Shown: positions 1-38,332 of the stretch, piece by piece
Position numbering within the stretch: the stretch's first letter is position 1
Layout of the letters: the number at the start of each line of letters is the position of its first letter
From: an uncultured Pseudomonadota bacterium
GTDB taxonomy: Bacteria; Pseudomonadota; Gammaproteobacteria; Ga0077536
Direction: 5' to 3'
Assembly (NCBI GenBank): GCA_903825645.1
Contig: CAIKBL010000039.1
Coordinates: 1 to 38,332 of the forward strand
DNA length: 38,332 nucleotides
Notes under the pieces: model-generated
Database searches by the model: none
Seen by the model: the letters and a program-made list of their open reading frames with translations, nothing else
Told to the model about the DNA's origin: nothing
Made by a program: the position numbers and the translations under genes

Positions 1-200
1 CATCAGCTCGTTGCCCGGCGAACCGGTGCGGCACCTGGGCGCTGTGCGGGGTCACGGGGGCATCGAAAATCGCCTGCATTGGGTGTCTCGCCGTGACTTT
101 CCGGGAGGACTGCAGCCGAGTCCGTCGGGGGCATGCGGCAGGGAATCTCACCGTGCTCCGACCAATGGCGCTCATTCGCCAGGCCTTGTGGTGCCTACCT
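1..200 (+). pseudogene. C-terminal remnant of an ISAs1-family transposase
   Basis: Starting at base 2, the reading frame gives ISSLPGEP, then AVRGHGGIENRLHWV. This is the conserved C-terminal block of ISAs1-family transposases, which usually reads like AVRGHWGIENRLHWVLDVTF. After HWV the match moves to another frame near base 93 and continues as VTFREDCSRVRRGHAAGN followed by LTVLRPMAL. A frameshift therefore breaks the gene. The relic runs off the left edge, so its length is unknown, and similarity fades after about base 200. No terminal inverted repeat was recognised. It lies just upstream of a catabolic cluster and suggests past rearrangement there. Confidence 0.8.
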
Positions 201-316
201 CCGGGCTATGAGACTCGCCGACCGATACGCATGCCGGTTCGCCTTGTCCGCGTCCCACAGCAGCCAATCTGCTAGGATCCGGTTGAATTCACAAGACATC
301 AGAGGAGAACATCCCC

Positions 317-1081
317 ATGACCGGAAAACTCGCAAACAAAGTCATCATTGTCACCGGCGGCAGTACCGGGATTGGTCGTGCGACTGCTATTCGTTGCGCG
401 GCAGACGGCGCCAAGGTCGTGGTTGCCGATATCAATACGGTAGAAGCCCCAGCCACCGTTGAGGCCATCATCAAAGCGGGCGGCGACGCAACCTTCGTCA
501 AAACCAACGTTGCTGTGGCAAGTGAAGTCCAGGCATTGATTGCAGCTACCGTCAAAGCCTATGGTCGCCTAGACGGTGCCTTCAACAACGCAGGCATCGA
601 AGGCGAGTTCTCTAGTATCCTCAAGCTAAGCGAGGAAACTTTTGATCGAACCATAGCGGTCAACCTTAAAGGGGTCTGGCTGTGTATTAAATATCAGATT
701 GAACAGATGATGAATCAGGGTAGCGGAGGCTCGATCGTCAGCACCGCTTCGGTTGCCGGCCTGATCGGCTCACGTGGTGCAAGTGCCTATTGCGCGTCGA
801 AACACGGCGTCATCGGGATCACCAAAGGCGTCGCGCTTGAATATGCCCGTAAGCGGATTCGGGTCAATGCTGTCTGCCCTGGGGTGATTAAGACGCCCAT
901 GGTCGATCGCCTAGTCCATGAAAGTGGCGTAGGAGAATCCGCGCTGATCGCGCAAGAGCCGATGGATCGTCTTGGTGAGCCACGCGAGATCGGTGACGCC
1001 GTCGCTTGGCTTCTGTCCGATGAATCGTCATTCGTCACCGGCATCGCCCTTCCGGTCGATGGCGGCTATACAGCCCAATAG
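317..1081 (+). CDS. SDR-family NAD(P)-dependent oxidoreductase
   Basis: Classical short-chain dehydrogenase/reductase of 254 aa, the usual length. The cofactor loop TGGSTGIG is at residues 13-20, and Asp38 at the end of the second strand favours NAD(H). NNAG is at 90-93, and the catalytic tetrad is Asn116, Ser145, Tyr158 and Lys162. The C-terminal motif GIALPVDGGY is typical. An AGAGGAG ribosome site lies 8 bases before the ATG. It is the first intact gene of a plus-strand cluster with a broken enoyl-CoA hydratase and an acyl-CoA carboxylase, so a hydroxyacyl-CoA or alcohol substrate in that pathway is likely. The exact substrate cannot be read from sequence; AtuB or AtuG of acyclic terpene degradation are possible functional analogues. 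Confidence 0.9.
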   Translation: MTGKLANKVIIVTGGSTGIGRATAIRCAADGAKVVVADINTVEAPATVEAIIKAGGDATFVKTNVAVASEVQALIAATVKAYGRLDGAFNNAGIEGEFSSILKLSEETFDRTIAVNLKGVWLCIKYQIEQMMNQGSGGSIVSTASVAGLIGSRGASAYCASKHGVIGITKGVALEYARKRIRVNAVCPGVIKTPMVDRLVHESGVGESALIAQEPMDRLGEPREIGDAVAWLLSDESSFVTGIALPVDGGYTAQ

Positions 1082-1105
1082 GGTTCCAGCCGAACAGTCG
1101 CAGGT

Positions 1106-1135
1106 ACGCGTGCCAGGCTGATGCCCGGCACGCGT
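1106..1135. other. Perfect 9-bp stem-loop between SDR gene and hydratase relic
   Basis: ACGCGTGCC at 1106-1114 pairs exactly with GGCACGCGT at 1127-1135. The 12-base loop can add an inner GGC/GCC pairing around TGAT. No T-run follows on either strand, so it is not a standard intrinsic terminator. It could be an mRNA processing or stabilising hairpin, or a protein-binding palindrome. Confidence 0.45.
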
Positions 1136-1195
1136 TGACCTTCCGAGTGCGGTTCCTCTAGAGTCCGGGCTCGATTACTTCGCGGGAGGCAGTGC

Positions 1196-1589
1196 GTGAC
1201 GAATGATGGTGTGGACACGGAGGTACGAGCCTCCGTCTTTTATGCAACCATTGTGCGTCCGTCGCGACACAACGCCATGAACGAAGCCGTTTGTGCGCGA
1301 CTGAGTCAAGTGCTGGACCAGGCAGAAGCCGATCCGACCTGCCGGGTTATCGTATTAACAGGTCAGGGAGACGCTGCATTTTGCGCGGGAGGCGATCTTT
1401 CGACCGGTACCGACTGCGCGCCCTTCCCACTCACCCCCGCTAATCCAGGGCATTACGCCCGAGGCCTTTTCCGTCGCATGGATGCCTGCAGGTTATCCCA
1501 TGCTCCCGGTGATCGCGCAGACCGAAGACGCAAAGGAAGGCATGTCGGCCTTCAATGACCGCCGCAAGCCCAATTGGACAGGACGCTGA
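1196..1589 (+). pseudogene. Enoyl-CoA hydratase, internally deleted and frameshifted
   Basis: The GTG at 1196 has a GGGAGGC ribosome site and opens a frame with a good crotonase N-terminus: RPSRHNAMNEAV, then VIVLTGQGDAAFCAGGDLS, the oxyanion-hole motif. The match holds to about 1490 (RRMDACRL). The stretch ending at 1589 is a typical crotonase C-terminus in a different frame, AQTEDAKEGMSAFNDRRKP followed by NWTGR. About 120-140 central residues are missing, including the second half of the active site, and the two ends are out of frame. The product would be truncated at 1558 and inactive. The parent was probably a hydratase serving the adjacent carboxylase, in the manner of LiuC or AtuE; that is inference from context. 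The next gene starts 6 bases after the relic. Confidence 0.85.
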
Positions 1590-1595
1590 ACTCAC

Positions 1596-3071
1596 ATGCC
1601 TATTAAACGAATTCTGATCGCCAACCGAGGCGAAATTGCCTGCCGAATTCAGCGCACGGCGCGTCGGCTGGGTCTGGAAACGATCGCGGTCTATCACTTT
1701 ACGGACCGACATGCGCCGCATGTCTCCGAGGCAGACAGTGCGATCGAACTACAAGCCGAAATTCCGACGGCCGCCTATCTAGATATTCAGCAACTGCTCG
1801 CTGCTGCACACGCCATGGGCGCGGACGCCATCCATCCAGGGTACGGGTTTCTCGCCGAGAATGCTGGCTTTGCAGCGGCGGTCGAGGCTGCTGGACTGCG
1901 CTTCATTGGACCCCAACCGAAGGTCATCGAACTCATGGGCGATAAGCTTCGAGCCCGTGATTTCGCGGCTTCGCGCGGGATCCCGGTCGCGCCCAGTTGC
2001 ACGCAGGAAGGCTCCATGGACGCTTTCATCGCAGCGGCCAGTACTATCGGATTCCCGTTACTCATCAAGGCTGCGGCAGGCGGGGGCGGTAAAGGCATGA
2101 GTATCGTGCATAGCGCTGATGAGCTCGCGAACCGCGCCGCACTAGCCACCAGCGAGGCACAGCGCTATTTCGCCGATGGCCGAATCTATGCTGAACGCTA
2201 TATCGAACGACCACGTCATATCGAAGTGCAGGTGCTTGGCGATGGAACTGGGAACGTTGTCCATTTATTCGAGCGTGAGTGTTCGGTGCAACGCCGTTTT
2301 CAGAAAATCATTGAAGAGAGCCCGGCCCCTAACCTACCCCGCGCCCTGCGCGACGAGATCTGCAGTGCCGCAGTCGAGCTCTCTAGCGCGGCACTTTACC
2401 GAAATGCTGGTACGGTCGAGTTCATTCTCGCGCCGGACGGCGCCTTTTATTTTTTGGAGATGAATACCCGCCTCCAAGTCGAACATCCTGTCACTGAGTT
2501 TGTGACCGGAATGGATCTGGTTGAGGCACAATTGCGAGTGGCCAACGGTGAGGCCCTCTGGCTTACGCAAGAAGTCATACGACAAACCGGTCATGCCATC
2601 GAATGCCGAGTTTGCGCAGAGCTACCGGCCCTCGATTTTCGGCCGGCCACAGGGACAGTGCGTGTACTACATGTGCCGGAGGCACCGTATCTCCGGTTTG
2701 AAAGCGGTATACGAGAAGGATTGCCCATCACCGCCGCCTTCGACTCAATGCTCGCAAAGTTGGTCTGCTATGGAGATGATCGTGCGGAGGCTATCTCACG
2801 AATAAAGTCAGCACTGGACGCGACAGTACTTCTTGGGGTGGACTCTAATTTGGAATACCTCTCCGCTATCTTCGCTCACCCAGCTTTCGTCGCCGGCGAT
2901 TTGCACACTGGGTTCATCGTCCAGCACGCGGCGAGTCTTGCACCGCTCCCGCTCGACGCGGCCATGCGAGCATCCGTTTTGATTGCAGCCGCCCTCGGTA
3001 ATGACGATTTCAGACGCATGGTCGACATAATTCCCGAACCTCATGCTTCCATTGGCTACTGGCGGAACTGA
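1596..3071 (+). CDS. Acyl-CoA carboxylase, biotin carboxylase subunit (alpha-chain N-terminal part)
   Basis: ATP-grasp biotin carboxylase of 491 aa, which carboxylates biotin using ATP and bicarbonate. The N-terminal domain opens with RILIANRGEIACRI. The glycine-rich loop GGGGKG is at 162-167, ERECSVQRRFQKIIEE at about 227-241, and the metal and catalytic segment EMNTRLQVEHP at 288-298. All key motifs are intact. It is longer than AccC (about 450 aa) but lacks the biotin domain, which is encoded by the next gene in another frame. The two lengths (491 and 168 aa) sum to 659 aa, the size of a single-chain MCC, GCC or PCC alpha subunit. The C-terminus stops at GYWRN, in the linker where single-chain proteins continue into the BT domain. 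The split may be a true fission or a recent frameshift. Confidence 0.93.
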   Translation: MPIKRILIANRGEIACRIQRTARRLGLETIAVYHFTDRHAPHVSEADSAIELQAEIPTAAYLDIQQLLAAAHAMGADAIHPGYGFLAENAGFAAAVEAAGLRFIGPQPKVIELMGDKLRARDFAASRGIPVAPSCTQEGSMDAFIAAASTIGFPLLIKAAAGGGGKGMSIVHSADELANRAALATSEAQRYFADGRIYAERYIERPRHIEVQVLGDGTGNVVHLFERECSVQRRFQKIIEESPAPNLPRALRDEICSAAVELSSAALYRNAGTVEFILAPDGAFYFLEMNTRLQVEHPVTEFVTGMDLVEAQLRVANGEALWLTQEVIRQTGHAIECRVCAELPALDFRPATGTVRVLHVPEAPYLRFESGIREGLPITAAFDSMLAKLVCYGDDRAEAISRIKSALDATVLLGVDSNLEYLSAIFAHPAFVAGDLHTGFIVQHAASLAPLPLDAAMRASVLIAAALGNDDFRRMVDIIPEPHASIGYWRN

Positions 3072-3075
3072 ATCT

Positions 3076-3582
3076 ATGGCTGTGATATTGACACTCGACG
3101 GAGAGACTACAACGGTCGAAATTTTGGGCCGTAAGCCACAACTGCGCTGCAGCGTCGAAGACCGTTACTATGTGGTGTACGAGACGCCAGCAGAAACCGA
3201 CGGGGGTGGCTGGATCACCGTCAACGGCGTTCGACACCGGATTTGGCGTATTCAGGAGGGCGAGCGCGTTCACCTAAAAATAGGCAACCGCATATTTTCG
3301 GTTGGCATTACCGATCCGATCGATGCGGCACGTCAAACAACGCGAAGCGGCGAAATCCGAGCTGATATGCCAGGCGTGATTGTCGCGCTCAGCTGTGAAC
3401 CAGGCTCTAACGTCCGCGCCGGAGAAGCGCTGTTGACACTTGAATCCATGAAAATGCAGATCACCCTGAACGCGCCACGAGACGGCATCGTGTCAACCGT
3501 GCATGTTGCAATTAACCAGGCTTTTCAGAAAGGCGCGCTCCTCGTCGCGCTCGAACCTGAAAAAGAATCGAGTCCATCATGA
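3076..3582 (+). CDS. Acyl-CoA carboxylase, BT linker and biotin carboxyl carrier domain (alpha-chain C-terminal part)
   Basis: This 168-aa protein carries a beta-rich region resembling the BT linker of alpha subunits (about 1-85) and a biotinyl domain (about 92-160). The biotinylation site is ESMKM with Lys126. The ATG at 3076 lies 4 bases after the biotin carboxylase stop and gives a start that fits the family; an in-frame ATG at 3043 would overlap the upstream gene and add residues without homology. A +1 shift at the upstream TGA would fuse both parts into one normal alpha chain. Its stop overlaps the start of the carboxyltransferase gene (ATGA at 3579-3582), so the three are probably translated together. 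Confidence 0.88.
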   Translation: MAVILTLDGETTTVEILGRKPQLRCSVEDRYYVVYETPAETDGGGWITVNGVRHRIWRIQEGERVHLKIGNRIFSVGITDPIDAARQTTRSGEIRADMPGVIVALSCEPGSNVRAGEALLTLESMKMQITLNAPRDGIVSTVHVAINQAFQKGALLVALEPEKESSPS

Positions 3583-5186
3583 GTCGCATCCGCTCTAACT
3601 TGAACACGGGTTCGTCTGAATTCCGTCAGAACTACGCGGCCAATCTCGCGCGTATCGCGTCTTTCAAGGAGCGCCAAGACGCCGCGCGCCATATTCGTCC
3701 GCCGCGTGACATTGAACGACTGAAAAAACAAGGCAAAATGTTGCCGCGCGAACGTCTTGAACGTCTGCTCGACCCGGGCACGCCGTTTCTCGAGCTGTCT
3801 TCTCTGGCCGCGAACATGGCTTATGAAGGGGAGGCGCCCGGCGCAAGCTGCATTACCGGCATCGGCATGATCAGCGGCCGCGAAGTGGTGATTCATGCTG
3901 ACGATTCCTCTATCAAAGGCGGTGCGTGGTACCCACTGACGGTCAAAAAAATAATACGTTGCCTAGATATCGCGATCGAGAATCGGCTACCGGTCGTTCA
4001 TTTATGTGATAGCGCCGGCGGATTTCTGCCGCTGCAATCGGAGCTTTTTCCCGACAAACAGATGGCCGGTAGAATCTTCCGAAATCAGTCCATCTTGAGC
4101 AAGATGAACGTCAAGCAGTTATCGCTGGTGTTTGGCCATTGCACCGCTGGCGGTGCCTACATCCCCGGTCTATCGGATTACGCCGTCATTGTCAGAGGAA
4201 CTGGCGCCGTATTTCTTGCCGGGCCACCGCTGGTCAAGGCGGCGACCGGAGAGGTGGTTACTGTTGACGAGCTTGGAGGATGCGATCTGCACACCCAGGT
4301 GAGCGGCACCTGTGATTATCCAGCAGACTCAGAGAGCCACGCTATCGCGCTAGGACGCGAAATCGTGGCGCAGTGGGCACACAGCCCGAAGTGGGCGCTG
4401 CAACGCGAGGCGGTTGAGGCCCCCTACTATCCCGCTGATGAGTTGTACGGGATTGTGCCGGACGATATCAAACGCAGTTTCGACATGCGCGAAATCATTG
4501 CTCGTCTGGTCGACGGAAGCCGCTTCCACGAATATCAACCTGCCTACGGGACGACTCTTATCTGCGGTTACGCCAATCTCTGGGGCTACAAAATAGGCAT
4601 CCTTGCCAATAATGGGGTCCTGTTCAATGACAGCGCCTTGAAAGGCGCTCACTTTATCGAGCTCTGCAACCAGAATGAAACGCCGCTCGTATTCCTGCAG
4701 AACATCACGGGTTATATGGTCGGCAAAGAATATGAAGCCAGGGGGATCACTAAAGACGGCGCCAAGATGATCATGGCGCAATCTTGCAGCCGGGTGCCAA
4801 AATTCACGGTCATGTGTCACGGCTCCTTTGGCGCCGGCAACTATGGAATGTGCGGCCGGGCCTACGATGCCCGGTTTCTGTTCAGTTGGCCTAATCACCA
4901 GATAGGGGTCATGGGTGGAGAGCAGGCGGCGCGAACGCTGGCAGAAGTCAAAATGCGACAGCTTGAGCGGGAAGGCAAGGGTCAAGACGCCGCACTCGTC
5001 GACTCGGTCTATCAAGAAACGCTGAAGGCTTATCAAGAACAGCTATCGGCGTACTACGCAACGTCCAACCTCTGGGACGACGGCATTCTGGATCCGGTCG
5101 ATACGCGTAATGCGTTGGGTGTCGCCATTAGCGCTTCGCTCAATGCTCCGCTTGAGCCCTCAGGGTACGGCGTATTTCGTTTTTGA
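3579..5186 (+). CDS. Acyl-CoA carboxylase, carboxyltransferase (beta) subunit, MCC/GCC type
   Basis: Carboxyltransferase of 535 aa that moves the carboxyl group from biotin to an acyl-CoA. Both crotonase-fold halves are present: FGHCTAGGAYIPGLSDYA and FLAGPPLVKAATGEVV in the N-terminal half, QNITGYMVGKEYEARGITK and GSFGAGNYGMCGRAY in the C-terminal half. These blocks place it with 3-methylcrotonyl-CoA and geranyl-CoA carboxylase beta subunits rather than acetyl- or propionyl-CoA enzymes. The isovaleryl-CoA dehydrogenase and HMG-CoA lyase genes that usually mark leucine degradation are not in the window, while an SDR and a hydratase relic are. An isoprenoid or other branched enoyl-CoA substrate is therefore possible. 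Substrate choice between MCC and GCC is not resolved. Confidence 0.92.
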   Translation: MSRIRSNLNTGSSEFRQNYAANLARIASFKERQDAARHIRPPRDIERLKKQGKMLPRERLERLLDPGTPFLELSSLAANMAYEGEAPGASCITGIGMISGREVVIHADDSSIKGGAWYPLTVKKIIRCLDIAIENRLPVVHLCDSAGGFLPLQSELFPDKQMAGRIFRNQSILSKMNVKQLSLVFGHCTAGGAYIPGLSDYAVIVRGTGAVFLAGPPLVKAATGEVVTVDELGGCDLHTQVSGTCDYPADSESHAIALGREIVAQWAHSPKWALQREAVEAPYYPADELYGIVPDDIKRSFDMREIIARLVDGSRFHEYQPAYGTTLICGYANLWGYKIGILANNGVLFNDSALKGAHFIELCNQNETPLVFLQNITGYMVGKEYEARGITKDGAKMIMAQSCSRVPKFTVMCHGSFGAGNYGMCGRAYDARFLFSWPNHQIGVMGGEQAARTLAEVKMRQLEREGKGQDAALVDSVYQETLKAYQEQLSAYYATSNLWDDGILDPVDTRNALGVAISASLNAPLEPSGYGVFRF

Positions 5187-5305
5187 TCTGTAACAAAGCG
5201 AGCGTTCGCGTCTAAGTACCCGAACGCGATCTCGTCGACCAACGTTTCGACTGGATGTCGTTAATGGATAGTACGCGCCGCATAAAAATCGGAAAGGATT
5301 AACCG

Positions 5306-5977
5306 ATGTCCCGCAACAAGCTGGCGGTGTTACTCAGCATCGGAATCCTCACTGTCTTGTTTATGCTGTCTCGACCCGAGCAGGCGTTGAGTCTTTCATT
5401 CATCAAACAGCAGCAAACGCTACTTAAGGCCCTCTACACCACGAGCCCTGCGTCAACGCTCGCCGCGTTTACAGCGCTCTACGTGTTAGTCACTACCTTC
5501 TCACTTCCGGGCGCTACCATTCTCACCCTCGCGGCCGGGGCTATCTTCGGCCTCTTCGTAGGCACCGCGGTCGTATCGATTGCCTCGTCCCTCGGCGCGA
5601 CGCTGACTTTCCTGATTTCGCGTCACCTATTTCGTGACGCGGTACGGCGTCGATACCACCGTCGTCTTTGCATAATTGAGCGTGGACTCGAAAAGAATGG
5701 CCCGCTCTACCTGTTGCTGCTGAGGCTGACACCGTTGGTGCCGTTCTTCGTCGTCAATCTCGTGATGGGGCTCACGGAAATGCGCGCAGCAACTTTTTAC
5801 TTAGTCAGTCAAGTAGGTGTTCTGGTATTCACACTCATCTTCGTCAAGGCGGGGACCCGGCTATCACAGATAGAATCCATTCATCAGATTGTCTCGCCAG
5901 AAATGTTAGCCCTCTGGTTAGTCTTGGGTCTTTTGCCGCTACTGGGGAAACGACTCCTAGACACCCTCAAACAGTGA
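5306..5977 (+). CDS. TVP38/TMEM64 (VTT, DedA-like) family inner-membrane protein
   Basis: Polytopic membrane protein of 223 aa. An N-terminal hydrophobic helix (about 7-20) is followed by a VTT domain with FSLPGATILTLAAGAIFG at about 66-83, a long hydrophobic stretch to about 105, the LLLRLTPLVPFFVVNLVMG block at about 137-155, and further membrane helices to the C-terminus. VTT proteins are linked to lipid scrambling or membrane homeostasis; the bacterial role is poorly defined. An AAAGGA ribosome site precedes the ATG. In many proteobacteria such a gene neighbours a mercuric-reductase-like flavoprotein, but none is here. It is separated by 119 bases from the carboxylase and converges with the MocA-like gene. 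Confidence 0.85.
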   Translation: MSRNKLAVLLSIGILTVLFMLSRPEQALSLSFIKQQQTLLKALYTTSPASTLAAFTALYVLVTTFSLPGATILTLAAGAIFGLFVGTAVVSIASSLGATLTFLISRHLFRDAVRRRYHRRLCIIERGLEKNGPLYLLLLRLTPLVPFFVVNLVMGLTEMRAATFYLVSQVGVLVFTLIFVKAGTRLSQIESIHQIVSPEMLALWLVLGLLPLLGKRLLDTLKQ

Positions 5978-6109
5978 GCTATTTGCACGAAATAGCACGC
6001 TGCCAAGCCGGCTCGCTTCGATCGCAATCTCTTTACTATCGGAGGCGAGTCGGCCGTGCCGCTATCGTACTTCGCAGCGTCAGCGCGCCGCGACGCGTAC
6101 ACCGGGCGT

Positions 6110-6706
6110 TCAACCTGCGAAAGCTTCAACCGTATCGAAGTCGCGCAAAACACCCGGTTCGACAGTCGGCAAAAAATAGGTCGCCGCCCGTGCTTGCTGG
6201 AGAATAGCACGTGCCCCTTCATCGCCACGGAGGCGTCTAAGCGACTCGACATGCTCGGCGCCAAAGAGCACGGGATGTCCGCGCTGGCCTTCATACACCG
6301 GTGCCGCGATCGAACATTCCGGCCTTGCTTCCAAGGCCATGACGAGGTCTAAAAAAACACCTGAGGGGATGAGTGGCATATCCGCCAATAGCACGAAAAC
6401 GCCCTCAAGCTCGTCGCCAAGTGCGCGCGCACCCAGCGCAAGCGAAGAACCCATGCCGTCAGCTGGTCGAGTATTGACCACACACGAAACCTCAGCCTTG
6501 GCAAGCCATTCCGCCTTGCGCCCATCCTGCGGCCCAATCACCGCAACGCGCGCGACTACCGGGGCCTTGCTCAGCGTTTCCACCGCCCACATCATCAATG
6601 GTCGTCCGCGCCACGGATGCACGAGCTTGTCGCCGTCCAAAAACCGCGAAGAAAGACCCGCCGCCAGCAGGATTGCGCCGTAACGACTAGGTCTGCTGTG
6701 GGGCAT
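6110..6706 (-). CDS. MocA/MobA-like nucleotidyltransferase (molybdenum cofactor CMP- or GMP-transferase)
   Basis: NTP-transferase (MobA-like fold) of 198 aa. The nucleotide-binding loop AILLAAGLSSRF is at 11-22, with Lys27 after it in GDKLVHPWRG. DMPLIP, the metal-binding region, is near 109-114, then GQRGHPVLFG, and RDFDTVEAFAG ends the protein. MocA attaches CMP to molybdopterin for xanthine-dehydrogenase-type enzymes. Its start overlaps the end of the xdhC gene by 20 bases, so the two are translationally linked. Together they imply maturation of a molybdenum hydroxylase, although no such structural gene is in this window. Assignment to CMP rather than GMP transfer rests on the XdhC neighbour. 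Confidence 0.85.
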   Translation of the reverse strand: MPHSRPSRYGAILLAAGLSSRFLDGDKLVHPWRGRPLMMWAVETLSKAPVVARVAVIGPQDGRKAEWLAKAEVSCVVNTRPADGMGSSLALGARALGDELEGVFVLLADMPLIPSGVFLDLVMALEARPECSIAAPVYEGQRGHPVLFGAEHVESLRRLRGDEGARAILQQARAATYFLPTVEPGVLRDFDTVEAFAG

Positions 6707-7622
6707 ACTGAGTCCGGACGATTTCGGCCAGAATCGCCAGCGCTATTTCCGGAGGATTTTTACCGCCCAACTTAAGACCAACCGGCGCGTGTAACCGGTT
6801 AATAAGCGACGATTCCAAACCCTGTTCGCGCAGGGTCAGCACACGCATCTCATGGGTCCGTGTGCTACCCAGCGCCCCGACGTAAAAACATTCGGAGCGA
6901 AGCGCTTGCGACAGGATTGTCGGCTCCCACTCATGTTCGTGGAACAGCGAGACAAACGCGGTCCACCGGTCGTATCCGGCGTAACGAAACGACGCGGGTG
7001 TGGCAAGATGTTCCGTATGCGCGGCGAAACGTGCCGTTGCTTCTAGCGTCTCCGGCTCGGAGGAAAAAGCTATAACTTCAAAGTCTGCAGCACTCGCCAG
7101 CTGCGCAAGAATAGGCACGAGGGGGCCCTTACCCGCGATCACGAGGCGTACTACGGGCGGATAGGCACGCGCGATCTCGTGAGACTCGAGGGAGGGAAAA
7201 CCACTCCTGACGATACTGGAATGACGGTTCGGATCAATCAATAAACTGACGGGCTGCCGTCTTTGCTGCGCAGAGAGCAACTCATCCAGACATGAATCCG
7301 TGAAATGAACATCAAAATACACATCTATCCCGGAACCACAAGGCAGCCGGATATCCATGTAGGGCGAACCTGCACCGTAACGAACGCACCCATTTGCCCC
7401 TTGAGCAAGCCGCGTCCGGGCCTCCGCAATGATGGCAGCCTCAGCACACCCACCCGTGATGTTTCCCACTGCTCGACCATCTTCGGCGATAGCCATTTGG
7501 CTGCCGATCGGACGTGGTGAAGAGCCGTCGGACGCGATGAGCGTGACGAGGGCAGTTTTGAGCCCCAGCTCCCGCCATTGCTTGACACTGGGGAGCACAC
7601 TGGGCACATAGAGCGCTGGCAT
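6687..7622 (-). CDS. xdhC: XdhC/CoxI family protein, molybdenum hydroxylase maturation factor
   Basis: XdhC-type protein of 311 aa. The N-terminal XdhC/CoxI domain reads KTALVTLIASDGSSPRPIGS, then GNITGGCAEAAI with the conserved Gly-Gly-Cys. The C-terminal Rossmann-like domain reads RLVIAGKGPLVPILAQLA at about 163-180 and ends with YVGALGSTRTHEMR and APVGLKLGGKNPPEIALAI, the usual family signature. XdhC binds molybdenum cofactor, promotes its sulfuration and inserts it into xanthine dehydrogenase; relatives serve CO dehydrogenase or other hydroxylases. It lies in a minus-strand run with a small membrane protein upstream and the MocA-like gene overlapping downstream. A TATAAT sequence 32 bases before its ATG may be its own promoter. 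Confidence 0.88.
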   Translation of the reverse strand: MPALYVPSVLPSVKQWRELGLKTALVTLIASDGSSPRPIGSQMAIAEDGRAVGNITGGCAEAAIIAEARTRLAQGANGCVRYGAGSPYMDIRLPCGSGIDVYFDVHFTDSCLDELLSAQQRRQPVSLLIDPNRHSSIVRSGFPSLESHEIARAYPPVVRLVIAGKGPLVPILAQLASAADFEVIAFSSEPETLEATARFAAHTEHLATPASFRYAGYDRWTAFVSLFHEHEWEPTILSQALRSECFYVGALGSTRTHEMRVLTLREQGLESSLINRLHAPVGLKLGGKNPPEIALAILAEIVRTQYAPQQT

Positions 7623-7653
7623 AGTCGAAAACCCGTTAACGCGGCGGAGCTGG

Positions 7654-7659
7654 ATTATA
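7654..7659 (-). promoter_or_regulatory. Possible -10 element for xdhC-mocA
   Basis: TATAAT, a perfect sigma-70 -10 hexamer on the minus strand, ends 31 bases before the xdhC start. The best -35 at 17-base spacing (TCGATG) matches only three positions of the consensus and lies inside the end of the upstream gene. The call rests on the -10 and its position alone. Confidence 0.35.
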
Positions 7660-7670
7660 CCGTCCCCGAC

Positions 7671-8036
7671 TCACTCATCGATGTGCCGCAGGGCGGTCGG
7701 GCTTTCGTCTACTCGCACAAATTCTCCTTCAATGACTTTGTTCTCCCCATCTGGAGTCGCTCGCCCCGCCGAAAAGCCACTTGATTGCGAATACCCCGAA
7801 TTCATCGCTCGCCTCAGTGCCCGCATTTTCCAGGCAAAAAACACCAAGAAGAAAATCCCCGCCACCAGCAGCACGCCGAAAAGCACGAGCGAAAACATAA
7901 ACGCACAAAGCCCTATGAGGAGCGCGAGTAATGGCGCCAGCAGGCGTGCTAGCAATCCAGGTGGTGAAAACCGCCCACGCGGCATATCAGCCGCGCCCGG
8001 GCGAGAAGCGGGCCCTGCCGAGACCCGGTCGGTCAA
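7671..8036 (-). CDS. Small two-helix membrane protein, function unknown
   Basis: A 121-aa protein with a proline- and arginine-containing N-terminus and a strongly hydrophobic core at about 29-68, long enough for two membrane segments. A polar tail contains NKVIEGEFVRVDE, a C-terminal style I associate with small uncharacterised proteobacterial membrane proteins. The start is a TTG overlapping the stop of the upstream CMD gene (TTGA), which suggests translational coupling; an ATG at 7985 (MPRGRF) is an alternative. Neighbouring genes are CMD upstream and xdhC downstream on the same strand. No function can be assigned. The opposite strand carries an open frame of similar size, but it lacks a ribosome site and plausible composition. 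Confidence 0.65.
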   Translation of the reverse strand: MTDRVSAGPASRPGAADMPRGRFSPPGLLARLLAPLLALLIGLCAFMFSLVLFGVLLVAGIFFLVFFAWKMRALRRAMNSGYSQSSGFSAGRATPDGENKVIEGEFVRVDESPTALRHIDE

Positions 8037-8431
8037 CTAACTTTAAACACGTCATCAACCGGCACCTGCATAGTCGTCACGAGACCGTTAGTAGCATGCG
8101 CCATGCCGATGACCGCTAGTAGCTCTGCGTGCTGAGCCTCATTCATACCCTTCGCTCGCGCCGCTGCTGTGTGGGAATGGAGGCAATATTCGCATTTATT
8201 GGCCGCAGAGACTGCGATATAAATGAATTCCTTAGTCAAAGCGTCGATCGCACCGGGGGCCATAACCGCTTTCGCGTCTGCCCAAGTTCGTTCGAGTTGC
8301 GCCGGATTAAGCGCCAGGGCCTTCCAGAAATTATTGATGAAGTCAGTATTCCGGGTCGCTCGGATATCGTCATACACGGCCCGTACTGCGGCGTTTGCCT
8401 CCGCGTATTCAATCAGTCGTGTCGTGGCCAT
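8033..8431 (-). CDS. Carboxymuconolactone decarboxylase (AhpD-like) family protein
   Basis: CMD-domain protein of 132 aa, all-alpha. The redox motif Cys80-Glu-Tyr-Cys83 is followed by His87 (NKCEYCLHSHTAAARAKG), with Glu68 upstream, matching the Glu...Cys-X-X-Cys...His proton relay of AhpD-type peroxidase proteins. The N-terminal half, ending in AQLERTWADAKAVM, is typical of stand-alone members that form oligomers. An AAGAGAA sequence precedes the ATG. A role in thiol-based peroxide or electrophile handling is likely, but the substrate is unknown. The gene heads a minus-strand run: its stop overlaps the membrane-protein gene and xdhC follows. The 211-base gap to uup holds the divergent start regions; only an isolated TTGACA without a matching -10 was seen there. 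Confidence 0.87.
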   Translation of the reverse strand: MATTRLIEYAEANAAVRAVYDDIRATRNTDFINNFWKALALNPAQLERTWADAKAVMAPGAIDALTKEFIYIAVSAANKCEYCLHSHTAAARAKGMNEAQHAELLAVIGMAHATNGLVTTMQVPVDDVFKVS

Positions 8432-8642
8432 AGGTTCTCTTTCTTTAGTCGCATCGGTCAGGATCTGGAGCTTAACGGGAACCTGCGCCGACGACGATGT
8501 ATTTCCGGGCGCTCATCGCGCTGAAACGCCGCCTGCTGGCTAGCAACGGGCGTTTTCAAACGACCCGATTGACACCAGAACTTGCCGTCGTGACCCAGAG
8601 CCGTGACAATCCCGGTCCGTCGTTTCCAGATCACAACAACCA

Positions 8643-10577
8643 ATGACGCTCCTCAATTTCACCGATGTATCGCTTGAATACGGCACCCTGAAGCTACTCA
8701 GCAAGGTGAATTTCTCCTTGGTTGAGGGCGAGCGTGTCTGCCTCATCGGGCGGAATGGCGCAGGGAAATCGACCCTTCTGAAAATGTGCATTGGAGCCAT
8801 TCTGCCCGACTCTGGCGAAATCGCCCGAAAATCAGATCTACAGGTAACGCAACTCGGTCAATCACTTCCGGACGATTTGGCGGTCACCGTGCGACAGCAC
8901 GTCACGGAGGGACTCGCTCATCAGGTGGCGCTCATGGCCCGGTACCAAACCCTGTCGGCGAGCGCGCTGGACGCCGCAGGTTTGCGTCATCTGGAAGATC
9001 TGCAGCGACTCATCGACACCCTCGGCGGCTGGAACGTCGACCAACGGGTCTCGACGTTGCTTTCGGAACTCGATCTACCCGGAGATCGGACGCTAGGAGA
9101 GCTTTCCGGCGGCTGGCGCAGACGAGTCGCCCTCGCTCGCGCGTTAGTCGACAAACCCGATCTGCTGCTCCTCGACGAGCCAACCAACCATCTCGATCTA
9201 AGCACCATTGAGTGGCTGGAGTCCCGTGTGAGGAGTTTCAGTGGCGGGGTTCTGTTCATCACCCACGATCGCGCGTTCGTCCGCAGTCTTGCCACTCGAA
9301 TCATAGAGCTGGACCGAGGTCGACTGACGGACTGGCCAGGAGACTATGGCGTCTATCTCGAAAACAAGGAAAAGGCCTTAGAGGAAGAAGCAAGACACAG
9401 CGCCCTTTTCGATAAAAAGCTCGAACAAGAAGAGGTTTGGATACGTCAGGGGATCAAGGCACGACGCACCCGCAATGAAGGGCGCGTGCGGGCGCTCGAG
9501 GCCTTGCGCGTGCAAGCGTCCGAACGCGTGAAGCCGCAGTCCAAGCCCAAGATCCTCGTGTCCGAGGCCGAGGAGTCAGGACGAAAGGTCCTGGAAGCTC
9601 GAAACGTAAGCTATGCCTACGGCGCAGCGCCGCTCATTCGCGATTTCTCATTGAAGATGATGCGCGGTGAACGGATCGGCCTGATCGGTAACAACGGGGT
9701 AGGAAAAAGCACCCTACTCAAATTGTTGCTGGGAGAGATCGTGCCGGACAGCGGCACCATCAAAATAGGCACAAACCTAGAGATTGGCTATTTCGACCAG
9801 ATGCGGCGTGCGTTGAATCCGGAGAAGACCGTTGCAGAGACCGTCGGTGATGGCAAGGAATACGTCACGATCGACGGCAAAGATCGACATATTGTTGGCT
9901 ATCTGCGTGGTTTTCTCTTCAGTGCGGAGCGCGCCCAGACGCCAGTCAAGGCGCTTTCCGGCGGCGAATGCAATCGCGTGATACTCGCGCAATTATTTAC
10001 CCGCCCGACCAACCTGCTGATACTCGATGAGCCCACGAACGATCTGGACGTGGAGACGCTCGACGTCCTTGAAGAGCAACTCGTCGCCTATAGCGGCAGT
10101 CTGATACTGGTGAGTCATGACCGCGAGTTCCTCGATAATGTAGTGACCAGCATCTTAGTCTTTGAGGTCGACGGCAAGCTCGAACGCTACCCGGGTGGCT
10201 ACAGTGACTGGGTGGTTCGAGGTCGCCAACTGGCGGCGCGAGACGCGCCGCCACGCGAACCATCGGTCGCCACATCGGTCCCCTCCCCACCCAAGCCTCC
10301 AGCTGTACCCGCACCTCGCCTCGAGACCGGCGGCGCCAAGCTGAGCTACAAGTTCAAACTGGAACTGGAACGTCTTCCCAGCGAAATCGGGCGACTGGAA
10401 CAAGTACTCGCCACGATGGCGCAAGTGGCCGAATCGCCAGATTTTTACCAGAAGCCCTACACGGAAGTCGAAGCACATCTTCAACGCATTGCGGGGACTC
10501 AGCGGGAATTGGATGATCGGATGGCGCGCTGGATAGCACTCGAAGAGATGAGCGGCGCCGGCGGCGCCCGCCAGTAG
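8643..10577 (+). CDS. uup: ABC-F family ATPase Uup
   Basis: Soluble ABC-F ATPase of 644 aa with two ABC domains and no membrane segment. The first Walker A is GRNGAGKST (36-44) with signature LSGGWRRR (154-161) and LLLLDEPTNHLD; the second is GNNGVGKST (349-357) with signature LSGGE (438-442) and LLILDEPTNDLD. A charged linker lies between them, and a C-terminal coiled-coil domain starts near LSYKFKLELERLPSEIGRLE. This C-terminal domain identifies Uup rather than EttA or YbiT. Uup acts at the ribosome or on branched DNA intermediates and limits precise transposon excision in E. coli. The ATG lacks a clear ribosome site. It is probably monocistronic, with a palindrome downstream. Confidence 0.93.
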   Translation: MTLLNFTDVSLEYGTLKLLSKVNFSLVEGERVCLIGRNGAGKSTLLKMCIGAILPDSGEIARKSDLQVTQLGQSLPDDLAVTVRQHVTEGLAHQVALMARYQTLSASALDAAGLRHLEDLQRLIDTLGGWNVDQRVSTLLSELDLPGDRTLGELSGGWRRRVALARALVDKPDLLLLDEPTNHLDLSTIEWLESRVRSFSGGVLFITHDRAFVRSLATRIIELDRGRLTDWPGDYGVYLENKEKALEEEARHSALFDKKLEQEEVWIRQGIKARRTRNEGRVRALEALRVQASERVKPQSKPKILVSEAEESGRKVLEARNVSYAYGAAPLIRDFSLKMMRGERIGLIGNNGVGKSTLLKLLLGEIVPDSGTIKIGTNLEIGYFDQMRRALNPEKTVAETVGDGKEYVTIDGKDRHIVGYLRGFLFSAERAQTPVKALSGGECNRVILAQLFTRPTNLLILDEPTNDLDVETLDVLEEQLVAYSGSLILVSHDREFLDNVVTSILVFEVDGKLERYPGGYSDWVVRGRQLAARDAPPREPSVATSVPSPPKPPAVPAPRLETGGAKLSYKFKLELERLPSEIGRLEQVLATMAQVAESPDFYQKPYTEVEAHLQRIAGTQRELDDRMARWIALEEMSGAGGARQ

Positions 10578-10629
10578 CCGCACCCGGGGCGCGTCAAGGC
10601 CTGCTCGAACCTGGCTTGCCCCAGATTCG

Positions 10630-10656
10630 GTCGAATAGTGCATCGCACCATTCGAC
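10630..10656. other. Long near-perfect inverted repeat between uup and the FmdB-like pair
   Basis: GTCGAAT at 10630-10636 pairs with ATTCGAC at 10650-10656. Inside, GTGC at 10638-10641 pairs with GCAC at 10645-10648 around a three-base ATC loop, with one A/C mismatch between the two stems. No T-run follows on either strand. It may be the 3' end structure of uup mRNA or an operator for the downstream genes. Confidence 0.5.
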
Positions 10657-10748
10657 ACCTTCACCGCTGACCGCGCAAAGCAGGCCCACCGAAACGGCTG
10701 ATTGGTGGTAATCTTACGAGCAGTTACGCTATCTGGAGAAGAACCATC

Positions 10749-11018
10749 ATGCCCATCTATGATTATCACTGCGCCGCTAACGACCGTACCGTCCAAATCA
10801 CCCACAGGATGTCTGAAACCGTCTCCACGTGGGGCGAGGTCTGCACTTACGCAAAGCTGGAGCTAGGCGATGTCCCGGCTGACGCCCCCGTGGCAAAGGT
10901 GTTGTTAGCCGCGAACGTGGTCCGCCGCAAGGCCCTTGGAAGTGACAGTTCAGGCGGCTCTGCATTCGGCGCAATGACCACCACCCGGGCCTATCACAAC
11001 ACAAAGAACTTCGATTGA
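10749..11018 (+). CDS. FmdB-like small protein lacking the usual zinc-ribbon cysteines, copy 1
   Basis: An 89-aa protein opening with MPIYDYHCAANDRTV, very like the start of FmdB-type zinc-ribbon proteins (MPTYEYRCxxCG). The second cysteine of the expected CxxC is absent (Cys8, then Ala-Ala-Asn11), and the only other cysteine is Cys32 in TWGEVC. A four-cysteine zinc ribbon is therefore impossible in one chain. The core HRMSET...TWGEVC...GD.PADAPVAK is shared with the adjacent gene; the tail is Gly/Ser-rich. The ribosome site is TGGAGAAG. It starts 171 bases after uup, downstream of an inverted repeat, and probably forms an operon with the next gene. Function unknown; FmdB itself was proposed as a regulator of formamidase/amidase expression. 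Confidence 0.75.
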   Translation: MPIYDYHCAANDRTVQITHRMSETVSTWGEVCTYAKLELGDVPADAPVAKVLLAANVVRRKALGSDSSGGSAFGAMTTTRAYHNTKNFD

Positions 11019-11030
11019 TCGGAACCTTCG

Positions 11031-11294
11031 ATGCCCACCTACGAATACCATTGTCCTGCCAATGATCAACTGGTCACGGTTGTCCATCGGATGGTTGAAG
11101 ATCTCTACACGTGGGGCGAATTGTGCGCCCGCGCGAACATCGACCCCGGCAGCACTGCCCTAGAGGCGCCTGTCGCCAAAAAAATCGGCTTGTCCACGCT
11201 GACCCGCAGCAGCAACATGGGTTGTGATACAGGCCCGCCGATTGATAACGCACCCGCAATGAGTGGTCCGTTTGTGAATCCCAATGCCTGGTAA
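11031..11294 (+). CDS. FmdB-like small protein lacking the usual zinc-ribbon cysteines, copy 2
   Basis: An 87-aa paralogue of the preceding gene. It opens with MPTYEYHCPANDQLVTVVHR and shares YHC, AND, HRM, TWGE.C and APVAK at the same positions, with Cys8 and Cys32 conserved. A third cysteine in MGCDTG is unique to this copy. The C-terminal tail is low in secondary-structure signal and ends NPNAW. The gap from copy 1 is 12 bases, and its end overlaps the downstream SDR start by 11 bases, so all three genes are probably co-transcribed. Tandem duplication followed by divergence of the tails is the simplest origin. No function can be assigned beyond resemblance to the FmdB N-terminus. Confidence 0.75.
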   Translation: MPTYEYHCPANDQLVTVVHRMVEDLYTWGELCARANIDPGSTALEAPVAKKIGLSTLTRSSNMGCDTGPPIDNAPAMSGPFVNPNAW

Positions 11295-12102
11295 CGCCGC
11301 CGGAGTGATGCTGGTCACCGGTGGTGCGAGCGGCATTGGCGCGGCGTGCGCACATACTTTTGTGCGTGCGGGTTATCGCGTCATGATCGCCGACATTCAG
11401 GACGATAAAGGGTTGCAGCTGGCAACCGAACTCGGCGGGGATACCAGCTATGTCCACCTCGATGTTAGAGAGGAAAAGGATTTTCAGCTTGCTGTCGACG
11501 CCACGGTTAGCCGCTGGGGTGGACTCGACTGCCTCATCAATAATGCCGCGATCGTCGGTGTGATCGGACCTCTGGTAGAGACTTCCTTAGCGGAATGGGA
11601 TCACGCTTACGCCGTGATCCAGCGCAGCGTCTTTCTCGGGACAAAGCACGCGGCACGCGTGATGCAACCCCGGAAAACCGGTGCTATCGTCAACATCGCA
11701 AGCGCCGCTGGATTGATTGCCGGTTGGAGCCCTCACGCATACGCCACGGCCAAAGCGGCCGTCGTTCATTTCACCTCTTCAATCGCACTCGAGTTGATTG
11801 AAGACGGGATTCGGGTCAACTGCATCTGTCCGGGGAACATCGAAACCCCCATTCATACGGGTGTGACAGATGAGCGCTGGAAATCGCGTATGGAAAAAAT
11901 TCGCGAGGCGCAGAAAGATGATCAACCCATGCCGCGCTTCGGCCTTCCGGAAGAAATAGCCGACGCGGCGTTCTGGCTCGCCAGCGATCAATCTTCTTAT
12001 GTCGTGGGACACGCCTTGGCGGTGGACGGCGGCATGCTCGCGGGCCGTCACTGGCGCAAACAGCCGGCTCATTTGCGCGAGTACCACCCTGCGCTGAAGT
12101 AG
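11284..12102 (+). CDS. SDR-family oxidoreductase with altered catalytic tetrad
   Basis: Short-chain dehydrogenase of 272 aa. The cofactor loop TGGASGIG is at 12-19, and Asp37 suggests NAD(H). NNAA occurs at 86-89 in place of NNAG, Ser140 lies in NIAS, and Tyr153 and Lys157 in HAYATAK. The helix-4 asparagine of the classical tetrad is replaced by Ile112: this region reads AVIQRSVFLGTKHAA where classical members have AVNLKG. C-terminal VVGHALAVDGGMLAG is normal, and a tail after it is rich in basic residues. Substrate unknown. The gene overlaps the FmdB-like gene before it and shares one base with the AEC permease start after it, suggesting that the enzyme acts on, or yields, the transported compound. 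Confidence 0.88.
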   Translation: MPGNAAGVMLVTGGASGIGAACAHTFVRAGYRVMIADIQDDKGLQLATELGGDTSYVHLDVREEKDFQLAVDATVSRWGGLDCLINNAAIVGVIGPLVETSLAEWDHAYAVIQRSVFLGTKHAARVMQPRKTGAIVNIASAAGLIAGWSPHAYATAKAAVVHFTSSIALELIEDGIRVNCICPGNIETPIHTGVTDERWKSRMEKIREAQKDDQPMPRFGLPEEIADAAFWLASDQSSYVVGHALAVDGGMLAGRHWRKQPAHLREYHPALK

Positions 12103-13028
12103 TGAATATCGTCATTAACATCGTCGCGCCGATTTTCGGCGCGGTGGTGCTGGGTGCGCTCCTCGTCCGTGCCCGCCTTTTTGACAGCGCAACCAGTGAC
12201 GGTCTCGCTAAGTTTGTCTACTACGTCGCCATCCCGGCGCTACTTTTTCGTAGCCTCTCCCGCGCAGAGTTGCCTACCGTTCTGCCCTGGCGATTTATTC
12301 TTGCGTTTTATGTGCCGTCTATTGCCCTTTTCGCCGGTGGTGTTTTCATTGCCCGTCAAAGTGGATGGGATCGACCAAGCCAAGGGATCGCCGGGATGGG
12401 CGCCTGTTATTCGAACATGGTCATGCTTGGCATCCCGATGTGTCATGCAGCGTTTGGTCACGATGCCGATGTACCGCTCTTCACGCTGATTGCGCTTCAG
12501 AGCTCTATTCTTTTCACCCTTGCCACATACACTATCGAAATTTATGGTGCGCGCGGGACTGATGCGTCCATGCCGCTCCACCGGATGCTCGGGCGACTAA
12601 TCCTGAATCCGGTCATCCTATGCCTGCTGGCCGGCGTAATTTCCAATATCGCCGGATGGAAACCGACTGATCCGATTGACAATCTGCTGCAAGAACTCGG
12701 TCTTGCCGCCCCGGGGTGCGCATTGGTCTCGCTCGGCGCATCGCTCGCCCAGTACAAGGTACGCGGCGCGATCGGTCATGCCGCTATCCTTGTCTTGTTG
12801 AAGAATCTGCTCCACCCATTGATGGTCTGGCTCGCATGCGATGTGCTGGCTGTTACCCGCGCTTGGACGCAGGTTGCGGTTCTCCTTGCCGCCATGCCAT
12901 CCGGCATCAACGGCTATGTGTTTGCGAAACGCTACCAACTACGGGAAGAAGTCATCTCGAAAACGATTGTGCTTTCGACCCTAGCGTCCAGCGTAGTCGC
13001 CGGTATCGTCGTTGGCTATTATCTCTAG
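12102..13028 (+). CDS. AEC-family (auxin efflux carrier type) permease
   Basis: Membrane transporter of 308 aa with about ten hydrophobic segments in the two-times-five arrangement of the AEC/BART family. The first helix reads IVAPIFGAVVLGALLVRA; the broken-helix motif YSNMVMLGIPMCHAAFG is near 102-118; the C-terminal half has PVILCLLAGVIS and MPSGINGYVFAKRY. Family members export or import carboxylates such as malate or malonate and, in plants, auxin. The GTG start overlaps the TAG stop of the SDR gene by one base, so coupling is strong. The substrate is unknown but is likely linked to the SDR reaction. It converges with the hypothetical gene at 13043 after 14 bases, with no recognisable terminator. 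Confidence 0.88.
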   Translation: MNIVINIVAPIFGAVVLGALLVRARLFDSATSDGLAKFVYYVAIPALLFRSLSRAELPTVLPWRFILAFYVPSIALFAGGVFIARQSGWDRPSQGIAGMGACYSNMVMLGIPMCHAAFGHDADVPLFTLIALQSSILFTLATYTIEIYGARGTDASMPLHRMLGRLILNPVILCLLAGVISNIAGWKPTDPIDNLLQELGLAAPGCALVSLGASLAQYKVRGAIGHAAILVLLKNLLHPLMVWLACDVLAVTRAWTQVAVLLAAMPSGINGYVFAKRYQLREEVISKTIVLSTLASSVVAGIVVGYYL

Positions 13029-13042
13029 CGCCCGACTTTAAC

Positions 13043-13591
13043 TCAAACGATCCGCAACGACGCGAGAATGTCTACGAAATCGGATTCGAGATAAAACGCC
13101 GGATCTGCACTGCTGGAGAGCCCGAGCGTGAAGGCATAGCGCGGCCCGAAAATCATGTACGATCGACTGATAACACGCGTAGGAACTTGCGCCTCCTCGA
13201 CTTCCACCGACAGGTTAAGTCGACAGCGAAGAACATTCGCGGGACAGCCTGCAATCGTCAAGCACGAAGCGGCCTCAAGGATCTCTGCCTGAGGATTCTG
13301 ATTACGAAGTACGCCTTGGATGCCTTCTAACAGCGCCGCGGCCTCAACCGCAGAGGGTGGAGACATCGGTCGCGCACTGACTTGTAACATCGCAAAAACG
13401 TGCGACCGACTCACGTGCGGCTTGACTGCACCACAAAAAGGCAGCGCGGCGTAAGGACTCCATTGATCGAGATGATCGACTTGCGGATCAAGCTGTTCGC
13501 CGGGAGACCACTGTCCAGGTGTGAACGTCCAGCCGGATGGCTTTTGTAGGCTAAAGCCCAAACGCGGAACGACAAACAGATCCTTGTCCAT
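13043..13591 (-). CDS. Hypothetical protein, possibly PsbP/DcrB-like fold
   Basis: A 182-aa protein with no signal peptide or membrane segment. The start at 13591 has a GGAGAG ribosome site 6 bases ahead; an upstream in-frame start at 13630 has none. The pattern LGFSLQKPSGWTFTPG near the N-terminus, and YAFTLGLSSSADPAFYLES followed by DFVDILASLRIV at the end, resemble PsbP/DcrB-like proteins (a P-x-GW motif, then a terminal helix and strand with Sxx). This is a weak pattern match only. A Trp- and Pro-rich central part includes DHLDQWSPYAALPF. Three cysteines lie close together in about 30 residues (SCLTIAGC, then LRC). No functional context: an AEC permease converges on one side and an EthD gene diverges on the other. 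Confidence 0.65.
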   Translation of the reverse strand: MDKDLFVVPRLGFSLQKPSGWTFTPGQWSPGEQLDPQVDHLDQWSPYAALPFCGAVKPHVSRSHVFAMLQVSARPMSPPSAVEAAALLEGIQGVLRNQNPQAEILEAASCLTIAGCPANVLRCRLNLSVEVEEAQVPTRVISRSYMIFGPRYAFTLGLSSSADPAFYLESDFVDILASLRIV

Positions 13592-13913
13592 GCGTACTCT
13601 CCACAAAAAGGCGTGACGACGTCTTGTCATCCCGGGTCATCTTCGGTCGTCCCCGGATGGCGCATGATACCCGCACTACGGGGGGCTGGTTCGAAATATT
13701 CAGCCTCGTCAGCTGCTGGCAGCATCCGTCGTTCATGTACCGTGATCGGGCACGAAATAGGCCCGACTCTCGGACAAAAATCGAGGCCTCCCGCCGCGTA
13801 CAGTCTTGATTAAATTAGGCCTACACTGCGCACTAGAAATACCGAGGGCGATATCCTTGCCGCTCAGGTCCCAATGCCACTCATCGGACAGGCTAACCTT
13901 GGAGGACTCACCT
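13592..13913. other. 322-base divergent intergenic region with two hairpins
   Basis: This gap separates the hypothetical gene (minus) from the EthD gene (plus). It holds no convincing gene: open frames here lack ribosome sites and overlap on both strands. Two hairpins are visible. CATCC and GGG at 13628-13636 pair with CCC and GGATG at 13651-13659 with one C/C mismatch, and TCGGGC at 13746-13751 pairs with GCCCGA at 13761-13766. A consensus promoter was not found, although a TTGATT followed by AT-rich sequence lies near 13805-13815. Confidence 0.5.
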
Positions 13914-14255
13914 GTGGTCAAGCTGATAGTCAACCTCGTGCGGAAGCCCACACTCTCGCGGGCCGAATTTTCCGTCTATTGGCGCGAACATCACGCGCCG
14001 CTCGTCATCAGCGTCAACGAATTCTCACGACATGTTCGTAAATACGTACAGAACCACATCCTACCAGACAGTACGCCAGCGGGTGCCGAAGGCACTTTTG
14101 ATGGTGTCGCAGAGCTGTGGTTTGACGGAAAGGAGGCGATGGCGACTGCATTCGAAGAGCCACTTTACCTGAAGATAATCCGACCGGATGAATTGAAATT
14201 CCTTAACCTTGATCAGTGCGTCGCCATGGTCACCGAAGAGATTTCGATGGCTTGA
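13914..14255 (+). CDS. EthD-domain protein
   Basis: EthD-type dimeric alpha+beta barrel protein of 113 aa. The N-terminus reads VKLIVNLVRKPTLSRAEFSV, then YWREHHAPLV, the family signature with the conserved His-His region. AELWFDGKEAMATAF in the second half is the typical strand and helix before the last strands. The GTG at 13914 has a GGAGG ribosome site at 13901-13905; the frame extends further upstream without homology, so the longer start is rejected. EthD proteins take part in degradation of ethyl tert-butyl ether and various aromatic or polyketide compounds, often as small ligand-binding or isomerising proteins. The substrate here is unknown. The convergent neighbour is an orphan kinase-like ATPase. 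Confidence 0.85.
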   Translation: MVKLIVNLVRKPTLSRAEFSVYWREHHAPLVISVNEFSRHVRKYVQNHILPDSTPAGAEGTFDGVAELWFDGKEAMATAFEEPLYLKIIRPDELKFLNLDQCVAMVTEEISMA

Positions 14256-14272
14256 ATCAGCACGTTAAGTCT

Positions 14273-14980
14273 TCAGGGTAGCCAGAGCTCAAGACACCCC
14301 CCAACGTCGAAGGGTCCGTTACTTAGGACGACTCGCCCCCTTCGGCCGCGATGTTCATGCATGGCGGCAATGCGGCGCGCGAAATAAAAACTAAGACTCG
14401 TATTGGCGCTGTGCCCGCCGGCACGTGCCGGCAAATCTGGACTGACTACATGCAATTTAGGGGCATAGCCCGTGCCATCATCGACAAGACTGAATACCGT
14501 GTATCCGTCTCTGACTTCGCAAGTCAGTGCGACATAAGTCCGCGCGTGCCGATAAGCGTTGTTGACAAAAGCGTTCAAGACGCCCATGACCCGATCGCGA
14601 TCGAAATAACCTTCCTCAGCGTGTGTGCACTCAGTGACAAAAGAGATTTTTCTCTGTGCGAGCATCGGGGCGTGTATGGCTGAAACTTCGGCAAGGAGTT
14701 GCTGACAGTCCACCACACTAGACTCAATCCCTGCATTTGAACGCTCTATTTTAAAAAGCCCAAGCAGATGTCTGAGATCGTAATCTATGCGACGTGCCTC
14801 GTGCCGCAGTATACTCATCTCGGTCTGAGTCGAGCTTTCCAAGGACAGATCGGCAGCAACCGCGTCAGCGCTGCGCAAAAGCAGCCGAACGGCCTCTTTC
14901 ATCTCAGGTAGGGCGTTCGCGATAAGATCCACCAGCGGATCATCGCGCGTGAGAAAAAGGGGATCAGCCACCGCATTCAT
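14273..14980 (-). CDS. Orphan histidine-kinase-like ATPase (soluble)
   Basis: A 235-aa protein without membrane or sensor domains. An N-terminal helical region (about 20-90) contains RHEARRIDYDLRHLLGLFKI with a candidate phospho-accepting His60. It is followed by a HATPase domain: N-box VLNAFVNNAYRHA with Asn140-Asn141, and G1 box DDGTG at 167-171. The usual G2 motif (GLGL) is changed to SLSF in NTSLSFYFARRIAAMH. The start at 14980 has a GGAGGG ribosome site, better than the frame's first start at 15016. No response regulator gene is adjacent. It may be a sensor kinase fed by a partner encoded elsewhere, or an ATP-binding anti-sigma or phosphatase-type protein. Confidence 0.75.
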   Translation of the reverse strand: MNAVADPLFLTRDDPLVDLIANALPEMKEAVRLLLRSADAVAADLSLESSTQTEMSILRHEARRIDYDLRHLLGLFKIERSNAGIESSVVDCQQLLAEVSAIHAPMLAQRKISFVTECTHAEEGYFDRDRVMGVLNAFVNNAYRHARTYVALTCEVRDGYTVFSLVDDGTGYAPKLHVVSPDLPARAGGHSANTSLSFYFARRIAAMHEHRGRRGRVVLSNGPFDVGGCLELWLP

Positions 14981-15007
14981 GACTTTGCCCTCCGTATTCG
15001 AATAGCA

Positions 15008-15025
15008 GCCCGACACACGTCGGGC
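15008..15025. other. Perfect 7-bp hairpin in the leader of the kinase-like gene
   Basis: GCCCGAC at 15008-15014 pairs exactly with GTCGGGC at 15019-15025 across an ACAC tetraloop. It lies 27 bases upstream of the kinase-like start on the minus strand. No T-run follows in either direction, so it is more likely a leader structure or binding site than a terminator. Confidence 0.45.
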
Positions 15026-15178
15026 GAGCCTGACGCCTCCGCCGTGTACTGGCCTAATCGATTTTCTGGTTTTATTCGCATTCGTCCGCCCCGGATCAGG
15101 GAGTCAAGCCATCGTCACACCGACCCTCGAGCTATCGACCCCGTTGGGGAGCGACTTGAGATCAGACTGACGATTCCG

Positions 15179-16327
15179 TCACGGAACGAACAACAACTGT
15201 AAGTCGTTAAGAAACTGGTATCCCAGAGAAGTCGGTTGGAGCCAGCTGTCGCTCGCCTCGAGCCATCTCAGCCGCCTTGCCTCCGCGATCCCCGACGCTA
15301 GCTGACACACGGGCAAACCGGTCCGGTAGGAAAATAGTGCGGGGGAGAAGCCAGCCGTCAAGCGGAGCGCATTGAGCATGAATTCCGTTACCAACGTGAC
15401 GCCTTCAGAACGCTCTTTCGTGCGTCCCGCCGACGTACCGGATTCTTTCTGGTAGGCCGCAGGATGACGCCGCTTCACCGTCCGGTAAATCCCTTCAGGC
15501 GTGGTCAACTTCCCATGTGCACCCGCACCAATCCCAAGATAATCGCCAAACTCCCAATAGTTGAGATTATGCCGCGCCGCCTTGCCCGGCTGGGCGTACG
15601 CCGAGACCTCGTAACGCGCATAGCCGGCATCGGCCAAGAGGGAAACGCCCGCGTCACCGTCGTCCGCAATACGTTCTGGGGTCGGAAGGCGAGGTGGCCG
15701 GTGTCCGAACGCCGTGCCGGGTTCGATGGTCAACTGGTACCACGAGAGATGGTCTGGCTGCAATGCAATCACTGCCGCAAGGTCGCGCAAGCCGTCACCC
15801 TTACGATCACCGGGAAGGCCGTACATCAAGTCTAGGTTAAGGTTATCAAATCCAGCGGATCTGGCGATCTCGACTGCGCGAAGCGAATCAGCCACTGCGT
15901 GCACACGGCCCAAGCGTTTCAATTGGGGATCGCGCATGCTCTGAAGGCCAAGCGACAATCGATTGATTCCGGCGTCCCGATAAGCGCCGAAATTATTTTC
16001 GTCAACGGTCCCGGGGTTCGCCTCGAGCGTAATCTCGATATCAGGTATCCAGGCGATCTGTTGCCGGATCCCCTTCAATAGGCGCGTAACCGCAGCGCCG
16101 GAAAATAAACTCGGGGTACCCCCTCCGATGAATATACTGACGAGCGGGCGCGCGGGTACCCACGCAAGATCACAGGCCAGATCGGCAAGCAAAGCATCGA
16201 CATAAGCTTCATCCGGGATCCCGGCTGGACCGGGCTCGTAGGAATTAAAGTCACAATAGGGGCACTTTCTGACGCACCATGGCAAATGGATGTAGAGCGC
16301 GAGTGGCGTCACGCCAGGATCAAGCAT
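15179..16327 (-). CDS. hemW: Radical SAM heme chaperone HemW
   Basis: HemW-type radical SAM protein of 382 aa. The iron-sulfur motif CVRKCPYC supplies Cys18, Cys22 and Cys25, followed by DFNSYEPG. IFIGGGTPSLFSG and TLEANPGTVD are classic family blocks, GINRLSLGLQS follows, and HNLNYWEFGDYLGIGAGAHG closes the catalytic part before a C-terminal HemN-like domain. HemW binds heme and delivers it to respiratory enzymes; it is not the coproporphyrinogen oxidase HemN, with which it is often confused. The ATG at 16327 gives the usual N-terminus (PLALYIHLPWCVRKC); an upstream TTG at 16381 would add an atypical extension. Its start overlaps the rdgB end by 8 bases, in the order rph-rdgB-hemW. Confidence 0.93.
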   Translation of the reverse strand: MLDPGVTPLALYIHLPWCVRKCPYCDFNSYEPGPAGIPDEAYVDALLADLACDLAWVPARPLVSIFIGGGTPSLFSGAAVTRLLKGIRQQIAWIPDIEITLEANPGTVDENNFGAYRDAGINRLSLGLQSMRDPQLKRLGRVHAVADSLRAVEIARSAGFDNLNLDLMYGLPGDRKGDGLRDLAAVIALQPDHLSWYQLTIEPGTAFGHRPPRLPTPERIADDGDAGVSLLADAGYARYEVSAYAQPGKAARHNLNYWEFGDYLGIGAGAHGKLTTPEGIYRTVKRRHPAAYQKESGTSAGRTKERSEGVTLVTEFMLNALRLTAGFSPALFSYRTGLPVCQLASGIAEARRLRWLEASDSWLQPTSLGYQFLNDLQLLFVP

Positions 16328-16946
16328 GGGACGCCGGGGGGGGCTGGGTAGACATTTCACGTTGGGCAAGGCGTTCGACAAGACTTCTCAGCGCCGCGCC
16401 GCGATGGCTAAGCCGTATTTTCTCAGCAGGGGAAATTTGAGCCGCCGTCATGCCCGTGCCGGGCACTTCGAATATCGGATCGTAACCAAAGCCACCTTCG
16501 CCTCGTGCGATCTGCGTGACAACACCATCCCAACTACCCTGCGCGATAATTGGGCAGGGATCCAGCGGATGACTGAGAAAGACGATGACACAAATAAAGC
16601 GGCAACGACGTCCATCAGCGGGGATTAACCGCATCGCGTGGAGGAGTCTGTCAATATTGTCAGCATCACTGGCATCTACGCCCGCATAACGCGCTGAATA
16701 GATCCCCGGCGCACCCGCGAGTGCTTCACAGGCAAGGCCGGAGTCATCGGCAATGGCGGGCCTTCCGGTGTACAACGCGGCGTGGCGCGCTTTGATGAGC
16801 GCATTCTCTACGAAAGTGAGCCCTGTTTCAGGCACCTCAGGACAAGCCAGGGCGCTTTGCGGCACGACCTGATAGGGTGTGTCCTCGAGCATCGTCTGAA
16901 GCTCCCTGACCTTACCCGCATTCCGCGTCGCCAGCACAATCTCCAT
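16320..16946 (-). CDS. rdgB: XTP/dITP diphosphatase (RdgB/HAM1)
   Basis: Non-canonical purine NTP pyrophosphatase of 208 aa, which removes dITP, XTP and similar nucleotides from the pool. Key motifs are ATRNAGKVREL (Asn9, Lys12), TFVENALIKARHAA, ADDSGLACEAL (Asp67-Asp68), GIYSARYAG, GEGGFGYDPIF and SHRGAAL. Length and motif order match E. coli RdgB (197 aa). The C-terminus has about ten extra residues (REMSTQPPPASHA). It lies 8 bases after rph and overlaps hemW, forming a minus-strand operon. Identity is secure. Confidence 0.95.
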   Translation of the reverse strand: MEIVLATRNAGKVRELQTMLEDTPYQVVPQSALACPEVPETGLTFVENALIKARHAALYTGRPAIADDSGLACEALAGAPGIYSARYAGVDASDADNIDRLLHAMRLIPADGRRCRFICVIVFLSHPLDPCPIIAQGSWDGVVTQIARGEGGFGYDPIFEVPGTGMTAAQISPAEKIRLSHRGAALRSLVERLAQREMSTQPPPASHA

Positions 16947-16954
16947 GATCGGAC

Positions 16955-17677
16955 TCAGCCCGTGAGCGCGGCTTCCTGCGCCGCGAGCAATCGATTAATG
17001 CCGTTACTGGCCAAATCGAGCAGTGCATTGAGTTCATCCCGACGGAAAGCATGCCCTTCCGCGGTGCCCTGAACTTCTACGAAATGGCCGGCGTTGTTCA
17101 TAATGACATTCATGTCGGTCTCCGCGTTCGAATCCTCCGCGTAATCCAGATCTAGCACAGGCACGCCCTTATAAATGCCGACGGACACGGAAGCTATCGC
17201 CCCGTGGATTGGATTACGGGTCAGTACCCGGTTCTTCATCAGCGTATGTACCGCGTCAACCAACGCGAGGTAACCGCCCGTGATGGCTGCCGTCCTGGTA
17301 CCTCCGTCGGCCTGAAGCACGTCGCAATCCACCAAGATGGAGCGCTCACCCAGCGCCGCGCGGTCCACCACCGCTCGCAGGCTGCGCCCTATCAGGCGTT
17401 GGATTTCGAGTGTGCGGCCACTTTGCTTACCTTGTGCGGCTTCGCGTCGATTACGGCTATGCGTCGCCCGGGGTAGCATCCCGTACTCCGCGGTGACCCA
17501 TCCTTGGCCCTGCCCTTTCAACCATGCAGGCGGACGATCTTCAATGGTGGCGTTGCACAACACTTTTGTATTCCCGAATTCGACCAGAACAGAGCCCTCC
17601 GCATGCAAAGTAAAATTGCGCGTAAAGCGTACAGGACGGAGCTCGTCGGCCGCGCGGCCGCTGGGACGGAGAGTCAT
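16955..17677 (-). CDS. rph: Ribonuclease PH
   Basis: Phosphorolytic 3'-5' exoribonuclease that trims tRNA 3' ends, 240 aa, the standard length. The N-terminus is [20 protein letters not shown], then [40 protein letters not shown], the phosphate-binding [14 protein letters not shown], and [19 protein letters not shown] with the catalytic Asp region. [17 protein letters not shown] is also conserved. The ATG at 17677 fits the family; the longer frame back to 17758 is not conserved. It is first in the rph-rdgB-hemW operon and divergent from yicC. In many proteobacteria rph and yicC are adjacent, as here. Confidence 0.95.
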
Positions 17678-17710
17678 GTTTGGTGGAGTCCATGAAATGT
17701 GGGGATCCCA

Positions 17711-17716
17711 ATTATA
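17711..17716 (-). promoter_or_regulatory. Possible -10 element for rph-rdgB-hemW
   Basis: TATAAT on the minus strand lies 33 bases upstream of the rph ATG in the divergent rph-yicC region. No good -35 hexamer is found at 16-18 base spacing, and no TG extension precedes it. The call rests on the perfect -10 match and position. Confidence 0.35.
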
Positions 17717-17863
17717 GCGGAGGTGTCTACGAATAACGTGCCGCAAGCCATTAATCAATTGTCACCGAGTCCCCGTCGACGCCCGCGTGAGTCGCGTCAC
17801 GCCGACGATCTGGATTAATATGACGCGTCTTTAAAAACCGATACCCTCTCTGGAGTAGTGTTT

Positions 17864-18730
17864 ATGGTCCGCAGCATGACCGCCTTTGCGCGCCTTGAAA
17901 GCAGCGGACCGACCGGGCACCTCATCTGGGAATTGCGCTCGGTCAATCACCGCCACGTAGAAATTGCGTTGCGTCTGCCGGACGAGTTGAGGTCCATGGA
18001 AAGTGAAGTACGCAACCGCATCGCCACCCGAATTAGTCGTGGCAAGGTGGATTGCACACTTCGCGTGGACTGTACGTCCGGCACCGAGGCACAGATACGG
18101 ATCAACGAAGGTGTCGCTCGGCAACTAATTGTGGCGTTGGAAAGCGTCAGTCGCTTATTGCCGCACCCCTCCCCAATTAATCCGCTGGATCTCCTTCGCT
18201 GGCCCGGGATCCTCGAAACACGTGCGGTGGATGTCGATGCACTCTCAGTCACCGCACTCAGCACCCTCGACCGCGCGCTCGACCAATTGGTTGAAACGCG
18301 GGAACGTGAGGGCGAAAAGTTGCTCGCTATGGTGTTGCAGCGCTGTATGACGATGACTACGCTCACACTCGCCATGCGCGCGAGGGTCCCCGAGATCATT
18401 GCGGGGATCCGAACCCGCCACGCCCAGCGCGTACAGGAAATTGCCGGCACGCTTGACCCCGCGAGAGTAGAGCAAGAATGCGCTCTTTTGATCCAGCGGC
18501 TTGACGTCGCGGAGGAGCTGGACCGGCTCGAGACGCATCTGTCGGAAGTCCAGCGGGTGATGGCCCAACGCGAACCAATCGGGCGGCGACTCGACTTCCT
18601 TATGCAGGAACTGAACCGTGAAGCCAATACATTGGGCTCGAAATCCGCGCATGTTGACACCACCGGTGCTTCGGTTGAATTGAAGGTTCTGATCGAACAA
18701 ATCCGGGAACAGATCCAGAATATCGAGTAA
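17864..18730 (+). CDS. yicC: YicC-family endoribonuclease
   Basis: YicC/YloC family protein of 288 aa. The N-terminus VRSMTAFARLES, followed by WELRSVNHRHVEIALRLP, is the YicC N-terminal domain. The C-terminal DUF1732 block is RLETHLSEVQRVMAQREPIG, then RRLDFLMQELNREANTLGSK, with a final helix VELKVLIEQIREQIQNIE. E. coli YicC has been reported to act as an RNA-cleaving enzyme. The ATG at 17864 has a GGAG ribosome site with 8-base spacing; a GTG two codons earlier is less likely. The gene is divergent from rph and 22 bases upstream of gmk, the usual order yicC-gmk-rpoZ-spoT. Confidence 0.94.
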   Translation: MVRSMTAFARLESSGPTGHLIWELRSVNHRHVEIALRLPDELRSMESEVRNRIATRISRGKVDCTLRVDCTSGTEAQIRINEGVARQLIVALESVSRLLPHPSPINPLDLLRWPGILETRAVDVDALSVTALSTLDRALDQLVETREREGEKLLAMVLQRCMTMTTLTLAMRARVPEIIAGIRTRHAQRVQEIAGTLDPARVEQECALLIQRLDVAEELDRLETHLSEVQRVMAQREPIGRRLDFLMQELNREANTLGSKSAHVDTTGASVELKVLIEQIREQIQNIE

Positions 18731-18752
18731 CGCTCATTGCGAAGTGTGGATA

Positions 18753-19358
18753 ATGGCTGACAGAAAAGCCCAGTTGTTTGTGGTCTCTGCCCCTTCAGGG
18801 GCCGGTAAGACGAGCCTGCTCCGTCGTCTAGTTGCTCGCACCGAATCGCTGCAGGTATCGGTTTCGCATACCACGCGAGCCATGCGAACCGGAGAGCGCG
18901 AAGGGAAAGACTATTTTTTTGTCGACGTCGCGGCCTTCGAAGCCATGGTCGCACGAGGAGAATTCGTCGAGCATGCCCGTGTATTTGGTAATTTATACGG
19001 GACTTCGTTATTGACCATCAACCAGGCCCTCGCTGGGGACAGTGACCTTGTGCTTGAAATCGACTGGCAAGGTGCCCGCCTCATCCGTGACCTGTACCCA
19101 GCGGCAATAACCGTTTTTATTCTGCCGCCGTCTCTCGAAGAGTTACGCAAACGCCTCGAATTACGGGGAGAAGACGATCCCGAAGTGATAGACAGACGGA
19201 TGCAGGCGGCCTGTGCCGAGATATCCCACTACCCGGAATATGACTATCTCGTGGTAAATGAAGACTTTGATCAGGCTTCAGCCGACCTCGCGGCCATTGT
19301 GCGTGCGTGCCGGTTGCGGACCCACTTATCCCGATGGGCACCCTCGCCTCCCCCTTGA
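18753..19358 (+). CDS. gmk: Guanylate kinase
   Basis: Guanylate kinase of 201 aa, converting GMP to GDP with ATP. The P-loop is SAPSGAGKTS (Lys19), followed by VSVSHTTRAMRTGEREGKDY for GMP binding, FVEHARVFGNLYGT, LEIDWQGARLI and the lid region RLELRGEDDPEVIDRRM. The ATG at 18753 gives MADRKAQLFVV; an in-frame GTG three codons earlier is possible. The C-terminus is slightly unusual, ending in a basic and proline-rich tail. The gene sits with spoT and rpoZ, linking guanine nucleotide supply to the stringent response machinery. Identity is secure. Confidence 0.95.
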   Translation: MADRKAQLFVVSAPSGAGKTSLLRRLVARTESLQVSVSHTTRAMRTGEREGKDYFFVDVAAFEAMVARGEFVEHARVFGNLYGTSLLTINQALAGDSDLVLEIDWQGARLIRDLYPAAITVFILPPSLEELRKRLELRGEDDPEVIDRRMQAACAEISHYPEYDYLVVNEDFDQASADLAAIVRACRLRTHLSRWAPSPPP

Positions 19359-19431
19359 TCCATGGCGCGAGGACCAAGGTCCTGTTATACTTTTCGCCAC
19401 CATTTCAAGAACTTGTAACGAGTAAAATCGC

Positions 19432-19713
19432 ATGGCTAGAATTACGATTGAGGATTGCCTTCCGTTCGTGGACAACCGCTTCGACCTCGTGGTCGCCGCC
19501 AGCCGCCGAGCCCGTCAAATCGCGCGTGGCACGATACCGCTCGTCCCCGAGGAAGGAGACAAACCGACCGTGATCGCGCTACGCGAAATCGCAGCCGGAC
19601 TCATCAATCGGCACGTGCTGGACGAACTGGAAGCCAAGCAGCGGGCGGCAGAAGAGTTCGAGTTGTCCGCGGAGTTCCTTGCAGAGCCCCAAGTGCCGCC
19701 GGAATACCCCTGA
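19432..19713 (+). CDS. rpoZ: RNA polymerase omega subunit
   Basis: Omega subunit of 93 aa. The sequence [20 protein letters not shown], followed by [14 protein letters not shown], contains the conserved N/R-FDLV...ARQ core that binds the RpoB' C-terminal tail. [16 protein letters not shown] and an acidic C-terminal extension follow. Omega helps assemble RNA polymerase and forms part of the ppGpp site 1 with RpoC, which fits its position next to spoT. A 73-base gap separates it from gmk and contains TATACT, a possible -10, at 19386-19391 after the short palindrome AGGACCAAGGTCCT. The 74-base gap to spoT contains competing stem-loops. Confidence 0.95.
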
Positions 19714-19738
19714 GCCCCGGGTTATCGCATCAACGGGA

Positions 19739-19771
19739 GTGCCCGCAACCCACGGGCACAGGGTCGTGCCC
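19739..19771 (+). promoter_or_regulatory. Competing stem-loops in the rpoZ-spoT intergenic leader
   Basis: Three complementary segments lie in 33 bases: GTGCCCG (19739-19745), CGGGCAC (19753-19759) and GTGCCC (19766-19771). The middle segment can pair perfectly either with the first (7 bp, 7-base loop) or with the third (6 bp, 6-base loop). The third ends 16 bases before the spoT ATG. This is the geometry of a simple attenuator or ribosome-site switch. The function is inferred; only the complementarity is seen. Confidence 0.4.
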
Positions 19772-19787
19772 TATATGACGGCTGAAC

Positions 19788-21944
19788 ATGCTGGCGGATA
19801 CTGAACTCGCACGGGTCGAAGACCTGTGTCAACGTGCCCGGACCTATCTCGAGCCGGAGCAGATCAGCGAATTACGGCGCGCCTATGATTTCGGCGCCGA
19901 GGCGCACGCCGGGCAGCTCCGAAAATCGGGTGAGCCGTACATCAGTCATCCGCTCGAGGTGACCTTCATTCTTGTCGATATGCACATGGATCATGAAACG
20001 CTGATTGCAGCGCTTCTCCATGACGTCATCGAAGATACAGCCATCAGCAAAGCCCGAATTTCGAAAGAGTTCGGCAAGGAAGTCGCGGCGATCGTCGACG
20101 GGCTGTCCAAACTGACCCAGATTGAATTCGAATCGCACGCCGAGGCACAGGCGCGAAATTTTCAGCGCATGCTAATGGCGATGGCTGCCGATCTCCGCGT
20201 GATCTTGGTTAAGCTCGCCGATCGACTACATAACATGCGCACGCTCAGTGCATTGGCGCCGGCGAAACGGCGGCGAATTGCCCGGGAAACCCTCGAAATT
20301 TATGCGCCTATCGCGCAGCGATTGGGCATCAACACCATTCGTCTCGAGTTGGAGGAATTGGGCTTCGCTGCGTTATTCCCGCTGCGTCACCGCGTGATCA
20401 AGAAAGAAATTTCCCGAATTCGGGGCAACCGCAAAGAGATCGTCGACAAGATCCGGGATCACATCAAACGTCATCTCCGTCAGGAACGTCTGCCAGCACA
20501 GGTCGTCGGACGCGAAAAACATCTGTACAGCATCTATACCAAGATGCGTGAGAAACATTTGGGATTTGCCGACGTCCATGACGTCTATGCCTTCAGAGTA
20601 ATCGTTGATACGGTTGATACCTGTTACCGCACACTCGGGGTGTTGCACAGTCTTTACAAACCCGTACCTGGACACTTCAAAGACTATATTGCGATCCCGA
20701 AAGCGAACGGTTACCAATCACTCCATACCGTTCTATTCGGACCCTATGGCGTCCCGCTCGAAGTCCAGATTCGGACGGCGGAAATGGATCAGGTGGCCGA
20801 AGTCGGGATCGCGGCACACTGGCTATACAAAACTGGCGAGAGCGCTGCCAAAAGCGCGCAAAAGCGCGCGAGAGAGTGGCTACGTGGCATTCTGGAAATG
20901 CAAAAACAGGCCGGTAATTCGCAAGAATTCCTAGAGAACGTCAAAATCGACCTGTTCCCGGATGAGGTCTACGTGTTCACCCCAAAGGGCGAAATCCTCA
21001 CTTTACCGCGCGGCGCGACGGCGGTCGATTTCGCCTTTGCGATCCACACCGATCTTGGGAACAACTGCGTCGCCTGCCGCATTAACCGTCGACTTGCGCC
21101 TTTGCGAACCGCCCTCGAGACCGGACAAACCGTGGAAATCGTGACCGCTCCAGGCGCTCGCCCGAATCCTTCATGGCTAAATTTCGTGGTGACCGGGAAG
21201 GCACGTGCGACGGTCCGGCATTTTCTGAAGAACCTGCAACAAGATGAGGCTGTCGCCCTCGGCAAGCGCATGCTGGAACGAGAGCTTTCAGGATTTGACT
21301 TGTCCTTGGAGAAACTCGCACCTCACCGCGTTGAAACCGTGCTTGCCAATCTCAAACTTGAAAACATGGAGCGCCTTTTTACCGAAATCGGCCTCGGGAA
21401 CCGGCTCGCGCCGCTGGTCGCACGTGCGCTCGTTCAGGATCAGCCGGAACTCGACCTCTCAGCCAAACGCAGGCGTCGCAACGAAGCCACCGAATCCCCG
21501 GCGCCACTGCTGATTCGCGGCACCGAGGACATGGTCGTCTCGTTCCCGAAATGCTGCTATCCGATTCCGGGTGATTCAATCATCGGATTCATGACGGCGG
21601 GCCGGGGCATCGTGGTCCACCAACCGACCTGCCCCAATGTGGCCGAATACCGCAGCGCCCCTGATAAATGGGTGGACGTCCAATGGGCGCCCAATATCGA
21701 ACGGGACTTCAGTGTCGAACTGATGGTTGATGTCATCAATCGGCGCGGTGTGTTAGCTACGATTGCTGCGGCCATTGCAGATGCCAATGGCAATATAGAA
21801 GAAGTCGAACTCAGTGAACGCAATGCCCGAAATTCCAGTATCCGGCTGGTCATCGCAGTGCACGATCGCAAGCACCTCGCGGATGTCATTCGTCGAACAC
21901 GGCGAGTCAAGACAGTGGTGCGAATCGTCCGCCGAAAAACCTAA
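19788..21944 (+). CDS. spoT: Bifunctional (p)ppGpp synthetase/hydrolase SpoT
   Basis: SpoT of 718 aa. The HD hydrolase domain is intact (LLHDVIEDT, His78-Asp79 and Glu82-Asp83, and LADRLHNMRT). The synthetase domain follows, with YAFRVIVDTVDTCYRTLGVL, then KDYIAIPKANGYQSLHTVLF and EVQIRTAEMD. The TGS domain starts at DEVYVFTPKGEILTLPRGAT and a C-terminal ACT domain at FSVELMVDVINRRGVLATIA. An intact HD marks SpoT or Rel rather than the hydrolase-dead RelA. The motif that is RXKD in most bifunctional enzymes reads HFKD here (296-299). No strong ribosome site precedes the ATG, and a potential RNA switch lies just upstream. The order rpoZ-spoT-ridA-recG is common in Gammaproteobacteria. Confidence 0.95.
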   Translation: MLADTELARVEDLCQRARTYLEPEQISELRRAYDFGAEAHAGQLRKSGEPYISHPLEVTFILVDMHMDHETLIAALLHDVIEDTAISKARISKEFGKEVAAIVDGLSKLTQIEFESHAEAQARNFQRMLMAMAADLRVILVKLADRLHNMRTLSALAPAKRRRIARETLEIYAPIAQRLGINTIRLELEELGFAALFPLRHRVIKKEISRIRGNRKEIVDKIRDHIKRHLRQERLPAQVVGREKHLYSIYTKMREKHLGFADVHDVYAFRVIVDTVDTCYRTLGVLHSLYKPVPGHFKDYIAIPKANGYQSLHTVLFGPYGVPLEVQIRTAEMDQVAEVGIAAHWLYKTGESAAKSAQKRAREWLRGILEMQKQAGNSQEFLENVKIDLFPDEVYVFTPKGEILTLPRGATAVDFAFAIHTDLGNNCVACRINRRLAPLRTALETGQTVEIVTAPGARPNPSWLNFVVTGKARATVRHFLKNLQQDEAVALGKRMLERELSGFDLSLEKLAPHRVETVLANLKLENMERLFTEIGLGNRLAPLVARALVQDQPELDLSAKRRRRNEATESPAPLLIRGTEDMVVSFPKCCYPIPGDSIIGFMTAGRGIVVHQPTCPNVAEYRSAPDKWVDVQWAPNIERDFSVELMVDVINRRGVLATIAAAIADANGNIEEVELSERNARNSSIRLVIAVHDRKHLADVIRRTRRVKTVVRIVRRKT

Positions 21945-21971
21945 CCTTCAGCGCGTCAATAAAGGAAGCCC

Positions 21972-22352
21972 ATGCAAAAAATAGCGCCCGAAACGACCGA
22001 TGCCCCACAAGCGATTGGCACCTACTCGCAAGCCATCCGTGCCGGTAATACGGTGTACCTCTCGGGTCAGATCCCACTCTCGCCGACGACGATGACACTG
22101 GTCAGCCTAGAGATCGCGCCGCAAGTCGTGCAGGTGTTCGAAAATCTGCGTGCGGTGGCGATGGCAGCGGGCGGCACCCTTGATCACACCGTCAAACTCA
22201 CGGTGTATCTCACCGATCTGGCACATTTCCCGATCGTGAACGACGTCATGGCGCAGTATTTCAGCGCACCTTACCCCGCCCGAGCGACTGTCCAGATAGC
22301 CGCATTACCACGCGGCGCCCTGGTCGAAGTCGATGCCATCCTGAGTCTCTGA
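21972..22352 (+). CDS. ridA: Enamine/imine deaminase RidA
   Basis: RidA (YjgF/YER057c) family protein of 126 aa. It hydrolyses reactive 2-aminoacrylate and related enamines from PLP enzymes to keto acids and ammonia. Motifs are [20 protein letters not shown], the loop [20 protein letters not shown], and [20 protein letters not shown] with the catalytic Arg in the YPARATV block and a downstream Glu. The ribosome site AAAGGAAG is excellent. It sits 27 bases after spoT and 5 bases before recG, so all are probably co-transcribed. Identity is secure. Confidence 0.95.
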
Positions 22353-22357
22353 CTCAT

Positions 22358-24463
22358 TTGGCAGAAGCACGCGCCCTGACGCTCGACGATTCGGTCGAGG
22401 AGCTTGCCGGGGTCGGGCCACGCTTGCGCGAGCGTCTGGCGCGCCTGGGACTCGTCACGATCCGGGATATCGTCTATCACCTACCGTCGCGTTATCAGGA
22501 TCGGACCCGCGTGCTGCCCATCGGCGCGCTGAGACCCAAAATGGAAGCGGTTGTAGAAGGCCAGATTCTGGATAGCCACGTCCAGTTCGGCAAACGCCGG
22601 TCCCTGATCGTGCGGCTGGAAGACACCAGCGGTACCCTCACGCTACGTTTTTTCTATTTCAACCGCGAGCAACAGTTGCGGCTAAGTGTGGGACGGGCTC
22701 TGCGCTGTTTTGGTGAAATCCGTCGCGGCCCGCAGACACTTGAAATTGTCCATCCGGAGTGCCATTTCCTCGAGACACTCACTGAGCTCCCTACCGAAGA
22801 CGCACTCACCCCGGTCTATCCAAGCACCGAGGGGTTGCATCAACTCACGCTCCGCAAGCTCACCCAGCAAGCACTCGTCGTTTTGCGCCAGGATACGGAT
22901 GACACTAGGCTCATCGATGAACTCGTGCGGTCCGCCGTTTCACCCGCGGTGAGCCTACCGCCACTGCATGAAGCCCTGACGCTGGTGCACCGCCCGCCCC
23001 CCGCAGCACCACTCGAGGCACTCGCGACGGGGAGCCATCCCGCGCAACTCAGACTCGCCATTGAAGAATTGCTCGCCCACCAATTGAGCTTACGGCGCCT
23101 GCGCCAGGTTACGCGGTGCCGGCGCGCACCACGCTTAGCGAAGCGCGCCCTGCTCAGGGAAACGCTCCTAGACGCACTAGGCTTCGCGCTGACAGCGGCA
23201 CAAGCCCGTGTGGTGCGCGAGATTGACCGCGATCTATCGCGCGCGCAGCCGATGCTGAGGCTGCTTCAAGGCGACGTCGGTGCTGGCAAGACCGCCGTCG
23301 CTGCACTATGCGCCACTCGTGCGTTGGCGAGCGGCTTTCAAGTTGCGCTCATGGCGCCAACCGAACTGCTAGTCGACCAACATCTCCGGACCCTGACGCG
23401 CTGGTTCGATGCCTGCTCGGTTGAAGTGCTGGGGATCACCGGACGCCTTACCGTCGCCGCGCGGCGCAAGGCCTACGCGCGCTTGGCCGAGCCAGTGCCG
23501 AAAATCGCTGTCGGTACGCACGCCCTCTTCCAGAGCGAAGTCCGCTTTGGTCGACTAGGTCTTGTAATCGTAGATGAGCAGCACCGTTTCGGCGTGGATC
23601 AACGGCTCGCCCTGCTCGATAAGGGCGCTGACGGCGATTACAGGCCCCATCAACTCATCATGACGGCGACACCGATTCCGCGCACCCTCGCGATGACCGC
23701 TTACGCCGACTTGGATGTATCCGTGCTCGACGAGCTTCCCCCCAATCGTCGCCCCATCACGACAACTGTGCTACCTGAAACCCGGCGAGACGACATCGTC
23801 GCGCGAATTAGTCAGGCCTGCGCCCAAGGACGTCAGGCCTACTGGGTGTGCCCTCTGATTGATGAATCCGAAGTGCTCGATTCCCAATCCGCGACGGACA
23901 CCGCGATACAACTCACCGCGGCACTGCCCGCCCTTAGGGTCGGCCTGATCCATGGTCGGATGAAAGAGCCTGAAAAAAGCGCGGTGATGCTGGCCTTCAC
24001 ACAGCGTGAGCTCGAGGTCCTCGTCGCCACTACGGTCATCGAGGTCGGCGTGGATGTTCCTAACGCGAGTCTCATGATCATCGAGAATGCCGAGCGTCTC
24101 GGGCTCTCCCAGTTACATCAGCTACGTGGTCGGGTAGGACGAGGTGAAACACCGTCGGTCTGTGTTCTCTTATATAAGGGCCCACTCAGCGAAACGGCGC
24201 GCGCGCGCCTACAAACCATGCGCGATAGCAACGACGGTTTCGAGATCGCAGAGCGCGATCTCGAACTACGCGGACCCGGGGAGGTGCTGGGCACCCGCCA
24301 AACAGGTGCCGCCGCGCTTAAAATAGCCGATCTCAGTCGCGACCGCGCGCTGTTACCTGCTGTACGCACACTCGCCGATCGCATTCTTGCGGAAAACCCC
24401 GCACTCGGCGACCGTCTGATTCAGCGCTGGCTAACTAATCGAATGGAGTACGCAAAAGTATGA
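22358..24463 (+). CDS. recG: ATP-dependent DNA helicase RecG
   Basis: RecG of 701 aa (E. coli 693). The N-terminal wedge domain opens LAGVGPRLRERLARLGLVTI and contains YHLPSRYQDRTR. The helicase core has Walker A GDVGAGKT (305-312), the DEQH box (406-409), MTATPIPRTLAM, VCPLIDESE, the VATTVIEVGVDVPNASLMII block, and QLRGRVGRGE with the Arg fingers. The C-terminal RecG block reads ERDLELRGPGEVLGTRQTG. RecG reverses stalled replication forks and processes branched DNA. The start is a TTG 5 bases after ridA. The stop overlaps the ubiA start (ATGA). Identity is secure. Confidence 0.95.
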   Translation: MAEARALTLDDSVEELAGVGPRLRERLARLGLVTIRDIVYHLPSRYQDRTRVLPIGALRPKMEAVVEGQILDSHVQFGKRRSLIVRLEDTSGTLTLRFFYFNREQQLRLSVGRALRCFGEIRRGPQTLEIVHPECHFLETLTELPTEDALTPVYPSTEGLHQLTLRKLTQQALVVLRQDTDDTRLIDELVRSAVSPAVSLPPLHEALTLVHRPPPAAPLEALATGSHPAQLRLAIEELLAHQLSLRRLRQVTRCRRAPRLAKRALLRETLLDALGFALTAAQARVVREIDRDLSRAQPMLRLLQGDVGAGKTAVAALCATRALASGFQVALMAPTELLVDQHLRTLTRWFDACSVEVLGITGRLTVAARRKAYARLAEPVPKIAVGTHALFQSEVRFGRLGLVIVDEQHRFGVDQRLALLDKGADGDYRPHQLIMTATPIPRTLAMTAYADLDVSVLDELPPNRRPITTTVLPETRRDDIVARISQACAQGRQAYWVCPLIDESEVLDSQSATDTAIQLTAALPALRVGLIHGRMKEPEKSAVMLAFTQRELEVLVATTVIEVGVDVPNASLMIIENAERLGLSQLHQLRGRVGRGETPSVCVLLYKGPLSETARARLQTMRDSNDGFEIAERDLELRGPGEVLGTRQTGAAALKIADLSRDRALLPAVRTLADRILAENPALGDRLIQRWLTNRMEYAKV

Positions 24464-25374
24464 TCCGCTCGAGCGGGCCGCCGCTGCGCCAGCGCCACCG
24501 GCGCAACCTCATGACGCGCTGGCATATCTACGCGAGCCTCATGCGTTGGGACCGGCCCATCGGCGCGCTTCTGCTACTTTGGCCCGTGCTTTGGTCGCTA
24601 TGGCTCGCGGCAAACGGCAGCCCCGATCCCTTTCTCGTTGGGGTGTTTCTGATCGGGACATTCCTGATGCGTTCTGCCGGTTGCGTCATCAATGATTTTG
24701 CAGATCGTAATTTTGACGGCCTGGTGGCGAGAACACGCGGAAGGCCACTCGCGATGGGTCTGGCGAGTGAAACGGAAGCGCTGGGACTTTTCGTCGGGCT
24801 CCTCGGCTTATCAGCACTCCTTGTGCTGGCGTTGAACCGACTCACCATCTTGTTGTCACTCGCCGCCGTTGTGCTGGCGGTGATCTATCCTTTCATGAAG
24901 CGGTACACCTATTTGCCTCAGGTTTACCTCGGGGCCGCCTTCGGTTGGGCAGTGCCGATGGCCTTCGCCGCCGTGACAGGTCATGTGTCACCCTTAGCGT
25001 GGTTGGTTTTCAGCACCGTGATCCTATGGGTGCTGGTGTATGACACCGAATACGCGATGGTCGATAGAGCGGATGATTTACGTGTAGGCATCAAATCGAC
25101 GGCCATCCTGCTGGCTGACGCCGATCGCGCTGCGATTGCCCTACTGCAGTTAATTTTGCTGATCGATCTCGGCTTGATTGGTCGACAGGCCGCTTTGCAC
25201 TGGCCCTATTACTTCTCACTGGCCAGTTGCGCCGGTTGCTTTACCTACCAGCAGTACCTCATCCGCGAGCGGGTTCCTGAGGCGTGCTTCGCGGCCTTCA
25301 TGAACAACAATTGGTGCGGCTTGCTCATCCAGCTAGGCATCGTGGCCAGTTACTGGGGTTTCCCGGCCGCTTGA
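24460..25374 (+). CDS. ubiA: 4-hydroxybenzoate octaprenyltransferase UbiA
   Basis: Polytopic membrane prenyltransferase of 304 aa in ubiquinone synthesis. The first aspartate-rich motif is NDFADRNFDG (Asn78, Asp82, Asp86) and the second is DTEYAMVDRADD (Asp195, Asp202, Asp206), which together bind Mg-prenyl diphosphate. MRWDRPIGALLLLWPVLWSL is the usual first helix region. The ATG overlaps the recG stop, so it is the last gene of this operon; an internal Met18 (MTRWHIY) is a possible alternative start. The partner chorismate lyase gene ubiC, often adjacent, is not here. The 3' end overlaps that of the convergent Sel1 gene by 25 bases. Confidence 0.95.
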   Translation: MIRSSGPPLRQRHRRNLMTRWHIYASLMRWDRPIGALLLLWPVLWSLWLAANGSPDPFLVGVFLIGTFLMRSAGCVINDFADRNFDGLVARTRGRPLAMGLASETEALGLFVGLLGLSALLVLALNRLTILLSLAAVVLAVIYPFMKRYTYLPQVYLGAAFGWAVPMAFAAVTGHVSPLAWLVFSTVILWVLVYDTEYAMVDRADDLRVGIKSTAILLADADRAAIALLQLILLIDLGLIGRQAALHWPYYFSLASCAGCFTYQQYLIRERVPEACFAAFMNNNWCGLLIQLGIVASYWGFPAA

Positions 25375-26477
25375 TCAGAGCCATCCATTCGCGCTCGGAT
25401 GGCCTCTAACAAGGCGAGACCGTCCGCCTGACCGCTCATCACGGCGTCCCGTGAAAGCGCACTCTCCAGGGCAGCAAGATTACCCGACGCCAAGGGTTGA
25501 TTGAGCTGTCCAGCCGCGTAGTACCAGGCATAAGCCGAGACAAGGTCTTTGGTTAACCCACGCCCTTGCGCATAGAGATAGCCGAGATTGATGGCGGCCT
25601 CCGCATTGCCAAGACGCGCCGCTTTTTCGTACCAGATAACAGCCTGCCCCGGATCTTGGGTCCAGCCCTCCCCCTGATCGTACAGGAGTCCCAGCGTGAA
25701 CGCCGCCTGGACGTAGCCGTGTTTAGCCGCCTGCACATAATAGTGCTCGGCTTTGACGAGATCCCGGTCGACCCCCAAACCCAGACGGTATAGTCCAGCT
25801 AGGTTAAAGTTAGCGCGCGGCTCCCCTTGATCGGCCGCTCGATCGTACCAATCGGCTGCATCCCGGAAAGATCGCGACACCCCCCGCCCCGTCTCAAACA
25901 GCCGGGCATAGCTAAACATAGCGCCCAGATGTCCCCTGAAAGCCGCGCGTTTGAACCATTCGGCGGCGCGTTTGGGATCCCGCGAGGCGTTATTGCCGCG
26001 TAACGTCATCAGGCCGAGGTTATATTGCGCTTCCACGTCTCCGGCCTCTGCAAACTGGCGGTAGCGCGCCGCGGCATCTGCATTCCCCCCCTCGGCTGCG
26101 CGCGCGAACCATTCCCGCGCACGCGCGTCATCTCGAGGCGTTCCAAGTCCCTTGAGATACAGCAGGCCAAGCTCATATTGCGCGCGCGCATATCCCGACT
26201 CCGCACTTCGGCTATACCACTCAAGCGCTTGGGCGACATCGGCACTGACGCCTTCGCCATGCGCGTACATGAGACCCAACGCGTATTGCGCACGCGCGTC
26301 ATTCAGGTTCGCTGCTTGCGTGAAAACGGCAAGTGCTGTCGGGTAATCCGCTCGTTTATAGGCCGTCACCCCTTGCGCGAAATCGGCTGCACACACTGGA
26401 TTAGCGAAAAACAGCAGAAGACTCCAGACGAGGCGACGCGCCGCGTCGATTACGAGCCGGAAAGACAGATGCTTCAT
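25350..26477 (-). CDS. Secreted Sel1-repeat (SLR) protein
   Basis: A 375-aa protein with an N-terminal signal peptide (SLLLFFANPVCAAD; cleavage likely after CAA near residue 31) and about seven Sel1-like repeats of roughly 36 residues, each with an A-x-x-x-LG-x-x-Y-x-x-G-x-G pattern, such as ARAQYALGLMYAHGEGV and VQAAFTLGLLYDQGEG. SLR proteins are periplasmic or outer-membrane-associated adaptors in protein-protein interaction. One repeat is degenerate (NADAAARYRQFAEAGD). The start at 26477 places the signal peptide at the N-terminus; the open frame extends to 26657 without it. The gene is convergent and overlapping with ubiA, and divergent from the CoA-transferase gene. The binding partner is unknown. 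Confidence 0.88.
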   Translation of the reverse strand: MKHLSFRLVIDAARRLVWSLLLFFANPVCAADFAQGVTAYKRADYPTALAVFTQAANLNDARAQYALGLMYAHGEGVSADVAQALEWYSRSAESGYARAQYELGLLYLKGLGTPRDDARAREWFARAAEGGNADAAARYRQFAEAGDVEAQYNLGLMTLRGNNASRDPKRAAEWFKRAAFRGHLGAMFSYARLFETGRGVSRSFRDAADWYDRAADQGEPRANFNLAGLYRLGLGVDRDLVKAEHYYVQAAKHGYVQAAFTLGLLYDQGEGWTQDPGQAVIWYEKAARLGNAEAAINLGYLYAQGRGLTKDLVSAYAWYYAAGQLNQPLASGNLAALESALSRDAVMSGQADGLALLEAIRARMDGSDQAAGKPQ

Positions 26478-26636
26478 CGAACGGATAGCGGCCAGAGTCG
26501 CAAAATCTTCGCTACAACGCTCGCCCCTCACCAACGTGGTCGCGCGCGCACCCCATATTGGCGTCCTTGCCGCTGCTGGATTCCGCGCCGTTCCACCCGC
26601 AGAATAATGCCCCCGACACCCAAGAGAGTAACCGTC

Positions 26637-27848
26637 ATGGAATCCGCGAAGCCCCATCCCCGCCCGCTCGACGGCTTACGTGTCATCGAAGCGGGACAAC
26701 TCCTCGCGGGCCCCTTTGCCGCTACCCTGCTGGGATACTACGGCGCGGAAGTCATCAAAGTGGAACCCCCTGACGAGGGCGATCCAATCCGTCGCTGGCG
26801 GGTGGTTCAGGAAGGAACATCTCTGTGGTGGTACAGCCTCGCACGCAATAAAAAATGCGTGACACTCGATCTCCGGCAGCCCGAAGGGCGTTCGATCATG
26901 CGAGATCTGGTTAATAAGTCCGATATTTTTGTGGAAAACTTCCGACCAGGGACCATGGAAAAGTGGGCGCTTGGGCCGGAGGATTTCAAAGCCAGCAATC
27001 CGGGACTTATTTACACGCGGATTTCCGGTTACGGTCAGACCGGTCCTTACGCGCCACGTCCTGGATTCGCTTCCGTGTGCGAGGGCTTTGGCGGATTTCG
27101 GTATGTCAACGGTTTTCCGGGCGAACCGTCCGTCAGACCCAACCTGAGTATTGGGGATACGCTGGCGGGTATTCATGCCGCGCTCGGCATCTTGCTTGCC
27201 TATATCGGACGCGACCGGATTACTAAGGGTGTCGGCCAGGTCGTCGATGTGGCGATCTTCGAGTCGATTTACAACCTGATGGAAGCCGTCGTCCCCGAGT
27301 ACGACGGTGCCGGGGTGGTCCGCGAAGCCTCAGGATCCACCCTGACCGGCATCGTGCCGTCGAACACCTACCCGACGCAGGATGGAAAGACCATTATCAT
27401 TGGGGCTAATACCAATTCTATGTTTCAGCGCCTGTGCGAGCTGATGGGGGACGCTTCCATGGCGCAGGATCCACGGTACAAGGAAAACACGGCTCGCGTT
27501 GAGCATCAGGCAGAGCTCGACGGCATGATTGGCCGCTGGACCGCCACCCTGAGTCAGACCGAGGTGCTTGCGCGCCTTGAAGCCGCCGGCGTCGCCGCCG
27601 GCCCCATCTATAGCGTGGAAGACATGATGATCGATCCGCAGTATCAGGCACGGGGCTTATTCGAAGAAGTACAGATCCCCTCAGGGACCCTCAAGATTCC
27701 AGCCATCATCCCGCGCTTGGCAGATACCCCTGGCCGGACTGATTGGCCGGGCGCCATGCTCGGGGCCCACAACGACGAAATCTATGCCGGCATGCTGGAG
27801 ATGAGTCCAAGCGAGATCGAAGCCCTGAAAAGCCGCGGGATTATCTGA
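26637..27848 (+). CDS. CaiB/BaiF (class III) CoA-transferase family protein
   Basis: Class III CoA-transferase of 403 aa, the usual size. The N-terminus LDGLRVIEAGQLLAGPFAAT, then LLGYYGAEVIKVEPPDEGD, binds CoA. FVENFRPGTMEKWALG and RISGYGQTGPYAPRPGFASV are family blocks. The catalytic aspartate is Asp174 in SIGDTLAGIHAALG, and the C-terminal helical part begins after SNTYPTQDGKTIIIG. These enzymes move CoA between carboxylic acids through an aspartyl-CoA thioester, or act as racemases. The substrate is not predictable. The frame is open far upstream on the opposite side of the Sel1 gene, but homology starts at this ATG, which has AGAGAG ahead of it. It may serve the acyl-CoA metabolism seen at the left of the window. 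Confidence 0.92.
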   Translation: MESAKPHPRPLDGLRVIEAGQLLAGPFAATLLGYYGAEVIKVEPPDEGDPIRRWRVVQEGTSLWWYSLARNKKCVTLDLRQPEGRSIMRDLVNKSDIFVENFRPGTMEKWALGPEDFKASNPGLIYTRISGYGQTGPYAPRPGFASVCEGFGGFRYVNGFPGEPSVRPNLSIGDTLAGIHAALGILLAYIGRDRITKGVGQVVDVAIFESIYNLMEAVVPEYDGAGVVREASGSTLTGIVPSNTYPTQDGKTIIIGANTNSMFQRLCELMGDASMAQDPRYKENTARVEHQAELDGMIGRWTATLSQTEVLARLEAAGVAAGPIYSVEDMMIDPQYQARGLFEEVQIPSGTLKIPAIIPRLADTPGRTDWPGAMLGAHNDEIYAGMLEMSPSEIEALKSRGII

Positions 27849-27850
27849 TT

Positions 27851-28408
27851 TTATTCACCGGATCGGGAACGGTCGTGCGCTGATACGGAAGCACGCTCCG
27901 CTCCCGGCATGAGTTCTTCCAGCTCACCTAGCTCGCGGGCGACGGCCAGGCCAATTTCGGTCAACTCATGCTGCGCTTGCCCAACGTCATCCAACTTCTC
28001 CTGGAACTCGCGCAGGACCTGCTGAAGCGCTTGTTTTTTGGTGGACATCTGTGTCGCCGTGGCGAGCAGGTGTGCATAGCGACTCCGCAGTCTTTTTTCC
28101 CGCGCTACAAAGGCATCCTGATACCGCACACGGATGCGCTCGGCACTGTGCCGAAGTTGTGCCTCGGCACGCGCCTGTAGAAGCTGCGCCTGCCGATGTA
28201 ACTGCAGATCTGCACGCTTTCGCTCGGCTGTCCGCATTTCTTCGAGAAAACGCCGCAGGCGCCCCCCGAGCTCCCGGGAAAGTCGCGCAAAGGTTTCGTT
28301 CAGTGCCTCGTCAGCACCGAAGAACACGCCATCAGGTGCCATCGCCGAACACGGCGCCTGTGCCGCATCTTCACCAACATTAGGCGTGGCGTCCTCATTC
28401 CTATCCAT
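27851..28408 (-). CDS. Hypothetical coiled-coil protein
   Basis: A 185-aa protein with no signal peptide. Residues 1-30 look disordered; residues about 35-165 are a long charged helix (Arg, Glu, Gln, Ala and Leu rich) with heptad-like spacing, predicted as coiled coil; the last 20 residues are Ser/Arg-rich. The second of two adjacent ATGs, at 28408, best fits the GAGGGAG ribosome site. Residues 58-100 align without gaps to residues 416-458 of the cNMP/rhodanese protein at 35872-37455 (14 of 43 identical by hand). A scaffold role is possible, but no function can be given. Its end is 2 bases from the convergent CoA-transferase stop. Confidence 0.68.
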   Translation of the reverse strand: MDRNEDATPNVGEDAAQAPCSAMAPDGVFFGADEALNETFARLSRELGGRLRRFLEEMRTAERKRADLQLHRQAQLLQARAEAQLRHSAERIRVRYQDAFVAREKRLRSRYAHLLATATQMSTKKQALQQVLREFQEKLDDVGQAQHELTEIGLAVARELGELEELMPGAERASVSAHDRSRSGE

Positions 28409-28669
28409 CATCGTCTCCCTCTTGGATGACTTAATCCGCCCAATCGTCCCTTTGCCCAACTAAAGCGGGTTGCGATTGTATCGCGCAACGCAGGTTCCAA
28501 CTTGCCTCGAGGATTGTCTATCCGTGGGCCGGATGTCGCTGCGCGCCGGAAACCGACGGGACAGTATCACATGCCCCACGGCGTCTGCCGGTGGCGGGCA
28601 GTAGGCTCATTTTCCTATGATAGCGAACCGCCGGTCCGACGCCGGCCCCCTAGCCATTGAGGTTTTCGC

Positions 28670-29248
28670 ATGTCCCAGCATCCTTACGTCACCGCACTTG
28701 ATATTCCACAGCCCTCCCGCGCCGAATTGCCGGAAGACATGCAGAAATATTTTGCCAAGTGCGATCAAAAGCTCGGCATGTTGCCCAACGTCCTCGCTGC
28801 CTACAGCCATAATGTTGATCAACTCCGAACTTTCTCCCATTTCTATAACACGCTCATGTTCGGCGAATCCGGCTTGTCGAAGCTTGAACGCGAAATGATC
28901 GCCGTTGCCGTTTCCTCAACCAACCAGTGCTTCTATTGTCAGGTCGCCCATGGCGCTAGCGTGCGCGAGTACTCTGGCGATCCGAAACTCGGGGAATTAA
29001 TGGTGATGAATTATCGTGCCGCCGATCTCTCGCCCCGTCAGCGCGCGATGCTCGACTTTGCGGCCAAGATGACCACCGCGAGTTATAGCATCGGTGAGCC
29101 TGACCGGCAGGCATTGCGTGACGCTGGTTTTAGCGATCGAGATATTTGGGATATCGCCAACGTCGCTGGTTTCTACAACATGACCAACCGTGTGGCAAGT
29201 GCGGTGAATATGCAGCCAAACCCCGAATATCACAGCCTGCACAGGTAA
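28670..29248 (+). CDS. Peroxidase-related CMD/AhpD-like protein
   Basis: A 192-aa protein of the 'uncharacterised peroxidase-related' branch of the carboxymuconolactone decarboxylase superfamily. The redox motif is Cys87-Phe-Tyr-Cys90 with His94 (TNQCFYCQVAHGAS), preceded by LSKLEREMIAVAVSS, and followed by the branch-specific LSPRQRAMLDFAAKM and FYNMTNRVASAVNMQPNPEY. It probably acts in thiol-dependent peroxide or radical detoxification; no direct partner such as AhpC is nearby. Possible -10 TATGAT is at 28616-28621. It is followed after 7 bases by dacB on the same strand. It is the second CMD-family gene in the window, distinct in length and sequence from that at 8033. Confidence 0.88.
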   Translation: MSQHPYVTALDIPQPSRAELPEDMQKYFAKCDQKLGMLPNVLAAYSHNVDQLRTFSHFYNTLMFGESGLSKLEREMIAVAVSSTNQCFYCQVAHGASVREYSGDPKLGELMVMNYRAADLSPRQRAMLDFAAKMTTASYSIGEPDRQALRDAGFSDRDIWDIANVAGFYNMTNRVASAVNMQPNPEYHSLHR

Positions 29249-29255
29249 GTTGTCC

Positions 29256-30701
29256 ATGCCCGAGAAGGCACGGCAGACGGCCATGAGCCGCGTGGGCCGT
29301 GCGTTGGTAAGGCTCTGTGTCATAGGGCTCCTCGCGCGCCCCTGTGTCGCCGCCGATCCACTTGGGCCGCTCGCCGATACGGCACGACTTCATGGGGTCG
29401 CGCCGACGGCAGTCAGTGCGCTGGTTTGGGCCGTCGACGATGCTAAGCCAGTACTGTCGGTCAATCCTGCCGTCCCGCGAAATCCGGCCTCCACACTCAA
29501 GCTCCTGACGACCTTTGTCGCCCTAGATAGCCTCGGACCGACGCATACTTGGCGCACCGAGGTTTACGCGCTCGGTCCAGTACGAGATGGCGTTCTTGAG
29601 GGGGATCTGCTCCTGAAAGGATACGGAGATCCATACCTTGTCGAGGAAAATTTCTGGAAAATGCTGGGCGCCTTGCGCCGCACCGGGATCCGAAAAATCA
29701 CCGGGGATTTAATCATCGACGACAGCTACTTCGCCCCCGTGGCGCGTCAACACGACGCTTTCGATGGCCAAGTATTCCGGATCTATAATGCAGCGCCAAA
29801 CGCCATGATGGTCAATTTTGGGGCAACGACCTTCACCTTCGTCCCACAGCCGCCGGGGCAATCGGTCACCGTCCATGTCGAGCCGGCGCTCCCGAATCTC
29901 AGAGTTTCAAACAACCTCAAGAGTGCATCCGGACCCTGTCGGGAACTGGCAGAGACTGTCGACCTTGAAGTTCCGGCTGCGACAAGTGGACCCGAAGTCA
30001 TTTTGAGCGGACATTACCAGGCTCGCTGCGGAGAGCAAACGCTGCGCCGTACAGTCATGTCGCCGACGGACTATACCTATGGCCTGTTCTTGCAGTTATG
30101 GGGGCAATGGGGTGGCAGCCTGAACGGTCACGTCCGCAACGGCATCAAACCCACCCAGATGACGCCGTGGCTCATATGGGATTCACCGCCGCTTGCCGAG
30201 TTGATCCGTCCATTAAACAAGTGGAGCAACAATCTGATGGCTGATGCACTCTATTACGCGCTTGCCGGCGTCCAGTCCGAACCGCCGTTGCAAGGCAGCG
30301 ACGGCGCGATCGCCATCAAGCGCTACCTGGCGACGCACGGCATCCTCGCACCAGAGTTGATTCTTGAAAACGGCTCGGGACTTTCGCGGACGACCCGCAT
30401 CAGTGCCGAGACCCTTCATCGCGTGCTGAGTTACGCCTATCAGAGCCGGTATATGCCGGAATATCTCGCTTCGCTATCGATTCCTGGCGTCGATGGCACC
30501 CTGCGCGGTCGCCTGACGCAAGGGCCCGAAGTCGGCTGGATGCACATGAAAACAGGCCATCTGGATGACGTGGCCGCGCTCGCCGGGTACGTGCATGCGC
30601 ACAACGGCAAGACCTATGTTGCCGTGCTGCTGATTAACGGCGAAATTGGAGGGACCAATGCGCTTTTTGACACTTTCCTGCAGTGGACATATCGTCAGTA
30701 A
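29256..30701 (+). CDS. dacB: D-alanyl-D-alanine carboxypeptidase/endopeptidase (PBP4, DacB)
   Basis: Serine peptidase family S13 enzyme of 481 aa that trims and cleaves peptidoglycan cross-links in the periplasm. The catalytic motif is STLK with Ser79 and Lys82 (RNPASTLKLLTTF), the second motif is SNN in KWSNNLMADALYY, and the third is KTG in HMKTGHLDDVAALAGY. GDLLLKGYGDPYL and DLIIDDSYF are typical of the S13 insertion domain. A signal peptide is present (ALVRLCVIGLLARPCVAAD). ATG 29256 has AGGTAAG ahead; ATG 29283 (MSRVGRAL) is an alternative giving a more standard signal peptide. It is close behind the CMD gene and convergent with the PatB-type gene. Confidence 0.93.
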   Translation: MPEKARQTAMSRVGRALVRLCVIGLLARPCVAADPLGPLADTARLHGVAPTAVSALVWAVDDAKPVLSVNPAVPRNPASTLKLLTTFVALDSLGPTHTWRTEVYALGPVRDGVLEGDLLLKGYGDPYLVEENFWKMLGALRRTGIRKITGDLIIDDSYFAPVARQHDAFDGQVFRIYNAAPNAMMVNFGATTFTFVPQPPGQSVTVHVEPALPNLRVSNNLKSASGPCRELAETVDLEVPAATSGPEVILSGHYQARCGEQTLRRTVMSPTDYTYGLFLQLWGQWGGSLNGHVRNGIKPTQMTPWLIWDSPPLAELIRPLNKWSNNLMADALYYALAGVQSEPPLQGSDGAIAIKRYLATHGILAPELILENGSGLSRTTRISAETLHRVLSYAYQSRYMPEYLASLSIPGVDGTLRGRLTQGPEVGWMHMKTGHLDDVAALAGYVHAHNGKTYVAVLLINGEIGGTNALFDTFLQWTYRQ

Positions 30702-30745
30702 ACAGACTACCCAGTCAACACGCGAACCCGGCATTTTGCACAGCA

Positions 30746-31918
30746 CTATCCGGACATGCCACCGTGCCGCCGTAGCGCCTCGTCCATCCGGCCAAGAATT
30801 TCTTCTAGCACCGCCGGCGTCGTGGCGAAGTTGAGTCGAACAAAGCCGACACCCGCGCTCCCAAAGGTGGGGCCCTCGCTGAGCGCGACCCGTGCGTGCC
30901 GCAGAAAAAAAGCCTGCGCTTCGCGATCCAGTTTGAGCGCCCGGCAGTCTAGCCATGCCAGATAGGTGGCTTCGGGCGGCACGTGTCCCACCTGAGGCCA
31001 ATGTGCCGCAATAAAAGCCGCAACTCGATCCCGGTTAACCCGCAGTCTCGCACAGGTATGCTCGAGCCAAGGTTCGCCTTCAGTCCATGCCGCATGGGCG
31101 GCGGCCATCCCCAACGCGCTCCGGCCGCCGCGCACATGCGCCGGCAGGGCGGAAAACCGGTGGCTGAGCGGCTCGCTGCCGAACACCGCAACCGCGAGAC
31201 AAAGGCCAGCGATATTGAAAGGTTTGCTCGGCGAAGTCAGGGTCAGGGTGCGCTTGCTGATGTCAGCGCCGAGGCTCGCAAAGGGGATATGCCGACGCCC
31301 ATCCAGCATCAGATCCGCGTGAATCTCGTCGGAAATGACGAGCAAATCATGGCGTCGCACGAATTCGGCTAACCCCTCCAATTCCGATCGGGTATAAGCG
31401 CGCCCAGTCGGATTATGCGGATGGCAAAGCAGGAACACACGGGTACGTGCATCCACCGCACGCTCCAACAGGTCGAAATCGATCGTATAGCCGGTTGGAG
31501 ACTGGGTAAGCGGGCAAATATCTGCGCGTCTTCCCGTCTCTCGAACGGCCTGCAGAAACGGGGGGTAGATGGGCGTTTGGATGACAATCCCGTCACCTGG
31601 CTCGCTCAACGTCAGCAAGGCGAGATAAATGGTCTGGACGACATCGCTGAAAAAATCGACCTGAGCGGGCGCCACCGTCCAGCCATATCGTGCAACCATC
31701 CGTGCGCAAAACACATCGATAAGACCACTTTTTTCATAGCCGAGTGGATAGCCCAGATCACCACGGTCCAACGCTGCCTCGATCGCAGCACGGATCACCG
31801 GGGCCACCGGAAAATCCATGTCGGCTATCCACGCCGGCAACACATCCGGGCCGTACGCCTGCCACTTGATGCTGGTGCGTCGACGGAGTTCGGCGAGAGT
31901 GGGAGATCGCTCGGTCAT
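30746..31918 (-). CDS. patB: MalY/PatB-type PLP-dependent aminotransferase (C-S beta-lyase)
   Basis: Fold-type I PLP enzyme of 390 aa. MalY/PatB hallmarks are KWQAYGPDVLPAWIADMDFP at the start and GYPLGYEKSGLIDVF, in place of generic aminotransferase sequence. HPHNPTGRAYTRSEL (about 166-180), SDEIHADLM (Asp197) and the PLP lysine Lys232 in SPSKPFNIAGL are present. Members cleave cystathionine and related thioethers to pyruvate, ammonia and a thiol; MalY also represses the maltose system in E. coli. Substrate preference cannot be read here. It stands alone on the minus strand, convergent with dacB. CATAAT at 31948-31953 is a possible -10. Confidence 0.9.
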   Translation of the reverse strand: MTERSPTLAELRRRTSIKWQAYGPDVLPAWIADMDFPVAPVIRAAIEAALDRGDLGYPLGYEKSGLIDVFCARMVARYGWTVAPAQVDFFSDVVQTIYLALLTLSEPGDGIVIQTPIYPPFLQAVRETGRRADICPLTQSPTGYTIDFDLLERAVDARTRVFLLCHPHNPTGRAYTRSELEGLAEFVRRHDLLVISDEIHADLMLDGRRHIPFASLGADISKRTLTLTSPSKPFNIAGLCLAVAVFGSEPLSHRFSALPAHVRGGRSALGMAAAHAAWTEGEPWLEHTCARLRVNRDRVAAFIAAHWPQVGHVPPEATYLAWLDCRALKLDREAQAFFLRHARVALSEGPTFGSAGVGFVRLNFATTPAVLEEILGRMDEALRRHGGMSG

Positions 31919-32082
31919 GACAATACTCGACAGAAAGCTAGCACCAGATTATGAAAGATTGCGCGCCTGAGCGGTACGGATACCGGCGTCCAAAGCGCCT
32001 AGCGGATTGGCACGAAGCGACGCCATCCAACGCGTGTCCCAAAGAGACCCCGCTGCTAGATTTTTTTAACCCAGCAAACCGA

Positions 32083-32088
32083 TTGACG
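32083..32088 (+). promoter_or_regulatory. Possible -35 element upstream of the Rap1a-like gene
   Basis: TTGACG follows an AT-rich run (ATTTTTTTAA at 32060-32069) that could act as an UP element. The hexamer at 17-base spacing, GAGACT, matches the -10 consensus at only three positions, so the promoter would be weak or not of this type. The rest of the 262-base gap between the PatB-type and Rap1a-like genes shows nothing else I can support. Confidence 0.25.
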
Positions 32089-32180
32089 TCCGGCCGTTAA
32101 CCACCGAGACTGCGCGGCCACCGTAGCCCGACAGCCCCACGCGACAATCAGTCATGCCGGTCAGATCCGGCTTGGAAGCC

Positions 32181-32519
32181 ATGCTAAAACGTTCAGTCTT
32201 GCTCGCACTTGGTCTCACGGCGAGCCATGTTGCCCTCGCTAATTTTCTAGACGGGAATGAACTGCGCGCCCGTTGCGAATCAAAACGCGCAGACCAGGTC
32301 AATACCTGTCTTGGCTTTCTCACCGGCGTTTCGGACGCCGAAGCGGCGGCCCCATCCTGGAAACGACAAAAATCGCTGTTCTGCGTACCGCGCGGGGTCA
32401 GCTCCAGCCAGCTACGTCGCATAGTCATGGACTATTTCACCGCACACCCGGAGGAAGAGGATCTGAACGCGGCCATCGTGGTGGGCAACGCTTTTCTGGA
32501 ACAGTTTCCCTGCGATTAG
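32181..32519 (+). CDS. Rap1a/Tai-like small secreted protein
   Basis: A 112-aa protein with a signal peptide (MLKRSVLLALGLTASHVALA, cleavage after residue 20) and a mature domain with four cysteines (Cys32, Cys43, Cys68, Cys111), which could form two disulfides. The pattern NELRARCES...VNTCLGFLTGV...FCVPRGVSSSQLRRIVMDYF...AAIVVGNAFLEQFPC fits the Rap1a/Tai domain, known from Serratia type VI secretion immunity proteins but also widespread as stand-alone periplasmic proteins. No effector or type VI genes are adjacent, so an immunity role is not supported here. The start at 32181 is chosen for the signal peptide; a GGAAG lies 2 bases ahead of it, closer than usual. Confidence 0.8.
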   Translation: MLKRSVLLALGLTASHVALANFLDGNELRARCESKRADQVNTCLGFLTGVSDAEAAAPSWKRQKSLFCVPRGVSSSQLRRIVMDYFTAHPEEEDLNAAIVVGNAFLEQFPCD

Positions 32520-32549
32520 GGCAGGGAAACTTTGATGATAGAAACGCCG

Positions 32550-34280
32550 TCAGGCCGCGGTCGCACGCGGGATCGCGGCGCGCATCCCCCCGTGGCGCAG
32601 TAACTGACCCGAGTAAACATTGGTCTGTGTGTCATTTTCGATGGTCACCTCCCCGTTGATGAGGATGTACCGATAGCCCTTCGCCCGCTGCACACGACGC
32701 CACTCGCCACCGGGCAGATCATGCACGATTTCCGCGGGAAGAATTTCCAAATTCTCATAGTCATACACCACGATATCAGCCGGCGCACCCAGTTTGAGGG
32801 CACCACGCTCCCCGCAACCAGCGAGTTGCGCAGGTAAGGCGGACAGACGCCAGTGCGCGTCTTCAAGGCTCAACATGCCATGTTCGCGCACAATTTTGAT
32901 CAGGGTCTCTGTCGGATAACGACCGGCTGTGAGAAATTTGGTGTGCGCTCCACCATCCGAAACCCCGAAAAGTATGTAAGGGTTGTCTACGATTTCCTTC
33001 AGCAGATCCAGTCGGGTGTTGGGGGGCATCGAAAAGAATTCGGTTTCCAACCCGTCAGCCACGACGATATCAAGCATGGCATCAACCGGGTGTTTACCTG
33101 TTTTCTCCGCCACCAGTCCGACCGTGTGGTCGAGCCATTGCTGAGTATCCGGCGAGCGAGGACCCGTGACGACAATCGCTTCAAACGGCCCAAGCACGAA
33201 AGCGGGGACCTGGGCGCGAAGTGCAGGTCGGCGGGCTGGGTCAGACAATTTCGCGAGACGCTCTTCACGCGTCCCGACCGTCGCTTCACGCCAGGCAGGA
33301 CACTCATCAAAGAGATTCCAATCCTCGAAGGTGAACGAGTAACCCGCATCCGTGGTCATCCCCTGCCCATAGACACGGATCCCTTGAGCGCGGCACCGCT
33401 CCAGCCAGTCGATGACTTTGCGGTGCACGTGCGGATGATTGTCCTGGGCCTGGACTACGTTGAACACAACGGGTCGCCCGCTGACCTCGGCGATTTCCGC
33501 CATATGAGCCTGATCAGCTTTGGGGTTGCCGGTAAACATAGTCGTCTGCATATGGCCCGCATTGCGCCGGCGCAGAACCCGCGCGAACTCGAGCGCCGTT
33601 TCATTGTGCATCAGATCGGTCGGCATCGCCGTTCCATCGAAATCGAGCTGGGCGCCTGCGGGCCCCGTCGGCGGCATGCGCTGCGCCGACCAACCGCACC
33701 CCCCTGCATCGAGGGACTCTTCGAGTAACCGGCACATCGCCGCGTGCTCCTCGGGCCTTGGCATACGTCCGGCCTTCGCATCGTCAAGTCCCAACACCGC
33801 CACCATAATCGGCCCCACCGGCACATAGGGCACTATATTCATTGCCTTGGGCGTGCGCTCGACGCTGTCGAGGTATTCCGGAAAGGTCTCCCAGTCCCAG
33901 GGCATACCGGCCTGCATCGCAGCCAGCGGGACGGCTTCGACACGCGTCATGGATAACATGGCTCGTTCCCGCTGTTCGCGCGGCACGGGCGCAAATCCAA
34001 ACCCGCAATTACCGATGACGACTGTCGTCGTCCCGTGCCAGCTTGAAATTGAGCAGTAGGGATCCCAAAACACCTGCGCATCGTAGTGGGTATGCAAATC
34101 GACGAATCCCGGCGCGACCACCATGCCCGTAGCATCCAGAATCTTGTGGCCGCGACTGGTGTCAATATGGCCTATTTCGGCAATCCGGCCATCCTTGATC
34201 GCGAGATCAGCACGAAACCGGGGATTTCTCATGCCATCCACGACCATGCCGCCCTTGATGATTGTGTCGAATTCCGCCAT
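32550..34280 (-). CDS. Amidohydrolase, N-acyl-D-amino-acid deacylase-like
   Basis: Metal-dependent amidohydrolase of 576 aa. The N-terminal beta-sandwich (FDTIIKGGMVVDGMRNPRF) leads to the first metal site VDLHTHYDAQ (His63, His65). GTTTVVIGNCGFGFAP and the second metal residues follow, and the final aspartate is in FGVSDGGAHTKF near residue 440. The C-terminal half ends with GAPADIVVYDYENLEILPAE. The family includes D-aminoacylase, D-glutamate deacylase and dihydroorotase-like enzymes; this longer subfamily of about 570 aa is common in oligotrophic proteobacteria and has no firmly known substrate. It is monocistronic. The 228-base divergent gap to the DUF1993 gene holds a 6-bp hairpin (34320-34336). 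Confidence 0.9.
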   Translation of the reverse strand: MAEFDTIIKGGMVVDGMRNPRFRADLAIKDGRIAEIGHIDTSRGHKILDATGMVVAPGFVDLHTHYDAQVFWDPYCSISSWHGTTTVVIGNCGFGFAPVPREQRERAMLSMTRVEAVPLAAMQAGMPWDWETFPEYLDSVERTPKAMNIVPYVPVGPIMVAVLGLDDAKAGRMPRPEEHAAMCRLLEESLDAGGCGWSAQRMPPTGPAGAQLDFDGTAMPTDLMHNETALEFARVLRRRNAGHMQTTMFTGNPKADQAHMAEIAEVSGRPVVFNVVQAQDNHPHVHRKVIDWLERCRAQGIRVYGQGMTTDAGYSFTFEDWNLFDECPAWREATVGTREERLAKLSDPARRPALRAQVPAFVLGPFEAIVVTGPRSPDTQQWLDHTVGLVAEKTGKHPVDAMLDIVVADGLETEFFSMPPNTRLDLLKEIVDNPYILFGVSDGGAHTKFLTAGRYPTETLIKIVREHGMLSLEDAHWRLSALPAQLAGCGERGALKLGAPADIVVYDYENLEILPAEIVHDLPGGEWRRVQRAKGYRYILINGEVTIENDTQTNVYSGQLLRHGGMRAAIPRATAA

Positions 34281-34508
34281 GCCGTTAGCCTCATTAGATC
34301 ATTTATGCGTCGAACACTAGTGCCATACGGTGGCACCGTCAATTAGCATCGAGAGCGCCGCACAATATCTGTTCAAACGCCTGAGCTGGGCATAGATTAC
34401 GCCCTGGTCGCGCGGCAACGATCGCCGCGCCCATCGGCCATCCAATCACCCGGGTTGTCCGCGCGCAGATACGCCAGGTGCCCGTTTTCACAGAAAGATA
34501 AAGAATTC

Positions 34509-35021
34509 ATGAGCAATGTTTATTTCGCCCAGGTCATCACCGGTTTCAGCCACGCCCTGCGGAATCTCTCTTCACTCCTCGACAAGGCCCAAACGCACGC
34601 GGATGCGGCTAAATTTCCCGCCGAAAACCTGCTGACCGCACGGCTCTACCCTGACATGTTCACCTGCGCTCGCCAAATCCAGCTCACCACCGATTTCGCG
34701 AAAGGAAGTGCCGCCCGGCTGGTGGGCGTTGATATCCCTAAGTGGGAAGACACGGAAACGACGCCGGCGGAACTTCAGGCTCGAATCCGGAAAGCGCTCG
34801 ATTTCCTGGCAAGCTTCAACGCCGAACAGTTCGCTGCCGCAGAAACCCGCGCGATCGAAGTCAAGACCCCGGCAGGTGCATTCAATTTTAGTGGCGAGAC
34901 TTTCTTGCTGCGCTGGGCAGTGCCGAACTTCTACTTTCACTACACCACCGCCTATAACCTTCTGCGGCAAAACGGCGTCGCGATCGGCAAGTTCGATTTC
35001 CTCGGTGCGCTCGAAACCTAG
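34509..35021 (+). CDS. DUF1993 domain-containing protein
   Basis: A 170-aa protein matching the DUF1993 family in length and pattern: SNVYFAQVITGFSHALRNLS, then KFPAENLLTARLYPDMFTCA, and the C-terminal LLRWAVPNFYFHYTTAYNLL, then RQNGVAIGKFDFLG. The fold is a four-helix DinB-like bundle, but I do not see a clear three-histidine metal site (one His near the C-terminal FHYTTAY). Function unknown. The ATG at 34509 is preferred because the family starts there; the frame opens 18 codons earlier. It converges with the SAM hydrolase gene after 9 bases. Confidence 0.85.
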   Translation: MSNVYFAQVITGFSHALRNLSSLLDKAQTHADAAKFPAENLLTARLYPDMFTCARQIQLTTDFAKGSAARLVGVDIPKWEDTETTPAELQARIRKALDFLASFNAEQFAAAETRAIEVKTPAGAFNFSGETFLLRWAVPNFYFHYTTAYNLLRQNGVAIGKFDFLGALET

Positions 35022-35030
35022 GAGCCTCCG

Positions 35031-35840
35031 CTAATCGGCCGGGGCATCAAACACGACAACCGGGCCACCACGGCCGAGTCCGAGGATCGTGGCCGCGTGT
35101 TGCTCGGCACACGCAATCTCGAGCACCTCGACGGAATTGATAAGCGCCAGTAGCGAGCCTGGCGCGACATCCGCATAGGTCCGGTAAAGCCGAATATCAT
35201 GGCCGGCCGCGCGCACGATCGGGCGCCGGAATTCCACGAGATCACGATGCTCAATATTCGTGATGAGATTTCCGAAGTGATCGGTCGTGATCACCATGCC
35301 GTGCAGTTCATGGCCTCGCCAGGCTGCAGGCTCTACGAGGGAAGGGATATACTCAGTAGTCAGCCGACCCAGCGCCCGCGGAGAGACGCGACCTGACGCC
35401 AGTTCCGCCGCTAGCGGCGCGAAAAGGTCGCGTCCATGAAAGGTCGCGCTGAGCCTGTCGATCCCGAGCGGGATGAGGCGCCGTGGTTCAACAGCTATCG
35501 CTGAACCCCCAGTACGGGTAATCACACCCGCGAGGAGCCCGTTATCCGGTGCGATAAACAGGTGTCCATCGCCCTCAACCAGAAGGACGTCGCGGGCAGT
35601 TCCAACCCCCGGATCGACCACCGCCAGATGAACTGAACCGGGCGGAAAGTACCGGTACGATCGCTCTAGCCAGAAACCCGCCTCTGCAGGCCAATGCACA
35701 TGCGATTCATGCGTGAGATCGACAATCCTCACGGTCGGGAAGCGCGACAGCATCACGCCCTTCATCACCCCTGCGAAAGGGCCACGATGACCGAAGTCAG
35801 TCGTGAGCGTGACAACCCCCGAAGGCTTAAATTCATTCAT
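35031..35840 (-). CDS. SAM hydrolase / SAM hydroxide adenosyltransferase (DUF62)
   Basis: DUF62-family enzyme of 269 aa, expected to convert S-adenosylmethionine and water to adenosine and methionine. Motifs are TLTTDFGHRGPFAGVMKGVM, DLTHESHVHWPAEAGFWL, VDPGVGTARDVLLVE, FIAPDNGLLAG and ATFHGRDLFAPLAAELASG, followed by the C-terminal ITTDHFGNLITNI block. These match the non-halogenating relatives of the fluorinase. The start at 35840 gives a 31-base gap after the upstream gene; an ATG at 35912 would overlap that gene by 41 bases and add a non-conserved leader. The upstream cNMP/rhodanese gene is on the same strand and probably co-transcribed, so SAM turnover may be tied to its signal; this is inference. 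Confidence 0.88.
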   Translation of the reverse strand: MNEFKPSGVVTLTTDFGHRGPFAGVMKGVMLSRFPTVRIVDLTHESHVHWPAEAGFWLERSYRYFPPGSVHLAVVDPGVGTARDVLLVEGDGHLFIAPDNGLLAGVITRTGGSAIAVEPRRLIPLGIDRLSATFHGRDLFAPLAAELASGRVSPRALGRLTTEYIPSLVEPAAWRGHELHGMVITTDHFGNLITNIEHRDLVEFRRPIVRAAGHDIRLYRTYADVAPGSLLALINSVEVLEIACAEQHAATILGLGRGGPVVVFDAPAD

Positions 35841-35871
35841 CGCCGCTGAAGACCCGCCCAATGACGGTGTT

Positions 35872-37455
35872 TCATCCGCCGGCAACGTCGATGGTGTGGT
35901 GCTCCACATCAACGGTCGGCGCTACCGATGCGCGCGGCTCCGCCGCCTGCACGACCCGCAACATACCGGCCGCTGCCCCGCCTGACACCGGCTCGGAATG
36001 TTGCAGCTCCTGACTCCACAGGAGTCGTTGCTGTTGCGCCACCTTACGTTTTAGTGCGAGGAGTTGCCGATGTTTTGACTCGAGTTCTGCCAGGTAGCGT
36101 CGCTCAACTTCCTGCACGGCGTGACTCACTTGGGCATCGAGCTCTGCGCGCAACAGGGCAATGGCTTTGCGGAGTCGCCGCTGGTAACGCTGGCGCTCCG
36201 CTGCACGTAGGGTGTCGAGTGCGCTTTTCGGCGCCTCCTGGCGAGTAGACACGTCAGGATCTTCTTGACACCTCGACGAGGCGCCGTCCTCTTCATCTTC
36301 AACCGCGACCGGCCTCGTCATGGGGGCCCCTGCCTGCAAGGTCGTCTCCAAAGCGTCAAAGAAATCGCTACCGCTCGGCGGCGCTATCGAGACGAAGGGC
36401 TCATTGAGACAGTAAGCGTCGTGCCCTGAGAGGCTCAGCATGAAGTTGCCAAGCGCATTGCCGCCGGGTGTATCGCCGAACACCACATAGCGTGATTCGG
36501 GAGACAGACCGGTTGCACGCAATCGCAGAATTTGCAACGGGACGTTAATAGCCCCGGGAATTGATCCGCGATTGAACTGCACCGCCTCGCGCATATCAAG
36601 CCAAATAGCACCATCCGCGACCATCGTTTCCGCCGCCAAGCGCATGACCGGCCGCACATACGCAGGTACGATAAAGCGTTTCAAATCGACCTGCTTGATG
36701 CGCACCAGCTCACCGTCGGTTTCCATTCGAACGGTCGCCCGACGGGAATCACCTGAGAGCAGCGCTTCTTCTCCAAAAAAATCCCCGGGACCCAGCACGC
36801 TGACTCCACGCCGAAGCGTGCCTTCGGCTTCCACATCCACTGAAGCGGTACCGGCCTTCAAAATAAAACAAGCGTCTGCCTCGCGGCCTTGGACCACGAC
36901 GAACTGTCCCTCATGCACGGGCATGTAATCGACGCGCTGCAGAAGACCCTGAATCGCCGATGGCGCTAAGCGCGAAAGGATTCCGATTGAAAGCGCCAGC
37001 TCGAGCCCGTCCGCATCGTCTGAGCTTCCGAGCTCGGCGACGTCAGGCAAGGAAGACGACATGAGGTTCGCGAGATTCACATAACGCCCGAGGGCCACGA
37101 CGGGGATTCGGAAAATGGTCGCCTCAGAGAGTGCGCGCGCGCTCAGGCAGCGACGGCCCGGGAAATGAAAGCATTCCAACACAAGCGCCGAAGCCTCCGC
37201 CTCGAACTCGTGCACCTGACCTTCGATCCCGGTCGTCGTTATCTTGCCTTTGACAAGATAGTAAACCCAGTCTCGAGCGCGCTCACCCGTGTAAAAGACC
37301 GCGCCACGCACGATCGTCTCCGTTTCACCTGCAGCCAGTACTAAAGTCTGCTGTGCAGGAGACAGATCTCGCACGAGCGGGAGCCGGGGTCCCACAAACT
37401 TGCCATCGAAGACGTGTTCGGGGCCCGCCGGACTGCCCGAATCCCTGATCTGCAT
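35872..37455 (-). CDS. Cyclic nucleotide-binding, rhodanese-like, coiled-coil multidomain protein
   Basis: A 527-aa soluble protein. Residues about 40-130 form a degenerate cNMP-like domain (YYLVKGKITTTGIEGQVHEF). Residues about 175-265 form a second domain with a good phosphate-binding cassette: FGEEALLSGDSRRATV with Gly228-Glu229 and Arg239. Residues about 275-355 match rhodanese (IWLDMREAVQFNRGSIPGAI, NVPL), but the active-site loop reads VVFGDTPGGNA with Asp328 where catalytic members have Cys, so sulfurtransfer is unlikely. A low-complexity acidic linker leads to a coiled coil (about 412-485) and a variable tail. The start at 37455 has GGAG 9 bases ahead; the frame opens further upstream. 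It probably senses a nucleotide and signals through the coiled coil. Confidence 0.85.
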   Translation of the reverse strand: MQIRDSGSPAGPEHVFDGKFVGPRLPLVRDLSPAQQTLVLAAGETETIVRGAVFYTGERARDWVYYLVKGKITTTGIEGQVHEFEAEASALVLECFHFPGRRCLSARALSEATIFRIPVVALGRYVNLANLMSSSLPDVAELGSSDDADGLELALSIGILSRLAPSAIQGLLQRVDYMPVHEGQFVVVQGREADACFILKAGTASVDVEAEGTLRRGVSVLGPGDFFGEEALLSGDSRRATVRMETDGELVRIKQVDLKRFIVPAYVRPVMRLAAETMVADGAIWLDMREAVQFNRGSIPGAINVPLQILRLRATGLSPESRYVVFGDTPGGNALGNFMLSLSGHDAYCLNEPFVSIAPPSGSDFFDALETTLQAGAPMTRPVAVEDEEDGASSRCQEDPDVSTRQEAPKSALDTLRAAERQRYQRRLRKAIALLRAELDAQVSHAVQEVERRYLAELESKHRQLLALKRKVAQQQRLLWSQELQHSEPVSGGAAAGMLRVVQAAEPRASVAPTVDVEHHTIDVAGG

Positions 37456-37547
37456 GCCATCGTACTCCGCGTTACGCCAGCTCGGGACACCCCACCATGC
37501 GTTCCCGCACAATGGTCCGACACCGCCTCGTTCGGCGGCATCCGGGA

Positions 37548-37577
37548 CAATCCTGTCAGGCCTAACCTGCCGGATTG
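37548..37577. other. Imperfect stem-loop between the TetR and cNMP-protein genes
   Basis: CAATCC at 37548-37553 pairs with GGATTG at 37572-37577, and inside it CAGG at 37557-37560 pairs with CCTG at 37566-37569, around a five-base loop CCTAA with small internal loops. No T-run follows on the minus strand, so termination of the TetR gene here is uncertain. It may instead lie in the leader of the cNMP-protein mRNA. Confidence 0.35.
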
Positions 37578-37615
37578 GGATGAGTAAAGTTGGCTTGGGC
37601 CATTTCTTTTTTATT

Positions 37616-38266
37616 TCAGGTGTTCTGGTCCACTTTACCTGCCAGCGCCCGGTATCCCGCTGCCATGAACGGAATCAATCGGGCGTAGATAACTTCAAGT
37701 TCGCTGGCCCGGCAGACCCCTTCCGATAGCAGGTCAATGCGCCCGGTCTCCGCAAACGTCATCGTCATCCCCCCCAGCAGGAAGTGGAAGCCCCAGTATA
37801 GATCGCGTGACGTTAATCCGGGGAGCGCTTTTCGCATGCCCACGATAAAAAGTTCGGCCACCGGATCAAAAAGCGCTGACATGACAACCTGCGTCCATCG
37901 GGCGGAATTCGCCGTTTGCGCGATGAGCCGCGCATAGTCCTTCCAACCCGGCCCGCCGTGAACGCTTTTCTCTAGATAAGGTCGGGCAAATGCATCAATC
38001 AGGTTTTCAACCGACGGCATAACCGGCAGTTCGCTGAACCGCTGGCGGCGCGCGTCGTTGATTTCGCTGGCCCGACGCCGGATGACGGCGACGTAAAGCT
38101 CTTTTTTCGGTCCGAAATGATAGTTCGCCAGCGCAAGTTCGACCCCTGCCGCGGCCGTAATGTCCCGCAGCGACACCCCATCGAAGCCTCGTTCGGCAAA
38201 CAAGCGCTCAGCGGCATCCAAAATGCGTTGTTTGGTCGGCAGCCCGGGCGACAGCGGTGCGGTCAT
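37616..38266 (-). CDS. TetR-family transcriptional regulator
   Basis: A 216-aa regulator. The N-terminal helix-turn-helix is TKQRILDAAERLFAERGFDG, then VSLRDITAAAGVELALANYH and FGPKKELYVAVIRRR (about 11-65), a canonical TetR DNA-binding domain. The C-terminal ligand-binding half is helical, with KDYARLIAQTANSARWTQVV followed by LFDPVAELFIVGMRKALPG, resembling regulators of fatty-acid or xenobiotic metabolism. A 16-bp imperfect palindrome sits 15 bases upstream of its start, so it probably represses itself. The regulated target may be the divergent gene off the right edge or catabolic genes in this window. The frame has no strong ribosome site. Confidence 0.9.
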   Translation of the reverse strand: MTAPLSPGLPTKQRILDAAERLFAERGFDGVSLRDITAAAGVELALANYHFGPKKELYVAVIRRRASEINDARRQRFSELPVMPSVENLIDAFARPYLEKSVHGGPGWKDYARLIAQTANSARWTQVVMSALFDPVAELFIVGMRKALPGLTSRDLYWGFHFLLGGMTMTFAETGRIDLLSEGVCRASELEVIYARLIPFMAAGYRALAGKVDQNT

Positions 38267-38281
38267 GGGACTTGAAATTGG

Positions 38282-38297
38282 TTGAACGTTCGTTTAA
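38282..38297. promoter_or_regulatory. Candidate TetR operator
   Basis: TTGAACG (38282-38288) and CGTTTAA (38291-38297) form an inverted repeat around TT with a single mismatch. Size, symmetry and the GAACG/CGTT core resemble operators of TetR repressors. It lies 15 bases upstream of the TetR start, where bound protein would block the gene's own promoter and possibly a divergent gene beyond the window. Confidence 0.6.
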
Positions 38298-38332
38298 TTG
38301 TAGCCCATTATTCTCGCGGTGCACGATCGCGC

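Follow-up and report, generated by a model that had tools for sequence, protein, structure and literature searches.

Bacterial receptors for cAMP and cGMP are best known as transcription factors. In eukaryotic signalling, the regulatory subunits of PKA and the kinase PKG carry two cyclic-nucleotide-binding (CNB) domains in tandem, and the second of these has a phosphate-binding cassette of the form FGE(x)AL...R-x-ATV. Within such a cassette, the Glu and the Arg hold the ribose and the phosphate. A bacterial CNB domain for which non-transcriptional regulation has been proposed is found in the family 2B encapsulins, and rhodaneses occur as accessory genes of family 2A encapsulin operons (PMC8346489). 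A rhodanese-homology domain that is non-catalytic and serves docking is described in the MAP kinase phosphatases, as their CH2 (Cdc25/rhodanese homology) domain (PMC8622459). Our literature searches on the domain order CNB-CNB-rhodanese found no description of it, and prior publication is possible, for example in the 2023 survey of the rhodanese superfamily by Burroughs and Aravind that is cited in PMC12419801.

Here we describe a protein with this domain order, encoded in a window of 38,332 nucleotides (the whole stretch of DNA that was analysed) from an uncultured gammaproteobacterium. Its open reading frame lies on the minus strand and encodes 527 amino acids, and since the ATG at 37455 and the stop codon at 35874-35872 are both confirmed, the span 35872-37455 assigned to it by an earlier, sequence-only reading is correct. 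From the frame, Pfam and a structure model, the protein is laid out as CNB1, CNB2, pseudorhodanese and helix. Pfam recognizes PF00027 (cNMP_binding; E-value 8.6e-20, 71 bits against a cut-off of 27.5; two stretches at E <= 0.1, with the position printed only for the best, CNB2) and PF00581 (Rhodanese; 1.8e-6, 28.7 bits against a cut-off of 22.2), and no other family up to E 0.1. The NCBIfam cut-offs were reached by none of the five proteins searched, namely the target, three relatives and the neighbouring SAM hydrolase; the encapsulin model matches only the CNB stretch of the target, scoring 23.7 bits where its cut-off is 400. An AlphaFold2 model built from 43 sequences has a mean pLDDT of 81.6 and a pTM of 0.53, so that the arrangement of the domains is uncertain; the domain limits used here (CNB1 about 26-134, CNB2 146-267, rhodanese 270-352) are our own reading of that model. 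Three full-length orthologues of the same genus retain the architecture at 44-50% identity to the target, and a fourth, without CNB1, at 37%, which argues that it did not arise by chance.

In the PDB, the best structural and sequence match to the target is the tandem CNB region of the PKA regulatory subunits and PKG, although the target has no kinase domain, its CNB1 has no cassette, and a rhodanese and a C-terminal helix stand there instead. The rows of the structural alignment fall mostly within residues 146-342, and the fold comparison barely covers CNB1 and the tail. With the rhodanese domain of CoADR-RHD (3icr) the target has the fold in common, but Gly327 stands where the catalytic Cys would be, and the target lacks a reductase domain. 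The CH2 domain offers a works-like analogy only, being eukaryotic and fused to a phosphatase. Proteins of about 350 amino acids belong to the same family and have the same domain order, but they keep an intact CDTGRRS-type loop and end without a tail, whereas the target has lost the Cys and added a helix. A transcription factor of the Crp/Fnr type was considered and rejected, as Pfam finds no HTH up to E 0.1 and a rhodanese and a long helix come after the CNB domains; that no DNA-binding or enzymatic output domain is present had been proposed from the letters alone, and up to the same E-value Pfam agrees.

We propose, with a probability of about 50%, that the target is a cytoplasmic, cyclic-nucleotide-responsive adaptor of a non-enzymatic kind, with a dead rhodanese as relay and a helical output. 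CNB2 would bind cAMP or cGMP made by the class III cyclases of the genome, and the movement driven by the nucleotide would pass through the catalytically dead rhodanese, acting either as a rigid module or as a docking one, and reach the long conserved helix at the C-terminus. This helix may then self-assemble or pair with another helical protein. The function guessed at in the sequence-only reading is in this light a reasonable one. Non-transcriptional receptors would gain a further, large family, in which CNB sensors are joined to a (pseudo)rhodanese and a helical output.

The target shares its domain order with a group of proteins that we define here as the CNB-CNB-rhodanese family, and it can be aligned with them from CNB1 through the rhodanese. 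Beside the short members, long members carry extensions of 120-1252 amino acids, some of them cut by the ends of loci. Of the 25 genomes from the taxonomic family of the source, 21 encode proteins of this order. A search of 40 relatives gave matches with E <= 0.001 in 33, some of them on the CNB alone; true family members, by our own threshold of a best E below 1e-15, occur in 29 of the 40 genomes, those 21 included. Among 200 sampled genomes of the phylum, there were 18 matches with E <= 1e-25, and 14 of these, the source's own genome included, span both CNB and rhodanese. A scan of genome contigs with a pattern that contained FGE gave 316 matches, of which the best 80, representing 79 loci, were kept, and because they were ranked by likeness to the target they are not a random sample; by title they are mostly Gammaproteobacteria MAGs, and Methylohalomonas lacus HMT 1 is a named strain among these best 80 of 316. 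After duplicates of scanned loci, the copy of the window itself (L001) and one membrane-like protein with a single CNB (L033) had been dropped, 110 rows were counted. A unique architecture is thus ruled out, the order being widespread in Gammaproteobacteria and present elsewhere in the phylum, and the suggestion of the sequence-only reading that the combination is unusual does not hold in view of the 21 of 25 and 14 of 200 genomes. What is restricted is only the Cys-less form with the helix, not the CNB-CNB-rhodanese order. By its sequence, the target has diverged within a large, widespread and little-studied bacterial family. The dropped protein (L033, 4571-5986), from the same genome as the source, is 471 amino acids long and combines one CNB-like segment with hydrophobic segments that look membrane-like. 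Two further loci among the best 80 of 316 (L071 and L114) are titled as Klebsiella pneumoniae MAGs; the family members there are nearest to those of uncultured Gammaproteobacteria, and the titles look like mislabelling.

CNB2 (residues 146-267; 36655-37020, minus strand) is, by PF00027 and by fold, a complete cyclic-nucleotide-binding domain, which aligns structurally with the CNB domains of PKG and PKA at a Z of about 17 and an rmsd of 1.7-2.1 over 113-128 residues. Its phosphate-binding cassette FGEEALLSGDSRRATVRM (residues 227-244; 36724-36777, minus strand) includes Gly228, Glu229 and Arg238, and aligns as FGEEALLSGDSRRATV with FGELALIYGTPRAATV of PKA RI-beta; the FGE...RRATV motif that had been read from the letters is confirmed at residues 227-242. 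Across the 110 family members, the Gly and the Arg are present in 110/110 and the Glu in 107/110. The Glu counts for the 79 scanned loci are inflated because the scan pattern contained FGE; in the 20 rows obtained without any pattern, the Arg is kept in 20/20 and the Glu in 17/20. CNB1 (residues 26-134; 37054-37380, minus strand) shows strands at 44-118 and a helix at 119-135 in the model, aligns by fold only within tandem CNBs and at high rmsd, and has no FGE...R cassette in the alignment of residues 88-117. The earlier count of two cNMP domains is right in that both are present and the second is intact, but the first is a degenerate CNB without the phosphate-binding cassette and is likely structural. 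Through CNB2, the target probably binds cAMP or cGMP.

A candidate source for such a ligand is present, the genome having three class III cyclases (PF00211) above the cut-off. A class III cyclase is found in 29/29 genomes that bear the family and in 4/11 of those without it (Fisher p = 1.8e-5), and by genus in 17/17 with the family versus 3/8 without (p = 0.001); only class III was searched, membership follows our own threshold, and both ancestry and genome size confound the association. The cassette might also have been kept for folding or for some other ligand, in a constitutive structural scaffold without any cyclic-nucleotide switch, as some solved CNB proteins hold other ligands, such as the PKA-R homologues with guanosine or inosine. 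We regard this as unlikely, as the cassette residues Gly, Glu and Arg show no variation across an alignment of 43 rows with a mean identity of only 27%, and almost none in the 110.

The rhodanese-fold domain (residues 270-352; 36400-36648, minus strand) is supported by Pfam and by its fold, with residues 263-361 of the model matching CoADR-RHD at a Z of 15.4 and an rmsd of 1.8 over 99 aligned residues. At the position of the catalytic Cys stands Gly327 (codon 36477-36475), in a loop YVVFGDTPGGNA that equals YVVYCDTGRRSS in length and aligns with it without a gap. The catalytic Cys is present in 85 of the 110 family members and absent from 25, and it is missing in all 15 members of the target's clade; a rhodanese without its catalytic Cys is what the sequence-only reading had seen in this protein. 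In a tree built without the active-site columns, the target falls inside this 15-member clade with an SH-aLRT support of 99, and two changes are enough to account for the loss of the Cys, where 500 shuffles gave a mean of 22.9; the tree is of a quick kind with SH-aLRT supports only, and several rows drew long-branch warnings. The second Cys-less clade, separate from that of the target, consists of 10 long proteins with Ser at the Cys position, as in YVLYSNSGGRA (L084, L085, L094, L099, L127 and five further loci). These two losses form a natural experiment in the turning of an enzyme domain into a signalling module.

Both losses fall in a part of the tree that is rich in C-terminal extensions, a half whose support is 88, with an open fork. 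Tails of more than 100 amino acids are found in 22 of the 25 Cys-less members, while the 85 members that keep the Cys divide into 46 with short and 39 with long tails; put the other way, the Cys is kept in 46 of the 49 rows with tails of 100 amino acids or less. The three short-tailed Cys-less rows were all counted, although two (L041 and L039) are cut by contig ends and the third (L032) is a split gene with a coiled-coil gene adjoining. Over rows, the association has a Fisher p of 1.8e-4, which ignores ancestry, and an independent-pairs test on the tree yields 4 pairs and a p of 1, and so has no power; the link between the loss of the Cys and the long tail therefore rests on two events.

Between the rhodanese and the C-terminal helix lies a linker (residues 353-407; 36235-36399, minus strand) of low model confidence and poor conservation. 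The helix itself (residues 408-486; 35998-36234, minus strand) is single, conserved and basic, with 17 K/R and 9 D/E, and AlphaFold2 predicts it as uninterrupted, with a pLDDT of about 95 over most of its length. Identity of the target to the three full-length orthologues of the genus is 60-63% over the helix (408-480), which puts the helix level with CNB2 (55-60%), while the rhodanese reaches 51-54% and the linker drops to 10-20%; to the protein without CNB1 (G003), the values are 44% for the helix, 45% for CNB2, 33% for the rhodanese and 15% for the linker. Conservation at this level shows that the helix is under selection. A contrast fitted to a single heptad register gives p = 0.93 for the target and 0.32, 0.32, 0.12 and 0.02 for the four orthologues. 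Averaged over the five genus sequences, the hydrophobic spectrum has its maximum at 3.75 residues with a power of 0.60, where 95% of the shuffle maxima lie below 0.50, and has a power of 0.14 at 3.5; in five sister proteins of the wider clade the peak is at 3.5. The long coiled coil of the sequence-only reading thus stands as a long conserved helix that may or may not be a classical heptad coiled coil, and on these values we prefer to call the tail of the target a long interaction helix, with a coiled coil as a possible form.

Just downstream of the target, after a gap of 31 bp, lies a gene for a SAM hydroxide adenosyltransferase (SAM_HAT) of the (R)-SAM hydrolase type (35031-35840, minus strand; Pfam and NCBIfam), which in NCBIfam is related to (R)-SAM hydrolases but below the equivalog cut-offs. 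For one DUF62 enzyme, selective hydrolysis of (R,S)-SAM is described in PMC12120602, as possibly not its physiological function. The target could be a dedicated regulator or scaffold of this enzyme, switching the breakdown of SAM or (R,S)-SAM by cyclic nucleotides. The 3' end of the CNB gene adjoins SAM_HAT in 6/6 genomes of the genus, with gaps, taken from coordinates, of 40 bp (G002), 37 bp (G004), 67 bp (G005) and 65 bp (G003) beside the 31 bp of the window; in G001, where a contig end breaks the CNB gene, the adjacency is seen on the contig with its tail. Upstream, 160 bp from the target, is a TetR regulator (37616-38266, minus strand; Pfam), which precedes the CNB gene in the window, G001 and G003. 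In two other genera (L056, L066) TetR adjoins SAM_HAT directly, with no CNB gene between them, and in a third (L067) a single ORF separates them, so that either this genus gained the CNB gene between the two or the other genera lost it. Adjacency may, however, reflect co-transcription only, and in the nine genomes outside the genus that have SAM_HAT, the flanks covered, of about 1.5 kb or less, contain no CNB-rhodanese gene; dedicated control of the hydrolase is, on balance, rather improbable. Upstream of the orthologue in G004, a stretch with a partial TetR match (L036, 8408-8632; 48.8% over 79 residues) is possibly a decayed copy of the TetR in the window.

In the proposed cyclic-nucleotide-responsive adaptor, the helix may meet a partner encoded in the same window. 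A stand-alone helical protein (27851-28411, minus strand), to which the sequence-only reading had already pointed, shares homology with the coiled-coil tails that sister CNB-rhodanese proteins carry, with a best match of 1e-7, and is a candidate partner. Its counterparts in G002, G004 and G005 lie in longer open frames of 361-401 amino acids. The N-terminal half of the G004 counterpart is weakly like the CNB1 of the target (2.4e-4 and 8.2e-4 in two comparisons), and better like the CNB1 of a paralogue on contig C27 (4.2e-6). The gene in the window comprises only the helical C-terminal half, and sister species (L150, L151, L152) carry a protein with a CNB1-like part and a coiled coil. At a sister locus of the source genome, a CNB-CNB-pseudorhodanese gene has a separate coiled-coil gene adjoining, and sensor and coiled coil as two adjacent genes suggest separable partners; judged from such homologies, helical tails acting in trans are plausible. 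A bolder scheme would make the Cys-less rhodanese a dead signal-relay module that arose at least twice in lineages with helical tails, and would have the cyclic-nucleotide-gated scaffold of this genus gate the SAM hydrolase through a helix that would, in addition, pair with separate helical proteins, the 27851 protein among them, a logic like that of PKA-R without the kinase. As a whole this is doubtful, and we offer it as speculation.

That the rhodanese is still an enzyme, through a shifted Cys or another nucleophile, is very improbable. A Cys does stand one residue before the catalytic position, at the end of the strand, in 9 of the 15 members of the target's clade, but the same Cys is found in 17 of the 85 members that also have the catalytic one, and the loop in this clade shows neither an indel nor a conserved CxxGxR. 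The target itself carries Phe at that place, giving Phe-Gly. An intact Cys shifted in the alignment, a possibility that the sequence-only reading had raised, is rejected on these grounds. Least probable of all is a decaying gene without function, for which the long branches in the target's clade and the missing CNB1 in two genomes of the genus (G001 and G003) could be cited, but the frame is open, identity to the full-length orthologues is 44-50%, and both the cassette and the helix are conserved.

Elsewhere in the family, other gene neighbourhoods recur. At nine loci (L092, L074, L095, L131, L148, L091, L143, L087 and L073), two long CNB-rhodanese-coiled-coil genes form a divergent pair; AAA and VWA_CoxE genes lie close to the pair in 9/9 and a DUF520 (YajQ) gene in 8/9, and the divergently paired proteins are possible heteromeric partners. 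Short members with an intact Cys have genes for an ammonium transporter, P-II, shikimate dehydrogenase and rRNA adenine dimethylase as neighbours in 22-25 of 84 loci (among them L129, L096 and L082; one representative of each gene type was checked by Pfam), so that cyclic nucleotides may have some connection with nitrogen genes.
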